Shown: positions 1-64,000 of the stretch, one piece after another
Numbering within the stretch: position 1 is the first letter of the stretch
Layout of the letters: every line of letters starts with the position of its first letter
Notes under the pieces: generated by a model
The model's database searches: none
The model's input: only the letters and a program-made list of their open reading frames with translations
What the model was told of the DNA's origin: nothing
Assembly (NCBI GenBank): GCA_947446815.1
Contig: CANFGT010000002.1
Location: 186,001 to 250,000, forward strand
Direction: 5' to 3'
Source of the DNA: Acidimicrobiaceae bacterium
GTDB taxonomy: Bacteria; Actinomycetota; Acidimicrobiia; Acidimicrobiales; Ilumatobacteraceae
DNA: 64,000 nt
Program-made: the position numbers and the translations under genes

Positions 1-566
1 CGCCATCCACCAATGATGCACTGACAACATCGACTGATATTCACGCGACTATTGCCGAAATATTTGGTGCGCCCATTAAGCACTCCGCACATGGCAAATC
101 ACTAGTGCCGGTTCTTGCAAATGAACAAACGCAAGTTCGTGATTGGTTGTTGACCGGCGTGTGGGGTAGAGAAGTGCAGATCGTGACGAATGAGTGGCGC
201 TATACACGCGGTCCATCAGGTGCGAACACTCCACACTCCATGTGGTCAAACCGTTGGAGCACAATGCCGATTGCTGCAATGCCCGATTTCAAGATGCCAA
301 TGCCTGATGATCGTGCGGTTCTTGATTACATGCCTGGCAGCACTATTCCCGTTATTCGTCAGCCTTTCCGAGAAGGGGACTTGTTGCCGTTCTGGGCGTA
401 CGCCAAGCAATACGAGACCATCATGTTCAACCGCGCGGAAGACCCCGATGAAACGGTAAATCGCATTGATGATGCGATTGCAAAGGACGCTGAAGAACTG
501 TTGCGAGTTGCATTGACAGAAATTGATGCACCAAGCGAACAGTTCGAACGATTGGCGTTGAGCTAA
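1..566 (+). CDS. Sulfatase family protein, 3' end (5' end outside window)
   Basis: The reading frame is open from base 3 to the TAA at 564-566, so only the last ~187 residues are visible. The first visible stretch carries the motif TDIHATIAEIFG followed by GKSLVPVL. This is the usual 'D-I-x-x-T-x-x-x-x-x-G ... G-x-S-L-x-P-x-L' end of the alkaline-phosphatase-fold domain of sulfatases. The remainder is a C-terminal extension without motifs I recognise. The catalytic Cys/Ser and metal ligands lie upstream of the window, so activity cannot be judged. Two further sulfatases lie at 42913 and 58202. The stop overlaps the convergent DUF5522 gene by 4 bases. Confidence 0.75.
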   Translation, partial: PSTNDALTTSTDIHATIAEIFGAPIKHSAHGKSLVPVLANEQTQVRDWLLTGVWGREVQIVTNEWRYTRGPSGANTPHSMWSNRWSTMPIAAMPDFKMPMPDDRAVLDYMPGSTIPVIRQPFREGDLLPFWAYAKQYETIMFNRAEDPDETVNRIDDAIAKDAEELLRVALTEIDAPSEQFERLALS

Positions 567-745
567 TTCCTTGAGGTTTGTTCGCCACGGTCATATGGAC
601 AATGGCGACAAATATTGCCGCAGCAATAACCACGTTTTTGTAAATACAACTCGGTCATGACCATGAGACCCGTATCGGGGTCTGTGTAGAAATCACGTCC
701 TGCCGCAACAGCTGTTGCATGAGCTTGTTCGGCAGCGGGCGACAT
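563..745 (-). CDS. DUF5522 small Cys-rich protein
   Basis: A 60-residue protein. Its second half has the family signature: Y-T-D-P-x-T-G-L-M-V-x-T followed by RGYCCGNICRHCPY. DUF5522 proteins are small and uncharacterised. The clustered Cys/His residues (C-C-x3-C-x2-C with His) suggest metal or cofactor binding, which is inference. It is preceded on the same strand by the large secreted-protein gene 28 bases away and overlaps the convergent sulfatase stop by 4 bases. The length fits the family, so it appears intact. Confidence 0.8.
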   Translation of the reverse strand: MSPAAEQAHATAVAAGRDFYTDPDTGLMVMTELYLQKRGYCCGNICRHCPYDRGEQTSRN

Positions 746-772
746 GCACCCATTGTGCCGTGCGCAAGCTCG

Positions 773-3376
773 TTACGACACTTTGATTTTGACGGATTTC
801 AAAGTCGTTGTCACGGTGTACTTACCGTTCTTTTTTGTCTTGACATCCTGTTGCAGACGCAAAGTACAGGTCTTGGCCTTGCTTCCTGTTGCGAGATTCT
901 TTCCACGGATGGAACATCCTCCAGAAACTGTCCAGTGAAGAATCGTGTTCTTTGGTGCTTTGATGATGGAGTTCAATGGGACTAAACGCTGACGCGGGTA
1001 CAACTTTGTCGTCACCGTGGGAGCAGGAGTTGAGACAGTTGCCTGTGCAAAACCACAATTCACTCCCTTAACACGCACGCAGATCACTCGCGAAGCGATA
1101 GCGCCTTGACCGCGAATGCGGTACTTCGTAGACATTGACGGGCAGAATCGAACCGTCGCAGTTCCATTCGCACTCGTCGAAACGGATGGCGTCATCGAAC
1201 AACCAGATTTATGAACTCCTTGTGCGCTAACGCCCCCTGAGCGCACAGAAGTTGCGGACACACTTCCACAAATACTGGAAATGGTCGCTGTGCTATTCAC
1301 GAGACCTCCGGTTTCCATATCCGAGCACACGTTCTCCACTGAGCCAACAAATCCGGCTACCGGGGCACTTGATTCATCTTGTACCGAGAAGGTGATGGAT
1401 GCTTGGCCAGCGGAGTCAGTGACAATGTCCAATGCTGGTGTAGACGGATCGACATCAGTTGCTGGCAGCTGCACAGTCGCCATGAACGGCATTGAAACTG
1501 TGTCATCAATTGATGTGAAGTTGTAATTCACCGTTTGGTTGATGTCGCCATCGTCATAAACGATTGATGCGTCTTTTACAGAAGAGCGAGAGTTTGGGAT
1601 AAATGACCTGAACGAGACGGTTCCATCACTACCCGTGATGTAGGAAGGAGCTGTGGCGTAGCAGTACACGCATCCCACTTGACCAAAATATCCTCGCAGG
1701 TCTCGAGGCTGGGAACCCCAAGTGGATGTCCCTGTAGCGCTCGTGCGGTATGCGTAGGCGAGGAAGATATTGCGCAAGACGACTTTTGCATTCGGCACGG
1801 GTGTGCCATCAGGTAGAGCGACCCGCACAATGCGAGTAGCAATCGTTGGAGCATCCGGCACTCGCACAACGACATCACCAGATGGTCCAACAATTGCCGT
1901 AACAGCAGCAGCTTGCAATGATGCTCCCGATGCAAGTTGCGTTGTCCCAGCAGTCGCAGACAATGTGAAGGTAACTGGCCCTGTGGCCAATGTGGCACGC
2001 GCGGTTCCGGCGGCATCGCTTGTCAACGTGCTCGACGTGCTGCTCCCCAGTGTCCCCGGAACATCGGGTGCAGTCCAACGGATAGAGACATTGGGAATGA
2101 CTTCGCCTGATTCGGTCAGCACCTTGATGGGGGCCAGTGTGCGTGTCGAGCGGTTTCCAGACTCCACCGACATTGGGATGTAGTTGGGACTATCGGTTGA
2201 TCCATTAATCGCAGAGACAAAATTGAATTGAGACGATGTGGAGTTAGTAAATGCGGAGACGGGAGAAAGCGAGCCAGCTGTGTTAGTTACGCAACCATTG
2301 CACGAGAAGATCCAGCCATCAACTGAAACAATTCCTGTGGGTAGCACGAAGAACAACTTGCTCATGGAATTCGACTGCGAATAAAACATTGAGAGTGGCT
2401 TGTCGACAACTGCCACTGCTTTGACGCGGTAATCAGCACCTTGCAATGAACCGCAGAGCAATGTTCCGGACGCATAAAAGCACAATCCAGACATGTAACT
2501 GGCTTGCAAATAGACCGCTTCAGAAGTAGTGACCCCTTCAACGATTCGTTCGTCTCGGTACACACCATTTTCATATACGGCACACGCAGACTCATTGCCT
2601 GCTACACAGAATTGCAAAGTACTCCCACCACTTGATTCATTTGATACCGCGATATCACGAACGCCGTTGTACCGCGACGTAAACCAGTTGACTGTGTTGG
2701 AGAAGGTTCCGCACGACACGGTTCCAGCAATAGTGCGTATGCAGATGACTGAGTAAGCGGCTGAGTACCGATCCCAGGACCCGCCGAGAACCACCTCTGC
2801 TACGCCACTTGCTTTCAGTGTGATCCAATCAGTGGAGTATCCAATACCGTTTTGATTACCGCTGCCTGACAGACCAAATCCCACGCACTTCACTGCGCCA
2901 GAAACAACCACGCATGTATGAGAATTTGCAGTGGCGACATCTGTTACTCCCACCATGGGAGAACCATGATCGAGGGCAACAACTGGTGTCGTGAGCGAAT
3001 CTGTAGTGGATCCATCACCTAATTGTCCGCCTGCGTTAGAACCCCAACAATTGAGGGCCGTAGCAACAATTGCGCAGCCACCTAAATCGGCGTATCCGTT
3101 GGGACCCCATTGTCCGTATGTGTCGACCTTGGTAGCTGTTGCAATATTGCTCAACAGCCCAGATTGAGGTGCATACGCTGGAGTATTAGTGCGGGTGGAT
3201 GGGCAATATGAACCAACACATCCAGGCGGCACACCCTCGATTTCGATGGACGAAATTTTGTAAAGAGCGTCAGTTCCAGCTGCGTGTACTGGACTGGTCA
3301 TTCCTATCGATGGCGCTACTGCGAGAAAACCGCAGAGACCGAGGGACAAAACGATGCGCATGAAAACAGACTTCAT
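773..3376 (-). CDS. Large secreted protein with an RCC1-like repeat and Ig-like domains
   Basis: 867 residues with a clear signal peptide at 1-33 (basic start, hydrophobic core, cut near V-H-A-A), so it is exported. Residues about 100-137 match an RCC1-type repeat (C-A-I-V ... L-N-C-W-G-S-N-x-x-G-Q-L-G-D-G-S-T). Further C-x-V and G-x-V-x-C strands follow and could form a beta-propeller. Around 420-490 and 640-700 are stretches like bacterial Ig-like (Big_1) domains, with S-D-A-A-G-T-A-R-A-T-L and T-D-S-A-G-Q-A-S-I-T-F. Cysteines are frequent, consistent with disulfides outside the membrane. There is no cell-wall anchor motif. Function is unknown. Adhesion or surface display is only a guess from the domain types. 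Confidence 0.75.
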   Translation of the reverse strand: MKSVFMRIVLSLGLCGFLAVAPSIGMTSPVHAAGTDALYKISSIEIEGVPPGCVGSYCPSTRTNTPAYAPQSGLLSNIATATKVDTYGQWGPNGYADLGGCAIVATALNCWGSNAGGQLGDGSTTDSLTTPVVALDHGSPMVGVTDVATANSHTCVVVSGAVKCVGFGLSGSGNQNGIGYSTDWITLKASGVAEVVLGGSWDRYSAAYSVICIRTIAGTVSCGTFSNTVNWFTSRYNGVRDIAVSNESSGGSTLQFCVAGNESACAVYENGVYRDERIVEGVTTSEAVYLQASYMSGLCFYASGTLLCGSLQGADYRVKAVAVVDKPLSMFYSQSNSMSKLFFVLPTGIVSVDGWIFSCNGCVTNTAGSLSPVSAFTNSTSSQFNFVSAINGSTDSPNYIPMSVESGNRSTRTLAPIKVLTESGEVIPNVSIRWTAPDVPGTLGSSTSSTLTSDAAGTARATLATGPVTFTLSATAGTTQLASGASLQAAAVTAIVGPSGDVVVRVPDAPTIATRIVRVALPDGTPVPNAKVVLRNIFLAYAYRTSATGTSTWGSQPRDLRGYFGQVGCVYCYATAPSYITGSDGTVSFRSFIPNSRSSVKDASIVYDDGDINQTVNYNFTSIDDTVSMPFMATVQLPATDVDPSTPALDIVTDSAGQASITFSVQDESSAPVAGFVGSVENVCSDMETGGLVNSTATISSICGSVSATSVRSGGVSAQGVHKSGCSMTPSVSTSANGTATVRFCPSMSTKYRIRGQGAIASRVICVRVKGVNCGFAQATVSTPAPTVTTKLYPRQRLVPLNSIIKAPKNTILHWTVSGGCSIRGKNLATGSKAKTCTLRLQQDVKTKKNGKYTVTTTLKSVKIKVS

Positions 3377-3447
3377 ATCTGAACCATAACAATGGCGGGA
3401 ATCAATTGATACTGATTACCGCAAACCCCACCTATATATAGGCCAAA

Positions 3448-4287
3448 TCAACGGAACTCATTTGGAGAAATAACTCCGTCGCCATTTGTATCAGTGCCGG
3501 GAAGCAGCGATTGGTTCGGCTCCAGTGACATCCAGGTTGCAGTGTCAATGGTGCCACTCTTCATCAACGCGTGTTCTTTCTGGAACTTGTACACCGCGAG
3601 TGCCATTGCGGGGCCGTAGTAACCATCAACACTGGTGTTGTAACCGGCTTTACGAAGTCGCGATTGCATGAGCTGTACAGCAAGACCATGGTCACACTTC
3701 TCAACGGGTAGCTCACTTGCTGCGTAGTAACCCGTGCATTTTTCACCAAGCGATGCAGTGATTGAAGAAAGGTCAGGGGTGCAGCCGGTCTCTGCAACAT
3801 ATTTCAATGTTTTGTTTGCAGGCCAGATAATGCAAGCGACATCTTGTGGCGGTAGGTCTTTCAAGGTAGCCGCACCAACATTGGGGATGTAGCAACTCAT
3901 ATTGAAGCGCGTTAGTGGAAGTACACGTTGACACGTTGTGGTGTTGATCCACTTCGCACTCTCAAGGTGGAAGAGGCGTGTTTGTGTGCAACCTTCTTGC
4001 GGACAATTCCACCGATCCCTCTCCGTGTCGCCGAAAGCCCACGTTGCCGTGCACTTTTCAAGATGCAACTTCTCGCCATAGTTGGCACCAATTGATTTGT
4101 TATCGCAAACAATTTCCTTCTCTCCAGAAGCAGGGTTCAGAAGAGAAGGAAGCGTTGTTGTCGTTGCAGCTGGAAGAGACGTTGTTGTCGAGACAACTGC
4201 AACTGTTGTTGATGCTGAGTCAGCCGACTTCGTTCCGCATGCAGCGACACCGAAGAGCAGGGGCAGAAGCAGGATGGCCTTTTTCAC
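3448..4287 (-). CDS. Lipoprotein with peptidoglycan-binding domain and C-terminal EF-hand-like loop
   Basis: 279 residues. The start shows a lipoprotein signal peptide with lipobox G-V-A-A-C, Cys17 being the predicted lipidated residue. A Ser/Thr-rich linker follows. Residues about 205-245 match a PG_binding_1 domain (L-A-V-Q-L-M-Q-S-R-L-R-K-A-G-Y ... V-D-G-Y-Y-G-P-x-x-x-x-A-V-Y-K-F-Q). The last residues contain DTNGDGVISPNEF, a canonical calcium-binding EF-hand/dockerin-like loop. The middle region has several Cys and no recognised domain. It is likely tethered to the membrane and bound to peptidoglycan. It follows the large secreted-protein gene's upstream region on the same strand but is probably a separate unit. 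Confidence 0.75.
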   Translation of the reverse strand: MKKAILLLPLLFGVAACGTKSADSASTTVAVVSTTTSLPAATTTTLPSLLNPASGEKEIVCDNKSIGANYGEKLHLEKCTATWAFGDTERDRWNCPQEGCTQTRLFHLESAKWINTTTCQRVLPLTRFNMSCYIPNVGAATLKDLPPQDVACIIWPANKTLKYVAETGCTPDLSSITASLGEKCTGYYAASELPVEKCDHGLAVQLMQSRLRKAGYNTSVDGYYGPAMALAVYKFQKEHALMKSGTIDTATWMSLEPNQSLLPGTDTNGDGVISPNEFR

Positions 4288-4316
4288 GTCACCATTCTGC
4301 CAACTCCTAGGGCTTT

Positions 4317-4763
4317 CTAGTCGTGGCGTTGGCGATTATGAATTTCGAGAGCTGCTCGTGCGGTCACCCAGACGGTGATTGCTTCAACAAAGAGTGATGC
4401 AAGACCTAACGGCTCGCCCCAGTTACCAATGTCCTCTGTTGCATTGGGCATACCAACGGTTCGGTTGACGACGAATCCGATGAGAACTGCAAGGGACAAC
4501 GCTGCACTTGCATACATTGCATTTTTTGATACGCGAGTTGCAACAATTTCTGCAAGCACGAGTGATGCTGCAATCACGAGCACATAACCGATACCGAGGT
4601 AACGGGTCTCTTCCCATTTGCCGGGAAGGTCGAGAAGGTGGATCAGTGCAATTCCAAGAAGTCCGAGAATTGTTGCTCCGCGACGAACTGAGAATTCTGG
4701 TTGGAAAGTTGATTGGGCGATGGGGGAGTCATGAGTCATTGTCATGACGTGGACGATACGCAT
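4317..4763 (-). CDS. Four-helix membrane protein of unknown function
   Basis: About 148 residues. Four hydrophobic segments are visible: TILGLLGIALIHLLDL, a second around G-Y-V-L-V-I-A-A-S-L-V-L-A-E, a third around A-A-L-S-L-A-V-L-I-G-F-V-V, and a fourth near the C-terminus. I do not recognise a family. The ATG at 4763 has an AGG seven bases upstream. ATGs at 4745 and 4739 and a GTG at 4769 are alternatives. It stands alone between the lipoprotein and phospholipase genes, with about 30 and 55 bases on either side. Confidence 0.6.
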   Translation of the reverse strand: MRIVHVMTMTHDSPIAQSTFQPEFSVRRGATILGLLGIALIHLLDLPGKWEETRYLGIGYVLVIAASLVLAEIVATRVSKNAMYASAALSLAVLIGFVVNRTVGMPNATEDIGNWGEPLGLASLFVEAITVWVTARAALEIHNRQRHD

Positions 4764-4818
4764 GAGCACACCTGAGAATTAGACAGTTGTACGTTTCTTG
4801 GAAAAGTGAGACAAGTCT

Positions 4819-5640
4819 TTACTTAGGGTGTGACAGAAAACTGCGACCTTGACGCAAACCTTGTTCTGCAGCTGCACCACGAATACGAGGATCAAGTGAA
4901 TTCAAACCCATTGCTTCCTTCGCGGTGTCATCCGTCGTGATGTATTGAACGTTGCTTCCCGCTGCGCGAAGTTCTTCCACCTCGGCTTCAACTGCTGGTG
5001 ATGCATCGCCAGAGAGCGGCGCCAGAACCCACACATTGTCGTATCCCATTGCAAGAGATGCGTTTGCTGCGTTGCGAAATCCACCGTCGTAATACATGTG
5101 ACCCTTGATGGGCACACATGGCCAGATACCTGCAACGGCGCAACTACTTGCGACTGCTTCGATGAGACCCACACCGTCTTCTTTTGACCACGTGCGGAAT
5201 TCTCCCGACTGTGCATCAATCGTGGTGACGATGAGATTTCTCTCGGGCCATTCATCAGTTTTCACTCGGCCTTCAATGACAGCGCGACGGGTGGGCCAAT
5301 CAATGAATGAATTATTGAGTGCAATCTTTCCGATCTCCTGACGTTGGGCATCGGTGTGAGTTCCACCGCGCCGCATGTGGCTGTACACCTGAGTCATCAC
5401 CTCAACATCAATGCGCGGAGAAATCTCGTTGTCATCTGGTTGCTGTTGACGAGCAAATAGATCTGCGAGGTCATTGCCCTGGGACAGTTGAGTCCCGACG
5501 ACGGAACCTGCAGATGTGCCAACAATGAGGTCAGCATCGCAGATGATGTCAAGGCCTTGTTCCCGAAGACCAAGAAGGACTCCAATTTCCCAGGCGATAC
5601 CAGTGAGGCCGCCTCCGGCAAGAACTACAGCAGTTGTCAT
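4819..5640 (-). CDS. Patatin-like phospholipase
   Basis: 273 residues. The patatin fold is shown by the oxyanion-hole motif G-G-G-L-T-G near residue 9, the nucleophile elbow G-T-S-A-G with Ser43, and the second catalytic dyad residue in D-G-G (Y-Y-D-G-G-F-R-N). These make a Ser-Asp lipid acyl hydrolase likely. There is no signal peptide or membrane segment, so it is probably cytosolic or membrane-associated. The substrate is unknown. The next gene upstream on this strand (DUF3500, ending at 5712) is about 70 bases away, so cotranscription is possible. Confidence 0.85.
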   Translation of the reverse strand: MTTAVVLAGGGLTGIAWEIGVLLGLREQGLDIICDADLIVGTSAGSVVGTQLSQGNDLADLFARQQQPDDNEISPRIDVEVMTQVYSHMRRGGTHTDAQRQEIGKIALNNSFIDWPTRRAVIEGRVKTDEWPERNLIVTTIDAQSGEFRTWSKEDGVGLIEAVASSCAVAGIWPCVPIKGHMYYDGGFRNAANASLAMGYDNVWVLAPLSGDASPAVEAEVEELRAAGSNVQYITTDDTAKEAMGLNSLDPRIRGAAAEQGLRQGRSFLSHPK

Positions 5641-5711
5641 GCAGATGTTCTAGTGGAAAATTGTTGATGTGGAATCAACATTCGCAGAATTGTTCCGTAG
5701 AGATCGTGAGA

Positions 5712-6818
5712 CTAGTGGGAAAACCGGTGGTGTGAAGAGAGAGCGTCGGTTCCAAAGTCATTGACGGGATCACGCCACACCGTATGCACATGGTTTCCAT
5801 CGCGAGTCGTGTTGTCGTATTCAGCCAGTAATCGCGGGCCTTGAATGCGGTAGTAGTGGGGCATTCCCAAATGTGTTGCTCCAGCCCATGCAAAATGCAT
5901 CGCATCAAAATTTTCCTTGACGTTACGACTTGCAGAATCCGCGATGTCGTCGTGGACCCTGCCAACGTACGTCGACAACAATGAATTCAATATTTCACGC
6001 TGAGCTTCGGTCATCGCAAGTGCAGCAAGACCTTTCGGTCGAGTGGTGTAAGAGACAGCCTCAAGATGTTCTGGCAATAATCCGATTTTCTCTTCTTCAA
6101 TTGTCTGGAACTTTTCCACCACTTCTTGCAGTTCGCCCGTGAATTGATTACGCCACACAAGAGCTAGAGGCAAAGGCCCATCACCATCAGACAATTGGGA
6201 TCGGTTTGCTCCGACTAAATCGGTTGGAGGAACAGGGGAGACGATCGCAATGTCTCGCTGTTCATGACTGAAAGAATTCAACAGCTCTCTTGCAAGATCT
6301 TCACAGGCCCCGAGTGGTCTCAATAGTTGCCCGCCGAGTAGCGGTGATGATGCGGGGTCTGCACCGAGAAAACATGGCGTCGCCGATACGACTTCATCGT
6401 TTCGAATAGTGAAGTGAAGTGAAATATGGTGACCGCCAAGTCGCCATCCCCAAATATCTGTTCCAGGCTCCCCAAATATTCGAAGGAAATATCGTTGTGG
6501 GTCACGACCACGAGGGAAATTCCACAACGAACCCCAACCCTCTAACTGATCAAGCACATTCTCTAGTCCCATGATGGTGGAGGCGGTGACGTATGCGGGT
6601 CGCGAGAGTGCAGCATCGATGAGACGCATGACAAGACGTGTTTGCTCTGGCGTAAGTGTGTGGAGCGTGAGGCCCCCATGGTCAGTTGGGGTATAAAACC
6701 ATCGCGTCCGTTCTTCCTCGGAGGGGAAACGCCACTGCGCCAATGCCTTTTGTTCAACTGTCAAGGTTGAAAGCAACGTCTGCGCAATGTCGGTCATTGC
6801 CCGTGCGGTAGAACTCAT
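5712..6818 (-). CDS. DUF3500 family protein
   Basis: 368 residues, full-length for the family. The family pattern is visible: F-P-x-x-x-E-R-x-R-W-F-Y-T-P near residue 32, G-L-T-L-H-x-L-T-P-E-Q, then W-G-W-R-L-G-G-H-H-I-S-L-H-F around 125-140. The His-rich motif suggests a metal site, but the family has no established reaction. The start overlaps the stop of the upstream FAD monooxygenase by 4 bases (6815-6818), so the two are translationally coupled and probably work on the same compound. It lacks a recognisable Sec or Tat signal. Confidence 0.75.
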   Translation of the reverse strand: MSSTARAMTDIAQTLLSTLTVEQKALAQWRFPSEEERTRWFYTPTDHGGLTLHTLTPEQTRLVMRLIDAALSRPAYVTASTIMGLENVLDQLEGWGSLWNFPRGRDPQRYFLRIFGEPGTDIWGWRLGGHHISLHFTIRNDEVVSATPCFLGADPASSPLLGGQLLRPLGACEDLARELLNSFSHEQRDIAIVSPVPPTDLVGANRSQLSDGDGPLPLALVWRNQFTGELQEVVEKFQTIEEEKIGLLPEHLEAVSYTTRPKGLAALAMTEAQREILNSLLSTYVGRVHDDIADSASRNVKENFDAMHFAWAGATHLGMPHYYRIQGPRLLAEYDNTTRDGNHVHTVWRDPVNDFGTDALSSHHRFSH

Positions 6819-7990
6819 GCGCCTGGTGCTTTCAATCCGAATATGAGGTCACGGTCTCCGGGGACCCATGTGCCATCAAATTGTGACCGTCTTCCAATGT
6901 CCTCAGTTCGTTGAATGAGTTGGTGACCAACTGCGGACTGAGTCTGGTTGTATTTTTCCAGCGCCTCGCACACTGTTGAAGTGGAAGCCAGTGCATCTCC
7001 CAGTGCCCATGCGTCATCTGCTGCTTTTGCAGTTCCGGCTGCTGCGTGCGGGCGAGCCAAATTGGCGGAATCTCCAAGAAGACAGGTGTAACCAAAATTC
7101 ATCGATGGAATGGCTAAGTCGAAGACAACCTGCAGAAAGGGGTCTGTGGTTTTGCTGACAATTTCAGAAATTGCTTTTGGAAGACGGGCAACAGCGTGTG
7201 CCTTCATCTCCGCCACGTGATGCGCTGCAACTGCACCCGGCGGAATGGAAACATCACGTTGCTCACCATTGATATCGGTCAGGAGGTCTTCCATATCTCC
7301 ACCGCTTGCATAGTTGCGATACCAAACAAAGTTGATCAGACGTTTTCCAGGGGCAACTTCTCCGTCGAATCCGGGAATCGGGTACACGAGAATATGGCTA
7401 TTTGCATACACGTGGTACGTGAGCGAATCACCGAGAATCTCACGAGCCTCAGATGAGATTTCATTTTCTGGGACCATTCCGCGCCAAGCGACGTAACCCG
7501 AGTAGCGCGGTTTTGAACCAGGGATAAGAGATGCCCGCGCCATTGAATTCACTCCATCTGCAAAAACGACTAAGTCACTTTCAACAGAGTTTCCATTTGC
7601 GAAAGAAACTGAAACAGGAGAGACATTGACATCGGACCATTCAGCCATCTCATGGCCAAGGTGGTAATTGTCTTTGCTCATGCACGACAAAAGTTTGCGG
7701 TACACGGTGTTCCAACTGCTGAAACGATATTCGTGATTTGTTTCGTGAAGAGTTGAATTGTCTCGCGCAAGGTACTTGATTGTCGACGTTGAGATTGAGA
7801 TGTCATCAATCTTCATTCTCGCAACATCTGTGAGGTATCGCGAGGTTTCAGGAAGAAGTCCAATGCCTGCCCCGCGTTGCATTAATTCATGCGGAGAACG
7901 TTCATAAATGTTGACATCATGACCCAGGTTGCGGAGGACCAATGCGGCTGTGAGTCCGCCAATTGATCCTCCTACAACACTGATTCTCAT
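6815..7990 (-). CDS. FAD-dependent aromatic-ring-type monooxygenase
   Basis: 391 residues. The N-terminus has the Rossmann FAD motif G-G-S-I-G-G-L-T-A-A-L followed by the acidic strand end I-Y-E-R-S. The second FAD motif G-D-S-A-N-L-A-R-P-H-A-A-A-G lies near residue 300, with the usual A-x-x-D-A-x-x-L after it. This is the layout of group A flavoprotein monooxygenases (UbiH/PHBH/salicylate hydroxylase type), which hydroxylate aromatic or related substrates with NAD(P)H and O2. The substrate cannot be told from sequence. The 4-base overlap with the DUF3500 gene downstream links the two in one operon. Confidence 0.85.
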   Translation of the reverse strand: MRISVVGGSIGGLTAALVLRNLGHDVNIYERSPHELMQRGAGIGLLPETSRYLTDVARMKIDDISISTSTIKYLARDNSTLHETNHEYRFSSWNTVYRKLLSCMSKDNYHLGHEMAEWSDVNVSPVSVSFANGNSVESDLVVFADGVNSMARASLIPGSKPRYSGYVAWRGMVPENEISSEAREILGDSLTYHVYANSHILVYPIPGFDGEVAPGKRLINFVWYRNYASGGDMEDLLTDINGEQRDVSIPPGAVAAHHVAEMKAHAVARLPKAISEIVSKTTDPFLQVVFDLAIPSMNFGYTCLLGDSANLARPHAAAGTAKAADDAWALGDALASTSTVCEALEKYNQTQSAVGHQLIQRTEDIGRRSQFDGTWVPGDRDLIFGLKAPGA

Positions 7991-8004
7991 ACAACTATCT
8001 TGAA

Positions 8005-8529
8005 TTACGGCTGACCGAAAGTCGCAATCTTGTCAATTTTGCAGACAAAAAGAACTCGACGCTCGTCGATAGACGGATCACGCAAGCCGTAGGTGTCTCC
8101 ACCGTCGACAATGTACTTACGCCAAATCTTGTTGAGATGTTCTGTTACGAAGGTGCCTTCTTTTGCGTCATCTTCAGAAATCTCGCGTTCAACGGTCACC
8201 TTCATGCTCATCCAGTGGTACATGTTCTCTGGATTCATGATGAGGATGGTGATTTGCGGAGTCTTACGAATCCACTTTGTCTTGGTGCGCTGAGCTGCCA
8301 CATTGACGAGAACCTTGTCGCCGTCATAGTCGAACCACATCGGTGTGAGGTTTGGACGTCCGTCGCTTCCCATAACAGCCATGGTGCAAGCAAATGGCTT
8401 GTCGACGAGCATTTTGTAGTTCGGATCAAGGTCATTCAGTGAGTTGACCGAATCGTGGTCTCCGACAGCAAATTGTCCAGGCTGTAACCCGGATGCAACA
8501 TCGCGAAATTTCGCCACTCTGATAGCCAT
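8005..8529 (-). CDS. PPOX-fold (pyridoxamine 5'-phosphate oxidase-like) protein, probably F420- or flavin-binding
   Basis: About 174 residues from the ATG at 8529, preceded by a GGGGG seven bases upstream. An in-frame ATG at 8571 lacks such a site. The body fits the split-barrel class: M-G-S-D-G-R-P-N-L-T-P-M-W-F-D-Y-D-G-D and V-N-V-A-A-Q-R-T-K-T-K-W-I-R, typical of actinobacterial PPOX-class F420-dependent enzymes. The conserved T-K-x-x-x-I segment is where F420 relatives bind cofactor. It lies 14 bases downstream of the monooxygenase start and may belong to the same operon, where it would supply a redox step. The cofactor is not proven. Confidence 0.75.
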   Translation of the reverse strand: MAIRVAKFRDVASGLQPGQFAVGDHDSVNSLNDLDPNYKMLVDKPFACTMAVMGSDGRPNLTPMWFDYDGDKVLVNVAAQRTKTKWIRKTPQITILIMNPENMYHWMSMKVTVEREISEDDAKEGTFVTEHLNKIWRKYIVDGGDTYGLRDPSIDERRVLFVCKIDKIATFGQP

Positions 8530-8622
8530 AAATTTTCCCCCAGGAATAGCGCCGTAGTCGTACGGCTTCAAAAACTTATCACTGGTGCGTCAGTGCGAGA
8601 CAGGGGGCAACCCAAAGCGCTA

Positions 8623-8651
8623 TTGACCCACCATCAGCCAATTTGTATACA
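8623..8651 (+). promoter_or_regulatory. Sigma70-type promoter for the DUF3237 gene
   Basis: A -35 hexamer TTGACC (8623-8628) and a -10 hexamer TATACA (8646-8651) are separated by exactly 17 bases. The expected transcription start is near 8658, some 20 bases before the ATG at 8678. A GAAAGG ribosome-binding site sits seven bases before that ATG. This is one of the cleanest consensus promoters in the window and lies in the divergent gap. Confidence 0.65.
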
Positions 8652-8677
8652 GTCATATTTGAACGAAAGGCCGTCAT

Positions 8678-9091
8678 ATGTCGACACTTGATGCACTTCC
8701 AGTTGATTTTCTCTTCCGAATGGAACTTGATCTCGGTGAAAAGCAAGTCATGCCTCGTGGACCGCAAGGTACGCGTGTCTATGCCCAAGTGGCTGGTGGC
8801 CGAGTTGAAGGACCTCGTTTAAAGGGAACTGTCGCACCGGGAGCCGACTGGGTGACTGTGCGAGCAGATGGCTCAGCGCAATTGGACGTACGTCTTGTGA
8901 TTACCGCAGATGATGGCGCCGTCATCTTCATGCAATACCAAGGTCTTCTTGGGTCTGATGGCATTCCTCGGACAGCGCCATTGTTCCAAGCTGCTGCAGA
9001 GCAACACCAATGGTTGAATCTTGTTCAGGGTATTGGAATCGGCACTTCAACTGCTGAATGCGTTACCTACGAGGTGTACGGACTTCGCTAG
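8678..9091 (+). CDS. DUF3237 family protein
   Basis: 137 residues. The family pattern is visible: an N-terminal strand L-F-R-M-E-L-D-L, then G-R-V-E-G-P-R-L-K-G-T-V-x-P-G-A-D-W, R-A-D-G-S-A-Q-L-D-V-R and V-I-F-M-Q-Y-Q-G-L-L. DUF3237 proteins are small beta-barrels of unknown function, often near catabolic genes in actinobacteria. It is divergent from the PPOX/monooxygenase/DUF3500 genes, with a strong promoter of its own, and convergent with the lipoprotein gene at 9145. The length is normal. Confidence 0.85.
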   Translation: MSTLDALPVDFLFRMELDLGEKQVMPRGPQGTRVYAQVAGGRVEGPRLKGTVAPGADWVTVRADGSAQLDVRLVITADDGAVIFMQYQGLLGSDGIPRTAPLFQAAAEQHQWLNLVQGIGIGTSTAECVTYEVYGLR

Positions 9092-9144
9092 TTCCCATGA
9101 CGGACTTCCTCAAATAAAATCTATTGAGAATTCTTGACACTTAG

Positions 9145-10512
9145 CTAGCCAGGTCGACTGATAAGAAAAGGTGCAACTTCTTGAAACTCTGAAGTAACAA
9201 GAACCTCACCATCTTCAGTTACTTCCAACTCATGACCCAAGTTATGTGTGAAGGAGTTGTACCGATAGAGCCATTCGAATTTCTTCTGAACTCCGTCGGG
9301 GGTAAATCTCGCCAAGAAAAGACGATTCCGATCTGAATATTTTTGTGTCTTCGCTCCACCCAAGAGAATGAATTCTCCAGTGGGAAGAACTGAAATATCA
9401 AATCCGTCTGCAAATCGCATCGTGGTCTTTAGCTTCACGCCGGGAATGCGAAGCTTTTTAGCCCAGAGCAATGCGCCTTCTGAAGAGTATTTCGCGACGA
9501 CTAAGTCCTGAATCCAAAACGGACGAATTACTTTCGACTTTTTGGATGGGTCAAAGTCATTTGACGTGTTCAGCGGTATGGCGACTAGTGCATTTCCTTC
9601 AGAGTCTGATGCAAGAGCAATTTTCTCTGTAGGAAATTCATCACCAAAGCCTATGTAAACACCGTTTGGGCCGATGTCGATTCGCCTTTGGAAATCGATA
9701 GACCAAACTTTCTTTCCTGAAGTTGTTAACTGAGTCAGTTCATTTGGGCTGGCAGCAAAAAGTTGTTTCTTGTGTGGGGAGGAGAAAGAGGAAAAGTACG
9801 TTCCCTCTGTCGACCATTTCTTTTTGCCGGACGAATTAATCATCAGAGTCGTCTCGCCTTGAATGAAGGTGTTCCCATCAAGGTCAGTCCTACATGTTCC
9901 GATGTTTTCGGCTGGTCCGTTTGTCTCCCATAGTGGAGTGCCTTCCGGTGTGAATTTCCTCAGTTGCCAATCGCACGCATACACATTGCCCATGCGATCG
10001 ACGTCAACAGTGATCCCGCGAAACCAGTGATACGGACTTGATTGTCCAAAACAGTGAATCCATTGGAATTGTGAGTCCACATCAAATTTGGCGATGAACT
10101 CGAAGGTTCGTCCGATGATTCCGACTGTTTTCACTGCAGATGCGGGCTCAAAGTCGTGGGCATCAGACATTAGGCCACCAATGATCTTGTTGCCATCTGC
10201 ATCAATCGCCAGCGAAGTGGTGATTACCCCTGGCGAATCAAACGGATCGTATTCCACCTTGACAGGCTCTTTCGCTCGAACTTTTTCGCAAGACGCTGAG
10301 AGAACGTCAGCTGGGATCTCCGGCGTTGTATCGAGTGGTGCGGTGGGGCACCCGTAGTCGATGCCGTCTTCTGGGCATCCCAGTGGGTTGTTGGGATCAG
10401 TCGTGGATGTTGTGCTGGTCTGTGACGAGATTGAATTACGCGATTCTGTAGCAGTGCCTGAACAAGCAGTAAGAAATGCTGCGCATATCAATCCGATGAC
10501 AAATCGTCTCAT
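9145..10512 (-). CDS. Lipoprotein with beta-propeller-like repeats
   Basis: 455 residues. The signal peptide ends in a lipobox, F-L-T-A-C, with Cys17 predicted to be lipidated. A Thr/Ser-rich stretch follows. Several short repeats resemble SBBP/PQQ-type beta-propeller blades: L-A-I-D-A-D-G-N-K-I-I-G-G, V-D-R-M-G-N-V-Y-A-C-D and A-S-D-S-E-G-N-A-L-V-A-I. A binding or sensing role at the outer face of the membrane is plausible, but no ligand can be named. Its start overlaps the stop of the 171-residue secreted protein by 4 bases (10509-10512), so the two form an operon. Confidence 0.65.
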   Translation of the reverse strand: MRRFVIGLICAAFLTACSGTATESRNSISSQTSTTSTTDPNNPLGCPEDGIDYGCPTAPLDTTPEIPADVLSASCEKVRAKEPVKVEYDPFDSPGVITTSLAIDADGNKIIGGLMSDAHDFEPASAVKTVGIIGRTFEFIAKFDVDSQFQWIHCFGQSSPYHWFRGITVDVDRMGNVYACDWQLRKFTPEGTPLWETNGPAENIGTCRTDLDGNTFIQGETTLMINSSGKKKWSTEGTYFSSFSSPHKKQLFAASPNELTQLTTSGKKVWSIDFQRRIDIGPNGVYIGFGDEFPTEKIALASDSEGNALVAIPLNTSNDFDPSKKSKVIRPFWIQDLVVAKYSSEGALLWAKKLRIPGVKLKTTMRFADGFDISVLPTGEFILLGGAKTQKYSDRNRLFLARFTPDGVQKKFEWLYRYNSFTHNLGHELEVTEDGEVLVTSEFQEVAPFLISRPG

Positions 10513-11024
10513 TCCATCGACTCGTCATAACCGAGGCATGCAGGATTGTCATCGGCAGATGTGTAAGAGATTTCAAATGTGGTTGATTTTAAAGCCTTGT
10601 GCTTTCCATTCTTTGCGACTGCAAGTCGATAGGTGTATGCGTCACTTTCGTAGCAATCATCTTCAGGTTGGTTAGGAAAAGAAATCGTGAGTGGAAATGT
10701 GGCTCGGCCGGCTGTGTTAGTTGTCTGTACCTTCCAACTCGAACGTGACCAGCCATCCTCAGAGTCGTAGTACTCCAGTGCAACTTTGCTCTTGAGAGTT
10801 CCGCGTCCCAGAACACGTATGTCAATCTTGCAAACTTTCGCACCTTCAATGATGTAAATGATGTCTTCTTCATCAAACTCGTCGAGGCAATGATCGCTGA
10901 TTGACGTAATGCGAACTGATTGTTTGGCTGCTGCTGGAACTGCCATGGCATTGACCGACGTGTGAGATGCAATTAGCGATGAGCACAGGAGAACTGCAGT
11001 GACAACTGGAATACGAAACTTCAT
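10509..11024 (-). CDS. Secreted protein of unknown function
   Basis: 171 residues with an N-terminal signal peptide (M-K-F-R-I-P-V-V-T-A-V-L-L then a cut near S-V-N-A). The mature part holds five or six Cys, spaced as if in disulfides, and beta-strand-rich sequence (W-K-V-Q-T-T-N-T-A-G-R-A-T-F-P). This resembles small Ig-like modules of secreted actinobacterial proteins. I do not recognise a named family. It is coupled to the lipoprotein gene downstream by an ATGA overlap, which suggests that the two exported proteins act together. Confidence 0.6.
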   Translation of the reverse strand: MKFRIPVVTAVLLCSSLIASHTSVNAMAVPAAAKQSVRITSISDHCLDEFDEEDIIYIIEGAKVCKIDIRVLGRGTLKSKVALEYYDSEDGWSRSSWKVQTTNTAGRATFPLTISFPNQPEDDCYESDAYTYRLAVAKNGKHKALKSTTFEISYTSADDNPACLGYDESME

Positions 11025-11267
11025 GTGGTGATGTTAAGCCGAGAAAACAGAAGCGATGACAGCCCAACTTCATTTCATTAAGAAACGTTTTTGTGACTTA
11101 GGAGCCCTTTGGACAGCCAGTTTCGGGAAGCCTCTCATCAAAACTTGTGCCATCCCACAGAACACATTGCACAGGCATCGGGGGTATGAGAGTTAGGTCA
11201 GATGACAACTCATGTTCAATGCTGGTCGCACTAGGCCAATGGATTAGCAGCAATCTCTTGCTGTAAA
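11025..11267. other. Intergenic region, about 240 bases, no supported gene
   Basis: This is the longest non-coding gap in the window. A minus-strand open frame (11098-11295) runs through it, but it begins inside the tRNA gene and its first residues are tRNA sequence. I do not support it as a gene. The region must hold the promoter of the secreted-protein operon at 11024 and the 3' trailer of tRNA-Thr. I see no strong hairpin followed by a T-tract. Confidence 0.5.
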
Positions 11268-11343
11268 TGGAGCCCAAGATGAGAATCGAACTCACGACCT
11301 ACGCATTACGAGTGCGTTGCTCTACCGACTGAGCTACCTGGGC
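11268..11343 (-). tRNA. tRNA-Thr (anticodon CGU)
   Basis: On the minus strand the sequence folds into a full cloverleaf. The acceptor stem GCCCAGG pairs with CTTGGGC, the D-arm begins GCTCAGTCGGTA, and the anticodon stem ACGCA pairs with TGCGT around the loop CTCGTAA. The T-arm GTGAG-TTCGATT-CTCAT follows. Discriminator T and CCA are encoded at the 3' end. The anticodon CGT reads the threonine codon ACG. The total is 76 bases. A toxin-antitoxin pair lies just upstream of it in transcription order. Confidence 0.95.
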
Positions 11344-11390
11344 GGGTAGGACTTCAACTTTACCGAGCGAATTGGCCGGCTCATCATTGA

Positions 11391-11654
11391 CTAGAACTTG
11401 CGATAAATGTTGCGCCGGTGCCCAATGTCAAAGATGATCACCGTGAGAACTCCGTGGTCTACTCGGTACACGATTCGATAATCACCAGCACGTAAGCGAA
11501 ATGTATTGGTTCCCTTCACTGGCCGTGAATTGGGGGGATAAGGATCAATGGAAAGCACCTGGATAGCGCCATCAACTCGGCGTCGCATCTGTGGTTGCAA
11601 TTGGGCAAGAGCCTTCTCGGCTGCTCGCGAAAACTCAACTGTGTAGCGAGTCAT
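11391..11654 (-). CDS. RelE/ParE-superfamily toxin
   Basis: 87 residues, typical of the family. It starts M-T-R-Y-T-V-E-F-S-R-A-A-E-K-A-L and ends with F-R-L-R-A-G-D-Y-R-I-V-Y-R-V plus a C-terminal I-G-H-R-R-N-I-Y-R-K. These are the hallmark strands and basic tail of RelE-type mRNA interferases, which cut mRNA on the ribosome. The basic residues in R-L-R-A-G-D-Y-R and the tail are those used by active family members, so the toxin looks intact. It overlaps the antitoxin gene by 4 bases (11651-11654). Confidence 0.9.
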   Translation of the reverse strand: MTRYTVEFSRAAEKALAQLQPQMRRRVDGAIQVLSIDPYPPNSRPVKGTNTFRLRAGDYRIVYRVDHGVLTVIIFDIGHRRNIYRKF

Positions 11655-11905
11655 TCGATGCCCAGGTCCCGCCGTACTTCTTCCCAGGGAATAGTCCCGT
11701 TTTTCTCGATGTCGGCCTCAATCTCTGCAATTGCTTCGAGGTCTTCCATGTCTTCAATGGCGGTCATCAGTTCGTCGTAACGCTCATAACTGATGATCAC
11801 GGCTTGTGGTTTTCCGTAGCGCTCAAGAATGACGGCTTCGGTTTGGCACAGCTCGAGGACGGCTGGCAATTGTTCGCGGGCTTGACTAATCGGCATGTTG
11901 GCCAT
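11651..11905 (-). CDS. Phd/YefM-family antitoxin
   Basis: 84 residues. The N-terminal DNA-binding half shows I-S-Q-A-R-E-Q-L-P-A-V-L-E-L and A-V-I-L-E-R-Y-G-K-P-Q-A-V-I-I-S-Y-E-R-Y-D-E-L, the standard Phd/YefM pattern. The acidic C-terminal half (about 55-84) would wrap and neutralise the toxin. The ATG at 11905 is used here and an ATG at 11896 is an alternative. Two TGTACA boxes lie directly upstream, as expected for autorepression by the antitoxin and the toxin-antitoxin complex. Confidence 0.9.
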   Translation of the reverse strand: MANMPISQAREQLPAVLELCQTEAVILERYGKPQAVIISYERYDELMTAIEDMEDLEAIAEIEADIEKNGTIPWEEVRRDLGIE

Positions 11906-11914
11906 GTGGACAAC

Positions 11915-11947
11915 TGTACAAAATAGTTGGCAGTCTTGTACAAGACT
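11915..11947. promoter_or_regulatory. YefM-type operator: two TGTACA boxes, one in a 16-bp palindrome
   Basis: AGTCTTGTACAAGACT at 11932-11947 is a perfect palindrome centred on TGTACA (11937-11942). A second TGTACA lies at 11915-11920, 22 bases away. TGTACA is the known core of the E. coli yefM-yoeB operator, bound by the Phd/YefM antitoxin. The two cores sit where the promoter of the antitoxin gene would be, so binding should block it. Confidence 0.75.
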
Positions 11948-11949
11948 TT

Positions 11950-12360
11950 TTAGATGTCGCCGGGGGCCCTTGGTTTATCGGCGTCGGGGTTTGCCTGGGC
12001 AATCTTCCACGCCACCCATATAAAGAGGAATTGGAATGGCAAGCGTCCATACGACACCACTTGGTCGCTGAATGGCTTATCGCGCCAGTCCCACACCATG
12101 TACAAGTTGGCGGGGTACACGCCGATGAGCAGAACGATGGTGGCGAGTGCACCAATGCGCCGAGTGGATGGGCGCAGTAGCAAGAACGCCACAACTAGTT
12201 CTACGACACCACTTACGTATGTCCAGAACGCTTCAGATGGTGGCAGCCATGGCGGAACGATGTCGTTAAAGAAACTGGGGCTTGCGAAGTGCATCACCCC
12301 TGCGAATCCAAGGAAGAGACCAACAACAATCGCGATGCGATTCCAAAATGAATTATTCAT
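11950..12360 (-). CDS. DoxX-family membrane protein
   Basis: 136 residues from the ATG at 12360. An upstream in-frame start at 12429 would overlap holB heavily and adds a non-conserved tail. Four hydrophobic segments are visible, with V-G-L-F-L-G-F-A-G-V-M-H-F near the start and V-V-E-L-V-V-A-F-L-L-L in the second. W-D-W-R-D-K-P lies in the last loop. This fits small DoxX-like proteins of unknown role, some of which take part in redox or lipid processes. It overlaps the end of holB by 8 bases and so is probably cotranscribed with it. Confidence 0.8.
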   Translation of the reverse strand: MNNSFWNRIAIVVGLFLGFAGVMHFASPSFFNDIVPPWLPPSEAFWTYVSGVVELVVAFLLLRPSTRRIGALATIVLLIGVYPANLYMVWDWRDKPFSDQVVSYGRLPFQFLFIWVAWKIAQANPDADKPRAPGDI

Positions 12361-13444
12361 GTGTTCCTTCGAGAACGAATTGCAGCGCCGCATCTGCAGA
12401 AGGTGACGGCAGTGACCAAATGAGATCACGTAACAAAATTGCTTCGTTCACATTCAGCCCGAGGCGACGCATGCCTTCATGTAGACGATGGATAGCGGTG
12501 ACGTAACCCTCGGGACGATGAATGTGTTCATTACGAGCAAGTTCATCGCGATACACACTTGCGACTTCAGTAAGGCCATTACGAAGTTCATCCGTACGGA
12601 AACGACGAATCTCTCGCTTGTGCTTGTCTTCTAATGCTTTCTTGCCGCCACGCTTCACACCCATGAGTGCAAGCGTCTTTTCTGTGTCAACAATTTCTTG
12701 TTCGTGGCGTTGTTGCAATGGTGCTACAGAATCATCAATAAGCAAAAGAATTTGTTCAACGATTGCAGCCACTGTTGCGCCAGTGCCATCGATGCGACGT
12801 GGAATGTTTGCGAAGAATTCGCGACGATGTGCAAGTTGCTTATCTGCCGCAAGCAAACGCCCACGCGTGAGACTTCCATGCGCCGACTTCGCTGCAACTT
12901 CTGCAACATCAAGCTTGACGCCTTCTGATGTCAATACATTTTCAATCACTGCTGCATCCAACGGACCGAAATGAATCGTCATGCATCGGGATGCAATGGT
13001 GACGAGTGAATCATCAACTTGTTCTGCAAGCATGACGAAGAAAACACCATTCGGTGGTTCTTCCACTGTCTTCAACAATCGCGCAGCTGCAGTTGGCTGC
13101 ATGAGATGCACTTCGTGCATGATGATTGCTTTACGGTTGCCTTCTTTCGGCGTGGTCGAGGCAATCTTGATGACTTCTTCGGCCTGGTCTTTCAGAATTG
13201 AAGCACCCTCGCGCTTCACCTCATGAATGTCTGGATGCGTGCCACGCAATGCCATGTCGTTGTTGCGATCCGACACATCGTCGTTGCCCGCGAGCAAGAC
13301 GCCAGCAAGTGCGCGTGCAGCTTCTTCTTTGCCGCACCCCTCCGGACCCACCAGCAGATATGCATGCACCGGATTCACGACGCTGTGTTGCAGATGGTCG
13401 ACAGCCCGCTCCTGCCCAAGCACTGAATCCCACACTGAAGTCAC
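12353..13444 (-). CDS. holB: DNA polymerase III subunit delta'
   Basis: 363 residues starting at a GTG (13444). The N-terminus W-D-S-V-L-G-Q-E-R-A-V-D-H-L and G-P-E-G-C-G-K-E-E-A-A-R (about 33-44) are typical of the clamp-loader delta' subunit. H-E-V-H-L-M-Q-P-T-A-A-A-R-L-L-K-T-V-E-E-P-P corresponds to the sensor and conserved 'L-L-K-x-x-E-E-P' region. The P-loop has Glu where Ser/Thr normally follows Gly-Lys. The zinc-binding Cys cluster of many bacterial clamp-loader subunits is absent. In relatives tmk lies immediately upstream. Here a 1.85-kb insertion separates them. Confidence 0.9.
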   Translation of the reverse strand: MTSVWDSVLGQERAVDHLQHSVVNPVHAYLLVGPEGCGKEEAARALAGVLLAGNDDVSDRNNDMALRGTHPDIHEVKREGASILKDQAEEVIKIASTTPKEGNRKAIIMHEVHLMQPTAAARLLKTVEEPPNGVFFVMLAEQVDDSLVTIASRCMTIHFGPLDAAVIENVLTSEGVKLDVAEVAAKSAHGSLTRGRLLAADKQLAHRREFFANIPRRIDGTGATVAAIVEQILLLIDDSVAPLQQRHEQEIVDTEKTLALMGVKRGGKKALEDKHKREIRRFRTDELRNGLTEVASVYRDELARNEHIHRPEGYVTAIHRLHEGMRRLGLNVNEAILLRDLIWSLPSPSADAALQFVLEGTHE

Positions 13445-13445
13445 G

Positions 13446-13465
13446 AGTGCAGGTTACTGATTGAG
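13446..13465. repeat. Right-hand copy of a 20-bp direct repeat flanking the inserted cassette
   Basis: AGTGCAGGTTACTGATTGAG occurs here and, without mismatch, at 15295-15314. The bases on either side differ, so the match is exactly 20 bp. This copy lies 1 base before the holB start codon. On the minus strand it reads as the last three tmk codons, the TAA stop and the next bases, so it is a duplicated tmk end. Confidence 0.9.
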
Positions 13466-13549
13466 ACCATTTCGTAAGGCATCTATCTAGAAAATTTAGT
13501 GAGTAGCACCTAGAAATTCTTGATCATTATTGGTTTAGCAGGCCAAAAA

Positions 13550-13577
13550 CGTTTACAGAAATATTTTTTTGTAAACG
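13550..13577. promoter_or_regulatory. Inverted repeat in the divergent region between holB and the DUF4417 gene
   Basis: CGTTTACA (13550-13557) and TGTAAACG (13570-13577) are perfect complements around a 12-base T-rich spacer. The repeat sits roughly midway in the 215-base AT-rich gap between two divergent genes. It could be an operator for the cassette, a hairpin in a leader, or both. No transcription factor can be named. Confidence 0.5.
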
Positions 13578-13660
13578 CAAGCAGAGAAAATTTTTTTGTG
13601 TCATGTTGGTGTCGATACATCATTTCCCGACTCTAAAACCGTAAAGACAACACTCCAGCA

Positions 13661-14347
13661 ATGAAGACATTTAGACAAAGTTCCGAGAGCAACAAATTAG
13701 AAGTCTTTTCAGATTCCCCTTGGAGACCAGACTGGTTTCCGCCGGTGAGCGTCACGAAAAAATATCAGTTGCCAGTGCTTAAGGCCGTTCAATTAACTGC
13801 CGTCCCAACGTATGTTACGTCTTTCATCAGATCTGATGATTGCGAAAAACATGACAAATCACTCATCCATGGTTATGTCGACGATGTTCGACTTCGTTCA
13901 CTGACAAATAGTCCGGCTAGGTACTTGGTCAAATTCGCTGATCACCTCGCAGTGGTAACGCCGGATTACTCAATAAAACTTGGGATGCCAATGCATGACA
14001 GGATTCGATCAGTATTCATGGGTCGTGCAATCGGTGCCTACTTTCAATATCGGGCATTAGAAGTGATTCCTAATATTCGTTGGGCGGAGATTGAAGACCT
14101 TGATTTCGTTTTGGAAGGATTGCCGTCCAATTCGGTTATTGCCTTGAGTTCACAAGGAATCGTTGGAGATTCTTATCTCACCGAAATTTTTGAAACTGGA
14201 CTTTCATTGGTACTTGAGACACTTCATCCATCGCAGATTGTTTTATACGGAAAAGAAACTAAGCACCTTCGTCGCTTGTGTAATGGAATTCAGCTCGTCA
14301 CTTTTCCAACCGACATCAGTCGGGTTCACAGCAAATCGAGGCACTGA
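13661..14347 (+). CDS. DUF4417 family protein, first gene of inserted cassette
   Basis: 228 residues. Residues about 95-200 follow the DUF4417 pattern: T-P-D-Y-S (100-104), G-R-A-I-G-A-Y-F-Q (121-129), V-I-P-N-I-R-W (135-141), S-V-I-A-L-S-S-Q-G (158-166) and a strand ending V-L-Y-G. DUF4417 proteins are uncharacterised and often sit on mobile or accessory DNA. No signal peptide or membrane segment is seen. Its TGA overlaps the ATG of the next gene (TGATG), so translation is coupled. It runs opposite to tmk and holB. The DNA is visibly more AT-rich than its neighbours. Confidence 0.75.
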   Translation: MKTFRQSSESNKLEVFSDSPWRPDWFPPVSVTKKYQLPVLKAVQLTAVPTYVTSFIRSDDCEKHDKSLIHGYVDDVRLRSLTNSPARYLVKFADHLAVVTPDYSIKLGMPMHDRIRSVFMGRAIGAYFQYRALEVIPNIRWAEIEDLDFVLEGLPSNSVIALSSQGIVGDSYLTEIFETGLSLVLETLHPSQIVLYGKETKHLRRLCNGIQLVTFPTDISRVHSKSRH

Positions 14348-14733
14348 TGGGTGGTGGACGTGGAGGTGGTTACGGAGGAACTTCAAACTCACCTCTGACA
14401 AATAACCTACGAGATCTTGAATCAAAGTTTCCTCGCAGCAGAAATGGAAATTTTGGAGAAAAAGGAAGTCGCGCAGATGTGCGACGCATCTCAAGTGGAG
14501 ATTCTCAGAAGAGTGCAGATGATTTCTTTCGTATTGCAAAACGTGGCTCGGAGGGTGTTGAAGAGTTAAGGCCAGATGTCTATAGAGCAAGGTTTAGAGA
14601 TGGTTCGCATGTCATCTATCGAAAACGAAGCTCATCTGATGGCAGCCCAGTGGTGGAGATTATTTCTAAGGATAGAAAATCAGGACGGACTAGACGACAG
14701 AAGATACATTTTGTGGAGAGAGATACAAAATGA
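14347..14733 (+). CDS. Gly-rich basic protein with toxin-like C-terminal motif, second gene of inserted cassette
   Basis: 128 residues. It starts with a Gly-rich segment (M-G-G-G-R-G-G-G-Y-G-G) and is strongly basic. Residues about 60-125 contain D-D-F-F-R-I-A-K-R-G, then F-R-D-G-S-H-V-I-Y-R-K-R-S-S-S-D-G-S-P and a final Q-K-I-H-F-V. This 'D-G-S/T-x-V-x-Y-R ... S-x-D-G-S-P ... K-I-H-F' ending resembles, from memory, C-terminal modules of polymorphic-toxin proteins. I cannot confirm this without a profile search. It overlaps its neighbours by 1 and 4 bases. A toxin role is inference. It could also be a structural partner of the DUF4417 protein. Confidence 0.6.
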   Translation: MGGGRGGGYGGTSNSPLTNNLRDLESKFPRSRNGNFGEKGSRADVRRISSGDSQKSADDFFRIAKRGSEGVEELRPDVYRARFRDGSHVIYRKRSSSDGSPVVEIISKDRKSGRTRRQKIHFVERDTK

Positions 14734-15296
14734 TTATTACCGAACAAATTATTAATGCAGACGAGATTCGCATCCTCTCTTCCCTCATCGGCTCTACATG
14801 GGTGGATATTTCAGGCGAATGGCTAACAGACGAAAATTTAAGTTGGGAAAGCATTCGTATTGAAACTTCTAGACAGGCTATTGAGCTTTCTTTTGCGTTG
14901 GAAGTAATCAATATCGCTGGAGAGAATGACGATTATCCATGTCTGCATATTCGAGAATCTGTTGAAAGGTCATCGAAGGCCGAGAAAACTGGTCAAATCT
15001 TCTACCACAGCAGAGGCCAGGCAATTGAGCAGATCTGGGTATTACGCGAAACTCTGACAAGCGTCAGACTTGGTGAGAAATTCTTTGAAAATACAGCCGA
15101 CGTCTCAGTTGCTTTTTACTGTGGCGACACATGGATGTCATTCACCAGAGCAGCACATTTCTCAGATGTAATTAATATTCAACGAACAAAATCGAAAAAT
15201 GAAATTGAAATTCCTGATGTATTGGATGAGTGGGAAGCCGACCTGAGTAATCAATTTGAATTAAGCCAAGAGTGGATATGCGTCGGCACTATTTAG
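14730..15296 (+). CDS. Acidic protein of unknown function, third gene of inserted cassette
   Basis: 188 residues, rich in Glu and Asp, with no signal peptide or membrane helix. No family is recognised. The start overlaps the previous stop by 4 bases (ATGA) and there is no separate promoter, so the protein is made with the basic Gly-rich protein. A small acidic protein coupled to a basic one is the usual look of an immunity or antitoxin partner, which is inference from context and charge. The stop at 15294-15296 falls at the edge of the left-hand 20-bp repeat, so the gene fills the cassette to its end. Confidence 0.65.
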   Translation: MIITEQIINADEIRILSSLIGSTWVDISGEWLTDENLSWESIRIETSRQAIELSFALEVINIAGENDDYPCLHIRESVERSSKAEKTGQIFYHSRGQAIEQIWVLRETLTSVRLGEKFFENTADVSVAFYCGDTWMSFTRAAHFSDVINIQRTKSKNEIEIPDVLDEWEADLSNQFELSQEWICVGTI

Positions 15297-15314
15297 TGCA
15301 GGTTACTGATTGAG
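15295..15314. repeat. Left-hand copy of the 20-bp direct repeat, at the 3' end of tmk
   Basis: It is identical to 13446-13465. This copy contains the tmk stop codon (15303-15305), the three codons before it and eight bases downstream. A duplication that keeps the target gene's stop intact is what site-specific insertion at the 3' end of a conserved gene leaves behind. The last two bases of the cassette's third stop codon fall within it. Confidence 0.9.
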
Positions 15315-15911
15315 TCTGTTGCTCACCTGAGCACGGATGGCGGCTTCCACGTCATCCTTGGGGACAGTGCCGTCGATAATGACCCAGCGGTCGGGGTCGG
15401 CAGCGCGAAGCTCACGGAATCCCTCAGCGATTCGGGCGAAGAAATCTGCCCCTTCACGCTCGAAGCGGTCAAGGTCGCGCTTGGCCAAACGGGCATTCAG
15501 AACATCTGTTGGCACATCGATGTAAATGACCATGTCTGGCAAGCGGTCATTAAGGGCCCAGGTGGAAATGGAGAGCAATGCCTCAGTTCCTAGCTGACGG
15601 CCATAACCCTGGTACGCGAGCGTGGAGTAGATCGAGCGGTCGCTCACCACATGCTGACCACGGTCGAGAGCGGGCTTGATGACCTCGGCCATGTGTTGCG
15701 CCCGATCGGCTGCCATCAACAGTGCTTCGGTACGACGATCGAGGTCAACATTTTCCGGGTCGGCGAGAATCGCTCGTAAGAGAGCACCAATACGTGTGCC
15801 GCCTGGCTCTCGCGTGATGACTGCATTCAGATGCTCGCCGAGGCGCTTTGTGTGCGTGCTCTTCCCGCAACCCTCTAAGCCCTCTAGCGCTATATATAGA
15901 GGTGTACTCAC
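15303..15911 (-). CDS. tmk: Thymidylate kinase
   Basis: 202 residues from a GTG start. The P-loop E-G-L-E-G-C-G-K-S-T (about 9-18), the R-E-P-G-G-T-R substrate loop and the D-R-S-I-Y-S-T-L-A-Y-Q-G motif define dTMP kinase, which makes dTDP for DNA synthesis. The lid region D-L-D-R-F-E is also present. The start overlaps the topA stop by 1 base (TAGTG), so the two are coupled. The last codons lie inside the 20-bp repeat, and the protein is not truncated by the insertion. Confidence 0.95.
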   Translation of the reverse strand: MSTPLYIALEGLEGCGKSTHTKRLGEHLNAVITREPGGTRIGALLRAILADPENVDLDRRTEALLMAADRAQHMAEVIKPALDRGQHVVSDRSIYSTLAYQGYGRQLGTEALLSISTWALNDRLPDMVIYIDVPTDVLNARLAKRDLDRFEREGADFFARIAEGFRELRAADPDRWVIIDGTVPKDDVEAAIRAQVSNRLNQ

Positions 15912-18631
15912 TAAAACGGTTCGTCCTTCGGGTCAGCCTTTTTTGGTGCTGCCTTCTTTTTAGCAGGAGCTTTCTTCGCTGCGGCTTTTTTGGCCGGAGA
16001 CTTCTTGACAGCAGCTTTCTTCACGGCAGTCTTCTTCGCTGGTGCCTTTTTGGCGGTGGACTTACGCGCACCCGACTTCTTCTTTGGTCCGCCGTTCGCC
16101 TCGATGTACTCACGACGCAACTGCAGCAACTCATATGCGCGTTCGTTGGTCATGACTTCCATGCGGTCGCCACGAGTCAGACCGGCATTGGTCTCGCCGT
16201 CGGTGATGTAGTCACCAAACTTGCCCTCTTTACCGATGACAGGACGACCACTTGTGGGGTCGTTTCCAAACTCTTTCAATGGTGGTTTCGCTGCAGCACG
16301 TCCCTTGCCAAAGGTACGAGGCGTTGCGAGAAGTGCAAGGGCTTCTTCCAACGTGACCGTGAGAAGTTGCTCTTCATTTTGCAATGAACGACTTTCTTTT
16401 CCTTTGGAAACGTATGGGCCGTACCGCCCATTTTGTGCAGTGATGATTTCGCCATCGACTGGGTCCGCGCCAACCGAGCGAGGAAGCTTCAACAAATCGA
16501 TTGCATCTTCCAATGTGATGCGATCGATGTTCATCGTCTTGAATAGTGATGCCATCTTTGGCTTCTCTAAACCTGTTGGCGGAACATCCATTGTTCCCCA
16601 CTGCACGTACGGACCGTAACGACCCGACTTTGCGAATACCGGGAAGTCTTCCCATTCACCGATAGGGACGTCGCCTTTTGGGGCCTTCAACAATGTGATG
16701 GCTGCTTCAAGTGTGAGCTCATCGGGCGTCATGGTGTCGGGAACACTCGCAGTATTCTCGCCGCTGCGAACGTATGGGCCGTACAAACCAGGCTTCACGA
16801 TGACATCATCGCCATTGTCTGGATTCACACCTAATACAAAGGTGTTCAACACTGCTGCGTCGATGGAATCAAGGTTTGCCGCAACAATATTGCGCAAGCC
16901 AAGTTCATGTTCACCACCGAAGTAGAACTCATTCAGCCAATCAACTTTTTTCAATTCGCCACGGGCAATGGAGTCGAGATCGGCATCGAGATCAGCGGTG
17001 AATTCGTAGTCAACAAGTGATTCGAAATTTTCTTCCAACAATCGAATGACGGAAAACGCAGTCCACGTTGGAACAAGCGACGTGCCCTTCTTCCATAAGT
17101 AATGGCCACGGTCCACCATCTGCGAAATGATGGACGCCCACGTTGATGGACGACCGATTCCCTTCGATTCAAGTTCCTTCACAAGTGACGCTTCTGTGTA
17201 GCGCGGTGGAGGAGAAGTCGTGTGCGAATTCATTTCGTATTTTGCAACCGAGACGTTTTGCCCAGGAGTAAGAACAGGAAGAAGCAATGCTTTCTCCTCA
17301 TCGTTCTCAGACTCGTCTTCATCGCGTGATTCTTCATACGCCTGGCGATAGCCGGGGAAGGTAATCGTGGTGCCACTGGCAGAGAACTCACAGTCGCTGC
17401 GCTCGGCATCGGATGCGGTGACGCCGAGACGAACGCTCACTGTTGTGCCGAGTGTGTCGGCCATCTGAGATGCAAGTGTGCGTTGCCAAATAAGGCGATA
17501 CACGGTGAGTTCTGGTCCGCGAAGTTCTGACGCAAGTTGTTCTGGCGAGCGCAAGGGAAGCGCAGGACGAATCGCTTCGTGAGCTTCCTGTGCATTTTTC
17601 ACTTTGTTTTGGAAGGTACGTGGACCCTTTGGATACAAGAACTTTTCGCCGTAGTCACGTTGTACATAAGAACGGATGTCATTGATCGCCTCTGACGACA
17701 GGGTGACGGAGTCCGTACGCATATATGTAATGAATCCGCGTTCGTACAGGCCTTGTGCGATGCTCATCACTTGACGACCAGAGAGACGCAACTTGCGACC
17801 CGCCTCTTGCTGCAACGTACTAGTGGTGAAGGGAGGCTTCGGGGAAGAGCGATATGGCTTCTCGTCAACTGTGCGAACGAGGAGGTCTTTCCCATCAAGT
17901 CCATTTAAAAGACCTGCAGCGCGACCTGCATCAAGCACAAGTACTTCACTATTGGCAACACCAAGTTCTGAGAAGTCTTTGCCCGTTGCAAGACGTGAGC
18001 CATTAATGGAGATCAATTTCGCTAAAAACGCTGGTGACGTCGATGTATTGGCTTCGATGGAAAAATAATCTGCTGCACGGAATTTGATGCGTTCCCATTC
18101 ACGTTCGACTACGAGGCGCAAGGCAGGACTCTGCACACGACCGGCTGACAATCCGCGGTTGACGCGACGCCACAGAACAGGGGAGACCTCGTATCCGTAT
18201 AAACGGTCAAGGATTCGTCGTGCCTCCGCGGCATCAACCAACCCGTAGTCAAGATCACGTGGGTTTGCCACTGCCTCTTTAATGGACTTCTCGTTGATCT
18301 CATGGAACACCATTCGATAGACGGGCACCTTGGGCTTGAGCTGTTCAAGAAGATGCCAAGAGATTGCTTCGCCTTCGCGGTCTTCGTCCGTTGCGAGATA
18401 GAGCGCATCGGCCGTCTTCAGAAGCGACTTCAATTCCTTCACCACGGTGCGACCGCGTTCGGTGAGCTCATAAGAAGGTTTAAATCCGTTGTCGACGTCG
18501 ACTGCTAATCCCTTGCTGGGGAGGTCCGCGATGTGGCCCACAGATGGACGAACATCGAACTCTGGACCGAGATATTTGGAGATCGTCTTTGCCTTCGCTG
18601 GAGACTCGACGATTACTAGTGATTTAGCCAT
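15911..18631 (-). CDS. topA: DNA topoisomerase I
   Basis: 906 residues. The Toprim domain has D-E-D-R-E-G (82-87), with the metal-binding and catalytic acids. The catalytic tyrosine is Tyr303 in I-T-Y-M-R-T-D-S. The middle follows the type IA fold (A-G-R-V-Q-S-P-A-L-R around 163-172). After about residue 600 come four Toprim C-terminal repeats with G-x-Y/F-G-x-Y. The last about 55 residues are a Lys/Ala tail with repeated A-K-K. This tail is typical of actinobacterial TopA and aids processive relaxation. There are no zinc-finger cysteines. It relaxes negative supercoils and heads the topA-tmk operon. Confidence 0.96.
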   Translation of the reverse strand: MAKSLVIVESPAKAKTISKYLGPEFDVRPSVGHIADLPSKGLAVDVDNGFKPSYELTERGRTVVKELKSLLKTADALYLATDEDREGEAISWHLLEQLKPKVPVYRMVFHEINEKSIKEAVANPRDLDYGLVDAAEARRILDRLYGYEVSPVLWRRVNRGLSAGRVQSPALRLVVEREWERIKFRAADYFSIEANTSTSPAFLAKLISINGSRLATGKDFSELGVANSEVLVLDAGRAAGLLNGLDGKDLLVRTVDEKPYRSSPKPPFTTSTLQQEAGRKLRLSGRQVMSIAQGLYERGFITYMRTDSVTLSSEAINDIRSYVQRDYGEKFLYPKGPRTFQNKVKNAQEAHEAIRPALPLRSPEQLASELRGPELTVYRLIWQRTLASQMADTLGTTVSVRLGVTASDAERSDCEFSASGTTITFPGYRQAYEESRDEDESENDEEKALLLPVLTPGQNVSVAKYEMNSHTTSPPPRYTEASLVKELESKGIGRPSTWASIISQMVDRGHYLWKKGTSLVPTWTAFSVIRLLEENFESLVDYEFTADLDADLDSIARGELKKVDWLNEFYFGGEHELGLRNIVAANLDSIDAAVLNTFVLGVNPDNGDDVIVKPGLYGPYVRSGENTASVPDTMTPDELTLEAAITLLKAPKGDVPIGEWEDFPVFAKSGRYGPYVQWGTMDVPPTGLEKPKMASLFKTMNIDRITLEDAIDLLKLPRSVGADPVDGEIITAQNGRYGPYVSKGKESRSLQNEEQLLTVTLEEALALLATPRTFGKGRAAAKPPLKEFGNDPTSGRPVIGKEGKFGDYITDGETNAGLTRGDRMEVMTNERAYELLQLRREYIEANGGPKKKSGARKSTAKKAPAKKTAVKKAAVKKSPAKKAAAKKAPAKKKAAPKKADPKDEPF

Positions 18632-18643
18632 ACCTTTTTCATC

Positions 18644-18671
18644 GTTATGTGATTTGGTAGGGCTTTGTCAA
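18644..18671 (-). promoter_or_regulatory. Probable topA promoter
   Basis: Read on the minus strand, a perfect -35 TTGACA (18666-18671) is followed after 16 bases by CATAAC (18644-18649) as -10. The -10 ends only 12 bases before the topA ATG at 18631, so the transcript would be nearly leaderless. An AAAAGG directly before the ATG is too close to act as a normal ribosome site. Confidence 0.5.
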
Positions 18672-18696
18672 GGCAAGACCCGCAAACCCTTATGGG

Positions 18697-20985
18697 CTAA
18701 GGGATTGGATGGGTGGGTGTGTGGTGGCTTCCCTCGACGTCGATCTTCGGAAGGACGCGATCGAGCCATTTTGGAATCCACCAATTGCGATCCCCAAGAA
18801 GCGCCATCGTTGCGGGTACCAACAACATGCGCACCACGGTGGCATCAACGGCGACAGCCACGGCCATTCCCATGCCGAAAAGCTTCAATTGGCGATCTGG
18901 CGCGAGCACGAATGCAGCGAACACACACACCATGATGAGAGCGGCAGCGGTGATGACACGAGCCGTTGCAGCGACACCATCAGCGACTGCAGTGAAGTTG
19001 TCACCGGTGCGGTTGTATTCCTCTTTCATACGGGAGAGAAGGAACACTTCGTAGTCCATGGAAAGACCAAACACGATTGCGAAGAGGAACATCGGAGCCC
19101 ATGCTTCGACTGGACCCGGCTTGCCAACGCCGAATAGATCTGCCATCCAGCCCCATTGGAAGACCGCAACGATGACACCGTATGCGGCGCCAACGGAAAG
19201 CAAGTTCATGAGAACTGCTTTCAGCGGAACGAGAATGCTGCGGAACACCGCCATGAGAAGGAAGAACGAAACAATGAGGACGCTTCCGATGAGCCATGGC
19301 AATCGCTTGCTCAAGTAATCAGAGAAATCGATTCCACTTGCGGTGAATCCACCAACCTTCGCGTACACCTTGCTTGCCGGCACAACATCGCTACGCAAGT
19401 GATGGACAAGTTGTGACGTTGCGGCATCTTGCGGAGACGTTGTTGGGTATGCGATGACAAGACCAACAGTCTTGCTTGGCAATGGTGCGGGGAAGGCCGC
19501 AGCAATTCCTTCAGTCTGTGCAATGACATGTGCGAAAGCTTGCATTGCTTTTGGATCAGATGGAGTGTCACCACCGACTGCGATGTACAACGGACCGTTG
19601 AACCCAGGGCCAAAACCTTCGCTGATGAGGTCGTACGCCTTGCGAACGTGTGTGTCTTCGGGTGAGTTGCCCAAGTCGCTAAAGCCAAGACGCAGCGACA
19701 GCATGGGGACGGCAAGTAGGCCGAGACCCACAACAGCGACGGTGAGTGACCGCCATGGATGATGTTGCACAACGCGGCTCCAACGCCACCACACCGTGTG
19801 CTGGTGATTGTTTTGTGCGCGGTGAGGCAATGGCTTTCTTAGGCCGGCAACAAAGAAGCGAAGGATGATGAGGAGAACGGCAATCGCAGCACCAATCTGT
19901 GCGAACAGTGCTGTGTGCGTAAAGATCGCGATCATTGCGCCAATTACTAGCGATCCAAGCGATGTTACTGCAGCCCACGAAGTGCTCTCAATTCGCGAAC
20001 CAACCATTGCGAGCAGCGCTGGCAAAAGTGAAATTGCAGCAATCATCATCACTGCTACGCCGATAGCCATTGCAACTGCGAAACCACTCACGAATGCAAG
20101 ACCGATTGACAAAAGCCCAAGAAGTGCGATCATGACTGTGATGCCTGCGAATAGAACGGCACGACCGGATGTGTCGATTGCTTCGATGATTGCATTCTCA
20201 ATAGAGAGACCATCGTGCATTGCTTCGCGGAAACGCGTGACGATGAAGAGTGCGTAGTCGATACCAACACCCAACCCGATCATTGCAACCATCGATGTAG
20301 CTTCCGTTGGCATCGACATCAGATTGCTGACGATGACAACAATGCTCGATGCAATCGCGAGACCGAGAAGTGCAATGCCAATTGGTAGGCCCATCGCGAT
20401 GATGGAGCCAAATGCAAGAACGAGAATGATGACTGCAGCGAGAAGACCTAATGCTTCGCTCTCTGGCATTGTCATTGTGCGAAAGATTTGTCCGCCATAC
20501 TCAACCGTGATTCCTGCTTGCGCCACATTTTGTGTTGCACTGATTACCTGCTTGGCAACAATGTTCATCTGCGCCATCGTTGTGGTGCGGGGCATGCTGA
20601 TCTGAGCAAAGGCGATTGATTTGTTCTGACTAATTTGCGTCGGCATCACGTACGGACTCGCAACAGTGACATTCGGAATCTTCGCAACGCGTACAAGGGC
20701 AGCGGTCAATTCTTTTTTGACGGTTGGATCAAGCACCGTCTTGTCTGTCTTGATGACGATCTGGCCATTCATGCCAGCATCACCAGGGCCCACCGAGGCG
20801 AGCATTGCTTCGGCTTGACGAGCCTCGCTCTTTGGCATGGCCATTTCGGTGCGGAAGTCCGAACCGATGGAGCTACTTGCGACTCCGATGATGATGGCAA
20901 GCGGTAACCAAATACCGAAAACCATGATCCGTTTGTGGCGGACAGCAAAAGTTGCAAGACGACGAAGCAAGGGAGGCACCTTCAA
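18697..20985 (-). CDS. MMPL-family (RND-type) membrane transporter
   Basis: About 762 residues from the TTG at 20985. Longer starts up to 21066 would overlap rsgA. Two halves each hold an N-terminal helix, a large extracytoplasmic domain and about five further helices. A motif G-V-G-I-D-Y-A-L-F-I-V-T-R-F-R-E in the first half and G-L-S-M-D-Y-E-V-F-L-L-S-R-M in the second are the conserved Asp-Tyr proton-relay segments of MMPL proteins. Such proteins export lipids or hydrophobic compounds using the proton gradient. The substrate is unknown. It is divergent from rsgA with about 70 bases between the starts. Confidence 0.88.
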   Translation of the reverse strand: MKVPPLLRRLATFAVRHKRIMVFGIWLPLAIIIGVASSSIGSDFRTEMAMPKSEARQAEAMLASVGPGDAGMNGQIVIKTDKTVLDPTVKKELTAALVRVAKIPNVTVASPYVMPTQISQNKSIAFAQISMPRTTTMAQMNIVAKQVISATQNVAQAGITVEYGGQIFRTMTMPESEALGLLAAVIILVLAFGSIIAMGLPIGIALLGLAIASSIVVIVSNLMSMPTEATSMVAMIGLGVGIDYALFIVTRFREAMHDGLSIENAIIEAIDTSGRAVLFAGITVMIALLGLLSIGLAFVSGFAVAMAIGVAVMMIAAISLLPALLAMVGSRIESTSWAAVTSLGSLVIGAMIAIFTHTALFAQIGAAIAVLLIILRFFVAGLRKPLPHRAQNNHQHTVWWRWSRVVQHHPWRSLTVAVVGLGLLAVPMLSLRLGFSDLGNSPEDTHVRKAYDLISEGFGPGFNGPLYIAVGGDTPSDPKAMQAFAHVIAQTEGIAAAFPAPLPSKTVGLVIAYPTTSPQDAATSQLVHHLRSDVVPASKVYAKVGGFTASGIDFSDYLSKRLPWLIGSVLIVSFFLLMAVFRSILVPLKAVLMNLLSVGAAYGVIVAVFQWGWMADLFGVGKPGPVEAWAPMFLFAIVFGLSMDYEVFLLSRMKEEYNRTGDNFTAVADGVAATARVITAAALIMVCVFAAFVLAPDRQLKLFGMGMAVAVAVDATVVRMLLVPATMALLGDRNWWIPKWLDRVLPKIDVEGSHHTPTHPIP

Positions 20986-21054
20986 GTTGGGGGTTATGTA
21001 AAGGCTAGGGAAGCCACGCCTATAGAGAGGTACAAAGCGGTACGGTTTCATTGG

Positions 21055-22041
21055 ATGAATGCACATGTCACACCACCGAATGGAGAGGGTTCATCGGTGC
21101 TGTCTGGACGTATTACGCGACTTGATCGAGGATGGAGCACGGTGTTGCTTTCTGATGGTGCGATTGTGCGTGTACGGAACCTCGGTGTAGAGGTTGCTGT
21201 GGGCGATTTTGTGGATGTTTCGTCCGACATTGAACGAGTGGAGCGCGTACATGAACGCCGCAGTGCCCTCACCCGTCGGAGTTCATTTGAAGGGGCACGG
21301 GGAACTCGCCAGATAGTGGCTAGCAACATCGACGTTGTGTTTGTGGTGCATGCGGTGAATGCAGCCGTGAATCAACGACGTCTGGAACGTGAACTGGTTC
21401 TTGCATTTGACAGCGGTGCAACTCCTGTCGTGGTCTTAACAAAAATCGACACTCTCTCGCCTGAGGCTGCAGAAGCAGTTCGGGAATCACTGGCACAAGT
21501 TGCATTGGGCGTCGACATCGTTCTTGTGAGCTCCCGTACGGGTGAGGGGATTGATCTCATCCGGGCACATTCACCTGCAGACACGACTGTTGCGTTTATC
21601 GGTGCAAGTGGAGTTGGAAAGTCCACATTGGTGAACGCACTTGTTGGCCACGAGGTGCAACGCACCGCTGAAGTGCGCGAGGACGACCAGCGCGGTCGGC
21701 ACACCACAGTTGCCGCGGAACTGATTGCTTTGCCTGGAGGTGCGTGGTTGTTAGACACTCCAGGATTACGCGCGGTCACTTTATGGACAAGCGGCATTGG
21801 TATCGAACGCGCATTTCGAGACGTGTTTGAGATCGCAGATAACTGTCGCTTCCGCGACTGCAAACATCTTGATGAACCAGACTGCGCAGTACTTGCCGCA
21901 ATTAACGCTGGAACTCTTCCAGTGTTACGATTGATGGCAATGCGTCAACTGGTTGCTGAAGAACTCTCTGTTGAAGAAGAGCAAGTGGAACGCGAACGGG
22001 CGCAGGATCGACGCGGCTTTCGGCGTAAAAAACCCCAATAA
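21055..22041 (+). CDS. rsgA: Ribosome small-subunit-dependent GTPase A
   Basis: About 328 residues from the ATG at 21055. The order of G motifs is circularly permuted, as in RsgA: V-L-T-K-I-D (G4), G-A-S-G-V-G-K-S-T-L-V-N-A-L (G1), then D-T-P-G-L-R (G3). The N-terminal OB-fold and a C-terminal zinc site, C-R-F-R-D-C-K-H with a later Cys, complete the family layout. It helps late 30S subunit maturation. An upstream in-frame extension to 20935 is not conserved. No good ribosome site precedes the ATG, so it may be leaderless. The basic tail ends close to the convergent kinase gene. Confidence 0.93.
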   Translation: MNAHVTPPNGEGSSVLSGRITRLDRGWSTVLLSDGAIVRVRNLGVEVAVGDFVDVSSDIERVERVHERRSALTRRSSFEGARGTRQIVASNIDVVFVVHAVNAAVNQRRLERELVLAFDSGATPVVVLTKIDTLSPEAAEAVRESLAQVALGVDIVLVSSRTGEGIDLIRAHSPADTTVAFIGASGVGKSTLVNALVGHEVQRTAEVREDDQRGRHTTVAAELIALPGGAWLLDTPGLRAVTLWTSGIGIERAFRDVFEIADNCRFRDCKHLDEPDCAVLAAINAGTLPVLRLMAMRQLVAEELSVEEEQVERERAQDRRGFRRKKPQ

Positions 22042-22048
22042 TTATTGG

Positions 22049-23383
22049 TTATTTGAATTGCAATCCAACAATTGTGCCGCCGCCGACATTATCTAATACG
22101 TATGTATGAGCATCGTTGTCTTCGGCAAATTGCGAGACAATTGCAAGCCCAAGGCCGGACCCCGGTAACGAACGCGTGGAAGTAGCACGATAGAAACGAT
22201 CAAACACAAGCGGTTTGTCCTCATCGGAAATACCGGGGCCATGATCTCGAACTTCAACTCGTTTTGATCCGACATGTACTTCGACGTCGGAGGTTCCGCT
22301 GCTGAATTTAATTGCATTGTCCACGAGGTTAGAGATTGCACGTTCTAATTGATGAGGACGTGCCGTAATCATGACATCCGTTGTGACATGAAGTGTTACA
22401 ACGGAGCCTGTGCGCCGAGATGCACGAGTAACAATCTCGCTCGCAACGTCTGAAAGGTCAATAGAAATAGGGTCTTCTGCAGTGCGTTGGTCAATAGCAA
22501 GTGAGCTCAATTCAGCGCTGAGGGCAACTAATTCATCAACTTCAGCTTTCATATCGGCGAGGATGGCCGAACGATCGTCATCGGTCAGAGTGGCGCGTTC
22601 CAGAATTTCAGCATTCGCACGGAGACTTGTGAGTGGTGTGCGCAATTCATGGCTTGCATCTTGAACAAGTTGACGTTGGCGATTACTGCTGTTGCGCAGC
22701 GCTACCAACATTGTGTTGAAGCTCTTTCCCAGCTGCGCAACTTCATCAGTTCCCGTCACTTCAATATCTCGATTGAGGTCTTGTGTTTCTGCGATGGATT
22801 CTGCAGTGTCTGCAAGTTGACGGATAGGGCGTGTAACACGTGAGGCAAAAAGCCAAGCAAATGCGCCAGAAATGAGAACAGCAAGCGCGGCGAAGAGCGG
22901 AAAGTATGTGCGCATTCCATTTTGTGCATCGACAAGAATCTGAGTGTCCTTGGCGACTTGAATGAGAGAACCATCGGTTCCTAGAACCGTCAACATTCGG
23001 AATTCGTGACCACCAATCGAAGTGGACTCTTCATGAAGCGCTTTTCCATTAGTTGCAAGTGCTCGGTCTGCGTTGGTCACTGGCAATTGTGGATATTCGC
23101 GCCGACCAATGATTTGACCGTTGGGAAGAACCACTTGGGTGATGGCATCAACCTCAGTTTGCATGATTGCTTGGTTCACAGGGCCAGGACCGAATGAATC
23201 ATTCCAGTTGAAGCCTGGTCGGCTCACAATATTGAGAATTCTGCTCGCCCGTTGATTCAGCGATGTTGCGACTTGATTTTCAAGTTGGTCTGAAGCAATT
23301 CTGTATGCACCAAAACTCATTGCAGTGGCAACAATGAAAACAAGAGTTGATGTGATGACCACGTATCGCGTGCGAAGGTTCAT
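22049..23383 (-). CDS. Sensor histidine kinase (HAMP, HisKA, HATPase)
   Basis: 444 residues. A first membrane helix lies near 8-28, an extracytoplasmic sensor domain of about 130 residues follows, and a second helix lies near 165-185. Then come HAMP (R-P-I-R-Q-L-A-D-T-A-E-S-I-A), the HisKA box with the phosphorylated His in D-A-S-H-E-L-R-T-P-L, and the ATPase domain with N-L-V-D-N-A-I-K-F, D-H-G-P-G-I and G-S-G-L-G-L-A-I. All catalytic motifs are intact. It overlaps the regulator gene by 4 bases. The organisation is like actinobacterial MprB-type envelope-stress kinases, but the signal is unknown. Confidence 0.93.
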   Translation of the reverse strand: MNLRTRYVVITSTLVFIVATAMSFGAYRIASDQLENQVATSLNQRASRILNIVSRPGFNWNDSFGPGPVNQAIMQTEVDAITQVVLPNGQIIGRREYPQLPVTNADRALATNGKALHEESTSIGGHEFRMLTVLGTDGSLIQVAKDTQILVDAQNGMRTYFPLFAALAVLISGAFAWLFASRVTRPIRQLADTAESIAETQDLNRDIEVTGTDEVAQLGKSFNTMLVALRNSSNRQRQLVQDASHELRTPLTSLRANAEILERATLTDDDRSAILADMKAEVDELVALSAELSSLAIDQRTAEDPISIDLSDVASEIVTRASRRTGSVVTLHVTTDVMITARPHQLERAISNLVDNAIKFSSGTSDVEVHVGSKRVEVRDHGPGISDEDKPLVFDRFYRATSTRSLPGSGLGLAIVSQFAEDNDAHTYVLDNVGGGTIVGLQFK

Positions 23384-24063
23384 GACTCTTTCACCGTGTA
23401 TCCCACACCACGAACGGTGTACACAATACGGCTTTCGCCTTCTTCTTCGGTTTTACGACGCAAATAACCAATGTAAACATCAAGTGATTTTGAGTTTGTC
23501 TCGAAGTCGTAACCCCAGATTGCTTCGTAGATGTATTCACGTGTCACGACAGCATTCGGTTGCTGCATGAGAAGTTCCAACAAATCAAATTCAGTTTTTG
23601 TGAGCACTAATAGGCGTTCGCCACGGCGCACTTCACGAGAGAGGGAATTCAAAATGAGATCACCCACTTTGAGAACGGACTGCACGTTTGATGATGCAGA
23701 GCGTCGAAGCAACGCGCGACATCGCGCAAGTAATTCATCAATCGCGAATGGTTTGACGAGGTAATCATCGGCACCTGCATCGAGTCCGGCGACTCGGTCA
23801 CCTACTTCGACGCGTGCAGTGAGAAGAAGAATCGGAGTCTGGATTCCTCGGTGACGCGCTTCGCGACAAACAGTAAGCCCGTCTGCAAACGGCATCATCA
23901 CATCGAGCACAGCGAGATCGAATCGATTTTTCCCGAGAGCCTCGAGCGCAGCCTGTCCGTCATTCACTGCGGTGACTTCGTATTTCTCGAGTTCGAGAAC
24001 CCGCTGAACTGCCTTACGAACAGAAGGATCGTCCTCGGCAATGAGTACTTTTCGGGTGTCCAT
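23380..24063 (-). CDS. OmpR/PhoB-family response regulator
   Basis: 227 residues. The receiver domain has the acidic pair E-D-D near residue 10, the phospho-acceptor Asp54 in V-L-D-V-M-M-P, T/S in L-L-T-A-R and Lys in L-V-K-P-F. A winged-helix DNA-binding domain follows (L-T-K-T-E-F-D-L-L-E-L-L-M, V-T-R-E-Y-I-Y-E-A-I-W-G, V-Y-I-G-Y-L-R-R-K). It is coupled to its kinase by a 4-base overlap. It is divergent from the repeat-containing secreted protein at 24223, which makes that gene a likely target. Confidence 0.95.
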   Translation of the reverse strand: MDTRKVLIAEDDPSVRKAVQRVLELEKYEVTAVNDGQAALEALGKNRFDLAVLDVMMPFADGLTVCREARHRGIQTPILLLTARVEVGDRVAGLDAGADDYLVKPFAIDELLARCRALLRRSASSNVQSVLKVGDLILNSLSREVRRGERLLVLTKTEFDLLELLMQQPNAVVTREYIYEAIWGYDFETNSKSLDVYIGYLRRKTEEEGESRIVYTVRGVGYTVKES

Positions 24064-24124
24064 GGCTTCACCGTAGCCATGTGTAGCAAGGGTTTCCTGT
24101 TCCTTGGTCTGATTCTTGAGAAGC

Positions 24125-24153
24125 TCTTACCATCCTCATGGATACTTCTTACC
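24125..24153. promoter_or_regulatory. Candidate response-regulator direct repeat upstream of the secreted-protein gene
   Basis: TCTTACC occurs at 24125-24131 and again at 24147-24153, 22 bases apart, which is two helical turns. OmpR-family regulators bind direct repeats on one DNA face. The site lies in the 159-base divergent gap between the regulator gene and the secreted-protein gene it may control. No consensus promoter is evident. Confidence 0.35.
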
Positions 24154-24222
24154 TACGAGCGTGAAAGTGGTGGCAAGCCAGGAGGACCTGGCCCACACCA
24201 CACAACAAAGGAATACAGAACA

Positions 24223-25155
24223 ATGAAGATCAACTCCCGCTTCACAAGGGTCGCAGTGGCCGCAGGTCTCGTCGTCGCAACCGGCGCCGGCGTCTTCGGA
24301 CTGACTGGCTTTGCTAGCGCTCAGATGGCAGGCAACCATAAAGCTGCAGTGGTTGCTGCTGCTGATAATTACAACGGCTCGAACGATGCCAACTCATCCA
24401 CATCAGGTGATGTGGATGCTCAGGCAACTGATCCAACTGGCGCTCCAGAAGAAGCAAACCGCCCTTCACCAATCGCAGACGCCGCGAAGGCGCTCGGTAT
24501 GACTGAAGCGGAACTTAAGACCGAATTGAAAGCCGGTAAGTCCATTGCTGATGTTGCGAAGACTAAGAACGTTGACATCGACACAGTCATTGCGACAATA
24601 ACCGCTGGCTTCAAGGCTCACCTTGACGAAGAAGTTGCCTCGGGCGAGCACACGCAAGCTGAAGCCGATGCGAAGCTTGCAGAGTTCACGTCTCGTGTGA
24701 CGACAATGGTCAACACCGCGGGACTGCCACGGCATGGAGAAGGCAAGGGTGGCCCCGAAGGTCCTGGACCAAAGGGTCCTCGCGGACATGGACCACTCCA
24801 ATTTGCTTCTGCAAACCTCGCAACAACTTTGAAGCTCACTCAGACTGAATTGCAGACGCAACTGCGATCCGGCAAGTCGCTGAAGCAGATTGCTGATGCT
24901 CAAAATGTCGCCATCGCAGATGTGAAGGCAACACTGACGTCTGACTTTAAGGCACACCTCGATGAAGAGGTCGCTTCTGGTGAGCACACGCAGGCAGAGG
25001 CCGACGCAAAGCTTGCTGAGTTCAATACAAATCTCGACTCCATGGTGAACCGTGTCGGTCCTGCCGGCGGTCCTGAAGGTCACGGCCCGCGCGGTGACAT
25101 GCCAGGTGCACCAACAACTCCTGCGCAGGGAACTGGTACATCAGCACAGGCATAG
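24223..25155 (+). CDS. Secreted protein with two tandem ~70-residue repeats
   Basis: 310 residues from the ATG at 24223, which follows an AAAGGA site. The longer upstream open frame is antisense to the regulator gene. Residues 1-33 are a signal peptide ending A-S-A. The mature part has two copies of a helical repeat containing L-K-x-G-K-S-x-x-x-x-A-x-x-x-N-V and the identical block FKAHLDEEVASGEHTQAEAD. They are separated by a Gly/Pro-rich stretch, and a Gly/Pro/Thr-rich tail follows. I know this type as an uncharacterised secreted actinobacterial protein. The divergent two-component system suggests envelope-stress control. Confidence 0.8.
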   Translation: MKINSRFTRVAVAAGLVVATGAGVFGLTGFASAQMAGNHKAAVVAAADNYNGSNDANSSTSGDVDAQATDPTGAPEEANRPSPIADAAKALGMTEAELKTELKAGKSIADVAKTKNVDIDTVIATITAGFKAHLDEEVASGEHTQAEADAKLAEFTSRVTTMVNTAGLPRHGEGKGGPEGPGPKGPRGHGPLQFASANLATTLKLTQTELQTQLRSGKSLKQIADAQNVAIADVKATLTSDFKAHLDEEVASGEHTQAEADAKLAEFNTNLDSMVNRVGPAGGPEGHGPRGDMPGAPTTPAQGTGTSAQA

Positions 25156-25202
25156 CGCCACCGTCATCTTTTGGTGACCACAACTAAAGATCCCCTTTAC
25201 GG

Positions 25203-25245
25203 AGCGACCGGAGTGAAGCGAAAGCGAGACTCCGGTCGCTTTGTT
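25203..25245 (+). terminator. Rho-independent terminator of the secreted repeat protein gene
   Basis: A perfect 12-bp stem, AGCGACCGGAGT (25203-25214) with ACTCCGGTCGCT (25229-25240), encloses a 14-base loop and is followed by TTGTT. It lies about 48 bases after the stop codon. On the opposite strand there is no T-tract, so it acts mainly on the plus strand. Confidence 0.85.
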
Positions 25246-25253
25246 ATGTGGAG

Positions 25254-25646
25254 CTATTGATGCAGGGTTGGTAATCCCTCAATAAGAACTGTCGACTGTG
25301 CTGTCAATGTGAACGCAGGTAGAGGCACGCCAATCAATGGAAGTCGGACTTGTTGCGAGAGATGAACGGTCAGAAATTCTTGTGTTGGATCAATGGTTTC
25401 GTTATGGACGATTCCTTTGCCGTGGACAACACTTTCAACAGCGAGGTGTGGATTATCCGATGTGCTGGCAGCACGAGCAGCACTTCTTACAATATCGGTG
25501 AGTCGAAGAGACGTCAGTGAAATTGTTGTGGCAGCAGTAATTGCGCAGAGGCACAACGCAAAAAGTGGAAGTAGCAATGCAAATTCGAGCGTTGCTTGCC
25601 CGCTGTCAACCTTGCGTTGGTGGAGTCGACCGCTGAACAATTCCAT
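25254..25646 (-). CDS. TadE-like pseudopilin
   Basis: About 130 residues from the ATG at 25646. An ATG at 25658 is an alternative. The longer open frame to 25877 is out-of-frame read-through of the pilin gene. The signature S-G-Q-A-T-L-E-F-A-L-L-L-P-L-F-A has a class III prepilin cut site after Gly and the conserved Glu at +5, followed by a single hydrophobic helix. TadE-type pseudopilins assemble with the major pilin in Flp/Tad pili. The gene overlaps the pilin gene by about 40 bases and is the last in the Tad operon. Confidence 0.75.
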   Translation of the reverse strand: MELFSGRLHQRKVDSGQATLEFALLLPLFALCLCAITAATTISLTSLRLTDIVRSAARAASTSDNPHLAVESVVHGKGIVHNETIDPTQEFLTVHLSQQVRLPLIGVPLPAFTLTAQSTVLIEGLPTLHQ

Positions 25647-25803
25647 CAAAAATCCCATCGAATAGTGAGCCGATACGGCCCGCACCGCCTCCGGCTGTTG
25701 CCCAGGCGATGACCAATGTTGCGATGATTGCCGCCGCCAGAAGAATGAGCGCGTATTCGGTGGTTGCTTGTCCACGTGAGCGATGTCGTTGATTTTTTGG
25801 CAA
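25606..25803 (-). CDS. Flp-type pilin
   Basis: 65 residues. After a short basic leader the class III prepilin motif G-Q-A-T-T-E-Y-A-L-I-L-L-A-A-A-I-I-A is seen, with Glu5 and Tyr6, and a hydrophobic helix that forms the pilus core. The C-terminal tail is short. This is the likely major subunit of the Tad pilus encoded by this locus. The gene starts 10 bases after the end of the secretion-membrane protein gene. No prepilin peptidase is encoded in the window, so processing must come from elsewhere. Confidence 0.82.
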   Translation of the reverse strand: MPKNQRHRSRGQATTEYALILLAAAIIATLVIAWATAGGGAGRIGSLFDGIFDGIVQRSTPPTQG

Positions 25804-25812
25804 GAGGATTCC

Positions 25813-26979
25813 TTACGCAGAAGTTGCATTTGTAGGGGGAAGCGAGAAATGAAGTTGTGAAACATTTGCAATGACAAGCGGAATCACCGTCAAGAAGATG
25901 AATGAAGGAAGAACACAGAAAACAATGGGAAGCGACAACTTGTTAGGAAGTTGACGAAGTTGAACGTCCATGAGATGACGTCGCCGCAGTCGTATTTCGC
26001 TTGCTAATCGATGGACGGTCTGCAACACGGGAAGCCCATCGCGGTCTGCCTCAATTAAGAATTCACCGAAAGATGATGCGGCCCCATCATGGGCATGTAC
26101 GAAGCGTCGAATTGCCTCGTGAAACGGCTGTGCATTTGTCAGCGAGCGAAAAAGTTGTTCATCATGTTCAGCGGCCCACTGTTCGATTGCCATTTGCAGC
26201 GGAAGTCCTGCGCGTAAAGAAACACAAAGATCATCAGCACATTGCGAGATGAGATCGGGTGAGGAATGTGATGCCCGGCGGACAAGCTGTTTCATCCACC
26301 ACCGCCCGAAACGATTGATGGCGACTCCTATAATCAGCGTTGCAATGACTGCGGGTGTAGCGATGGTGTGTCGAGCATTGGGCGATGCAACAAGAAGGAG
26401 CGTCAAGACCACGAAAGGCATTGCAGTGAGAAGCCGTGCAGTCGACTGAGCTTGTGCAGTGGCAATGCGAATGTCTTGACGGCGCGCATCCTCTTCGCGC
26501 ATTAATTGCGCAGCCTGCTCCAAAGCTTGCGGGATAAAGACTCCGTGTACGAACGATTGTTTAAGAAAGCGAAAAAACATATTGAGGTCGGGAGGCGCAG
26601 TGATGTCGACGAGCAGTTTCTGAATATCTTCACCGTTAGCGATGCGATGTAGAACGTGTTCAATATGAGAATTCGTCGTCAATAAATCGAGTGACTGCAA
26701 GAGTGCATCCCGAGCTGGGACTTGTGAACGTTGAAATCGCGCAATGGATTCAAGACAGGATGCATAGCGAGAAAGCGATGACTGCTTGCCATCTTGACGC
26801 GAGGTGTTACGCCTGGTTGGGCGGTGTATCTGCGGAGACTTCTTTAGATAAGAAATATCGCCCTGATGATTTGCGAAATGGCGTTGCATGACGAAGCGAT
26901 CTGCAAAAAGCAGAAAACGTGGTGTGAGAAACCAGATACATATCCCCAGGGTGACGATGAAAATGAAAAGTTCTGTCAT
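25813..26979 (-). CDS. Tad pilus inner-membrane platform protein, apparently a TadB-TadC fusion
   Basis: 388 residues from the ATG at 26979. An N-terminal helix is followed by a first T2SF-like segment with two helices (about residues 60-225). A second follows with D-L-C-V-S-L-R-A-G-L-P-L-Q-M-A-I-E-Q-W and L-A-S-E-I-R-L-R-R-R-H (about 230-380), plus a terminal helix pair. In most Tad loci these are two genes, tadB and tadC. Here one polypeptide seems to cover both, though each half is shorter than usual. It overlaps the ATPase gene by 4 bases. Confidence 0.7.
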   Translation of the reverse strand: MTELFIFIVTLGICIWFLTPRFLLFADRFVMQRHFANHQGDISYLKKSPQIHRPTRRNTSRQDGKQSSLSRYASCLESIARFQRSQVPARDALLQSLDLLTTNSHIEHVLHRIANGEDIQKLLVDITAPPDLNMFFRFLKQSFVHGVFIPQALEQAAQLMREEDARRQDIRIATAQAQSTARLLTAMPFVVLTLLLVASPNARHTIATPAVIATLIIGVAINRFGRWWMKQLVRRASHSSPDLISQCADDLCVSLRAGLPLQMAIEQWAAEHDEQLFRSLTNAQPFHEAIRRFVHAHDGAASSFGEFLIEADRDGLPVLQTVHRLASEIRLRRRHLMDVQLRQLPNKLSLPIVFCVLPSFIFLTVIPLVIANVSQLHFSLPPTNATSA

Positions 26980-27881
26980 GGCGATTTCCAAACTGTTTCG
27001 GGTACGCCGTCACCCATCTGCACTATTTCGTGAACAGATCGACGCCCGCTGGGTTGGCGCCGAATATGGACAATTGCATCTACTGCGTGCGTCACAAGTT
27101 CATGTGCTTGATGTTGTGTCCACTGAGGAGAGTCACGGGTGATCATTGATGAAAGTCGTGAGATGGTGTCTGTTGCAGAAGTGGCGTGCACCGTTGCCCA
27201 ACTACCCCGATGACCACTCGTGAGCGCGAGAAGCATGTCGATTGCTTCTGCACCTCGCACTTCTCCCACGATGAGACGGTCGGGCCGAAGCCGAAGCGAT
27301 GTGCGCACAAGTTGCTGAAGCGTTACCTCGCCGACCCCTTCAACATTGGCGGGTCGTGTCTGAAGCCGCACTACATGAGAATTGTTAAAGCGAAGTTCAG
27401 CGGTGTCTTCTACAACGACGAGCCGCTCGGTGGGGTCAAAGTGAGATGCAGCAGCTGACAACAGAGAAGTCTTCCCTGAAGACGTTGCACCAGAAACAAT
27501 CACATTGAGACGATCACGAATGAGTCCCTTTATCGCGTCTGTGAACGTGGTTGCACCAAATGCAGCAAGCGGGAGAATACGTTTGGAAAATTTACGGATT
27601 GCAATGGTGGTTCCGTTTACGGCAATAGGAGGAACCACCACACAAGCGCGAGAGCCATCGCTCAGTCGAGCATCAAGGACTGGGGAGAGGAGATCAACCC
27701 GTCGACCTGATGCCCGACTGATGCGCTCGACACATTGCGCCACTTGCTCGTGTGTGAGAGTCCCGCCGGGGTGAATCCCTTGCGCATCTTCTAGCCACAC
27801 ATGGCCGCCCTCCACCACCATAATTTCAGTGATGTGCGCATTGTCGAGGTGCTCTTGCAATGCCCCTAACGAGTGAGGCAT
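26976..27881 (-). CDS. TadA/CpaF-family secretion ATPase
   Basis: 301 residues. Walker A is G-A-T-S-S-G-K-T-S, the Asp box includes V-V-V-E-D-T-A-E-L, and Walker B and the His box follow as L-I-V-G-E-V-R-G-A-E-A and H-x-G-S-W-A-T-V-H-A. This is a complete CpaF-type motor for pilus assembly. It is shorter than many CpaF proteins, which have a longer N-terminal domain. It overlaps the platform gene downstream and starts 3 bases after the CpaE-like gene stop, so the operon order is cpaE-like, cpaF, tadB/C, flp, tadE. Confidence 0.9.
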   Translation of the reverse strand: MPHSLGALQEHLDNAHITEIMVVEGGHVWLEDAQGIHPGGTLTHEQVAQCVERISRASGRRVDLLSPVLDARLSDGSRACVVVPPIAVNGTTIAIRKFSKRILPLAAFGATTFTDAIKGLIRDRLNVIVSGATSSGKTSLLSAAASHFDPTERLVVVEDTAELRFNNSHVVRLQTRPANVEGVGEVTLQQLVRTSLRLRPDRLIVGEVRGAEAIDMLLALTSGHRGSWATVHATSATDTISRLSSMITRDSPQWTQHQAHELVTHAVDAIVHIRRQPSGRRSVHEIVQMGDGVPETVWKSP

Positions 27882-27884
27882 GTG

Positions 27885-28520
27885 TCAGGCCTTGGGGAAG
27901 TACTGACTAAAAAGTTGTTCCGCACGTGCGGGCAACAGTCCGGCATCAACAGCGCGCGAGATAGCTGCTTCGTATGGAATTTCAGCCGCGATGGGAACTC
28001 CGAGAACATTGCCAACATCTTTAACGGTGAGTGCTCGGTTTTCTTCTTTGATGACAAACACATTGGTGGGTCGGGGGAGCCGAGATGCGCGTCGAAGAGA
28101 TAGGTAACACGGACGGACCACCATGGACACTTGGTCGAGTGCTTGAGTCAGAGCCTCAGGAACAAAAGTTGTACCTGCATCGATGATGATGTCGTGGGGT
28201 AATTCAACAATTGCTGTAGCGAGCGCTTCCCATCTTGGTTCGCCATGAACAAAGCGCGAACCGCGATGAAGAACTACAAGCCCAGGAATCATTGGTGTTC
28301 CGAGGAGGACCATTTGTTGGCCATCACTGACGTTGTCCTCGCTCAGCCAATCGTTGATTCCCGGGCCATGTGACTCAGTCATCCCGAGTGCTGCAGGAAT
28401 ATCCCCGCAGAGATCTACGAGCAATGTATTGGTACCGCGCATTGCGGAAACAAGTGCATACGCAGATGCAGTCACTGTCGTGCAGTTGCCGCCTTTGGGC
28501 GACATAAAAAGTGTTGACAC
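27885..28520 (-). CDS. CpaE/TadZ-like MinD-superfamily protein with degenerate P-loop
   Basis: 211 residues from a GTG at 28520, with AGGAGG just upstream. The N-terminus reads M-S-P-K-G-G-N-C-T-T-V-T-A, the position of the deviant Walker A of MinD/ParA proteins, but the signature Gly-Lys is missing. The second acidic strand L-L-V-D-L-C-G-D and a later I-I-D-A-G are kept. CpaE/TadZ proteins place Tad pili at the cell surface. Many are poor ATPases. It is the first gene of the Tad operon. Confidence 0.72.
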   Translation of the reverse strand: MSTLFMSPKGGNCTTVTASAYALVSAMRGTNTLLVDLCGDIPAALGMTESHGPGINDWLSEDNVSDGQQMVLLGTPMIPGLVVLHRGSRFVHGEPRWEALATAIVELPHDIIIDAGTTFVPEALTQALDQVSMVVRPCYLSLRRASRLPRPTNVFVIKEENRALTVKDVGNVLGVPIAAEIPYEAAISRAVDAGLLPARAEQLFSQYFPKA

Positions 28521-28574
28521 ACAACCTCCTAGTTAGGTGGAGGCGATGTGTGCGCGGAGAAGTGAGAAGTGGCG

Positions 28575-29552
28575 CTACAACTTCACTTCATTGCGCATCG
28601 GCTGATTTTCGATGTAGCGACGAAGATTCTCAACAAAAATTTTCTCTGCACGAAGGCCCGATGTTGCCGATGAACCAGAACTGTGTGGCGTGATGATGAC
28701 ATTCTCTAAATCCCACAGCGGAGAGTCTTCAGGCAATGGTTCGGTGGCGAAAACGTCAAGCCCAGCCCCGGAGAGATGTCCGGACTGCAATGCAGAGATC
28801 AGGGCAGGTTCTGATACCAATTCACCTCGCCCTACATTGATGAAGCGCGCGCCAGGCTTACATGCTGCAAATCGATCTGCATCGAAGAGGTCTTTGGTGT
28901 CGGGGGTGAGGGGAAGCGCACACGCCACCCAGTCAGCGCGACCTAAAACGTCATTCAAGGAGTCAAAACCGAATGTGGGGCATGGCTCATCACCTTGAGG
29001 GGTGCGGCGAATACCTTCCACCTCCATATTGAGCGCAACACCAAGGCGTGCAATTTCCAGACCGATGGGCCCGAGACCGATAACAGCAAGACGAGCGCCA
29101 TCAAGCTCATCGAATGAATGGCGTTCCCACTCGTGTTTGTCTTGATGTCGAAACCACGCACGCGTATTGCGACTGAGAGACAGCATGTAAAGGATTGCCG
29201 TTTGTGCAATCGGTGAAGCTGTTGCACCTGAAGAATTCGTGAGACGGACACCACTCTCCATCAACTGAATAAAGAACGGACTATCAACGCCTGCAGAAAA
29301 TGTATGCATCCACTTCAGATGTGTGGACTTCATGATGGAAAGCACCATGCCCCTAGAACGTTCTGGCCAAACATCACTAGAAAAGAAAGCGACAGTGACA
29401 TCTGCAAGAACATCATCAGGCAGAGGTTCTTCCCCCTCGTAGATGATCGGTGTGATGCCAGGTGCAAATGAGGTGATATTTGTCCCCTCGCGCTGCCACA
29501 CATTGTCGCTGATGAGAAGAACGATGTCGGAACCGGCTGACTTCATTTCCAC
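28575..29552 (-). CDS. D-isomer-specific 2-hydroxyacid dehydrogenase
   Basis: 325 residues. The NAD-binding motif is G-L-G-P-I-G-L-E-I-A near residue 155. The later blocks A-C-A-L-P-L-T-P-D-T-K and V-G-R-G-E-L-V-S-E-P-A-L carry the catalytic Arg and Glu regions. The C-terminus T-P-H-S-S-G holds the catalytic His. It would reduce a 2-oxoacid to a D-2-hydroxyacid or act in reverse. The substrate is unknown. It is divergent from the membrane protein at 29595, with a 42-base shared promoter region. Confidence 0.9.
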   Translation of the reverse strand: MEMKSAGSDIVLLISDNVWQREGTNITSFAPGITPIIYEGEEPLPDDVLADVTVAFFSSDVWPERSRGMVLSIMKSTHLKWMHTFSAGVDSPFFIQLMESGVRLTNSSGATASPIAQTAILYMLSLSRNTRAWFRHQDKHEWERHSFDELDGARLAVIGLGPIGLEIARLGVALNMEVEGIRRTPQGDEPCPTFGFDSLNDVLGRADWVACALPLTPDTKDLFDADRFAACKPGARFINVGRGELVSEPALISALQSGHLSGAGLDVFATEPLPEDSPLWDLENVIITPHSSGSSATSGLRAEKIFVENLRRYIENQPMRNEVKL

Positions 29553-29594
29553 AGACTATGTACACGGAGGGCGCAAGGGCAGTACCGTTCGGGT

Positions 29595-30563
29595 GTGCGC
29601 CTTTTTGTTGGACTGTTGTCGTTGCTCCCATTGGCCCCTGCTCACTTGGGTTCGGGTGACAGCGTGCAACCGCGTAACACCGAATCAGTGATTGAAACGG
29701 TGATTCCTGCAGTTCCTGACGGCGTGAAGATTGAAATAGTGGGTGCGGACACATTTGTGCGTCTCACTTCAGTTGGCGTGACAGTAGAAGTACCTGGATA
29801 TGACGACGAGCAATATTTGCGCATCAGTGCAGAAGGTCTTGTTGAGATCAATGACGCATCTGTCACTGCGGCGTTAAATGGCGATCGTTACGGAAATGTC
29901 GACATCTCGCAGATGAAGCCCGATGCGCTTCCTAAATGGCGCACGATTGCGACAAATGGGATTGCAATGTGGCATGACCATCGTTCACATTGGATGAGCC
30001 CAAAGTTGCCAGCCACGATTGACAGCAAAGGCACTGTGCTCCATTGGAAGATTCCTCTGATTGTCGCTCACAAACAGACTGTCGTTTCAGGAACGTTGTA
30101 TTTGCGCCATCACGCAAGCATGGCGTGGTGGCTTCTGGGGCTTCCCGCCATCATCGCTGCAGTCGTGATGTCAGTGTTTCGGCGTCGTGGGTTTTTTGCA
30201 CTCGTTCTTGCCGTTGCACTGCTGGGCGTAACAGTGGGCTTTATGGAATACAACGGTTTGCCTGATGGTGCGCGAATCACCCCAATTATGTTGATGTTTT
30301 GCGTTGGTGCAGCCACGATTGCGCTCGCTTCCATGGCTCGTCTCATCCGACCTGGTGCGATGCACATCGCCATTTCTTTGAATGCCGGCGCAGGTTCTGC
30401 ATTAGTGGTGTGCGCTTGGTTAACCGCGAATCAAGTGAGCTCTGCGTATATTCCTGGCATCAATGCACAGTGGTTAGCTCGCGTGACCATTCCGCTGATG
30501 ATGGGAATCGGCATTGTCTCCGTTATTGACGGCGTGACACGTATTGTGCGAACTGCGCCCTAA
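29595..30563 (+). CDS. Membrane protein with extracytoplasmic beta-rich domain
   Basis: 322 residues from a GTG. An N-terminal signal/anchor is followed by about 140 residues of beta-rich extracytoplasmic sequence. A motif W-H-D-H-R-S-H-W-M near residue 120 could bind metal. About five membrane helices complete the C-terminal half. It is similar in architecture to conserved uncharacterised actinobacterial membrane proteins, but I cannot name a family. The stop lies 11 bases from the convergent sigma-factor gene. Confidence 0.65.
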   Translation: MRLFVGLLSLLPLAPAHLGSGDSVQPRNTESVIETVIPAVPDGVKIEIVGADTFVRLTSVGVTVEVPGYDDEQYLRISAEGLVEINDASVTAALNGDRYGNVDISQMKPDALPKWRTIATNGIAMWHDHRSHWMSPKLPATIDSKGTVLHWKIPLIVAHKQTVVSGTLYLRHHASMAWWLLGLPAIIAAVVMSVFRRRGFFALVLAVALLGVTVGFMEYNGLPDGARITPIMLMFCVGAATIALASMARLIRPGAMHIAISLNAGAGSALVVCAWLTANQVSSAYIPGINAQWLARVTIPLMMGIGIVSVIDGVTRIVRTAP

Positions 30564-30574
30564 GCACAGGCTCT

Positions 30575-31519
30575 TTATACGGAGAGAAGATCGCGAGCAC
30601 CGGTGTCTGATGACGGGTGACGCAACTTGCTCATTGCACGAGCTTCGATCTGGCGGATGCGCTCACGTGTGAGGTTGAAGTGTTCGCCCACTTCTTCCAG
30701 TGTGCGACCTTCACCGCTGCCATCAAGGCCAAAGCGCAGTTGAAGAATTTCACGCTCGCGAATATCGAGTGGAGCAAGCAAGCGCTGAATTTCTTCAGGC
30801 AACAATGCAGTTGCTGCAACTTCGAATGGTGATTCTGCAGAACGGTCTTCTACAACGTCGCCGAGTTCTGCATCGCCGTCTTCGCGTAATGGTTCAGACA
30901 AAGACAACGGTTCAGCCGCAAAGCGCAATGCTTCGGTGACTTTGTCTTCTGGCATCTCTACTTCTTTTGCCAATTCGGCAAGAGTTGCAGGGCGACCAAA
31001 CTTGAGCTCGAGGCGTGAGCGTGCCTTTTGCAAACGAGCAAGAGTGTCGCCCGCGTGGACCGGAAGGCGAATAGTGCGACCGGTATTTGCGATACCGCGC
31101 GTGATTGCCTGACGGATCCACCATGTTGCGTAGGTGGAGAATTTAAAACCTTTGCGCCAGTCGAATTTTTCAACAGCGTGCATAAGGCCAAGGTTGCCTT
31201 CTTGGATGAGGTCAAGAAGTGGAAGACCAGATGCCTGGTACTTCTTTGCGATTGAGACCACGAGACGAAGGTTGGACTGAACGAATGCACGTTCTGCGAT
31301 TTCGCCCTCGCGAATGGCCTTACGAAGCTCGCGACGCTTTGTTGCGGTCAAAGTCTTCGCGTCGCCTGCTTCTTGCTCTGCAAGTGCGAGCTTTCCGGCT
31401 TCGATTGCCTTGGCAAGACGAACTTCGTCGTCCTTTGTGAGAAGGGTGTACTGACCGATGTCAGTGAGGTAAAGCCTGACGAGGTCTTCTTCGTCGCGAT
31501 CGATCCGATCCTTTGCCAC
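30575..31519 (-). CDS. RNA polymerase sigma factor, sigma70 group 1/2
   Basis: 314 residues from a GTG. Region 1.2 (V-R-L-Y-L-T-D-I-G-Q-Y-T-L-L) is present. Region 2 has R-L-V-V-S-I-A-K-K-Y and G-L-M-H-A-V-E-K-F-D, and the -10-reading part is F-S-T-Y-A-T-W-W-I-R-Q-A-I-T-R. Region 3 and region 4.2 (T-L-E-E-V-G-E-H-F-N-L-T-R-E-R-I-R-Q-I-E) follow. There is no long region 1.1, so it may be an SigB/HrdA-type group 2 factor or the primary factor of a compact genome. All DNA-contact motifs are intact. Confidence 0.92.
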   Translation of the reverse strand: MAKDRIDRDEEDLVRLYLTDIGQYTLLTKDDEVRLAKAIEAGKLALAEQEAGDAKTLTATKRRELRKAIREGEIAERAFVQSNLRLVVSIAKKYQASGLPLLDLIQEGNLGLMHAVEKFDWRKGFKFSTYATWWIRQAITRGIANTGRTIRLPVHAGDTLARLQKARSRLELKFGRPATLAELAKEVEMPEDKVTEALRFAAEPLSLSEPLREDGDAELGDVVEDRSAESPFEVAATALLPEEIQRLLAPLDIREREILQLRFGLDGSGEGRTLEEVGEHFNLTRERIRQIEARAMSKLRHPSSDTGARDLLSV

Positions 31520-31676
31520 CCTTGAACCCCGCTTTTACCTAATCATTCAGCGTTGAATAACGCGAATAAACAGCAGGATACCGAGCACTTGTAGCACCCC
31601 CACAGCCGAAAGAGGAACAAATAGTTATACACAGGCCTGACACCGCAGAAAGCCTGAAAACAACTAGGTTTTGGCC

Positions 31677-32483
31677 ATGGCGAATCCCATTTTGAACGAC
31701 AAAGCCCTTGGCCTAGGAAATCTCGACCAACAGAACAACACGTGGGCACCACCTGCGGGGCAACCCATCACGGACGGCCCCATTAGCCGCTGGGATGGCG
31801 GGCTGATGACCGTGAAGGGCACTGCCTCGGCGACCATCATGCTGTTGGCTCTCATCCTTGCGTCCGCCACGTTCACCTGGATGTCGATTGCAGAACCGCT
31901 TTCCGGTGCAACCGTGCAGATTCCATTCGGTTGGGTCATTGGTGGACTTCTCATCGGTTTTATTTCGGTCATCGTCGCGTCGCGCAAACCGCATGTCGCA
32001 AAGATTGCAGCACCGATTTATGCGCTTGCGGAAGGTGTCGTGCTTGGTGCAATTAGTCGTGCATATTCCGAGCAATACAACGGAATCGTTGTTCAAGCCG
32101 TTGGCGCCACATTGGGTGTGTTTGTCGTGATGTTGCTTCTCTACCGAAGTGGCGTTGTTCGCGTGACAGATAAGTACCGCCGCATTGTGATGGGTGCAAC
32201 GCTCGGCCTCATTGCGTTTTATCTCATCTCAATGGTGATCGGAATTTTCGCCGGAATGCCTTCATTCATTAACGATGCAAGCCCAATGGGCATTGGTTTC
32301 AGCGTGTTTGTTGCAGGTCTTGCAGCGTCTCATCTTGCCTTGGACTTCGACATGATTGAGCGCGGTGTTGCGAACAAGTTGCCAGCGCACATGGAATGGT
32401 TCTGCGCCTTGGGCCTCACTGTCACATTGGTGTGGCTGTATCTCGAGATACTTCGTCTGCTGTCAAAGCTTCGCGATCGCTAG
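31677..32483 (+). CDS. Bax inhibitor-1/YccA family membrane protein
   Basis: 268 residues from the ATG at 31677. A TTG six bases earlier is in frame. A short N-terminal tail is followed by seven membrane helices, with the family's L-A-S-A-T-F-T-W, P-I-Y-A-L-A-E-G-V-V-L-G-A-I-S, and a late D-F-D-M-I-E-R-G motif containing the paired Asp that act as a pH-sensing latch in BsYetJ-like proteins. Such proteins are calcium-leak channels or modulators of membrane proteolysis. It stands alone, divergent from the sigma factor. Confidence 0.88.
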   Translation: MANPILNDKALGLGNLDQQNNTWAPPAGQPITDGPISRWDGGLMTVKGTASATIMLLALILASATFTWMSIAEPLSGATVQIPFGWVIGGLLIGFISVIVASRKPHVAKIAAPIYALAEGVVLGAISRAYSEQYNGIVVQAVGATLGVFVVMLLLYRSGVVRVTDKYRRIVMGATLGLIAFYLISMVIGIFAGMPSFINDASPMGIGFSVFVAGLAASHLALDFDMIERGVANKLPAHMEWFCALGLTVTLVWLYLEILRLLSKLRDR

Positions 32484-32489
32484 ATCATT

Positions 32490-32525
32490 CGCTCGTCAGA
32501 GCGCATTGAATCGCTAGGAGCGATT
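32490..32525. terminator. Two tandem hairpins between convergent genes
   Basis: CGCTC-gtca-GAGCG (32490-32503) is followed by AATCGCT-agg-AGCGATT (32509-32525). They fill the gap between the convergent BI-1-type gene and the DksA-like gene. Neither is followed by a clear T-tract, so factor-independent termination is uncertain. They may instead protect the 3' ends. Confidence 0.4.
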
Positions 32526-32727
32526 AAGGATTGCGGCGAGCCGTGGGGTTCGCTGCAAGGTGACCGGGCTCAATGGGCTCTCCGGTGATTTCGTCTTTCC
32601 AATAGGTGCCGTTGTCGAGGCGACCGAGTGCAAACTCGACATCGGCCAAGTCACGTTCCATGGTTTCGAGGTCAAGAGGGCTTTCTGGATTCACGATTGT
32701 CATCGTAGGCGGGTCGACAGGGGTCAT
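32524..32727 (-). CDS. Degenerate DksA/TraR-like small protein without zinc cysteines
   Basis: 67 residues. D-V-E-F-A-L-G-R-L-D-N-G-T-Y and the following G-E-P-I-E-P-x-x-L-A-A-N-P-T-A-R match the C-terminal zinc finger of DksA/TraR proteins. The Cys residues are all replaced, with W-K-D-E-I-T in place of the first C-x2-C and R-N-P at the end. The coiled-coil half is also short. It could be a non-zinc RNA polymerase-binding protein or a decaying gene. It is divergent from the cyclophilin gene with 42 bases between the starts. Confidence 0.65.
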   Translation of the reverse strand: MTPVDPPTMTIVNPESPLDLETMERDLADVEFALGRLDNGTYWKDEITGEPIEPGHLAANPTARRNP

Positions 32728-32769
32728 GCGAAAGAGGCACTCTGGGACACTCGTTGTAGCCTCGCTTGC

Positions 32770-33327
32770 ATGAGTTTGCCTTTCCCCGCCCTTGACGGTT
32801 CCGCACCAAAGACCCAGAAATTCCCTGAAGCACCAGAATTGGGCATTGACCCATCAAAGCGCTACACCGCAACGATGGAAACAACTTTGGGAACCATCGT
32901 GATTGCGCTTGATGCAATTAATGCGCCTCGCACCGTCAACAACTTTGTGTACCTCGCGGGTTACCACTATTACGACGGCATCATCTTCCACCGCATCATT
33001 AACGGCTTTATGTGCCAAGGCGGCGATCCAACCGGCACCGGCACGAGCGGGCCTGGCTACCGATTCGGTGATGAATTGCCAAAGCCAGGTCAGTATCAAA
33101 TTGGTTCAGTTGCAATGGCAAATGCTGGACCGAACACAAATGGTTCACAGTTCTTCATCGTGAGTGGCGCAAGCGGCGTTTCTCTTCCACCTGCATACGC
33201 ATTGTTCGGTCAGGTTGTTAAGGGGCTCGACGTTGTTGACGCAATGCAGAACGTGCCAACTGCACGCGGCGATCGTCCGTTAACAGATGTGGTGATCAAC
33301 AGTGTCACCATCACTGTCGCCGACTGA
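32770..33327 (+). CDS. Cyclophilin-type peptidyl-prolyl isomerase
   Basis: 185 residues from the ATG at 32770. A longer frame upstream is antisense to the DksA-like gene. The core motifs are F-H-R-I-I-N-G-F-M-C-Q-G-G-D, M-A-N-A-G-P-N-T-N-G-S-Q-F-F-I and Y-A-L-F-G-Q-V. The catalytic Arg lies in F-H-R and the substrate-binding Phe/Gln in Q-F-F. No signal peptide is present, so it is probably cytosolic. The following gene starts 26 bases inside it. Confidence 0.93.
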   Translation: MSLPFPALDGSAPKTQKFPEAPELGIDPSKRYTATMETTLGTIVIALDAINAPRTVNNFVYLAGYHYYDGIIFHRIINGFMCQGGDPTGTGTSGPGYRFGDELPKPGQYQIGSVAMANAGPNTNGSQFFIVSGASGVSLPPAYALFGQVVKGLDVVDAMQNVPTARGDRPLTDVVINSVTITVAD

Positions 33328-34513
33328 AGTCAGTCTCGCTTCGGCTAGGCGTATTGCACTAGCCGCACAAGGATTCGCTTCGCCACGTCCGTCAGGGCGT
33401 GTTGATCGACGACATCTACGAAAAGTTCTTGACCACGTTGGACTCATTCAGATTGATTCTGTGAATGTCTTAGTGCGCAGCCAAGAACTGCCTTTGTTCT
33501 CACGGCTTGGCGATCACCCGCGAACATTGATTCCTGATGCAACAGCAGATGGCGAGCTTTTTGAATACTGGTGCCACGAAGCATCTCATCTTCCTGCGTC
33601 CATGCATCGTCTTATTCGGTGGCGTATGGAAGATGCTCGCAATGGAACGATGTGGCCCGGGCTACAGAAATTTGCCAAGTCAAAACCGAAGTTCGTTCAA
33701 GAAGTGCGTGATCGTGTGTACAACGATGGACCACTTGTTGCAGGTGATGTCAAAACTCGAACTGGTCCAAAGGGCTCATGGTGGGACTGGGATGACGGCA
33801 AAGCTGCACTGGAGTATCTGTTTTGGACCGGCGAGATCACTGCTCAACGCCGCCCAAATGATTTCGCACGCATGTATTACGCGCCACATCATGTGTTACC
33901 TGCTGAAGTGTTGAAAGCAAAAACGCCAACAGAACGTGAAGCGCGTGGTGAACTGCTGTTGCTTGCGGCGAAGAGCCTGGGCATTGCAACAGCAAGCGAT
34001 TTGCTGGACTATCACCGACAACGCCCTGGTGCTGCAAAGCCAGTGTTGGCAGAACTGGTGCAGCGTGGTGAACTTGAACAAGTTCGCGTTGAGGGATGGC
34101 GCGAAGTTGCATACATGTTGCCTGGTGTGGCACGGCCTCGCAGTGTAAATACCCGTGCTTTGGTGTCACCATTTGACTCACTTGTGTGGTGCAGACCGCG
34201 CATTGAGCGTTTGTGGGATTTTCATTACCGCATTGAGATTTACACCCCGGAACATAAACGTGTCTACGGCTATTACGTATTGCCATTTGTGTTGGGTGAT
34301 CGCATTGTTGCGCGTGTGGACTTAAAGGCAGATCGACAGGCCGGGGTGTTGTTAGTCCATGGCGCCTACAGCGAACTAGACGTTGACCTCAAGCATGTGG
34401 TGAGTGAACTTGCAGCTGAACTGAGATTGATGGCTCAGTGGTTGGGATTAGAAGCCGTGAAAATTGGCGACAAGGGTGATCTCAGCTCGGCACTGTCTCG
34501 ACAGTGTCGCTAA
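33302..34513 (+). CDS. YcaQ-like winged-helix DNA glycosylase (HTH_42)
   Basis: 403 residues from a GTG that overlaps the cyclophilin end by 26 bases. The family's N-terminal winged-helix block and the motif I-Q-I-D-S-V-N-V-L-V-R-S-Q are seen, where Q-x-D is the catalytic signature of YcaQ/AlkX-type interstrand-crosslink glycosylases. E-Y-W-C-H-E-A-S and a C-terminal S-P-F-D-S-L-V-W-C-R-P-R-I-E-R-L also fit. It may excise alkylated bases that crosslink DNA strands. Its 3' end overlaps the convergent MpaB-type gene by 32 bases. Confidence 0.85.
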   Translation: MSPSLSPTEVSLASARRIALAAQGFASPRPSGRVDRRHLRKVLDHVGLIQIDSVNVLVRSQELPLFSRLGDHPRTLIPDATADGELFEYWCHEASHLPASMHRLIRWRMEDARNGTMWPGLQKFAKSKPKFVQEVRDRVYNDGPLVAGDVKTRTGPKGSWWDWDDGKAALEYLFWTGEITAQRRPNDFARMYYAPHHVLPAEVLKAKTPTEREARGELLLLAAKSLGIATASDLLDYHRQRPGAAKPVLAELVQRGELEQVRVEGWREVAYMLPGVARPRSVNTRALVSPFDSLVWCRPRIERLWDFHYRIEIYTPEHKRVYGYYVLPFVLGDRIVARVDLKADRQAGVLLVHGAYSELDVDLKHVVSELAAELRLMAQWLGLEAVKIGDKGDLSSALSRQCR

Positions 34514-35402
34514 TTGTTTCAGCTGCAGGCTGATTGATGGCGGTCGCCCAACGAATTGTTGACGCGACGAAATTGCCGATCGGCTTGACGACAATCTTTT
34601 CCGCAACGGGCAAGTAAGGAAGTTTTAGTTCCACGCGTGCCCATACGGGAAGCAACGCAATTGCTGCTGCAATGATTAGTGAATACGGAATTCGCGATGC
34701 AATAGGAAGCGGTGGCTCAAGCAAGAGATACTTGGCCACATCTGCAGATTCTGCGGTGCCCTTCAATTCGTAGCGATACATCGCAAGTTGGTCGCGAAGA
34801 CCTTGAACTGAAGTTGGCGGAGCGGGAACACCAAGAGCACGAGCGATGACAGCCATGTCTTCGACATAGCCATCGGCTTCCTCGGGTGTCAGGGTGTCGG
34901 CGCCGTAGGCCTGATACGCACGAAGAAAACTGTCAACTTCTGCCACGTGCACCCAACGAAGAAGATGAGGGTCATTGGCTGAGTAGGCACGACCATCAGA
35001 GGCAGTACCAACGACGCGAGTATGAACCGTACGAATGCGATCAATTGTTTGTTGTGCAAGATCGGCGGGCCCAAATGTCGTGGCTGCAAGAAAGTCGGCA
35101 GTGCGTTGGAGGCGACCCCATGGATCGTTGCGATAGTCCGAGTGTTGGGCAACACCTGCCATCGCCAGTGGATGTAGGGACTGAAAGAGCAGCGCTCTCA
35201 TCCCACCAATAAACATGGAGGCGTCGGTATGGACTTTATGAATGGGTCGGTCGGGTGCAAACCAGCGCGGGCCGGGGGCCAACATGACCGCAGCTTGCTT
35301 GTCGTCGGCGTTATCGCCAATGACACGGTCTCGTAGGGCATCGGCCAAGGCAATACGGACAGTTTCCACTTGTTCCGAAACTCGATGAGGGAGCGATGCC
35401 AT
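34482..35402 (-). CDS. MpaB-family oxygenase (DUF2236)
   Basis: 306 residues. The family pattern is L-L-F-Q-S-L-H-P-L-A-M-A-G-V near residue 70, D-P-W-G-R-L-Q-R-T-A, and L-R-W-V-H-V-A-E-V-D-S-F near 150, with the His residues that bind haem in latex-clearing and MpaB-type proteins. A hydrophobic C-terminal segment (S-L-I-I-A-A-A-I-A-L-L-P) may bind the membrane. Family members oxidise hydrophobic substrates or modify secondary metabolites. The actual substrate is unknown. Confidence 0.8.
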   Translation of the reverse strand: MASLPHRVSEQVETVRIALADALRDRVIGDNADDKQAAVMLAPGPRWFAPDRPIHKVHTDASMFIGGMRALLFQSLHPLAMAGVAQHSDYRNDPWGRLQRTADFLAATTFGPADLAQQTIDRIRTVHTRVVGTASDGRAYSANDPHLLRWVHVAEVDSFLRAYQAYGADTLTPEEADGYVEDMAVIARALGVPAPPTSVQGLRDQLAMYRYELKGTAESADVAKYLLLEPPLPIASRIPYSLIIAAAIALLPVWARVELKLPYLPVAEKIVVKPIGNFVASTIRWATAINQPAAETISDTVETVPS

Positions 35403-35477
35403 ATGTACATCGTGTCACTTCCGAAGAGTTCTCGCACCTGCGAATGTGTCACTGCCGTGAACACTACGATTCCTGCC

Positions 35478-36629
35478 GTGACTGATAACCCAATAGTGCA
35501 GCCCGATAACTCATCGAAGATGCCCAGGTGGATACCGCGAGCCGTCATCATTTTTTGGCTTGGTTATCTCGGAACGATTCTGTTGAAGGGCACCGTGGAA
35601 CGCCTCAGCAGTTTGTTGGCCTTGCTGCTTATCTCTCTTTTTGTTGCCCTCGCGTTAGAACCAGCGGTGAACAAGTTGGTCGATCGTGGATGGCGGCGCG
35701 GAACAGCCACAGGTCTCATTCTGGCGACAGTGATTCTCGCCATCATCGGGTTTATGGCAGCCATTGGCACGATCGTTGGGCAACAAGTTGCAGACCTTCT
35801 TTCCAACTCTGAGAAGTATGTCAATGACACAGTGAAACTGATCAACGACACGGTGAAGACTCATATTGATCCCGCTGCGGTGAATGAACGAATTGCAGAC
35901 CCCAATGGAGCAGTGCAGAAGTTCATCAACGGGCAACGAGACAATGTTTTCAAAGTCTCAATTCAGGCCCTCGGCGTGATCTTCCAAGGTTTTGGAATGT
36001 TGTTGTTCTCGTTTTATCTCGTTGCGGACGGGCCACGACTTCGCCGGTCCATTTGCTCTCGTTTGCGCCCCGAACGCCAACGCAAAGTGCTTGACGCTTG
36101 GGAATTAGCGATTACAAAAACAGGCGGCTTCTTGTACTCCAAGGCATTGCTTGCAGCGCTTTCTGCATTAATGAATGGCATTGCTTTCCAGATCATTCAT
36201 ATACCCGCACCGATCGCAATGGCTATCTGGGTAGGACTTGTCTCGCAGTTCCTGCCTGTTATTGGTACGTATATCGCCGGTGTACTACCTGTTCTTCTGA
36301 CGTTTACAGATTCTCCGCTCAAGGCATTGTTAGTGATTGCGTTCATTGCAATCTTCCAACAAGTGGAGAATTACGTCTTCTCGCCACGTATTACTGCGCG
36401 CACTTTGGAATTGCATCCCGCACTCGCTTTTGGTGGCGCACTCGCAGGTGTTGCAGTGCTCGGACCCATCGGAGCTGTTTTGGCCTTGCCCGCTGTTGCA
36501 ATGGGGCAAGCTTTGATTTCATCGTGGGGTATTCGTCACGATGTCATTGAGGATCCATTAACCAAAGTGCATCCGAAGAAATCTCAAAAGAGAAAAATGA
36601 AGAAGACAGGATGGGATAACCCATCATGA
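35478..36629 (+). CDS. AI-2E family transporter
   Basis: About 383 residues from the GTG at 35478. Starts back to 35370 are in frame but would overlap the divergent MpaB gene. The N-terminal helix is followed by a second, a long extramembrane region with E-K-Y-V-N-D-T-V, and six further helices with the family motif Q-Q-V-E-N-Y-V-F-S-P-R-I and L-A-L-P-A-V-A-M-G. About eight helices in total. Some members are Na+/Li+-H+ antiporters and the AI-2 role is not general, so the substrate is open. It overlaps the asparaginase start by 4 bases. Confidence 0.85.
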   Translation: MTDNPIVQPDNSSKMPRWIPRAVIIFWLGYLGTILLKGTVERLSSLLALLLISLFVALALEPAVNKLVDRGWRRGTATGLILATVILAIIGFMAAIGTIVGQQVADLLSNSEKYVNDTVKLINDTVKTHIDPAAVNERIADPNGAVQKFINGQRDNVFKVSIQALGVIFQGFGMLLFSFYLVADGPRLRRSICSRLRPERQRKVLDAWELAITKTGGFLYSKALLAALSALMNGIAFQIIHIPAPIAMAIWVGLVSQFLPVIGTYIAGVLPVLLTFTDSPLKALLVIAFIAIFQQVENYVFSPRITARTLELHPALAFGGALAGVAVLGPIGAVLALPAVAMGQALISSWGIRHDVIEDPLTKVHPKKSQKRKMKKTGWDNPS

Positions 36630-37588
36630 CCGGTGTGCGGCCAGAGCAGTTCGCACCGCTTGCCATCATGACGCGAAGCGGAGTGGATGAAAGCATTCAC
36701 TTTGGTGCACTCGTTGCTCTCAATTCCGACGGCACCACTGCATTCAGCGTGGGGGATCCAACCGTCACAATTTTCCCTCGCTCAGCAACCAAGCCTTTTC
36801 AGGCGTTAGCGATGGTGCGAGCAGGGTTGTCTTTGCCAGCAGATCAATTGGCATTGGTGTGTGCCAGCCATAATGGCCAAGCAATACATCAAGACACTGC
36901 ACGTGCGATTCTCGCAACAGTGGGCCTTGATGAATCTGCACTGCTGAATACCGCTGCGTATTCGATACATGTTCCATCTGCACATGATGCAATTCGTGCA
37001 GGCACCGGGAAAACTGCATTACAGATGGATTGCAGCGGGAAGCATTCGGGGATGTTGGCCACCTGTGTGATTAATGGATGGTCGACCACGGACTATTTGC
37101 ATCCAGAGCATCCGTTGCAACGCGCAATTACTGAAACGCTGACAGAGATAACTGGTGCGGAACCTGTCGCTATCGGAACAGATGGCTGCGGAGCTCCGGC
37201 GCATGTGATTCCACTTGTCCATCTTGCAAAAGCAATGCGCGCACTTGCTGTTGGCGATGCGGGCGCTGAAGGTGTGCAGATCTACGAAGCGATGTCGCAG
37301 TACCCACACATGGTGGCGGGCGATGATCGACATGTCACTGATATTGCGAAGGCCATTCCAGGGCTGGCCGCAAAGGATGGCGCTGAATCGATTTATGTTG
37401 CAACGATGGGCGATGGCCGCGCGGTGGCACTCAAACTTGCCGATGGTTCGGGACGTGGTATCTCGACCGTGTTGTTAGCGGCGTTGACTCGTTTGGGGAT
37501 TGACACGACGGCTGTGCCTGTGCGGGTTGAAGAGATTGTGTTGGGACATGGACAGCCAGTGGGCCGCGTACGGGCCGTGAACATATAG
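36626..37588 (+). CDS. L-asparaginase II-like protein (Asparaginase_II family)
   Basis: 320 residues. The family motifs are E-S-I-H-F-G, R-S-A-T-K-P-F-Q-A-L-A-M-V near residue 50, C-A-S-H-N-G-Q and D-C-S-G-K-H-S-G-M-L-A near 135. The K-P and K-H-S-G segments hold conserved residues of this serine-protease-unlike group, distinct from E. coli AnsB. It should hydrolyse asparagine to aspartate and ammonia, or a related amide. It is coupled to the AI-2E gene (4 bases) and followed after 3 bases by the metallo-hydrolase gene. Confidence 0.9.
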   Translation: MTGVRPEQFAPLAIMTRSGVDESIHFGALVALNSDGTTAFSVGDPTVTIFPRSATKPFQALAMVRAGLSLPADQLALVCASHNGQAIHQDTARAILATVGLDESALLNTAAYSIHVPSAHDAIRAGTGKTALQMDCSGKHSGMLATCVINGWSTTDYLHPEHPLQRAITETLTEITGAEPVAIGTDGCGAPAHVIPLVHLAKAMRALAVGDAGAEGVQIYEAMSQYPHMVAGDDRHVTDIAKAIPGLAAKDGAESIYVATMGDGRAVALKLADGSGRGISTVLLAALTRLGIDTTAVPVRVEEIVLGHGQPVGRVRAVNI

Positions 37589-37591
37589 GTT

Positions 37592-38566
37592 TTGGCGGTG
37601 GCTATTCCATTTGTTCCGCGTATCGACGATGCGCCGTATTTCGTGCCAGAACAAGTCACGCCATTGATGCAACGTGTGATTGCGAAGAATCCTTCAAAGT
37701 TCAGCTATCACGGCACCGGCACCTACATCATCGGCACAAAAGATGTTGTCGTTATTGATCCAGGCCCGAAGATTGATTCACATCGAGACGCATTGCACGC
37801 TGCGTTACAGGGACGCAATGTTGTCGGAATTGTTGTCACTCATTGCCATTCGGACCATTCACCTCTCACTGAATGGCTCCACGCAGAAACTGGAGCGACG
37901 CGTTTCGCCATTGGGCCACACCGCGTGTATGAAGGCTTTGTCGAAGAAGATGATCATGACCCATCAGAGGACGACCCTGATGAGAAAAAAGATGAATCAG
38001 AAGAAGAACGTGAAACGATCGATCTTGCATTCGCACCTGATGTCGCAGTCATTGATGGTGAGACGTTTCTCTCGACTGCTGAGTTTTCATTAACTGCCGT
38101 TGCAACACCTGGGCATACTTCTAATCACCTCAGCGTGGCGATGGATATCGACAACACATTGTTTACGGGTGATCATGTCATGGGTTGGTCGACAACTGTT
38201 GTGTCTCCCCCTGATGGTGACATGCGTGCATATATCGAATCAATGCACAAAGTAATTGCGCGCCAAGATGCGATTTTGTGGCCGACGCATGGCGGTCCGA
38301 TTACAGACCCTCAACCATTTCTCGCCGCGTATCTAGGCCATCGCTTGGAACGTGAAAAGCAAATAGTGGAACAAATCGCTGTAGGCAATGACACGATTCC
38401 AGGAATTGTCAAAGTGTTATACGCGAGTATTGATAAAAAATTGCATCGTCCTGCGCGCCGCAGTGTGTGGTCTCATCTGCGCAAACTGGTGGACGATGGT
38501 GTCATCGCCACAGTTGATGGTGGCGCACCGCGTTTGCTGGGCACATACAAGTTGGCCCACGTCTAA
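37592..38566 (+). CDS. Metallo-beta-lactamase-fold hydrolase (LACTB2-like)
   Basis: 324 residues. The metal site is T-H-C-H-S-D-H near residue 90, with further His at G-H-T-S-N-H and G-D-H-V-M-G-W. A C-terminal winged-helix segment, R-S-V-W-S-H-L-R-K-L, is as in LACTB2-type endoribonucleases. An acidic insert (about 115-140, many Glu/Asp) interrupts the domain between strands and is unusual. It may act on RNA or on small esters. It directly follows the asparaginase gene. Confidence 0.87.
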   Translation: MAVAIPFVPRIDDAPYFVPEQVTPLMQRVIAKNPSKFSYHGTGTYIIGTKDVVVIDPGPKIDSHRDALHAALQGRNVVGIVVTHCHSDHSPLTEWLHAETGATRFAIGPHRVYEGFVEEDDHDPSEDDPDEKKDESEEERETIDLAFAPDVAVIDGETFLSTAEFSLTAVATPGHTSNHLSVAMDIDNTLFTGDHVMGWSTTVVSPPDGDMRAYIESMHKVIARQDAILWPTHGGPITDPQPFLAAYLGHRLEREKQIVEQIAVGNDTIPGIVKVLYASIDKKLHRPARRSVWSHLRKLVDDGVIATVDGGAPRLLGTYKLAHV

Positions 38567-39898
38567 CTATTTGAGCGAGCCCGGCTTCAAAGTCTCAGGG
38601 TCAAATAAAGCAAAGAAATCTTTTGTTGCGCCATGCAGATGACGACCCGGATCACCCATGCGCGTGTCAATGGTCTTTCCTGTTCGATCAGTTTTTCCAA
38701 AGTCTGTATAGGTTGCAAAGAATGGCCATGTGCCATTGATGTCTAATTCCATTGCTGTTTTGCACCCAAGAAGAACAAGAGTGTCGGCCAACATCCCGAT
38801 GTTCACTTTGCCCACGGCCACAAACATCATGAGGCCGTCGGTACGTAAGCAAGCTGCCGAACGAAAGTTAAAGACCTTGTTGTCAAAGTCTTCTCCCCAA
38901 TTAACCGCCTTGAATGACCGGTACACCGACTTGTTCTCTGCAACGAGAGGCGGAAGGTTCTGGCGTAGAGAGGTCCAGCCTTCATCTGCATGCATGTCTT
39001 CACCCCACACGCCGATAGTGCTCGTGCCATCAGCGCGAATGCCAAATGTTGCATAGCCCTTACGAAGTGCGCGAACAGTGCGTCCTTCAGTGACATATCC
39101 ACCTGGCTCGTGTTCGAAGCGGAAACCACCACTAAAACTTGCGATGAGTGACTTCACCGCTGATCCTCGGATACGGGACGAATTGTTCCAGTTCTTTCCA
39201 CCAGGAACTTCAGTGCCGTTGAAAAGTGCAGCATGCACTTTTGTGGGGTCGTAGGTGGCCATTGTGGCTACGACTGATCCATAACACCAAAGAGGTCGGA
39301 TAGAGCTTGCGTAAATGATTGGCTCTTTGCGCACTTTTGCAATTGCATGCCATACTCCCTCACCTTTGATGGCCGGTGAAATAAACGCTTCAATATCGGT
39401 AGGGCGCGAAGGAATTGTGGTTGTGGTCGTTGTTGTGGTTTCGTCCGGCAACGGACTGCTTGTGGTGGTGGTTGTCGTAGTTGTCGCAATGGTGGTCGAA
39501 ACATTCTTTGGTGCAGGGCACGACTGTGTTGCTTTCACTGGTGTACGCACAGCAGGAGCGCTGTTTCCTGTGGGGTGTGTGATGTGGGGCGTTGAGACGC
39601 CAGGCAAATTCTCTGTCGAACTCGGCGGCGTAGTGGTTTCGATTTGTGGTGGGTCTGAATCGAAGGACACGAGCGCGAGTGTGTCGACGGGGGCAACGGC
39701 GGGTGGGTCACTGTGCATCCACGCTTCTAATTTGTCGACCACTGCGCCCATACCCTTGTTGCGTGCCCAGGAGGCAACATTTTGTTGGAGTGGTTCGTTG
39801 GGGTGGGCGAGAACATACCGAGTGACAGAGAAACCGGTGACAACTGAGAAGACAAGAACCCCCGCGCCCAGGCTTCTGAAGATCTTGCGGCGATTCAC
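38567..39898 (-). CDS. Membrane-anchored phosphodiester glycosidase-like protein
   Basis: 443 residues. An N-terminal anchor helix (about 10-30) is followed by a long Pro/Thr-rich linker with two runs of Thr (about 135-170), then a globular C-terminal domain. The C-terminal domain has G-G-F-R-F, R-A-D-G-T-S-T-I-G-V-W-G and a late M-E-L-D-I-N-G-T-W, which fit the NAGPA-like phosphodiester glycosidase family. The linker would span the cell wall. Substrates are unknown. It is convergent with the metallo-hydrolase gene with no gap. Confidence 0.75.
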   Translation of the reverse strand: MNRRKIFRSLGAGVLVFSVVTGFSVTRYVLAHPNEPLQQNVASWARNKGMGAVVDKLEAWMHSDPPAVAPVDTLALVSFDSDPPQIETTTPPSSTENLPGVSTPHITHPTGNSAPAVRTPVKATQSCPAPKNVSTTIATTTTTTTTSSPLPDETTTTTTTTIPSRPTDIEAFISPAIKGEGVWHAIAKVRKEPIIYASSIRPLWCYGSVVATMATYDPTKVHAALFNGTEVPGGKNWNNSSRIRGSAVKSLIASFSGGFRFEHEPGGYVTEGRTVRALRKGYATFGIRADGTSTIGVWGEDMHADEGWTSLRQNLPPLVAENKSVYRSFKAVNWGEDFDNKVFNFRSAACLRTDGLMMFVAVGKVNIGMLADTLVLLGCKTAMELDINGTWPFFATYTDFGKTDRTGKTIDTRMGDPGRHLHGATKDFFALFDPETLKPGSLK

Positions 39899-39916
39899 AA
39901 TGTCAGGTTAGGCGCG

Positions 39917-41401
39917 TTAGGAGGATGAACCCTTGTCACGTAAGTGGCGCCCGACATATGCCACCACCACTTGTTGCGTTTCGTTATCAAAGTACAGATG
40001 AATTCGTACTAGGTGCGCTTTCCGACCGCGACGAAGATGAGCCTCTGCTCTCACTATTTTTCCTCGCCAATCGATGAGGTAGTCCTCTTCGTATTTCTGA
40101 CGTGCTGTTGCAGAAATGTCAGGAGCAAAATCAAGACCCATCTGTCGGCAGGCCAACTTGATGCTGGTGCCCGTAATTTCTCCCGACATCCAGGCACGAG
40201 CCACTTCATTGAGTCGCACTAAATCCTGGAGAACGCTGACAGGTTCTGGACCTTCGAGACCCTCGCCCGACTCAATGGCGCGCTCATGAAAGATGAGAAA
40301 TGGGCAATGTTCTTGAGCCAGCCGCAGTGCTTCTGTCATTGACGCAACTGCACGTGTGTTGGCGGTATTGCCCGCTTGCATTTCTAACGACACATTGCGC
40401 AAGATGAGTTCATCGAGTTGCCCACCCTTTTTCTCTAACTGCGCACGTTGCTCGGCCACTCGGCGGTCAGCATCTGCAAGTGCTGCTTCTAACTCATCGA
40501 TAGAAGCTTGCAGTTGCTCGATATGGACAGCATGTTCTTCACTCTGAACGTCGTTAGTACCGCTGACGTCGCGAATAGAGATTTCAAAAAGATCATCTTC
40601 GCGTCGAGGAGGCGCAGGAACTCGAGGTGCTGCGATGGAGCGCGCGGCGGCATCAATGATGATTTGTACAAGTCGTGACCGCTCGCGATTTTCTGACGCA
40701 GTTGGTAATTCACGGCGCCGAACAATTTCTGGTTCGGTGTTTCCCGCCCAATTCACAAGGACGGTTCCCGGACCAACAAGTGTGTAACCGGTCAACATTA
40801 AGAATCCGTGGAGAGCTTCTGCGGTCGTGAGCTGCACTACATGGACCAGCCCAATGAGCGGTCCAGCCCCCATTGCGATGAGTGGGGGAGTTCGACGTTC
40901 AAAGTCGAGTACTTCAACGAGAACGGGAAGACGACGGCTGGGTGCGAGAACAAATGCTGCAATCTCTTGCCCACCTAATTCATCAGACACAAGCGATGGT
41001 GAATCTGAGATGTAGCGATTCGCATCTTCGGAGGGAACAAGTGCAAGCGCCTTCTTGACAAGTTGTGCGACGCGCAATGGAAGAAATGGTGAAGTGAAGG
41101 GGATGACTCGCGATGCAGTCGGTGTCGATGCAATGCGCACATCGAACGTAAGGACTTCCCCGATGAGAACCACGCTGATGGTCAATGTCTCTACGTGGGA
41201 ACTCCCGGGTGCGCTCTCGGTAATCGTGAGACGAAATACGGGGTCATCAGAGGCTTCGCGAATACGGACTGTTGTTCCGGGACCGCGCGACTCAAGTGGA
41301 TAAAACTCAACGAGCCAATCACTGACGAGATCAATCAGGGCAATACGTTGCTGCTCGGTGCAATCGACTGTGGGAAGAGAGAGCGCGTAGGTGGTAATCA
41401 C
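39917..41401 (-). CDS. Unrecognised protein with coiled coil and a C-terminal conserved module
   Basis: 494 residues. Residues 1-260 form a globular region that I do not recognise. A heptad-rich coiled coil covers about 290-345 (L-Q-A-S-I-D-E-L-E-A-A-L-A-D-A-D-R-R-V). The last about 65 residues hold Y-E-E-D-Y-L-I-D-W, R-R-G-R-K-A-H-L-V-R-I-H-L-Y-F-D and V-V-V-A-Y-V-G-R-H-L. This module, 'H-x-x-x-R-I-H-x-x-x-D ... V-x-Y-x-G-x-H-L', resembles from memory the end of many uncharacterised, accessory-region proteins. There is no signal peptide. It lies 19 bases upstream of the glycosidase-like gene. Confidence 0.65.
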   Translation of the reverse strand: MITTYALSLPTVDCTEQQRIALIDLVSDWLVEFYPLESRGPGTTVRIREASDDPVFRLTITESAPGSSHVETLTISVVLIGEVLTFDVRIASTPTASRVIPFTSPFLPLRVAQLVKKALALVPSEDANRYISDSPSLVSDELGGQEIAAFVLAPSRRLPVLVEVLDFERRTPPLIAMGAGPLIGLVHVVQLTTAEALHGFLMLTGYTLVGPGTVLVNWAGNTEPEIVRRRELPTASENRERSRLVQIIIDAAARSIAAPRVPAPPRREDDLFEISIRDVSGTNDVQSEEHAVHIEQLQASIDELEAALADADRRVAEQRAQLEKKGGQLDELILRNVSLEMQAGNTANTRAVASMTEALRLAQEHCPFLIFHERAIESGEGLEGPEPVSVLQDLVRLNEVARAWMSGEITGTSIKLACRQMGLDFAPDISATARQKYEEDYLIDWRGKIVRAEAHLRRGRKAHLVRIHLYFDNETQQVVVAYVGRHLRDKGSSS

Positions 41402-41431
41402 AGCGTCACCATTTCTGACCCATGAGCGGAC

Positions 41432-42073
41432 TCAGCGGTATGGCCGAAGAGCCTCGTGCACCTGTGCGAGAAGGGAAGTGACCATCGCTGCGTCATCAGG
41501 GTCGAGTGTAAGCAAGCGGTCGAAGGCCGCAGACTCAATGTCAATAGCGGGGTGCAACTTGTAACGCTGGTGCGGGGCAAGTTGGGGTGCCGGGGTGTTC
41601 AAACGAGCACAACCAGGGGCTTCGCGGTCGATCCAGCACTGAGCTGCGGTGCCAATGGCCTGGACAGTCCAGCCCGTTTCCAGGCGCACGGACCATGGGC
41701 CATCGGGGTCAATGCCATTGGTCATCGAGACGCTCGCGGGGGTTTCGCGAACGGGAACCTGCATACGCATGATGGGTCCGGAATGATCTAGGTGGTTCAC
41801 TTCGGCAATCACTGTGTCTTGTGGGACGGACAGGACCATCGGGTCATCCTGCATGCGATGAGACGCTTCGTATTGCGTCGGCGTGACAACTTCCCACACC
41901 CATGGACGACCACCAGTGTCGATGGCGGGAACGTTCATGCCGACCCATGCCACATCTAGCCCGGGCATCGTGACCCGTCGCCAAGAGAGTGCATCAACTT
42001 GCTCAGCAAGTGACCTCTTGACTCCGTCGACGAATGTTTGCACGGGTATTGATAGTGGCTTGTGGAGCACCAT
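41432..42073 (-). CDS. Hypothetical cytosolic protein
   Basis: 213 residues without signal peptide or membrane helix. It contains two Cys and many Pro and Trp residues, for example W-R-R-V-T-M-P-G-L-D-V-A-W-V and H-L-D-H-S-G-P-I-M-R-M. I recognise no family. It is 30 bases upstream of the coiled-coil protein gene on the same strand, so the two may be cotranscribed. Its start and the alpha/beta hydrolase start face away from each other, separated by about 36 bases. Confidence 0.55.
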   Translation of the reverse strand: MVLHKPLSIPVQTFVDGVKRSLAEQVDALSWRRVTMPGLDVAWVGMNVPAIDTGGRPWVWEVVTPTQYEASHRMQDDPMVLSVPQDTVIAEVNHLDHSGPIMRMQVPVRETPASVSMTNGIDPDGPWSVRLETGWTVQAIGTAAQCWIDREAPGCARLNTPAPQLAPHQRYKLHPAIDIESAAFDRLLTLDPDDAAMVTSLLAQVHEALRPYR

Positions 42074-42109
42074 GGATGGTGGATACCCACGAGATGGAAG
42101 AATGACATC

Positions 42110-42916
42110 GTGCCAATCTTTGAGCGTCCTGAGTTATCGATCAATTACGAGGTGACGGGCAGCGGTCCTCGCGTGTTGTACTTCAACGGATCTGGTGCAA
42201 CATTGAAGTCCGCTGCATTGTTCATTGGTGCGCTGGCGAAAACATGTGAAGTATTGGCACATGATCAACGGGGGCTTGGCGAAACGAGCATTCCCGAAGG
42301 TCCGTATTCAATGGCGCAATACGCAAACGATGCTGCTGCGCTTCTCGATCATGTTGGCTGGGAGACCTGCGCTGTTGTGGGCATGAGTTTTGGTGGAATG
42401 GTCGCGCAGGAATTTTCCGTGAGTTATCCACAGCGCGTTGAGAAGTTGGTTTTGTTGTGCACGTCAGCAGGCGGAGGTGCGGGATCGTCGTATCCGTTGC
42501 ATGAATTGGGTTCGTTGCCTGTCGATGAACGTGCTGCTCGCATCACCACCTTGACTGATAACCGCTTCACACCTGAATGGCTGGCATCACATCCGGATGA
42601 TGCGGCAATGCTGAGAATGCGCAATGAACAAGCTGCGGTTCCAAAGTCGAAAGAAACTGTGAAGGGCGAAGTATTGCAATTGGGCGCCCGCATCGGGCAT
42701 GACGTTGCAGACAGATTGCATCTCGTGACTGCACCAACTTTTGTGGCCGCGGGACGTTTCGATGGCATCGCCCCCGTGAATAATTCCGAAGAAATCGTCA
42801 AACGAATTCCTGATGCATCTATGTCGATTTACGAAGGCGGGCACATCTTTACCGCACAGGACCGTCGTGCTATCAGCGACATTCGCACTTTTTTAGCAAC
42901 GGGTGCACGGCCATGA
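42110..42916 (+). CDS. Alpha/beta hydrolase
   Basis: 268 residues from the GTG at 42110. An ATG at 42062 is possible, but it would overlap the divergent gene. The oxyanion strand is L-Y-F-N-G-S-G, the conserved D-Q-R-G-L-G-E-T-S lies near residue 50, and the nucleophile elbow is G-M-S-F-G-G-M-V-A-Q-E. The catalytic Asp is in G-R-F-D-G-I-A-P and the His in E-G-G-H-I-F. It is a probable esterase or C-C hydrolase. It overlaps the sulfatase gene by 4 bases, so the two are expected to work on one substrate pathway. Confidence 0.88.
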   Translation: MPIFERPELSINYEVTGSGPRVLYFNGSGATLKSAALFIGALAKTCEVLAHDQRGLGETSIPEGPYSMAQYANDAAALLDHVGWETCAVVGMSFGGMVAQEFSVSYPQRVEKLVLLCTSAGGGAGSSYPLHELGSLPVDERAARITTLTDNRFTPEWLASHPDDAAMLRMRNEQAAVPKSKETVKGEVLQLGARIGHDVADRLHLVTAPTFVAAGRFDGIAPVNNSEEIVKRIPDASMSIYEGGHIFTAQDRRAISDIRTFLATGARP

Positions 42917-44370
42917 AACTGAATGTTTTATTAATCACACTTGATCAGTTCCGCGGTGATTGTCTCTCTATCGCTGGACACCCAGTGGTGAAGACACCGA
43001 ACCTTGATCGATTGGCCCAACAGGGCGTGCGGTTTGCACGCCATTACAGCCAGGCGTCGCCATGCGGACCAGGTCGTGCATCGTTGTACACCGGCATGTA
43101 TCAAATGAATCATCGTGTTGTTGCTAACGGAACACCACTTGATGCGTCTTTCGACAATGTGGCATTGATGGCACGTCGTGCTGGTTATGCACCTGCTTTG
43201 TTTGGGTACACCGACCAATCCATTGATCCGCGAGTCACTGCGAGCCCTGATGATCCGCGATTGTCTACTTATGAAGGTGTTCTTCCAGGCTTTGATTGCG
43301 AGTTAGATCTCACGCAGCAATTCACCCCGTGGCGTGAATGGCTGCAGGCACAAGGGTTTAATACCGATATGGGCATTGGACGCTTGCTCTTCACAGAAAA
43401 TGAGCGACCTGTCGAGGCAAGTGTTTCCACTTTCTTGACCAATGAGCTGTTGTCGTGGATTGAGAAACAGGATCAAGGGTGGTTTGCTCACGCCAGTTTC
43501 ATTCGTCCGCATCCGCCATATTCCGCTGCCGGTGAATACAGCACGATGTACGACCCCAAAACAGTAGGTGACCCCATTGCAGTTGCAGAGAATGTGCATC
43601 CGTTCCATGAAATCATGCTCTCGCTGGATGGTACGAAGGCGCCGACCGACCCAGATGAACTTGCACAGATGCGCGCGCAGTACTTCGGCATGGTGAGCGA
43701 AGTGGATGCACAGCTTGGCCGTATCTGGGATGCATTAGAAACGTCGAGTCAATGGGAGAACACGGTCGTTCTTGTTACTGCGGACCATGCAGAGCTGCTC
43801 GGAGATCATGGACTCAAAGAAAAAGTGGGCTACTGGGAAACTAGCCAGCACATCGTTTCCATCATTCGTGATCCTCGACATACGGATACACATGGAAACG
43901 TTGTTGAGCACTTCACGGAAAATATTGACATCATGCCAACGTTGTGTGATGTGTTGGGCCAGCAAGTTCCTGCACAATGTGACGGTCTTCCTCTCACACC
44001 ATTCATTGAAGGCATTGAGCCGCCAATGTGGCGCGATGCTGCACATTGGGAATACGACTGGCGTTCATCTCTGATTCCTGTGTACCCGCATGACACACCG
44101 TGGAAACGTCATCTCGACACGATGAACCTGGCAGTGCGACGAAGCGAGTCGTATGCGTATGTGCAATTCGGCGATGGCGATTGGTTGTGTTTCGATATTG
44201 CTGCAGACCCGACGTGGCGTACAGAGACAAAAGATTCTGAAATTGTGATGCGTCAAGCGCAGGCAATGTTGCAGTGGCGCATGCGCAATACCAACAGAGA
44301 ACTCACAGGATTCTTGGCCCAAGATGGCGGAACTGGTCGATGGCCGACCAATATGTCGTGGCGCAGTTAG
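42913..44370 (+). CDS. Sulfatase family hydrolase
   Basis: 485 residues. The metal site begins with T-L-D-Q-F-R-G-D (about 9-16). The formylglycine signature is C51-G-P-G-R-A-S, a match to C-x-P-x-R. The second metal motif is V-T-A-D-H-A-E-L-L-G-D-H-G near residue 300. It has no signal peptide, so it may be cytosolic. The substrate is a sulfate ester or, in this fold, possibly a phosphonate. The formylglycine-generating enzyme is not in the window. It is coupled to the alpha/beta hydrolase. Confidence 0.9.
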   Translation: MKLNVLLITLDQFRGDCLSIAGHPVVKTPNLDRLAQQGVRFARHYSQASPCGPGRASLYTGMYQMNHRVVANGTPLDASFDNVALMARRAGYAPALFGYTDQSIDPRVTASPDDPRLSTYEGVLPGFDCELDLTQQFTPWREWLQAQGFNTDMGIGRLLFTENERPVEASVSTFLTNELLSWIEKQDQGWFAHASFIRPHPPYSAAGEYSTMYDPKTVGDPIAVAENVHPFHEIMLSLDGTKAPTDPDELAQMRAQYFGMVSEVDAQLGRIWDALETSSQWENTVVLVTADHAELLGDHGLKEKVGYWETSQHIVSIIRDPRHTDTHGNVVEHFTENIDIMPTLCDVLGQQVPAQCDGLPLTPFIEGIEPPMWRDAAHWEYDWRSSLIPVYPHDTPWKRHLDTMNLAVRRSESYAYVQFGDGDWLCFDIAADPTWRTETKDSEIVMRQAQAMLQWRMRNTNRELTGFLAQDGGTGRWPTNMSWRS

Positions 44371-44381
44371 TTAAGAAATAG

Positions 44382-45041
44382 CTAGTCGCGCCATTGGTCG
44401 ATGGAAGTCATCTCTTCGACCGGTGATCGTTTGATGGGTCCGTGGTTTCCCTTTGGATGGCCAAGTGGAACCATTGCATGCACGCCCCAACCGGTAGGGA
44501 ACTTCAAGATGTCTCGAAGTTCTGTTTCTCGATTACACACCAATGTTGTGAGAACTCCGCCAAGACCTTCTGCGCGTGCAGCAAGCAAGAAGTTTTGTAC
44601 GGCGGGGTACAGCGATGCACCGCCAACAACAGGGTGACGACCGAGACCTGCATCGGTGACGTAGAGCGCGGCCGGATCGTGAATGAACATTGCAAGTACT
44701 GGAACTTCAGCAAGTGATTCAGCAAGTCGAGTGCCGCCGGCATATGCCTCTCGGATTTGTGCAATGACGGCGGGCGGTTGGCCCTCAAATTGTGCAACGT
44801 TGAACTCGACGTACTTCTCCCATTCCTTGGCGTATAAGCGTCCTATTGCTTCTTTGATGACACGATCGCGAACTGCAATGATGCGCCATGGCTGACGGTT
44901 GCCACCGCTTGGTGCCCATACCGCGGCTTGCAAAATACGCGTGAGGACTTCTTCACTGACCGGTGCATCACTGATGCGGCGGATAGACCGCGTGGTGGAC
45001 AGAAATGCGTAGAGGTCATCTGCTGATGGAGAGGTCGTCAT
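44382..45041 (-). CDS. Nitroreductase family flavoprotein
   Basis: 219 residues. The N-terminus T-R-S-I-R-R-I-S-D-A-P-V-S and A-P-S-G-G-N-R-Q-P-W-R are the FMN-binding motifs. A later A-V-Q-N-F-L-L-A-A-R-A-E-G-L-G-G is the usual 'Q-N-x-x-L-A-A-x-x-x-G-x-x-x' segment, and G-H-P is near the end. It is an NAD(P)H-dependent reductase of nitro groups, quinones or related compounds. The gene is convergent with the sulfatase gene. Confidence 0.92.
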   Translation of the reverse strand: MTTSPSADDLYAFLSTTRSIRRISDAPVSEEVLTRILQAAVWAPSGGNRQPWRIIAVRDRVIKEAIGRLYAKEWEKYVEFNVAQFEGQPPAVIAQIREAYAGGTRLAESLAEVPVLAMFIHDPAALYVTDAGLGRHPVVGGASLYPAVQNFLLAARAEGLGGVLTTLVCNRETELRDILKFPTGWGVHAMVPLGHPKGNHGPIKRSPVEEMTSIDQWRD

Positions 45042-45083
45042 GAATGAAGTCTGCCACTCGGATGATGCACCATCGTGCGTTGT

Positions 45084-45563
45084 TTAGTTGCGACGGGTTG
45101 CTGTCGCCGGCCACGGCGACATTTCCAGGCCAACACCGGAGTACACCGAGTGCAATAACGCTGCGTACGAGACTGAAATATGAGCCCTGCAGAGCCTTGC
45201 TAACTCATCGCGAAAGAGAACTCCGTGAGATTCAGCGCCTACGACAACATGGGCTAGTTCATGGAGCAAGGTAGCCACTGTGGTGGATTGCCCTCGAACG
45301 CAGATGACATTTTCATCGATGTAGGTCAAGCCCAACGCCGCTTGGCTTTTGCGTGCAACGAGCACCTGCGGAACTTCAATGTCTTCTGTGTGGCAGATGA
45401 CAGTAAGAAAAGATGAAGCCTCTTTGGAAATCAGTTTTCGCGAACCGAGTTCGGTTTCAACAATGTCTTCGCATGCGTAAACCAATGCCTGTTCAGGACT
45501 ACATCTCTGATACTCGCCGGCGCGAAGCATTGCCGCATCAACGAATACGTGTAGTGGTGTCAC
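45084..45563 (-). CDS. Zincin-like protein with HExxH motif
   Basis: 159 residues. The motif L-L-H-E-L-A-H-V-V-V-G near residue 120 is the active site of zinc-dependent metalloproteases. A third ligand may be the His in E-S-H-G. There is no signal peptide. It fits the group of small SprT- or phage-type putative peptidases. It overlaps the DUF2786 gene by 4 bases, a pairing I have seen in actinobacteria and phages, but with no agreed function. The domain could equally be a structural zinc protein. Confidence 0.7.
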   Translation of the reverse strand: MTPLHVFVDAAMLRAGEYQRCSPEQALVYACEDIVETELGSRKLISKEASSFLTVICHTEDIEVPQVLVARKSQAALGLTYIDENVICVRGQSTTVATLLHELAHVVVGAESHGVLFRDELARLCRAHISVSYAALLHSVYSGVGLEMSPWPATATRRN

Positions 45564-46237
45564 CCAAGTTCTCCGCGAACGCCACTGGTAAATGAACGCC
45601 CGCCAGAAGAGAAGCCTCGACCAGCACTATGGCCACTGCTGTACGCGCCCGACGAACTATCTGAGTAGGAATAGCCTCCGGTTAGCCGCGGGCCGTTGAG
45701 CCGAAGTTCATCTTGTGCGCGCTTCATACGGTCGGCAAGAACAAGTCCAGAACCAGGAGTTTCGGCAATGAATTCTTTTTTCGATGTTGATAGGGCTTCT
45801 GATATTCCGCGTTGAAAACCATGCCACCATGAAGTGCGCCATGAACGATCACCGCGAGGGAGCAAACGTAAGCCCATCATGTCGGCTGCTCCGAACAATG
45901 TGTACGCCGCGGTGATGTCGTTGTCGCGACCATAGAGAACGACGACACATGCACCGTCTTCATCGTCGGTGCGATAACCAGCGCACGAGTGAGCCAAGCC
46001 AATGGCGTACAAGATGTTCTGACGGCGAACGCGGTATGGACCATGAACAGAAAAGCGACGCACCACGATTGTGTTGTCTTCTGGCTTTTTCGCATCGTCA
46101 ATGTCACTGCTTGATAACCCATGCTTCTGCATCAGTTTGGATGCCAATGCAAGTGCAGTCTCTGCTTCTGCCTGGGGTGTGTTGGGATGCTGCGCGAGCG
46201 TGAGGAGTGCCTGAATGCGGTCGCGTTGATCAGTCAT
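45560..46237 (-). CDS. DUF2786 domain protein
   Basis: 225 residues. Residues about 1-45 carry the DUF2786 pattern: I-Q-A-L-L-T-L-A-Q-H-P-N-T-P-Q-A-E-A-E-x-A-L and L-M-Q-K-H-G-L. A second domain follows with W-W-H-G-F-Q-R-G-I, and a Ser/Gly-rich tail (Y-S-D-S-S-S-G-A-Y-S-S-G-H-S-A-G). The role is unknown. Members often sit next to metalloprotease-like genes, as here. It is the first gene of the pair. Confidence 0.82.
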   Translation of the reverse strand: MTDQRDRIQALLTLAQHPNTPQAEAETALALASKLMQKHGLSSSDIDDAKKPEDNTIVVRRFSVHGPYRVRRQNILYAIGLAHSCAGYRTDDEDGACVVVLYGRDNDITAAYTLFGAADMMGLRLLPRGDRSWRTSWWHGFQRGISEALSTSKKEFIAETPGSGLVLADRMKRAQDELRLNGPRLTGGYSYSDSSSGAYSSGHSAGRGFSSGGRSFTSGVRGELG

Positions 46238-46262
46238 ATCGCGCAGAATAGACGCAGGGTGT

Positions 46263-47024
46263 CTAGTGGTTCAGAACGCTGGACAGGAACGAGCGAGTGC
46301 GTTCTTGTTGCGGAGCATTGATGACTTGAGAAGGTGGGCCTTCCTCAACAATCACGCCACCGTCCATGAAGACAACGCGAGTAGCAACATTCGATGCGAA
46401 TCCCATTTCATGGGTGACCACCAACATGGTCATGCCTTCTTCTGCAAGCCCCTTCATGACATTAAGAACATCACCCACAAGCTCAGGGTCAAGAGCGCTC
46501 GTTGCCTCATCGAACAACATGACATCAGGGTCCATGGCAAGCGCGCGTGCAATGGCAACGCGTTGCTGCTGACCACCGGATAGCTGTCCGGGGTATGCGT
46601 CGGCTTTTTCAGTAAGTCCGACACGAGCCAGAAGCTGCAGGCCTTTCATTGCGGCCTCGGCCTTGCTTCGCCCCAAAACTTTTCGTTGCGCAACACAGAT
46701 GTTTTCCAACGCCGTCATATGTGGGAACAAATTGAACTGCTGAAAGACCATTCCAATCTTTGAACGAGCCTCATCAATGTCGCAATCAATATGGGTGAGT
46801 TCGCGACCGAGGACAACGATGCTTCCGCCCGAGGGTTGCTCGAGCATGTTCACGCAACGTAGCAATGTGCTCTTGCCAGAACCAGAAGGGCCAATGATGC
46901 AAACAACTTCGCCACGCTGCACGTGAAGGTCAATTCCGCGCAGAACATGATTAGTACCGAATGACTTATTGAGATCGGTGACATTGACGACGTAGTCGTC
47001 GATAAGAATTGCTTCGCTGCTCAT
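46263..47024 (-). CDS. Polar amino-acid ABC transporter ATP-binding protein
   Basis: 253 residues. Walker A is G-P-S-G-S-G-K-S-T near residue 42, the Q-loop is F-Q-Q-F-N-L-F-P-H, the signature L-S-G-G-Q-Q-Q-R and Walker [14 protein letters not shown] follow, and the switch His is in V-T-H-E-M. The sequence is most like GlnQ/HisP-type subunits. It overlaps the permease gene by 4 bases and is the last of three genes binding protein, permease, ATPase. Confidence 0.94.
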
Positions 47025-47812
47025 TTGCCAGCCGCCTTTGCACGACGTTCCATGTATGCAACTAATTGTGTCAAGGGCAATGTCATTGCGAGATACACAA
47101 GACCAGCAACGATGAGTGGAGTTGCATTTGCAGAATGGTTCACACCGTCGCGACCGAATCGTGCGAGATCGCGAGTTGCGTCTGTAACGCCGAGCACCGA
47201 AATGAGAGATGTGTCTTTTATGAGAAGAACGAACTCATTTGTAAGTGGTGGAATAATGATTCGAAGTGCCTGCGGAATCACAATGGTGAACATGGCGCGT
47301 GGGTAGGACATTCCAAGCGAACGGGCTGCTTCCATTTGTCCTTTAGGAACAGCTTCGATACCGGCGCGAATGGTTTCTGCCATGTATGCGCTTGCAACAA
47401 GAGCTAAGGGAACAGCACCTTGCATGAACGGATTTGGCCACTGCCAGCCGGTGGCGATGGGAATACCGAACCCAAGAATCAGAAGAGTGACAAGAAGTGG
47501 AATGCCACGGAAGATTTCGATGTACGTGGCGGCGAGCCAACGATATGGGCGGATGGTGCTGAGACGCATCAACGCGAAGAGAAGACCAAAAGAGAGACCG
47601 CCAGCGAAACCAAGGACGGTGAAGATCACTGTGTTTTTGGCGGCACCAGTGAGGATGCGTGGGAATTGTTCTTTAACAATTGCCCAATCGAACATTGCTC
47701 GTTGAAGTTTTTGCCAATCGACGAAAAGAGCCACGGCAATGACAGCAACAACGCTGAGAACGTACACCGCATAACGGATGTACATCGCGCGTTGACGCTT
47801 AGAAATTGCCAT
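47021..47812 (-). CDS. Polar amino-acid ABC transporter permease
   Basis: 263 residues with a leading helix and about five more. The HisM/GlnP signature is visible: [22 protein letters not shown], and the EAA loop [18 protein letters not shown]. It also has V-L-L-I-K-D-T-S-L. It forms the channel of the uptake system with the ATPase (4-base overlap). It is 29 bases downstream of the binding-protein gene. Confidence 0.92.
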
Positions 47813-47841
47813 GACCCTTTTCGTTTCCGACTAGTAGGGGA

Positions 47842-48627
47842 TCAGCCCTTGCCGAAGTACTTTGCGTAAATCGTGTCGTATCCGTCGCCAGCCTTGAGCT
47901 CTGCAAGGCCAGCATTGAGGATCTTCAACAATGCAACGTTGCCCTTTGCAACGGCAAAACCGTACTGCTCGGCTTCAGTATTGAACTTGACCGACACGGT
48001 TGAGGTTCCTTGCTTTACTGCACGGAATGCATTGATGGGGAAGTCCTGAAGAACTGCATCCACTTGATTTGATTCAAGTGCAAGGAACATTGCTGATGCA
48101 TCATCAAACGACTTGATTTTTGCCTTTGGTGCGTTTGCCTTTGCGTATTCCTCGCCGGTGGTGCCGGTCTGCACCGCAACTGTCTTGCCTGCAAGGGACT
48201 CAATGGTGTTCAGCGTGTCTTTGTCAGCGTTGCGAACAAGCAATGACTGGAACGAGTCGAAATATCCATCGGTGAAGTCGGCCTTCTGTGCACGCTCTTC
48301 AGTGATCGTGAGCGAGGATGCAACAACGTCGCAGGTGCCTGCTGCTGGTGCAAGCCAGATGCCGTCAAATGGTTGCACCGTGACGGAAAGTTCAAGCTTG
48401 TTTGCTTCTGCAATATTGCGCATGATGTCCATGTCAAAACCGGTCCAAGTTTTGTCTTCTGCCTGATACTCGAATGGTTCGTAGGGGGCGTCTGAACAAA
48501 CGGTGAGCTTTCCAGCCTTGACGAGCTTGAGGCCGCCATCTGATGTCTTGCTGTCGCTTCCGCCGCATGCTGCGACGACGAGTGAAAGTGCTGCAATTGC
48601 TGCAAACACACGGGTATTACGTGCCAT
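47842..48627 (-). CDS. Polar amino-acid ABC transporter substrate-binding lipoprotein
   Basis: 261 residues. The signal peptide ends with V-V-A-A-C-G-G, a lipobox with Cys21. The family 3 binding-protein fold is seen in C-S-D-A-P-Y-E-P-F-E-Y and F-D-M-D-I-M, then V-A-V-Q-T-G-T-T-G-E-E-Y-A and a late T-I-Y-A-K-Y-F. The ligand is probably a polar amino acid. It is tethered to the outer face of the membrane and delivers substrate to the permease and ATPase encoded downstream. Confidence 0.93.
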   Translation of the reverse strand: MARNTRVFAAIAALSLVVAACGGSDSKTSDGGLKLVKAGKLTVCSDAPYEPFEYQAEDKTWTGFDMDIMRNIAEANKLELSVTVQPFDGIWLAPAAGTCDVVASSLTITEERAQKADFTDGYFDSFQSLLVRNADKDTLNTIESLAGKTVAVQTGTTGEEYAKANAPKAKIKSFDDASAMFLALESNQVDAVLQDFPINAFRAVKQGTSTVSVKFNTEAEQYGFAVAKGNVALLKILNAGLAELKAGDGYDTIYAKYFGKG

Positions 48628-48690
48628 TGTGACTCCTTGAGAATGTCGATGAAATGGTGTGACAAACCCTAGACCACTGTGGGGACAGAC

Positions 48691-49230
48691 CTACCGCTGA
48701 CGACGGCGGGGGAATGCGGCGATGACTACAAGCACCGTGATGAAGATGGCAAGAACGTGAATTGTCTCGAAAACGGGGTGCACTTTGCTGTTGATGCGGT
48801 CAGTCACAAACGCGACGGCTTGTAGCGACACCAAGAGCCCACAGACGGACAGGGCGAAATAGGCGAGGCGAGGGGTGAGGGCTACGGCAACCCCGGCTAG
48901 GCCAAGAACCAGGCCAATCACTCCATCGCGTGTGAGGTGGGCAATGGATGTATCCGATCGTGGTCCCCAAAGTGGCGTCGCGCCAAAAATCCATGGAAGT
49001 GCGATCAGCACCTGTACTCCACCAATCACCAAAAGTGTGAGCCGAAGGAGGCCTCCGGGCTGCCGAAGAATGTCGAGTCGTGATGAAACCTGTTCCACCA
49101 TGTCATCTGCTGTCTCCGAGGCGCAGAGTGGACAGTTGAGTAGATGCGAGCGAGCAGCTACGACATCGTCCGCTTTGGCCAGCGGCTGCAGAACAAGTGT
49201 GCGCGCGCGCTCGCATGACATTGAAGACAT
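48691..49230 (-). CDS. Membrane anti-sigma factor with zinc-finger-like N-terminus
   Basis: About 179 residues from the ATG at 49230, which follows the sigma stop by one base. An ATG at 49242 is in frame. The N-terminus has C-E-R-A-R and S-H-L-L-N-C-P-L-C, the H-x3-C-x2-C of zinc-binding anti-sigma domains. Four membrane helices follow. It probably holds the ECF sigma at the membrane until a signal arrives. The multi-helix membrane part, in place of one helix and a sensor domain, is less common. Confidence 0.78.
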   Translation of the reverse strand: MSSMSCERARTLVLQPLAKADDVVAARSHLLNCPLCASETADDMVEQVSSRLDILRQPGGLLRLTLLVIGGVQVLIALPWIFGATPLWGPRSDTSIAHLTRDGVIGLVLGLAGVAVALTPRLAYFALSVCGLLVSLQAVAFVTDRINSKVHPVFETIHVLAIFITVLVVIAAFPRRRQR

Positions 49231-49231
49231 G

Positions 49232-49747
49232 TCAGATTGCAATCACATCGTCGAGTTGGCGTCCCAGTTGTTCGCGAGCTCGTGCAAGACGGGAGCGAAC
49301 AGTGCCGATGGGGATTTCAAGTGACTGCGCTGCAGATTCGTAGTCGAAACCAAGAATTGCGCACAACACAACGACTTCACGTTGTGGAAGCGGAAGTTCA
49401 CGCACCATTTCGTAGATCGCAGTGGATGCAAAATGATCACGGATCTCTATGACGTTTTCCGGAAGCTGTTCGTGCACTTTCTGCTTTCTTGCCATGTCAA
49501 TGACAACACGACGACAGATGGTGATGAGCCACGAGATGGCAGAGGATTCATTGCGGAAAGTGGGCCAATAACGCCATGCGCGAATAAAAGTTTCCTGCAC
49601 GGCTTCTTCAGCAACATGAGGATTAGAAGTGATGGAAAGAGCGAAGGCGGTGACGCCCTTGATGTTCTCGCGCATCATTGCGTCGAAATCACTTTCCCTT
49701 ACTTTTCTCACATTCTCAGTCTGCCATTGAAAGTCATTCGCGGTCAC
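49232..49747 (-). CDS. ECF sigma factor
   Basis: 171 residues. Region 2 (A-E-E-A-V-Q-E-T-F-I-R-A-W-R-Y-W and F-R-N-E-S-S-A-I-S-W-L-I-T-I-C-R-R) and region 4 (L-P-L-P-Q-R-E-V-V-V-L-C-A-I-L-G-F-D-Y-E-S-A-A, I-P-I-G-T-V-R-S-R-L-A-R-A-R) are complete. No region 3. The anti-sigma gene begins one base after its stop, typical of a coupled regulatory pair. It is divergent from the acyltransferase gene, whose promoter it may control. Confidence 0.93.
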   Translation of the reverse strand: MTANDFQWQTENVRKVRESDFDAMMRENIKGVTAFALSITSNPHVAEEAVQETFIRAWRYWPTFRNESSAISWLITICRRVVIDMARKQKVHEQLPENVIEIRDHFASTAIYEMVRELPLPQREVVVLCAILGFDYESAAQSLEIPIGTVRSRLARAREQLGRQLDDVIAI

Positions 49748-49801
49748 ATATTTGAGGCACGTGGCTCATGTTGAGTACTTAGGCAAGCCATACTCGTAGA
49801 G

Positions 49802-51907
49802 ATGCAAAGACGTACTGATATTGAAGGTCTACGCGCCATTGCGGTCCTTGCCGTCTTGCTTTTCCACGCCGGTGTTCCTGGTCTAACCGGCGGCTACATC
49901 GGAGTTGACGTCTTTTTCGTAGTTTCTGGATTCCTCATTACCTCTCTCTTGGTGTCGGAGAAAGAATCATCGGGCAAGATCTCGCTTTCGTCGTTCTACT
50001 CCCGACGAGTACGGCGATTGCTTCCAGTGTCTGCAGTCGTTGCTGTTTCAACATTGATTGCATCTTGGATATGGCTTGAGCCGTTGCGCTTGCGGGGTCT
50101 TGCCAATGATGTGTTGGCCGTTGCAACATTTTCTTCCAACTTTGTCTTTGCCCATCGCGGTGCGGACTATTTGCAGTCAACTCTTCCACCATCACCGCTG
50201 CAGCATTACTGGAGTCTTGCTGTTGAAGAACAGTTCTATGTGGTGTGGCCAATTCTGATTGCGGTTATTTGCATCGGTGCTACAGCAACGTCACGGCTCA
50301 CAGTGCGTACGCGAATCGGCGTCGCATCAACCGTCGTTGCTGTGACGTCTTTCGTGCTCTGTATGCGAATGATGGATTCATCGCAGCCATGGGCATTCTT
50401 CTCGCCACACACGCGCGCATTTGAACTGGCGGTCGGAGCATTTGCCGCAGTGTTGCCTGTGATGACAGCGAAATGGTTTCGATCCTTTAGTTCCGTCGCG
50501 GCCTGGCTCGGTCTATTTGGAATCATCGTCGCCGTCGTTCGTTTTGATGAGACAACAAAATTCCCTGGACCGTGGGCATTACTGCCAGTTGTCGCAACAG
50601 CGTTCGTCCTTCGTGGCGGCAACGCATCGACTTGGTCACCGAATGTTGTGTTGAAGATGTCACCGTTTCAATGGCTTGGATCACGCTCTTACTCGGCGTA
50701 TCTATGGCATTGGCCAATTCTCATTGTTGTTGCCGCAGGTTTCAATCGTTCTCTGACTGTCACGGAAGGCATTGTTTGCATCGCAATTGCTTTAGGTCTT
50801 TCGGAGTTCTCGTATCGATTTGTTGAGAATCCAATTCGTCATAACATCACAATCCGCGGTCTTCGCGCAGCTGCAATGGCTACTGCAGTTCTTGCACTTG
50901 TCGCCGGTGCAGGGGTATTGGCGCGCAACAATCCACCGACGATTGCCGCAGGTCCCGATGCAACCACACCAACGCTCATTGGTGACACAACTATTCCTTC
51001 AGGTATCGCAGCGACAACGACGCTTGTTCCTACGGCTCCAACGCTTCCACCACAGGGCACTCCCGTGCAAGCAATTGTCGATGCTGCATCAATGACGGGG
51101 TTGCCAGGCAATCTCACGCCAGGTCTGCAGCGTGCAATTTCTGACATGCCCATCATCTACAACAACAATTGTCATGCGGGCTTCTCTGCTGTTCGTCCGA
51201 AGAACTGTGTCTTTGGCGATAAGGAATCATCAATTGTTGTAGGCCTTTATGGCGACTCTCATGCAGCGCAGTGGTTCCCAGCATTAGAGAAAGTTGCTCT
51301 TAAGCGTCATTGGAAACTCATCACGTACACGAAGCGTGGATGCCCGCCAGCAGATATCCCTACATACAGCAGTGTGTTGGGCAAGGTGTACAAAGAGTGT
51401 GCACCATGGCGTCGCAATGTTCTGGAACAAATGGTGACCGATGGAGTGAAGGTTGTCTTCGTCACTCACTTTGATCGTTTGCTCTCAGCGACCACACGCA
51501 AGCCAATGTGGCAAAAAGAATGGCGAGATGCGATTCAGGGAACTCTCACTGCTTTGGAAAGCAAGGGAATCACGCCTGTTCTGATCCAAGACACGCCGTA
51601 TCCGGGTCAAGATGTTCCCACATGTTTAAGTCGTAATTACACCAACGTGCAAAAGTGTTCGCCGATTGTGAGCTCGGCATATCGCGATGACATGAATCAG
51701 ATGCTTCTTGATTTCGATACAGCGGGGAAGCATGTTCTCTGGGTGAAGAACTGGTTCTGTACAACGGCGCTGTGTCCAACGGTTGTGGGCAATGTTCTCG
51801 TATATCGCGATGACAACCATATGACGGTCACATATTCATCTCTCATTGCACCGCTCCTTGATGCTGCGATTTTTGATTTCGTGGATTGGTATTCCCGTCC
51901 TCACTAA
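49802..51907 (+). CDS. OafA/YrhL-type acyltransferase with SGNH domain
   Basis: 701 residues. The acyltransferase-3 domain (about 1-370) begins R-T-D-I-E-G-L-R-A-I-A-V-L, has H-Y-W-S-L-A-V-E-E-Q-F-Y near residue 140 and ten or more membrane helices. A Thr/Pro-rich linker is followed by an extracytoplasmic SGNH domain with G-D-S-H-A-A-Q-W and the catalytic D-D-N-H-M-T near the end. Such proteins O-acetylate cell-surface polysaccharides or peptidoglycan. Its divergence from the ECF sigma/anti-sigma genes suggests envelope-linked control. Confidence 0.92.
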   Translation: MQRRTDIEGLRAIAVLAVLLFHAGVPGLTGGYIGVDVFFVVSGFLITSLLVSEKESSGKISLSSFYSRRVRRLLPVSAVVAVSTLIASWIWLEPLRLRGLANDVLAVATFSSNFVFAHRGADYLQSTLPPSPLQHYWSLAVEEQFYVVWPILIAVICIGATATSRLTVRTRIGVASTVVAVTSFVLCMRMMDSSQPWAFFSPHTRAFELAVGAFAAVLPVMTAKWFRSFSSVAAWLGLFGIIVAVVRFDETTKFPGPWALLPVVATAFVLRGGNASTWSPNVVLKMSPFQWLGSRSYSAYLWHWPILIVVAAGFNRSLTVTEGIVCIAIALGLSEFSYRFVENPIRHNITIRGLRAAAMATAVLALVAGAGVLARNNPPTIAAGPDATTPTLIGDTTIPSGIAATTTLVPTAPTLPPQGTPVQAIVDAASMTGLPGNLTPGLQRAISDMPIIYNNNCHAGFSAVRPKNCVFGDKESSIVVGLYGDSHAAQWFPALEKVALKRHWKLITYTKRGCPPADIPTYSSVLGKVYKECAPWRRNVLEQMVTDGVKVVFVTHFDRLLSATTRKPMWQKEWRDAIQGTLTALESKGITPVLIQDTPYPGQDVPTCLSRNYTNVQKCSPIVSSAYRDDMNQMLLDFDTAGKHVLWVKNWFCTTALCPTVVGNVLVYRDDNHMTVTYSSLIAPLLDAAIFDFVDWYSRPH

Positions 51908-51926
51908 ATTGTGTGAAACTGCGTTA

Positions 51927-52850
51927 GTGGAACAGCGTAAATCTCAAAACGAAGTTCTTGATGAACTCGTTGCTCATGGAATAATCACCGAGCAACAAGC
52001 CTGTGAGATTGCAGATGCTCCACAGTGGTCTTTTTCTGTTCGAGAACTGGTGACGTATTTGGCCGCGCTCATTATTGCTGTGGGTGTGATTCGCATTTTA
52101 GGAATCGCATTTCAGGATGCATCGGAAGGCATCATCGTTGCCGCGCTGTACATCGTTTCAGCGGGTAGTGGATTTGCAGCGTGGAAGTTGTCGGCATCAG
52201 AAGGCATGCGTCAACGTTTTGCTGAAGTACTTGAGATGGGCTCATTGGGATGTGCCTTGGGAGCAACAGGAGTGCTGTTGAGCCACACGGAACTGCGCGG
52301 AGAATCCATCGGCGTGATTCTGATGAGTGCCTGTTTATTGTGGGGCGTTTACCGCAGTCGCATCACGCAGTTCGTGGGGACAGTTGCAATGTGCATCGGC
52401 GCGAATGGTGTCGCTATTTCTTTAGGCGCACTTCTTAATTCCGATAGAGGTTGGACTGCAGGATTACTGATGGTGATATCAGGATCATTCCTTATCTATA
52501 TGGGTACAACAAAAATTGGTGCGCCGAACCTCTCTCGTGCAGTGGGTGCATTATTCGTGGTCATTGGGTCCATCGCATTGGGGACTGATGTTGCGAATGG
52601 TCGCATTATCCCCATCGTTCTGGGCATTGTTCTTTTTGCAGCCGGAACAATTTTGTTGACGCCAGAGCTACTAGTTGCAGGTGCGTTCTGCATTGTTACT
52701 GGAATCGTAATGACGGTGACGCGGTGGATTCACAATGACATGGCACAAGGTCTTGTCATTATTGCAACAGGGGTCGCAATGCTTGTTGTGCTTTCGATGC
52801 AGGTGAAGAGAATCTCTAGTCAACAAGCGATTGGAAGACGAGCTGCTTAA
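51927..52850 (+). CDS. DUF2157-like membrane protein
   Basis: About 307 residues from the GTG at 51927. A TTG at 51909 is another option, and the longer frame back to 51846 runs inside the acyltransferase gene. A soluble N-terminal helix region (E-V-L-D-E-L-V-A-H-G-I-I-T-E-Q-Q) precedes about nine or ten membrane helices. This order matches DUF2157 membrane proteins, of unknown function. It follows the acyltransferase gene closely. The 3' end overlaps the convergent serine hydrolase by 35 bases. Confidence 0.65.
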   Translation: MEQRKSQNEVLDELVAHGIITEQQACEIADAPQWSFSVRELVTYLAALIIAVGVIRILGIAFQDASEGIIVAALYIVSAGSGFAAWKLSASEGMRQRFAEVLEMGSLGCALGATGVLLSHTELRGESIGVILMSACLLWGVYRSRITQFVGTVAMCIGANGVAISLGALLNSDRGWTAGLLMVISGSFLIYMGTTKIGAPNLSRAVGALFVVIGSIALGTDVANGRIIPIVLGIVLFAAGTILLTPELLVAGAFCIVTGIVMTVTRWIHNDMAQGLVIIATGVAMLVVLSMQVKRISSQQAIGRRAA

Positions 52851-54051
52851 GTTGTGGTCGTAATGGCCATGTGCTGGAAGGCATGAGCTGCGTCATGATC
52901 ATGTACACCAAATCTTCCTTTGGATCGACTGTGAAATTGGTGCTTGCTGCACCACCCCAGCCATAATCGCCTGCGCTGCCAGGAACTTTTGCCTTCACGG
53001 GATCAATCGTGACACTCATGCTGAGACCAAATCCGACACCATCAAATGCAGTCTCGGCAAACAATGGACGACCGTAGGCAGTGAGGTCTGCGTTATTCGG
53101 CAAATGATTTGACGCCATAAATGCGACAGTTCGCGGAGAAAGAATTTGAACACCGTTGTACTCGCCACCGTTGCGCAACATCTCTGCAAACTTCAAATAG
53201 TCGGATGTGGTGGACACAAGTCCGCCACCACCGAGGTGGGCCTTTGGTGCATGCAATGCTCCCGCACCTGCTGCATCGTTACGAAGAATTTTCTTGTCTG
53301 CAGGATTCGGGATGTACAGCGCTGCAAGCCGGTCTGCTTTGTCGGCATCACAATGAAATGCGGTGTCGGTCATTCCCAGTGGTTCAAAGATGCGCTTCTT
53401 CATGAACTCACCCAACGACATTCCTGACAACACTTCAACGACACGACCGATAACGTCAATGGACATCGAATACGCCCACTCGGCTCCTGGTTGAAACATC
53501 AGGGGAAGGTCAGCGAGTTTGTCGCAGATGTCAGCGAGCGATGCATCACGTGGCACGCCCCATTCAAAACCTGCATTGCGATACATCTGGTCGACGGGGT
53601 TGGAGTAGACGAAACCGTACGTAAGTCCAGCGGTGTGTGTAAAAAGGTGCCACATCTCCATGGGTTCGGTCACCGGTTCAAATCGGGGGGCGGTGAGGGT
53701 GCCAGAGCGAAAGACCTTCTGGTTGGCAAAAGAGGGGATGAACCACTTCACCTGATCGTGCATCTCAAAGAGGCCCTCTTCCCACAGAATCATGGCGGCA
53801 ACAGCACAGATGGGCTTCGTCATCGAATAGATGCGATAGATGGTGTCGTCGGCGATGGGCTTCGTGTTCTCGACATCGGCATGTCCGTACTTTGTGCTGT
53901 AGGCCAGTTCTCCGCCGCGTGAAACAGTGATGTGATAGCCGGGAAGCTTCCCGTCATCGACATATTTGGCGAAATGGGTCTGGATTCGCTCCAAACGGGT
54001 GGGGTCAAGGCCCAGCGAGCGTGGGTCCGTGGAAACTTCGAGGTTCGACAT
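52816..54051 (-). CDS. Serine hydrolase of the beta-lactamase/esterase (class C) family
   Basis: 411 residues. The nucleophile motif is Y-S-M-T-K (S-x-x-K) near residue 80. The second motif is W-A-Y-S-M-S-I-D-V near residue 190 and the third is Y-G-W-G-G-A-A-S-T near 365. There is no signal peptide, so an EstB-like cytosolic esterase is more likely than a beta-lactamase. It is divergent from the P450 gene (84 bases between the starts) and may cleave an ester made or used in the same pathway. Confidence 0.88.
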   Translation of the reverse strand: MSNLEVSTDPRSLGLDPTRLERIQTHFAKYVDDGKLPGYHITVSRGGELAYSTKYGHADVENTKPIADDTIYRIYSMTKPICAVAAMILWEEGLFEMHDQVKWFIPSFANQKVFRSGTLTAPRFEPVTEPMEMWHLFTHTAGLTYGFVYSNPVDQMYRNAGFEWGVPRDASLADICDKLADLPLMFQPGAEWAYSMSIDVIGRVVEVLSGMSLGEFMKKRIFEPLGMTDTAFHCDADKADRLAALYIPNPADKKILRNDAAGAGALHAPKAHLGGGGLVSTTSDYLKFAEMLRNGGEYNGVQILSPRTVAFMASNHLPNNADLTAYGRPLFAETAFDGVGFGLSMSVTIDPVKAKVPGSAGDYGWGGAASTNFTVDPKEDLVYMIMTQLMPSSTWPLRPQLKQLVFQSLVD

Positions 54052-54135
54052 GGGCGAATCGTATGCCTGTGGCTAGCGTCACGCCTAGTGGAGAGTTATT
54101 CTCACCATGAGGGAAATTCAACCAAGGGGGCTTCT

Positions 54136-55350
54136 GTGAGCGAGATGATCGACTGGACAAGCGAATACGACATTTTCAGCAAGGAATACATCGAGAATCC
54201 ATTTGAGATTTGGGATGACCTTCGCGAACAATGCCCGATTGCACACACCGACAAGTGGGGTGGCTCATGGTTGCCCACCACCTATGACATCGTCACCAAG
54301 ATGGCGCGCGAACCAGAGAAGTTTTCGTCGCGCGAAATCATTGTTGTGCCACCTGCTGAAGCAGCTGGTTCCGGAGCGTACGGTCCAGCACCTGCAGCAC
54401 CTATCTCTGTTGATGCTCCAGTGCACACGTGGACACGTCGTCAGTTGTTGCCAGATTTTTCTCCAAAGGCCGTTGATGAACTTGAAGTGTTCACACGCGC
54501 ATGGTGCCGTGAACTCATGGACTCCATTGCTGGCAAGCCAGAGGCAGACATTGCAGTGGAATATGCGCAACAAATTCCCGCACAAGTCATCGCAACCATG
54601 TTGGGTGTTCCCACCACGATGAAAGATCAATTCACGACATGGGTGCGCAACTCTCTTGAAGCTGGTCTCACGAATCCTGAGCTTCGTATTAAGACCCGTC
54701 GAGAACTGCAAGATTTCTTCATGGGTGAAATCATCAAGCGCCGTGAATCAGGAAGCACCAGTGACCTCATTGGTGAACTTGTTCATGCAGAGCATGATGG
54801 AGAGCCATATCCCGACGGCCTCATCCTTGGCATGTGCGGTCTGTTGCTGATTGCGGGTGTGGACACCACATGGAGCGGCATCGGTTCTTCGTTGTGGCAC
54901 CTCGCAACACATCCTGAAGACCGCATTCGTTTGGTGCAGGAACCAGAACTCATCCCAAGCGCTGTTGAAGAGTTCCTTCGTGCATATTCACCGGTAACGA
55001 TGGCTCGCCTTGTGAATGAAGACATGGAATACGAAGGCTGTCCAATGAAGGCTGGAGATCGCATTCTCATGGCGTTCCCCGCTGCGAATCGTGACCCAGA
55101 ACATTTTGAGCGTCCTGATGAAGTCATCATCGATCGCGAACACAATCGCCACGTTGCATTCGGTGCAGGTATCCACCGTTGTGTCGGATCAAACCTTGCT
55201 CGTATGGAAATGCGTGTCGCCATTGAAGAATTCCTGGCACGCGTACCAGAGTTTGAACTTCGTGAGGATGCTGAAGTCACTTGGGCTGGTGGACAGGTTC
55301 GCGGACCTCGCACCATTCCCGTGCGTATCAACACAGTGATTGGACACTAA
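54136..55350 (+). CDS. Cytochrome P450
   Basis: 404 residues from the GTG at 54136, five bases after an AAGGGGG site. The I-helix motif is L-I-A-G-V-D-T-T-W, the E-x-x-R is in V-E-E-F-L-R, and the haem loop is F-G-A-G-I-H-R-C-V-G-S-N-L-A-R with the haem-ligand Cys. It is a soluble bacterial P450 without membrane anchor. It hydroxylates an unknown hydrophobic substrate with electrons from ferredoxin, which is not encoded nearby. A strong terminator follows the gene. Confidence 0.95.
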   Translation: MSEMIDWTSEYDIFSKEYIENPFEIWDDLREQCPIAHTDKWGGSWLPTTYDIVTKMAREPEKFSSREIIVVPPAEAAGSGAYGPAPAAPISVDAPVHTWTRRQLLPDFSPKAVDELEVFTRAWCRELMDSIAGKPEADIAVEYAQQIPAQVIATMLGVPTTMKDQFTTWVRNSLEAGLTNPELRIKTRRELQDFFMGEIIKRRESGSTSDLIGELVHAEHDGEPYPDGLILGMCGLLLIAGVDTTWSGIGSSLWHLATHPEDRIRLVQEPELIPSAVEEFLRAYSPVTMARLVNEDMEYEGCPMKAGDRILMAFPAANRDPEHFERPDEVIIDREHNRHVAFGAGIHRCVGSNLARMEMRVAIEEFLARVPEFELREDAEVTWAGGQVRGPRTIPVRINTVIGH

Positions 55351-55394
55351 GCCCGGCAAAGGTATTTCTCCTAGCGACTTCGCTGGGACTTAGA

Positions 55395-55426
55395 AAAAGC
55401 CCCGCACCAAATGGCGCGGGGCTTTT
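55395..55426. terminator. Bidirectional rho-independent terminator
   Basis: AAAAGCCCCGC (55395-55405) pairs with GCGGGGCTTTT (55416-55426) around a 10-base loop, giving an 11-bp stem with A/T ends on both sides. It lies between the convergent P450 and phosphotransferase genes and should stop transcripts from both. Confidence 0.9.
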
Positions 55427-55437
55427 CTATAACTGGA

Positions 55438-56544
55438 TTAGCGGATGACGTTGAGAGCGTTGTTGTCCTCAACACAGGACAGCGCGCGCAAGAACATCTC
55501 GCGAATAAGGTCTTGACCTCGTTCGTTTTGCTCTGTGTAACTAGCGAATGATGTAACGCCATAGGTGACACAAAAGACGATGCAAACGAGGTATTGGCGC
55601 CATGCCTCATCACGGTCAATATCAATACCGTGGAATTCCAAACGGTCGAGATATGTATCGACGAGTTCTTTATCGTGGCCTCGACGAACTTCAGTAGTGA
55701 TGGACTGGCTGATGAAGTAGCCAACGTCGTACATGCCTGAACCGGTTCCCACAATTTGGAAGTCAATCGCTACAGGCTTGTCGCCATCGAGCATGAGGTT
55801 GTCCGCGCGATAGTCGCCGTGGCACAAAGTGACGGGATTCGAAAGATTTTGCAGCAGCCATGGCACCTTGCCCGCCCAGATGTCGCCAATGTCGCGAACA
55901 CTTTCAGAGATGAGGTCGCCGGCATGTTCAGCGGCGGCTGGCCATCCAGCGGTCCACAACATTGGGAGTACTGCGTTGTATGTGGGGTTATCCAGGGGCT
56001 GGAAAACCTCTGTGTAGTTTGCAAGCTTTGGGCTACCCCACCACATGGCGTGGAAATCGGCAAGAATTTCGAGGAACATCTTGGCTTGATCCAATGATGC
56101 ACCTTCCAACTGATTCAGTTGCTTGTAGTGGCTGATGTCTTCCATTGCGATAGTGAAGTCGGTGTTGTCGCCGGCAATTGCCTGTGCATAACACTTTGCA
56201 GTTTTAAATGGAGCGTCGGGTGCGCAGTCCTTATAGAAGACAAGCTCACGGATATAGAGAACGAGTGCATCAGCAGTGAAACGCTGAGTTGGGTCATCGG
56301 TGGGGTACTTCACCACAAAAGACTTTGGCGCTTTTGTCTCACCTGAGTACGTAGGGATGACGCGCTGCAAAATGCTGAGAATGCCTACGCCTTCACCGAT
56401 GCGCTCAATTGTGACGCCGGTGACTGAAACATTGTCTTCGAGACTTTTGCTACCTTTGAGGACACCTTCTACCCACTGTGGGGTGATGTCCTGTTCGTTT
56501 GCGAGCAGACCAAGTCCAGATTCGATGAGATCGACAATTGCCAT
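55438..56544 (-). CDS. Aminoglycoside-phosphotransferase-like kinase
   Basis: 368 residues from the ATG at 56544, preceded by AGGGGG seven bases upstream. An in-frame start at 56595 is less likely. The catalytic loop L-C-H-G-D-Y-R-A-D-N and the metal motif I-D-F-Q lie near residues 245-270, as in APH and ecdysteroid-kinase-like (DUF1679) proteins. In actinobacteria such kinases often sit with lipid or steroid catabolism genes. Antibiotic resistance is not implied. The substrate is unknown. Confidence 0.85.
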   Translation of the reverse strand: MAIVDLIESGLGLLANEQDITPQWVEGVLKGSKSLEDNVSVTGVTIERIGEGVGILSILQRVIPTYSGETKAPKSFVVKYPTDDPTQRFTADALVLYIRELVFYKDCAPDAPFKTAKCYAQAIAGDNTDFTIAMEDISHYKQLNQLEGASLDQAKMFLEILADFHAMWWGSPKLANYTEVFQPLDNPTYNAVLPMLWTAGWPAAAEHAGDLISESVRDIGDIWAGKVPWLLQNLSNPVTLCHGDYRADNLMLDGDKPVAIDFQIVGTGSGMYDVGYFISQSITTEVRRGHDKELVDTYLDRLEFHGIDIDRDEAWRQYLVCIVFCVTYGVTSFASYTEQNERGQDLIREMFLRALSCVEDNNALNVIR

Positions 56545-56645
56545 ATGAATTCCCCCTGTGAGAAGCCGCGCCCCCCGGCGCGACACGGCAAACACTAGTT
56601 CTCAATATGGTGGCTGCAAATATCTGCCCCTCTAATGTGGCGCAT

Positions 56646-57725
56646 ATGAAACAAGTGCGCGTCGGTGTTATCGGGACCGGGATGATGGGCTGTGAGCATC
56701 TCAAGAACTTGATGGGCTTGCCCAACGTGCTGATTACAGCTGTGAGCGACACCAATAACGAGTCCTTGAAATGGGCGAGACACACTTTGGGCGATGCTGC
56801 GGATGCAGTGATGTACTTCACCCATCACCTTGAACTTTTGCAGTCGGGTCTTGTTGATGCTGTATTGGTTGCATCGCCGAACTTCACTCATAAAGCGGTT
56901 CTTGATGACATCTTTGCGACCGACATCCCCGTGCTTGTTGAAAAGCCAATGTGCACAACTGTGGAAGATTGCATCGCAATTGTGAATGCACAAAAGAATC
57001 GCGATGCTCTGACATGGGTTGGCCTTGAATATCGATATATGGCTCCCATCGCGGAACTCATTCGCCAAGTGCGTCAAGGTGTTGTCGGTGATTTGAAAAT
57101 GCTTGCGATCCGCGAGCACCGTTTTCCCTTCCTTGTGAAAGTGGATAACTGGAATCGGTTCTCTCGTAACACTGGTGGAACATTGGTGGAGAAGTGCTGT
57201 CATTTCTTTGACCTAATGAATCTGGTGGTTGGCTCACGTCCGATACGTGTGATGGCAAGTGGTGGACAAGATGTCAATCACCTTGATGAGATGTACAACG
57301 GTGAGTCTTCGGACATTCTCGATAATGCATATGTCATCGTTGAATATGCAAACGGCGTTCGAGCGATGTTGGATCTCAGCATGTTCGCTGAAGGGTCACG
57401 ACATGAACAGGAAATTTCAGCTGTCGGTAGCACGGGAAAAATTGAAGCGTTTATCCCTGGCGATGGACACATCATCATCGGCGAACGATCCACTCGCACC
57501 GTTCGCGAAGTGACTGTAGGAATTGATCCTGACGTTGCACACGTGGGATTCCACTTCGGTGCGAGTTTTATCGAGTGCAAACGCTTTATCGATGCAGTTG
57601 CATCTGATTCACCACCTGAGGTGACTGTCGAAGATGGACTGTGGAGTGTTGTTATCGGTGCAGCTGCTCATCGATCAATTGATGAAGGTCGGGTTGTGGA
57701 GATTTCTGAATATGGAATCTCATAG
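56646..57725 (+). CDS. Gfo/Idh/MocA family oxidoreductase
   Basis: 359 residues from the ATG at 56646. A start at 56607 adds a poor leader. The NAD(P) motif is G-V-I-G-T-G-M-M-G-C near the N-terminus. The family lysine is in V-E-K-P-M-C-T near residue 100. The C-terminal substrate domain follows, with D-N-W-N-R-F-S-R-N-T-G-G-T-L-V-E-K-C-C-H-F-F-D in separate strands. It is a sugar or inositol-type dehydrogenase. The substrate is open. It is divergent from the kinase gene. Confidence 0.9.
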   Translation: MKQVRVGVIGTGMMGCEHLKNLMGLPNVLITAVSDTNNESLKWARHTLGDAADAVMYFTHHLELLQSGLVDAVLVASPNFTHKAVLDDIFATDIPVLVEKPMCTTVEDCIAIVNAQKNRDALTWVGLEYRYMAPIAELIRQVRQGVVGDLKMLAIREHRFPFLVKVDNWNRFSRNTGGTLVEKCCHFFDLMNLVVGSRPIRVMASGGQDVNHLDEMYNGESSDILDNAYVIVEYANGVRAMLDLSMFAEGSRHEQEISAVGSTGKIEAFIPGDGHIIIGERSTRTVREVTVGIDPDVAHVGFHFGASFIECKRFIDAVASDSPPEVTVEDGLWSVVIGAAAHRSIDEGRVVEISEYGIS

Positions 57726-57757
57726 TTCAGCTATCGCTCGCATGACTTGCCGATACC

Positions 57758-58201
57758 GTGCCACCTGTGAATGACCTTGTACTTATTCTGAATCTTCTCG
57801 GCACGTGGATGATGGTGGGCGTTATCTGGTTTGTGCAATTAGTGCACTATCCATTGCTTGCAGTGGTGCCAGTCGAAAGTGCGTCGTCAGTTGCAGTCGA
57901 TCATCAGCGTCGCACGGCATGGGTCGTGATGATTCCCATGACAGTAGAAGGATTCAGCACCTTGGCACTGATGAAGTGGGTGCCAGATGGCGTCGCGTGG
58001 TGGGTTCCGTGGGCAAACGCCGTTCTACTTGCAGTGGCGCTTGGATGCACAGTGTTTTTGTCAGTGCCGCGTCATGAACGCATGGCAACGAATCCAACAC
58101 TAACGATTGGTCGTGAACTTGTTGTCACCAACTGGCCACGCACTGTTGCTTGGACAGCACGAGGAATCATCCTTGCGCTGATGCTGAACGCGCGGTTGTA
58201 A
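57758..58201 (+). CDS. Small membrane protein of unknown function
   Basis: 147 residues from a GTG at 57758. A GTG at 57767 is also possible. Four hydrophobic segments are visible: L-L-G-T-W-M-M-V-G-V-I-W-F-V, V-V-M-I-P-M-T-V-E-G, A-N-A-V-L-L-A-V-A-L-G and A-R-G-I-I-L-A-L-M-L. The pattern W-F-V-Q-L-V-H-Y-P and R-T-x-x-W resembles DUF1772-like proteins, not confirmed. It lies 32 bases after the Gfo/Idh/MocA gene and ends one base before the convergent arylsulfatase stop. Confidence 0.6.
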   Translation: MPPVNDLVLILNLLGTWMMVGVIWFVQLVHYPLLAVVPVESASSVAVDHQRRTAWVVMIPMTVEGFSTLALMKWVPDGVAWWVPWANAVLLAVALGCTVFLSVPRHERMATNPTLTIGRELVVTNWPRTVAWTARGIILALMLNARL

Positions 58202-60484
58202 TTACTGCTTGGCGAGAGCTGCGCGCGCTTCGCCTTCAGGGTCGCGGTATGCCTTGCCAATCGCATCAATGATGACGCGGTGAAGGACACCGTCGGGCAT
58301 CTCAAACTTGCCGGGCAAGTCCGTATGAATAGCACCCATGCGTTGGTATCCAACGGAGAACGGGTCCACACCGTATGTGAGTGGCACAGTGATGGGAAGT
58401 GAGCCACTACCCATCGGCACATCGCCGTAGTAGAGATTCATGTCGCCACGGAAACGTCCAGTGGAGTTAAACACTGCACGCACCAACACATCACCGACAG
58501 GCAGTTCTTCACTGGCGGAGATCACAGTGGAGAAGGAACCAAGGAAGTTGTACACGTAGTGCAAACGACGACCCTTGAGATACAACGCATAACCTCCTGC
58601 ATGACCGCCGTGACACACGATGATGCCGTCGCAATCACCACTTGCAGGAATGCTGAGTTCGGCATTGATGTGGAATGAACGGTTGCGCAGGTTTGGTGCA
58701 GTGGATTCTGGAATTGATGCAATACCTGCGTGGTACACGTAACGATCACGCAACCAGCGGCGATCGCCGTAACGACCCGGCTGGTTATTGAGTGGTAACA
58801 CTTGATTCTTCTGAGCTTCTTCCCACCAGAGTTCTTTTAACTCTTGCAACTTGTCAGGGAATTGCGCAGAGACGTCATGACATTCAGAAAAGTCATTGGC
58901 GACGTTGTACAACTCCCAAATGTCTTCTTCAAAGGAGTGCTGGGAAATTGCGCGGTCTTCATAGTTCGACATCATTGGTGGGTGATACACCACTGCCTTC
59001 CAGCCATTGCTGTAGATGGCGCGTGAGCCCATCATTTCGTAGTACTGCGTGGTGTGTTGTGACGGCGCAGCAGCATCCTGTAATGAATACGCAAAACTGG
59101 TGCCTTCAATTGGCGCTTGTTCAACACCTTTCATCACGCGTGGTGCTTGAATGCCAATGAGTTCAAGAAGCGTTGGTTTGAGGTCAATGGCATGAACATA
59201 TTGATGGCGTGTTTCGCCGGGTGTACCAATGCCCTTTGGCCAATGGATAATCATGGGGTCACACACGCCGCCTTCGTTGGTATCGCGTTTGAAACGCTTG
59301 AGTGGCGTATTGCCCGCCCATGCCCAACCCCATGGGTAGTGGTTGTTGGAATGCTCTGTTCCAATTTCGTCAATGTGCTTGAGGTTTTCTTCGAGACTTT
59401 CAGGAACAAAGTTGTAGAAATACTTCTCGTTGTGACTTCCCGTTGGGCCACCTTCGGCAGAAGCTCCATTGTCACTCATGACAACAACAATGGTGTTGTC
59501 GAGTTCACCTAAGGATTCGATGAACTCCAACAAACGCCCAACCTGTGCATCGGTGTGCGTCATGAAACCAGCAAATGCTTCCATGAGTCGCGTGTATAAA
59601 CGCTTTTGATCATCACTGAGTGAATCCCACGCGGGCACCCATGAAGGACGCTCGGAAAGTTCTGTTCCTTCAGGCAATAGGCCCGATGCAACTTGACGCT
59701 TGAACACATCATCGCGCCATGCATCCCAACCGATATCGAACTTGCCGCGATATGCATCGATGTATGGCTTCGGCGCTTGGTGCGGTGCGTGGCATGCACC
59801 TGGTGCGTAGTACATAAAGAATGGCTTCACAGGGGAGAACGCACGCAAATCCTTGATGTACTGAATTGCTCGATCCGTCATGTCTTCGGTGATGTGGTAA
59901 CCCTCAGCTGGAGTCTTTGGCGGATCAACCTGATGATTGTCATGAATGAGGTCAGGGTGATACTGATCTGTTTCGCCGGCAAGGAATCCGTAGAAACGGT
60001 CGAAGCCTTTACTCAACGGCCAATGCGTGCGTGGACCACCGTCGTTGTTTTCATATGCAGGCGCAAGGTGCCACTTGCCTAAAGCAAATGTTGCATAACC
60101 ATTTTCATTCAGAACTTCGGAAACGAATCCATTCTCTGGCGGAATGTTTGCGTCGTAACCAGGGAAACCCTGTGCGAACTCAACAACGCATGCCATGCCT
60201 GAAGCGTGATGATTGCGACCCGTCATCAAGCATGCGCGGGTAGGGGAACAAAGCGCAGTGGTGTGATAATTCGCGTATCGCAAACCTTTTGCAGCGAGTC
60301 CGTCGAATGTTGGCGTATTGAGATCGGAACCGTAGCTACCGAACTGTGCGTATCCCACATCGTCAAGAAGCACGACAACAACGTTGGGTGCATCCTCGCC
60401 AGGTGTTTGCAATGGTGGCCACCACGGAGTGGAGTCCTCAAAGTAACGACCAGTAACGCCTTCGAAATTCTTGTTGAGTCCCAT
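58202..60484 (-). CDS. Arylsulfatase
   Basis: 760 residues from the ATG at 60484. The metal site is L-L-D-D-V-G-Y near residue 40, the formylglycine signature is C79-S-P-T-R-A, and the second metal motif is V-V-M-S-D-N-G-A-S-A near residue 330. The C-terminal 200 residues are a beta-rich extension as in long AtsA-type enzymes. There is no signal peptide. It should release sulfate from sulfate esters. The formylglycine-generating enzyme is not in the window. Confidence 0.95.
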   Translation of the reverse strand: MGLNKNFEGVTGRYFEDSTPWWPPLQTPGEDAPNVVVVLLDDVGYAQFGSYGSDLNTPTFDGLAAKGLRYANYHTTALCSPTRACLMTGRNHHASGMACVVEFAQGFPGYDANIPPENGFVSEVLNENGYATFALGKWHLAPAYENNDGGPRTHWPLSKGFDRFYGFLAGETDQYHPDLIHDNHQVDPPKTPAEGYHITEDMTDRAIQYIKDLRAFSPVKPFFMYYAPGACHAPHQAPKPYIDAYRGKFDIGWDAWRDDVFKRQVASGLLPEGTELSERPSWVPAWDSLSDDQKRLYTRLMEAFAGFMTHTDAQVGRLLEFIESLGELDNTIVVVMSDNGASAEGGPTGSHNEKYFYNFVPESLEENLKHIDEIGTEHSNNHYPWGWAWAGNTPLKRFKRDTNEGGVCDPMIIHWPKGIGTPGETRHQYVHAIDLKPTLLELIGIQAPRVMKGVEQAPIEGTSFAYSLQDAAAPSQHTTQYYEMMGSRAIYSNGWKAVVYHPPMMSNYEDRAISQHSFEEDIWELYNVANDFSECHDVSAQFPDKLQELKELWWEEAQKNQVLPLNNQPGRYGDRRWLRDRYVYHAGIASIPESTAPNLRNRSFHINAELSIPASGDCDGIIVCHGGHAGGYALYLKGRRLHYVYNFLGSFSTVISASEELPVGDVLVRAVFNSTGRFRGDMNLYYGDVPMGSGSLPITVPLTYGVDPFSVGYQRMGAIHTDLPGKFEMPDGVLHRVIIDAIGKAYRDPEGEARAALAKQ

Positions 60485-60571
60485 GACCACGCCCTTGAGT
60501 TGGAGTTGGTCTCAACTTAGTTCTGTTTCTGAACGGCTCAATGAGTAGAGCGCATTACAGAAAGAGCCGGT

Positions 60572-61420
60572 TTAGCCCTGAATGCAGTGGTTTGTGGTGG
60601 TGCCGATGCCGTCAATGGTGGACACCAAAACATCGCCAGCTTTGAGGAAGACAGGTGGTTTACGACTCACGCCAACACCACCAGGGGTGCCGGTGAAGAT
60701 CACGTCTCCAGGGAGCAACTGAACGATGCCAGACAAATAGGCAACGATGTCGCCAACATCAAAGATGAGGTCATCAGTGAGGGAGTCCTGCACGACTTCG
60801 CCGTTCAAGGTGCAGGTCATGTGCAAGGCATCGCGGTTTGCGAGTCCCTTCGCATCAACGAGCCATGGACCGAAGGGGGAGTAATTCTTGCGGCTTTTGC
60901 CGAGGTCGAAGTGTGGCGGTGACGCTGCGAACTGCAATGCACGGTCGGAGATGTCTTGACCAACCGAGACGCCTGCGATGTGATCCCATGCATCGGCCTT
61001 TGAAATATTGCGACCACCACTTCCGATGACAACAACTAGTTCCACTTCCCAGTCGATGGCGCCACCAACAACTGGAACATCTGCATATCCGCCCGCGATG
61101 GAGGAAGAAAACTTCGCAAACGTCAGTGGAGTCTTTGGTGGCTCCATTCCGCTCTCTTCGGCGTGTGACTTGTAGTTCAACCCAATTCCGAATGATTGCA
61201 ATGGCCAAGGCGATGGAGCATCAAGCGTGGTGATATCGATAGGAGTTCCAAGGTCGGTGACGGTGGCGGCGAAGGCACGCACTTCATCCCAACGGCGGAA
61301 TGCCTCAATAGGTTCGGATGAGAATTTTCCATCGCTGGCAATGGCCAAGTCGACGACGTTGTTCTCAGGGCCAACAACAAGTTGGGCGCGACCATTCAGA
61401 CAGGCAAAACGAAAGCTCAT
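60572..61420 (-). CDS. Fumarylacetoacetate hydrolase family protein
   Basis: 282 residues. Motifs are G-I-G-L-N-Y-K-S-H-A near residue 75, W-E-V-E-L-V-V-V-I-G near 125 with the metal-binding Glu residues, G-Q-D-I-S-D-R and F-T-G-T-P-G-G-V-G near the end. These mark a metal-dependent C-C hydrolase or decarboxylase of the FAH fold, often late in ring-cleavage pathways. Its neighbours (SRPBCC, arylsulfatase, P450) fit a catabolic setting. Confidence 0.9.
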   Translation of the reverse strand: MSFRFACLNGRAQLVVGPENNVVDLAIASDGKFSSEPIEAFRRWDEVRAFAATVTDLGTPIDITTLDAPSPWPLQSFGIGLNYKSHAEESGMEPPKTPLTFAKFSSSIAGGYADVPVVGGAIDWEVELVVVIGSGGRNISKADAWDHIAGVSVGQDISDRALQFAASPPHFDLGKSRKNYSPFGPWLVDAKGLANRDALHMTCTLNGEVVQDSLTDDLIFDVGDIVAYLSGIVQLLPGDVIFTGTPGGVGVSRKPPVFLKAGDVLVSTIDGIGTTTNHCIQG

Positions 61421-61483
61421 AATTAAGGTCTATCACCCATTGGTTTAGAGTCCGAGCCGTGTTCATTTATTACAGTGGCATTG

Positions 61484-61648
61484 ATGCCAGAAGGTGAAGT
61501 TCCACAGTTTCAGGTACGTCCTGAAGTGAAAGAAAAGCATGACTGCATGTCGTGTGGTTCTCCTTTCGCTACTGCGTGGAGTACCACAGATGGCAAGGCG
61601 TGGCTCTGTAGAGAGTGTGCAAACTTGCACGGGCTCGGTTGTCCGTAA
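61484..61648 (+). CDS. 54-residue zinc-ribbon protein
   Basis: A small gene between the FAH and SRPBCC genes. ATG at 61484 (an in-frame GTG at 61475 also fits) to TAA at 61646-61648. It encodes C-M-S-C-G-S-P-F and, after 17 residues, L-C-R-E-C-A-N-L-H, two C-x2-C knuckles typical of zinc ribbons. The gap runs opposite to its flanking genes, and its codon usage looks coding. The family is unknown. A nucleic-acid or protein-binding role is inferred from the fold only. Confidence 0.55.
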   Translation: MPEGEVPQFQVRPEVKEKHDCMSCGSPFATAWSTTDGKAWLCRECANLHGLGCP

Positions 61649-61651
61649 GAG

Positions 61652-62083
61652 TTATGCGAGAACTTTGCGCAATCCAATGATTGCGGCATCGCCCACTTTG
61701 TTAAACACCTTGTTCAGCACAAAGTTCATTGGTGACAGGTACCAATTGAACGTGAGCTCTGCGTCATAAATGACATCACAACCGGTTGCGGTGGGAACGA
61801 TTGTGATGCGGTCCACTGAAGTGAATTGGCTGTTTTTCCCTTTGACCAACATGTTGGTGGGGGCATCGCATTCCAATGTCTCGTAACGCAGAACGGAATC
61901 TTTCCCTCCGCGACCGCGAACGGTGATGTCAAAGATGGTGCCCAGTCCGGCACCTTCGCCCTTGACCTGCTCTACTTTTTTGATGCCACGATCCCATTCT
62001 GCAAAATTGCGAAGATCGGACATGTAAGCAAACGCATCTTCCGCAGTCTTTGTGGAAGGAACAGTTGCAACGTAATGAGCCAT
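61652..62083 (-). CDS. SRPBCC-family protein
   Basis: 143 residues. The order of strands and the motifs D-A-F-A-Y-M-S-D-L-R-N-F-A-E-W-D, G-T-I-F-D-I-T-V and D-R-I-T-I-V-P fit the START-like SRPBCC fold, which binds lipids or aromatic compounds or acts as a cyclase. No catalytic residues can be named. Its stop is 3 bases from the convergent zinc-ribbon gene. It is divergent from the DUF2071 gene with a 66-base gap. Confidence 0.85.
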   Translation of the reverse strand: MAHYVATVPSTKTAEDAFAYMSDLRNFAEWDRGIKKVEQVKGEGAGLGTIFDITVRGRGGKDSVLRYETLECDAPTNMLVKGKNSQFTSVDRITIVPTATGCDVIYDAELTFNWYLSPMNFVLNKVFNKVGDAAIIGLRKVLA

Positions 62084-62149
62084 GCCTCATTTAACCGCAG
62101 TGACAAGCATCCCATTCCCCATTTCGTACTTCTTGCGTAGGTTGTCGGG

Positions 62150-62860
62150 GTGAAGACTTCATGCCCCAACCCCGTGAAGCGCGCAGTAATGACGCAAAGG
62201 TGGACAGACCTTGCGTATCTCCACTGGCGCTATGACCCTGCGGTTATTCAGAAATTGTTGCCTGATGGCCTTGAAGTCGACACGTTTAATGGAAGCGCGT
62301 GGGTAGGGCTCATTCCATTTTCAATGCGAGATGTTGGCCTGCCGAAGCTTCCAGCTATTCCATATTTCGGCGATTTCCCTGAGGTGAACGTTCGAACCTA
62401 TGTGAGGCGGAATGGCATCCCTGGTGTCTGGTTCTTTTCACTAGATGTGAATCGCCTCGCACCTGCATTGGTTGCGCGCACAACGTACCTCTTGCCATAT
62501 TGCTGGGGGAAGGCGTCGAATGAATTGACTGGGGACACATTGAAAACGTCTGTGAAGAGGCGTTGGCCAGATGTTGCATCAACAACGATTGAAGTGCAAG
62601 TAGGAGATGCGATTAACGAACCAGATGAACTCGCAAATTTTTTGACTGCGCGATGGGGTTTGTACTCACGCGGCCTTGGGAAATCTCTGATGTACGCACC
62701 GGTCGATCATGAACCCTGGTTGCTTCATACGGCAACACTCATCAGTCTTCAGGACACTTTGATCGTTGCTGCCGGAATCCCTGCACCACAAGGCGAACCT
62801 CATGTGATGTTCTCACCTGGAGTATCTGTGCGTATCGGAATGCCGCACCGTTCAAAATAG
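62150..62860 (+). CDS. DUF2071 (YqjF-like) protein
   Basis: 236 residues from a GTG. The family pattern W-x-D-L-A-Y-L-H-W-R-Y-D-P, L-L-P-D-G-L-E-V-D-T-F, W-V-G-L-I-P-F and N-V-R-T-Y-V-R is clear. DUF2071 proteins adopt an acetoacetate-decarboxylase-like fold, but their reaction is not known. An ATG at 62189 (M-T-Q-R-W) is an alternative start. It meets the convergent SCO6745-type gene with no gap. Confidence 0.85.
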   Translation: MKTSCPNPVKRAVMTQRWTDLAYLHWRYDPAVIQKLLPDGLEVDTFNGSAWVGLIPFSMRDVGLPKLPAIPYFGDFPEVNVRTYVRRNGIPGVWFFSLDVNRLAPALVARTTYLLPYCWGKASNELTGDTLKTSVKRRWPDVASTTIEVQVGDAINEPDELANFLTARWGLYSRGLGKSLMYAPVDHEPWLLHTATLISLQDTLIVAAGIPAPQGEPHVMFSPGVSVRIGMPHRSK

Positions 62861-63730
62861 TTATCGACGACGTGGTCGTGCAGCAGGCATCCAATTTTCG
62901 CCAGCGCACTCGTTGATGTGCTGCACGTAACGCTCGCCGGCAGGCTCCAAGATATTTAACAACTGCAGCGTGTTCTGTTCGCCAAAGTGTTGCCACACCA
63001 TCTCGCACAGTGCATCGGTGCGTGCTTCCACTTCTTGTCTGTAGGCAACACCTGCATCGTTGATGACACCATCAGTGACGAATCCACGTGTAGCCAAGTT
63101 CTCCAGTCCGACGAGAATTTCATCATCATCAGCACCACGACTACGTGGAATCCACTCTTTCGGATAGCCCATCCATGCATCGTGCAACAGTCCCGCTTCG
63201 ACGAGCCCAATATTGTCGTTCACCAAAATTCCAAAGTGACTGTCTCCGCGCCATTCACGAATGCAATTCAATGCATTCCATGCCGACATCAATGGATCTG
63301 TTGGTCGTGGCCAGGCTTTATGCGCTGCAAAGAGAACTCGTCCGGACGCAGGGATTGCGTCCACTGTGTTCCACAAGTCATCAGCGAGAGCACCAAAAGG
63401 GTCAATGATTTGTGGTGTCATCTCTTCAAGACCTGCGCGCACTGCGGCATCACGCGCCACTGAGACATCGTGCCAATTCTTAATGTGTGGCGTTGCGTGA
63501 GCAAGAGAGAACTGAATGAACTCACGCTTGATTGTGTAGAACGCAGCAAAGACCGCCTCTGGCCCGGCAATTGCCAGGGGAGCACTTCTATTCGTGATGT
63601 AGTGACCTAGTCCATCAGGCACGCCGAGCGCTGCAAGATTGTCTTTCGCGCGAGGGTCCCAAAAAATCCAACCTAAAAGTTGATGTGAAGCAAAAGATGC
63701 ACGGCGTGTGAGGTCAGCCCAATCGGTCAT
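62861..63730 (-). CDS. SCO6745-family protein
   Basis: 289 residues. The pattern G-H-Y-I-T-N-R-S-A-P-L, A-F-Y-T-I-K-R-E-F-I, W-P-R-P-T-D and R-E-W-R-G-D-S-H, then a C-terminal winged-helix-like stretch (L-A-T-R-G-F-V), matches the actinobacterial SCO6745 family. The role is not established. The end resembles a MarR-type fold, although family members are not shown to be repressors. It has no signal peptide or membrane segment. Confidence 0.7.
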   Translation of the reverse strand: MTDWADLTRRASFASHQLLGWIFWDPRAKDNLAALGVPDGLGHYITNRSAPLAIAGPEAVFAAFYTIKREFIQFSLAHATPHIKNWHDVSVARDAAVRAGLEEMTPQIIDPFGALADDLWNTVDAIPASGRVLFAAHKAWPRPTDPLMSAWNALNCIREWRGDSHFGILVNDNIGLVEAGLLHDAWMGYPKEWIPRSRGADDDEILVGLENLATRGFVTDGVINDAGVAYRQEVEARTDALCEMVWQHFGEQNTLQLLNILEPAGERYVQHINECAGENWMPAARPRRR

Positions 63731-63771
63731 GAGATGACCGTAGTGCAGTGATGTAGCTCTGCAACTGAGTG

Positions 63772-63996
63772 CTAGTTATTCGCAGGGCCGACGAGCGACG
63801 TGAGTTCGCCGTGAATCTCGTCTGTGCCGTGATGTGCAACATCGTCCAGACGGCCGAGATATGTAATGGCGACTTCTCCATTTTCGACAGCTCCACCATC
63901 GGTCTCTGGGTGCATTTGCGTTGGTTCGCCATAGTTCATGCGTACGTAATACGAGCCCGCGTAACCCTCTTTGGCTTCCAACGTGGCGCTCGACAT
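63772..63996 (-). CDS. Small hypothetical protein, start close to window edge
   Basis: 74 residues from the ATG at 63996. A start beyond the window is not excluded. It is acidic, contains G-Y-A-G-S-Y-Y-V-R-M-N-Y-G and has no signal peptide or membrane helix. I recognise no family. It lies 42 bases upstream of the SCO6745-type gene on the same strand. Confidence 0.45.
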   Translation of the reverse strand: MSSATLEAKEGYAGSYYVRMNYGEPTQMHPETDGGAVENGEVAITYLGRLDDVAHHGTDEIHGELTSLVGPANN

Positions 63997-64000
63997 CGCG

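Follow-up and report, generated by a model that had tools for sequence, protein, structure and literature searches.

A core-genome relative of the candidate defence protein HEC-07 in freshwater actinobacteria carries a C-terminal module with a predicted RelE-type fold

The closest described relatives of the protein considered here belong to two defence-related groups. HEC-07 (Hma-embedded candidate 7 in PADLOC-DB) is a candidate defence protein, and a table entry in PMC10855318 lists HEC genes as of unknown mechanism. A passage in PMC12988326 states that several HECs, of which HEC-06 is named, show antiviral activity, and HEC-01 receives a passing mention in PMC12724379. The literature search found no experiment on HEC-07 itself. 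The genes NsnA, NsnB and NsnC are those that we take to make up the Menshen system, with NsnC as the third gene. No RelE fold assigned to HEC-07 or NsnC was found in the literature searched; a study by Li et al. 2025, reportedly on Menshen domain polymorphism, lay outside the scope of that search, and the newness on the NsnC side is provisional. Of the papers searched, only PMC12926258 has both Menshen and RelE as whole words, in separate places of its text. For the RelE-type toxin YafQ, a section of PMC6529426 reports that toxicity needs H50, H63 and H87, with H87 the proposed general acid, and that natural YafQs with R or Y in place of H63 exist.

The locus lies in a stretch of 64,000 nucleotides (the window) from a contig of an Acidimicrobiaceae bacterium (GenBank accession number CANFGT010000002.1). 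A first-pass annotation had described a 494-residue reading frame there, with a long coiled coil and two conserved C-terminal motifs, and this frame is confirmed, on the minus strand with a GTG start (Table 1). Both motifs are present, R-I-H-L-Y-F-D at residues 466–472 and V-A-Y-V-G-R-H-L at residues 480–487 of the protein, P0001. The start codon position is kept in close relatives, where the codon is mostly ATG, compared with GTG in the window. Across 21 pairs of relatives with 81–98% identity, dN/dS was 0.00–0.18 in every region in which it was defined, values that are only rough because the pairs are non-independent and dS is saturated in many of them. The C-terminal module gave 0.00–0.08 (defined in 19 of the 21 pairs), and in most pairs, though not in all, its value was below those of the other three regions. 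P0001 is therefore a gene encoding a functional protein, and it is under purifying selection. A chance open reading frame at this position was ruled out by the genus-wide matches, the conserved start and the low dN/dS. Paralogues in the source genome were also rejected, as the C-terminal module matches only once there (E≤10), making the gene single copy.

Table 1. Coordinates of P0001, its parts and conserved codons, and its upstream neighbour in the window
Feature	Coordinates	Strand	Remarks
494-aa HEC-07-related protein P0001	39917..41401	-	GTG start; stop codon included
P0001 residues 1-123, beta-alpha-beta4-alpha N-terminal domain	41033..41401	-	AlphaFold2 pLDDT mostly above 80; inside the HEC-07-homologous stretch
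P0001 residues 132-253, thioredoxin-like predicted fold without cysteine, R-x-L-P at 156-159	40643..41008	-	From VIA
P0001 residues 285-343, long helix, predicted coiled coil	40373..40549	-	AlphaFold2 secondary structure
P0001 residues 351-488, C-terminal module, RelE/HigB/YafQ-like predicted fold, common to HEC-07 and NsnC	39938..40351	-	
H455 codon	40037..40039	-	Invariant: 35/35 (A2), 24/24 (A3), 16/16 (A12)
R466 codon	40004..40006	-	35/35 (A2), 24/24 (A3), 14/16 (A12; S in two)
H486 codon (G-R-H)	39944..39946	-	35/35 (A2), 24/24 (A3), 15/16 (A12; K in NsnC)
213-aa partner P0002	41432..42073	-	Upstream of P0001; conserved; no known family; genus-specific as far as seen

Searches for known families were largely negative. 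No Pfam or NCBIfam family exceeded the cut-off for P0001, weak and mostly coiled-coil matches being set aside, and scans of the same two collections yielded no family for the C-terminal module. Nothing convincing was found in PHROGs, and sequence searches of the PDB returned nothing significant for full-length P0001, the C-terminal profile or NsnC. The whole protein had no match among phage records and two matches among plasmid records, both confined to the C-terminal part. The PADLOC models of HEC-07 and NsnC both match the C-terminal part of P0001 (E 3.3e-14 and E 8.8e-10, respectively). The N-terminal 260 residues had been thought to match nothing, a claim refuted by hhalign, which aligned residues 4–222 with the N-termini of HEC-07 proteins over 212 columns (Prob 95.9, E 5.4e-9) when the HEC-07 side held no member of the window family. 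The C-terminal profile aligned with HEC-07 over 138 columns (Prob 99.1, E 4.4e-19), these profile–profile E-values being for one comparison, and the P0001 homologue from another genus (G053) matches HEC-07 positions 107–233 (E 3.5e-6). In an alignment of HEC-07-type N-terminal halves (A6), an R-x-x-P stretch comparable to residues 156–159 of P0001 has the R in 12 of 12 and the P in 9 of 12 sequences. On these profile comparisons both halves of P0001 are homologous to those of HEC-07.

The HEC-07-type proteins were gathered from other actinobacteria, IMG/VR contigs and plasmids. The protein of L121 was excluded from alignments A3 and A6 and those of L134 and L137 from A6, and for five loci (L092, L095, L102, L103 and L105) the open reading frame picked by the script, not being the matching frame, went unused. 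The HEC-07 model was matched in 22 of 296 genomes of the phylum, four of them from the same family as the window, so that its distribution is sporadic, and a search of E. coli genomes with one HEC-07 gene in near mode gave no match. A full-length HEC-07 gene annotated as hypothetical was found on a 111 kb IncFIB Klebsiella plasmid (L145, bases 8001–9590). Its neighbours there are genes for DNA polymerase III alpha, exonuclease and recombinase, a setting like that of a phage-plasmid, and nine Klebsiella records match it. In two other proteins (L099:1285–3084 and L100:1498–3324) a HEC-07-type N-terminal domain is joined to S1 RNA-binding domains and to a stretch resembling a coiled coil, and neither protein matched the C-terminal module.

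The earlier association of the C-terminal module with defence proteins was upheld, as it is common to HEC-07 and NsnC, which are candidate or known defence proteins. NsnA–NsnB–NsnC loci were found in two actinobacteria (L187 and L188). In the second of these the module ends a 312-aa protein with a full-length NsnC match (E 2.2e-70), whose gene comes immediately after those for NsnA (E 2.7e-121) and NsnB (E 6.7e-101). A direct BLASTP comparison of this NsnC with P0001 gave nothing. The arrangement that marks Menshen, NsnA and NsnB beside an NsnC-like gene, is thus found at L188 and is absent from the window, where neither NsnA nor NsnB was matched among 62 open reading frames (PADLOC, E≤1e-10). 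Elsewhere the module follows an ATP-cone (L126:7846–9240, E 2.2e-7, and L131:7152–8840, E 3.8e-7; L135:8654–10069 looks alike), and in the first two of these proteins it is also preceded by a region that weakly resembles a deoxyribosyltransferase, the match lying below the cut-off (E 0.0033 and 0.0011). Such fusions suggest that nucleotide sensing may be coupled to the module.

P0001 was matched in 29 of the 32 genomes of the genus, the three without a match having an estimated completeness of 80–88%, and in 36 of the 100 genomes of the whole set searched. The nearest relatives are labelled Ilumatobacteraceae, Acidimicrobiaceae, Actinomycetota and acIV metagenome-assembled genomes, some of these labels being clearly odd. 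Altogether 42 P0001 loci were collected, of which 37 were used for neighbour counts after exclusion of the fragments L034, L054, L068, L070 and L073. Alignment A2 comprises 35 members, 34 loci and the window, L033, L038 and L059 also being excluded. P0001 is a genus-core gene of freshwater Ilumatobacteraceae-type actinobacteria and, in the best explanation, has been vertically inherited.

Close P0001 loci have largely conserved surroundings that include asparaginase-, metallo-beta-lactamase-like, sulfatase- and peptidase-type genes. Counts over the 24 close loci treat a contig that stops short as a miss. A phosphodiester-glycosidase-like gene lies downstream in 22, at a distance of 20 bases to 6 kb, a metallo-beta-lactamase-like gene is present in 18 and an asparaginase-like gene in 17. 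An abhydrolase gene is found upstream in 17 and is absent from four loci with room for it. In several relatives the P0001 gene adjoins one for a 556–592 aa protein, near one for a 559–560 aa protein, which are presumably a DUF885-type peptidase and a zinc carboxypeptidase. The setting of P0001 is a core-genome, metabolic neighbourhood. In the window itself, a phosphodiester-glycosidase-like protein with threonine-rich low-complexity stretches (PF09992, E 1e-7) is encoded on the minus strand at 38567–39898, 18 nt downstream of P0001. A two-gene unit on the same strand (45084–46237) encodes a DUF2786 protein, which also matches phrog_421 (E 7.9e-26), and a small protein whose metallopeptidase matches are weak; both are near the P0001 locus in many close relatives. 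Further away, a stand-alone RelE/ParE-type toxin gene (PF05016, E 2.1e-11) on the minus strand at 11403–11639, beside a tRNA-Thr gene (11268–11343), may be half of a toxin–antitoxin pair near the tRNA. The simple script used to call open reading frames missed this small gene, and the neighbour counts are rough.

The first-pass annotation had also placed the module in accessory, defence-rich regions. Neighbours of the distant homologues do match DISARM, BREX, Hma, MADS and Dpd models, but the close homologues, with their largely conserved metabolic surroundings, do not lie in accessory regions. From the 133 open reading frames chosen beside distant homologues, 122 were scanned against PADLOC and matched 167 families, with MADS, DISARM, BREX, Hma and Dpd models leading among the families listed. 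The 62 open reading frames of the window matched six families at E≤1e-10, with one open reading frame each, P0001 among them, a contrast that is only qualitative because many models overlap and some appear in both scans. Matches to mad3, mad8 and a Dpd model are not specific, since they were found in both. As P0001 is not embedded among defence genes in the window, we regard it as a HEC-07 homologue and do not file it as a HEC-07 defence locus. The gene could nevertheless encode an active anti-phage abortive-infection protein like HEC-07, in which a phage trigger would lead to arrest of the cell. The homology to HEC-07 in both halves, the module held in common with NsnC of an NsnA–NsnB–NsnC locus and the defence-type genes near distant homologues point in that direction, but P0001 is core, slowly evolving and single copy with hardly any defence genes nearby, unlike the sporadic HEC-07. 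We consider this possible though on the unlikely side; it overlaps with the explanation that we prefer, in which the trigger is left open.

Immediately upstream of P0001, separated by 22–58 nt, the gene for the 213-aa protein P0002 is present in all 24 close loci (at least 50% identical) of the genome_contigs set. The genus genomes with P0002 are the same 29 (of 32) as those with P0001, and P0002 was matched in 30 of 61 genomes overall; the only match outside the genus was weak (E 5e-4) and contained two stops. P0002 was not found, even by profile search, beside any of the 13 distant P0001 homologues (28–36% identity), two of which are in genomes of other genera (G033 and G053). No convincing match to P0002 was found in Pfam, NCBIfam, PADLOC, PHROGs or the PDB, nor any antitoxin or DNA-binding similarity, and when its profile was compared with the N-terminal, C-terminal and HEC-07 profiles the lowest P was 0.039, against A3. 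In one close relative (L052:7397–7979) the P0002 gene is split over two frames, being broken or misassembled, and the 494-aa gene is open there. A two-gene system had been suggested at the outset, and within the genus the pairing stands, both genes being present in 29 of 32 genomes and adjacent in 24 of 24 loci; it was not seen at the distant loci (0 of 13), so P0001 and P0002 are not a general two-gene system. We find it improbable that the two form a toxin–antitoxin unit in which P0002 is the antitoxin of the RelE-fold domain. The tight linkage and the shared set of 29 genomes would fit such a unit, but a type II pair would be expected to have an adjacent antitoxin wherever the toxin occurs, and P0002 was found beside the close loci only. 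As it was not found beside the 13 distant homologues, a P0001-type protein seems not to need the 213-aa partner there. P0002, with no similarity to antitoxins, DNA-binding proteins or PDB entries, is also larger and more conserved than typical antitoxins.

The full-length AlphaFold2 model of P0001, built from the 35-sequence alignment, had a mean pLDDT of 82.6 and a pTM of 0.54. The long coiled coil noted initially is consistent with a single helix of 59 residues (285–343) flanked by low-confidence linkers. Structure searches had been proposed for the two ends of the protein, and for the N-terminal region they gave weak fold matches for residues 1–123 (VIA 4r7k_A, Z 8.8) and a predicted thioredoxin-like fold for residues 132–253. 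The best thioredoxin match of the latter was 2ypm (Z 9.6, 101 residues, 2.5 A), the top VIA match was 8ras_P (Z 9.9), a chain of plastid RNA polymerase that we take to be thioredoxin z, and thioredoxin was named in 36 of the 50 VIA titles. There was no thioredoxin among the top 50 Foldseek matches of the whole model, the best of which had E 0.0044. The cysteines of P0001 are at residues 14, 366 and 418 only, so residues 132–253 hold no CxxC redox site and identity as a redox thioredoxin was rejected. In this domain R156, L158 and P159 are invariant.

Modelled alone, the C-terminal module gave a pLDDT of 90.1 and a pTM of 0.86 (AlphaFold2). Foldseek placed RelE, HigB, PfiAT, YoeB and MqsR/MqsA entries in its first 15 rows (best E 0.016), with no match reaching E 0.001, and a BFVD search gave no match at E≤0.001. 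The first 40 VIA rows (Z 7.0–4.2) consisted of RelE/HigB/YafQ/YoeB/ParE-type toxins in nearly every case: 37 titles were toxin–antitoxin toxins or complexes (RelE, ParE, HigB, YoeB, YafQ and a few others), the remaining three were Txp40, SO_1444-SO_1445 and HP0894, and row 41 was RegB with Z 3.2. A Z of 7.0 falls within the range of this tool for models without a clear match, and the assignment of a RelE-type fold is made because the VIA list is consistent, not because of the size of Z. The module had no Pfam RelE/ParE match. When it was compared by hhalign with 16 PF05016 proteins, the values were not significant (P 0.011 for A3, 0.074 for A4, 0.077 for A8 and 0.2 for A7); controls for A3 gave P 0.086 or worse in 20 column shuffles and 0.11 when reversed, and the A4, A8 and A7 values were at best similar to those of the best shuffled controls. 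The first strand was aligned with A3 and the last two strands with A4, A8 and A7, in the order that the structure predicts. We describe the C-terminal module as having a predicted RelE-type fold.

Conservation of the module converges on three residues: among 24 modules (9 from the window family and 15 others) no column other than H455, R466 and H486 is fully invariant. The set of 16 modules in A12 adds NsnC and plasmid proteins. In the VIA alignment with 4fxe_F, model residues 22–141 are aligned with RelE 2–80, the last pair being model residue 141 and RelE residue 80, and H486 (model residue 142) would thus stand at RelE residue 81, the position of a catalytic arginine. Judged from the alignment end points and the motif, the three residues seem to fall at RelE-type catalytic positions, a pattern that agrees with a putative RNase. 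A ParE-like module that poisons gyrase and cuts no RNA would also account for the ParE proteins among the VIA structural matches, but conservation is strongest at seemingly RNase-type positions, and YafQ, RelE and a protein titled YoeB/ParE take the first three VIA rows; we regard a gyrase poison as very improbable. The same three residues bear on whether P0001 is a domesticated housekeeping factor, with a RelE-fold module that would bind the ribosome or another partner without cutting and act as a regulator of translation or stress unrelated to phage. Its presence in 29 of 32 genus genomes, the largely conserved synteny, the low dN/dS and the metabolic neighbourhood are all what such a factor would be expected to show. 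Binding alone, however, would not obviously need H455, R466 and H486 to be invariant in all 35 members of A2, and the defence relatives largely carry this set too. We consider a housekeeping factor of this kind unlikely.

The explanation that we prefer, to which we give an even chance, is that P0001 is a chromosomally fixed member of the HEC-07 family composed of a sensor, a coiled coil and a RelE-fold RNase. The N-terminal half, with its alpha/beta domain and redox-inactive thioredoxin-like domain, would act as a sensor or binding platform for a ligand or a phage product, and the coiled coil would dimerise P0001 and transmit the signal. Stress or infection might then free the RelE-fold module from inhibition, and the freed module could cut RNA by means of H455, R466 and H486. 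The RNA would probably be mRNA on the ribosome, and its cleavage would slow or stop translation. The 213-aa neighbour may be a lineage-specific partner or regulator that tunes P0001 in one genus. Homology, the arrangement of the parts, conservation, synteny, purifying selection and the pairing with P0002 are observed, the folds are predictions, and the steps from sensing to RNA cleavage, with the role of the partner, are inferred. The low dN/dS of P0001 and its place in the core genome speak for a general role, while its homology speaks for defence.

A broader reading, which we put forward tentatively and at somewhat less than an even chance, is that HEC-07, NsnC and other proteins, including the fusions with nucleoside-deoxyribosyltransferase-like and ATP-cone domains, share a RelE-fold RNase as C-terminal effector, and that in freshwater Ilumatobacteraceae one such sensor-RNase has become a core gene under strong constraint and has gained a new partner. 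If true, phage defence and translation control would have long been connected. This reading would supply a testable mechanism, RelE-type RNA cleavage in a pocket formed by the two histidines and the arginine, for a module to which our Pfam and NCBIfam scans assigned no family and which is present in a candidate defence protein, NsnC and several other fusions. With a protein of defence type fixed as a core gene of freshwater actinobacteria, one could also ask when immunity genes turn into housekeeping genes. What is new here is a core-genome relative of HEC-07 with a proposed RelE-type effector.

Compared with known systems, P0001 resembles each in part. Residues 132–253 have a predicted fold like that of thioredoxins, whose CxxC site is missing from P0001. 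The RelE, HigB, YafQ and YoeB toxins are like the C-terminal module in predicted fold and in the probable placement of H, R and H, but they have no significant sequence match to it, and they are stand-alone proteins of about 80–120 aa with a small antitoxin, whereas the module has extra helices and forms the C-terminal end of a 494-aa protein. NsnC has a C-terminal module homologous to that of P0001, as judged by profile, and the L188 protein ends in R-I-H-F...A-H-V-G. It differs in its shorter and dissimilar N-terminal part and in the K that replaces H486, and its gene neighbours are those for NsnA (DUF262-like) and the NsnB ATPase, neither of which was seen in the P0001 window. HEC-07 is the closest, with the same order of parts: an N-terminal domain with R-x-x-P, a coiled coil and a C-terminal module with the H/R/H set. 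HEC-07 genes are sporadic and are found on plasmids, on IMG/VR contigs and near defence-type genes, whereas P0001 is core to its genus, sits in a metabolic setting and is accompanied by a 213-aa partner, so that a design of the defence type has apparently been taken into the core genome.
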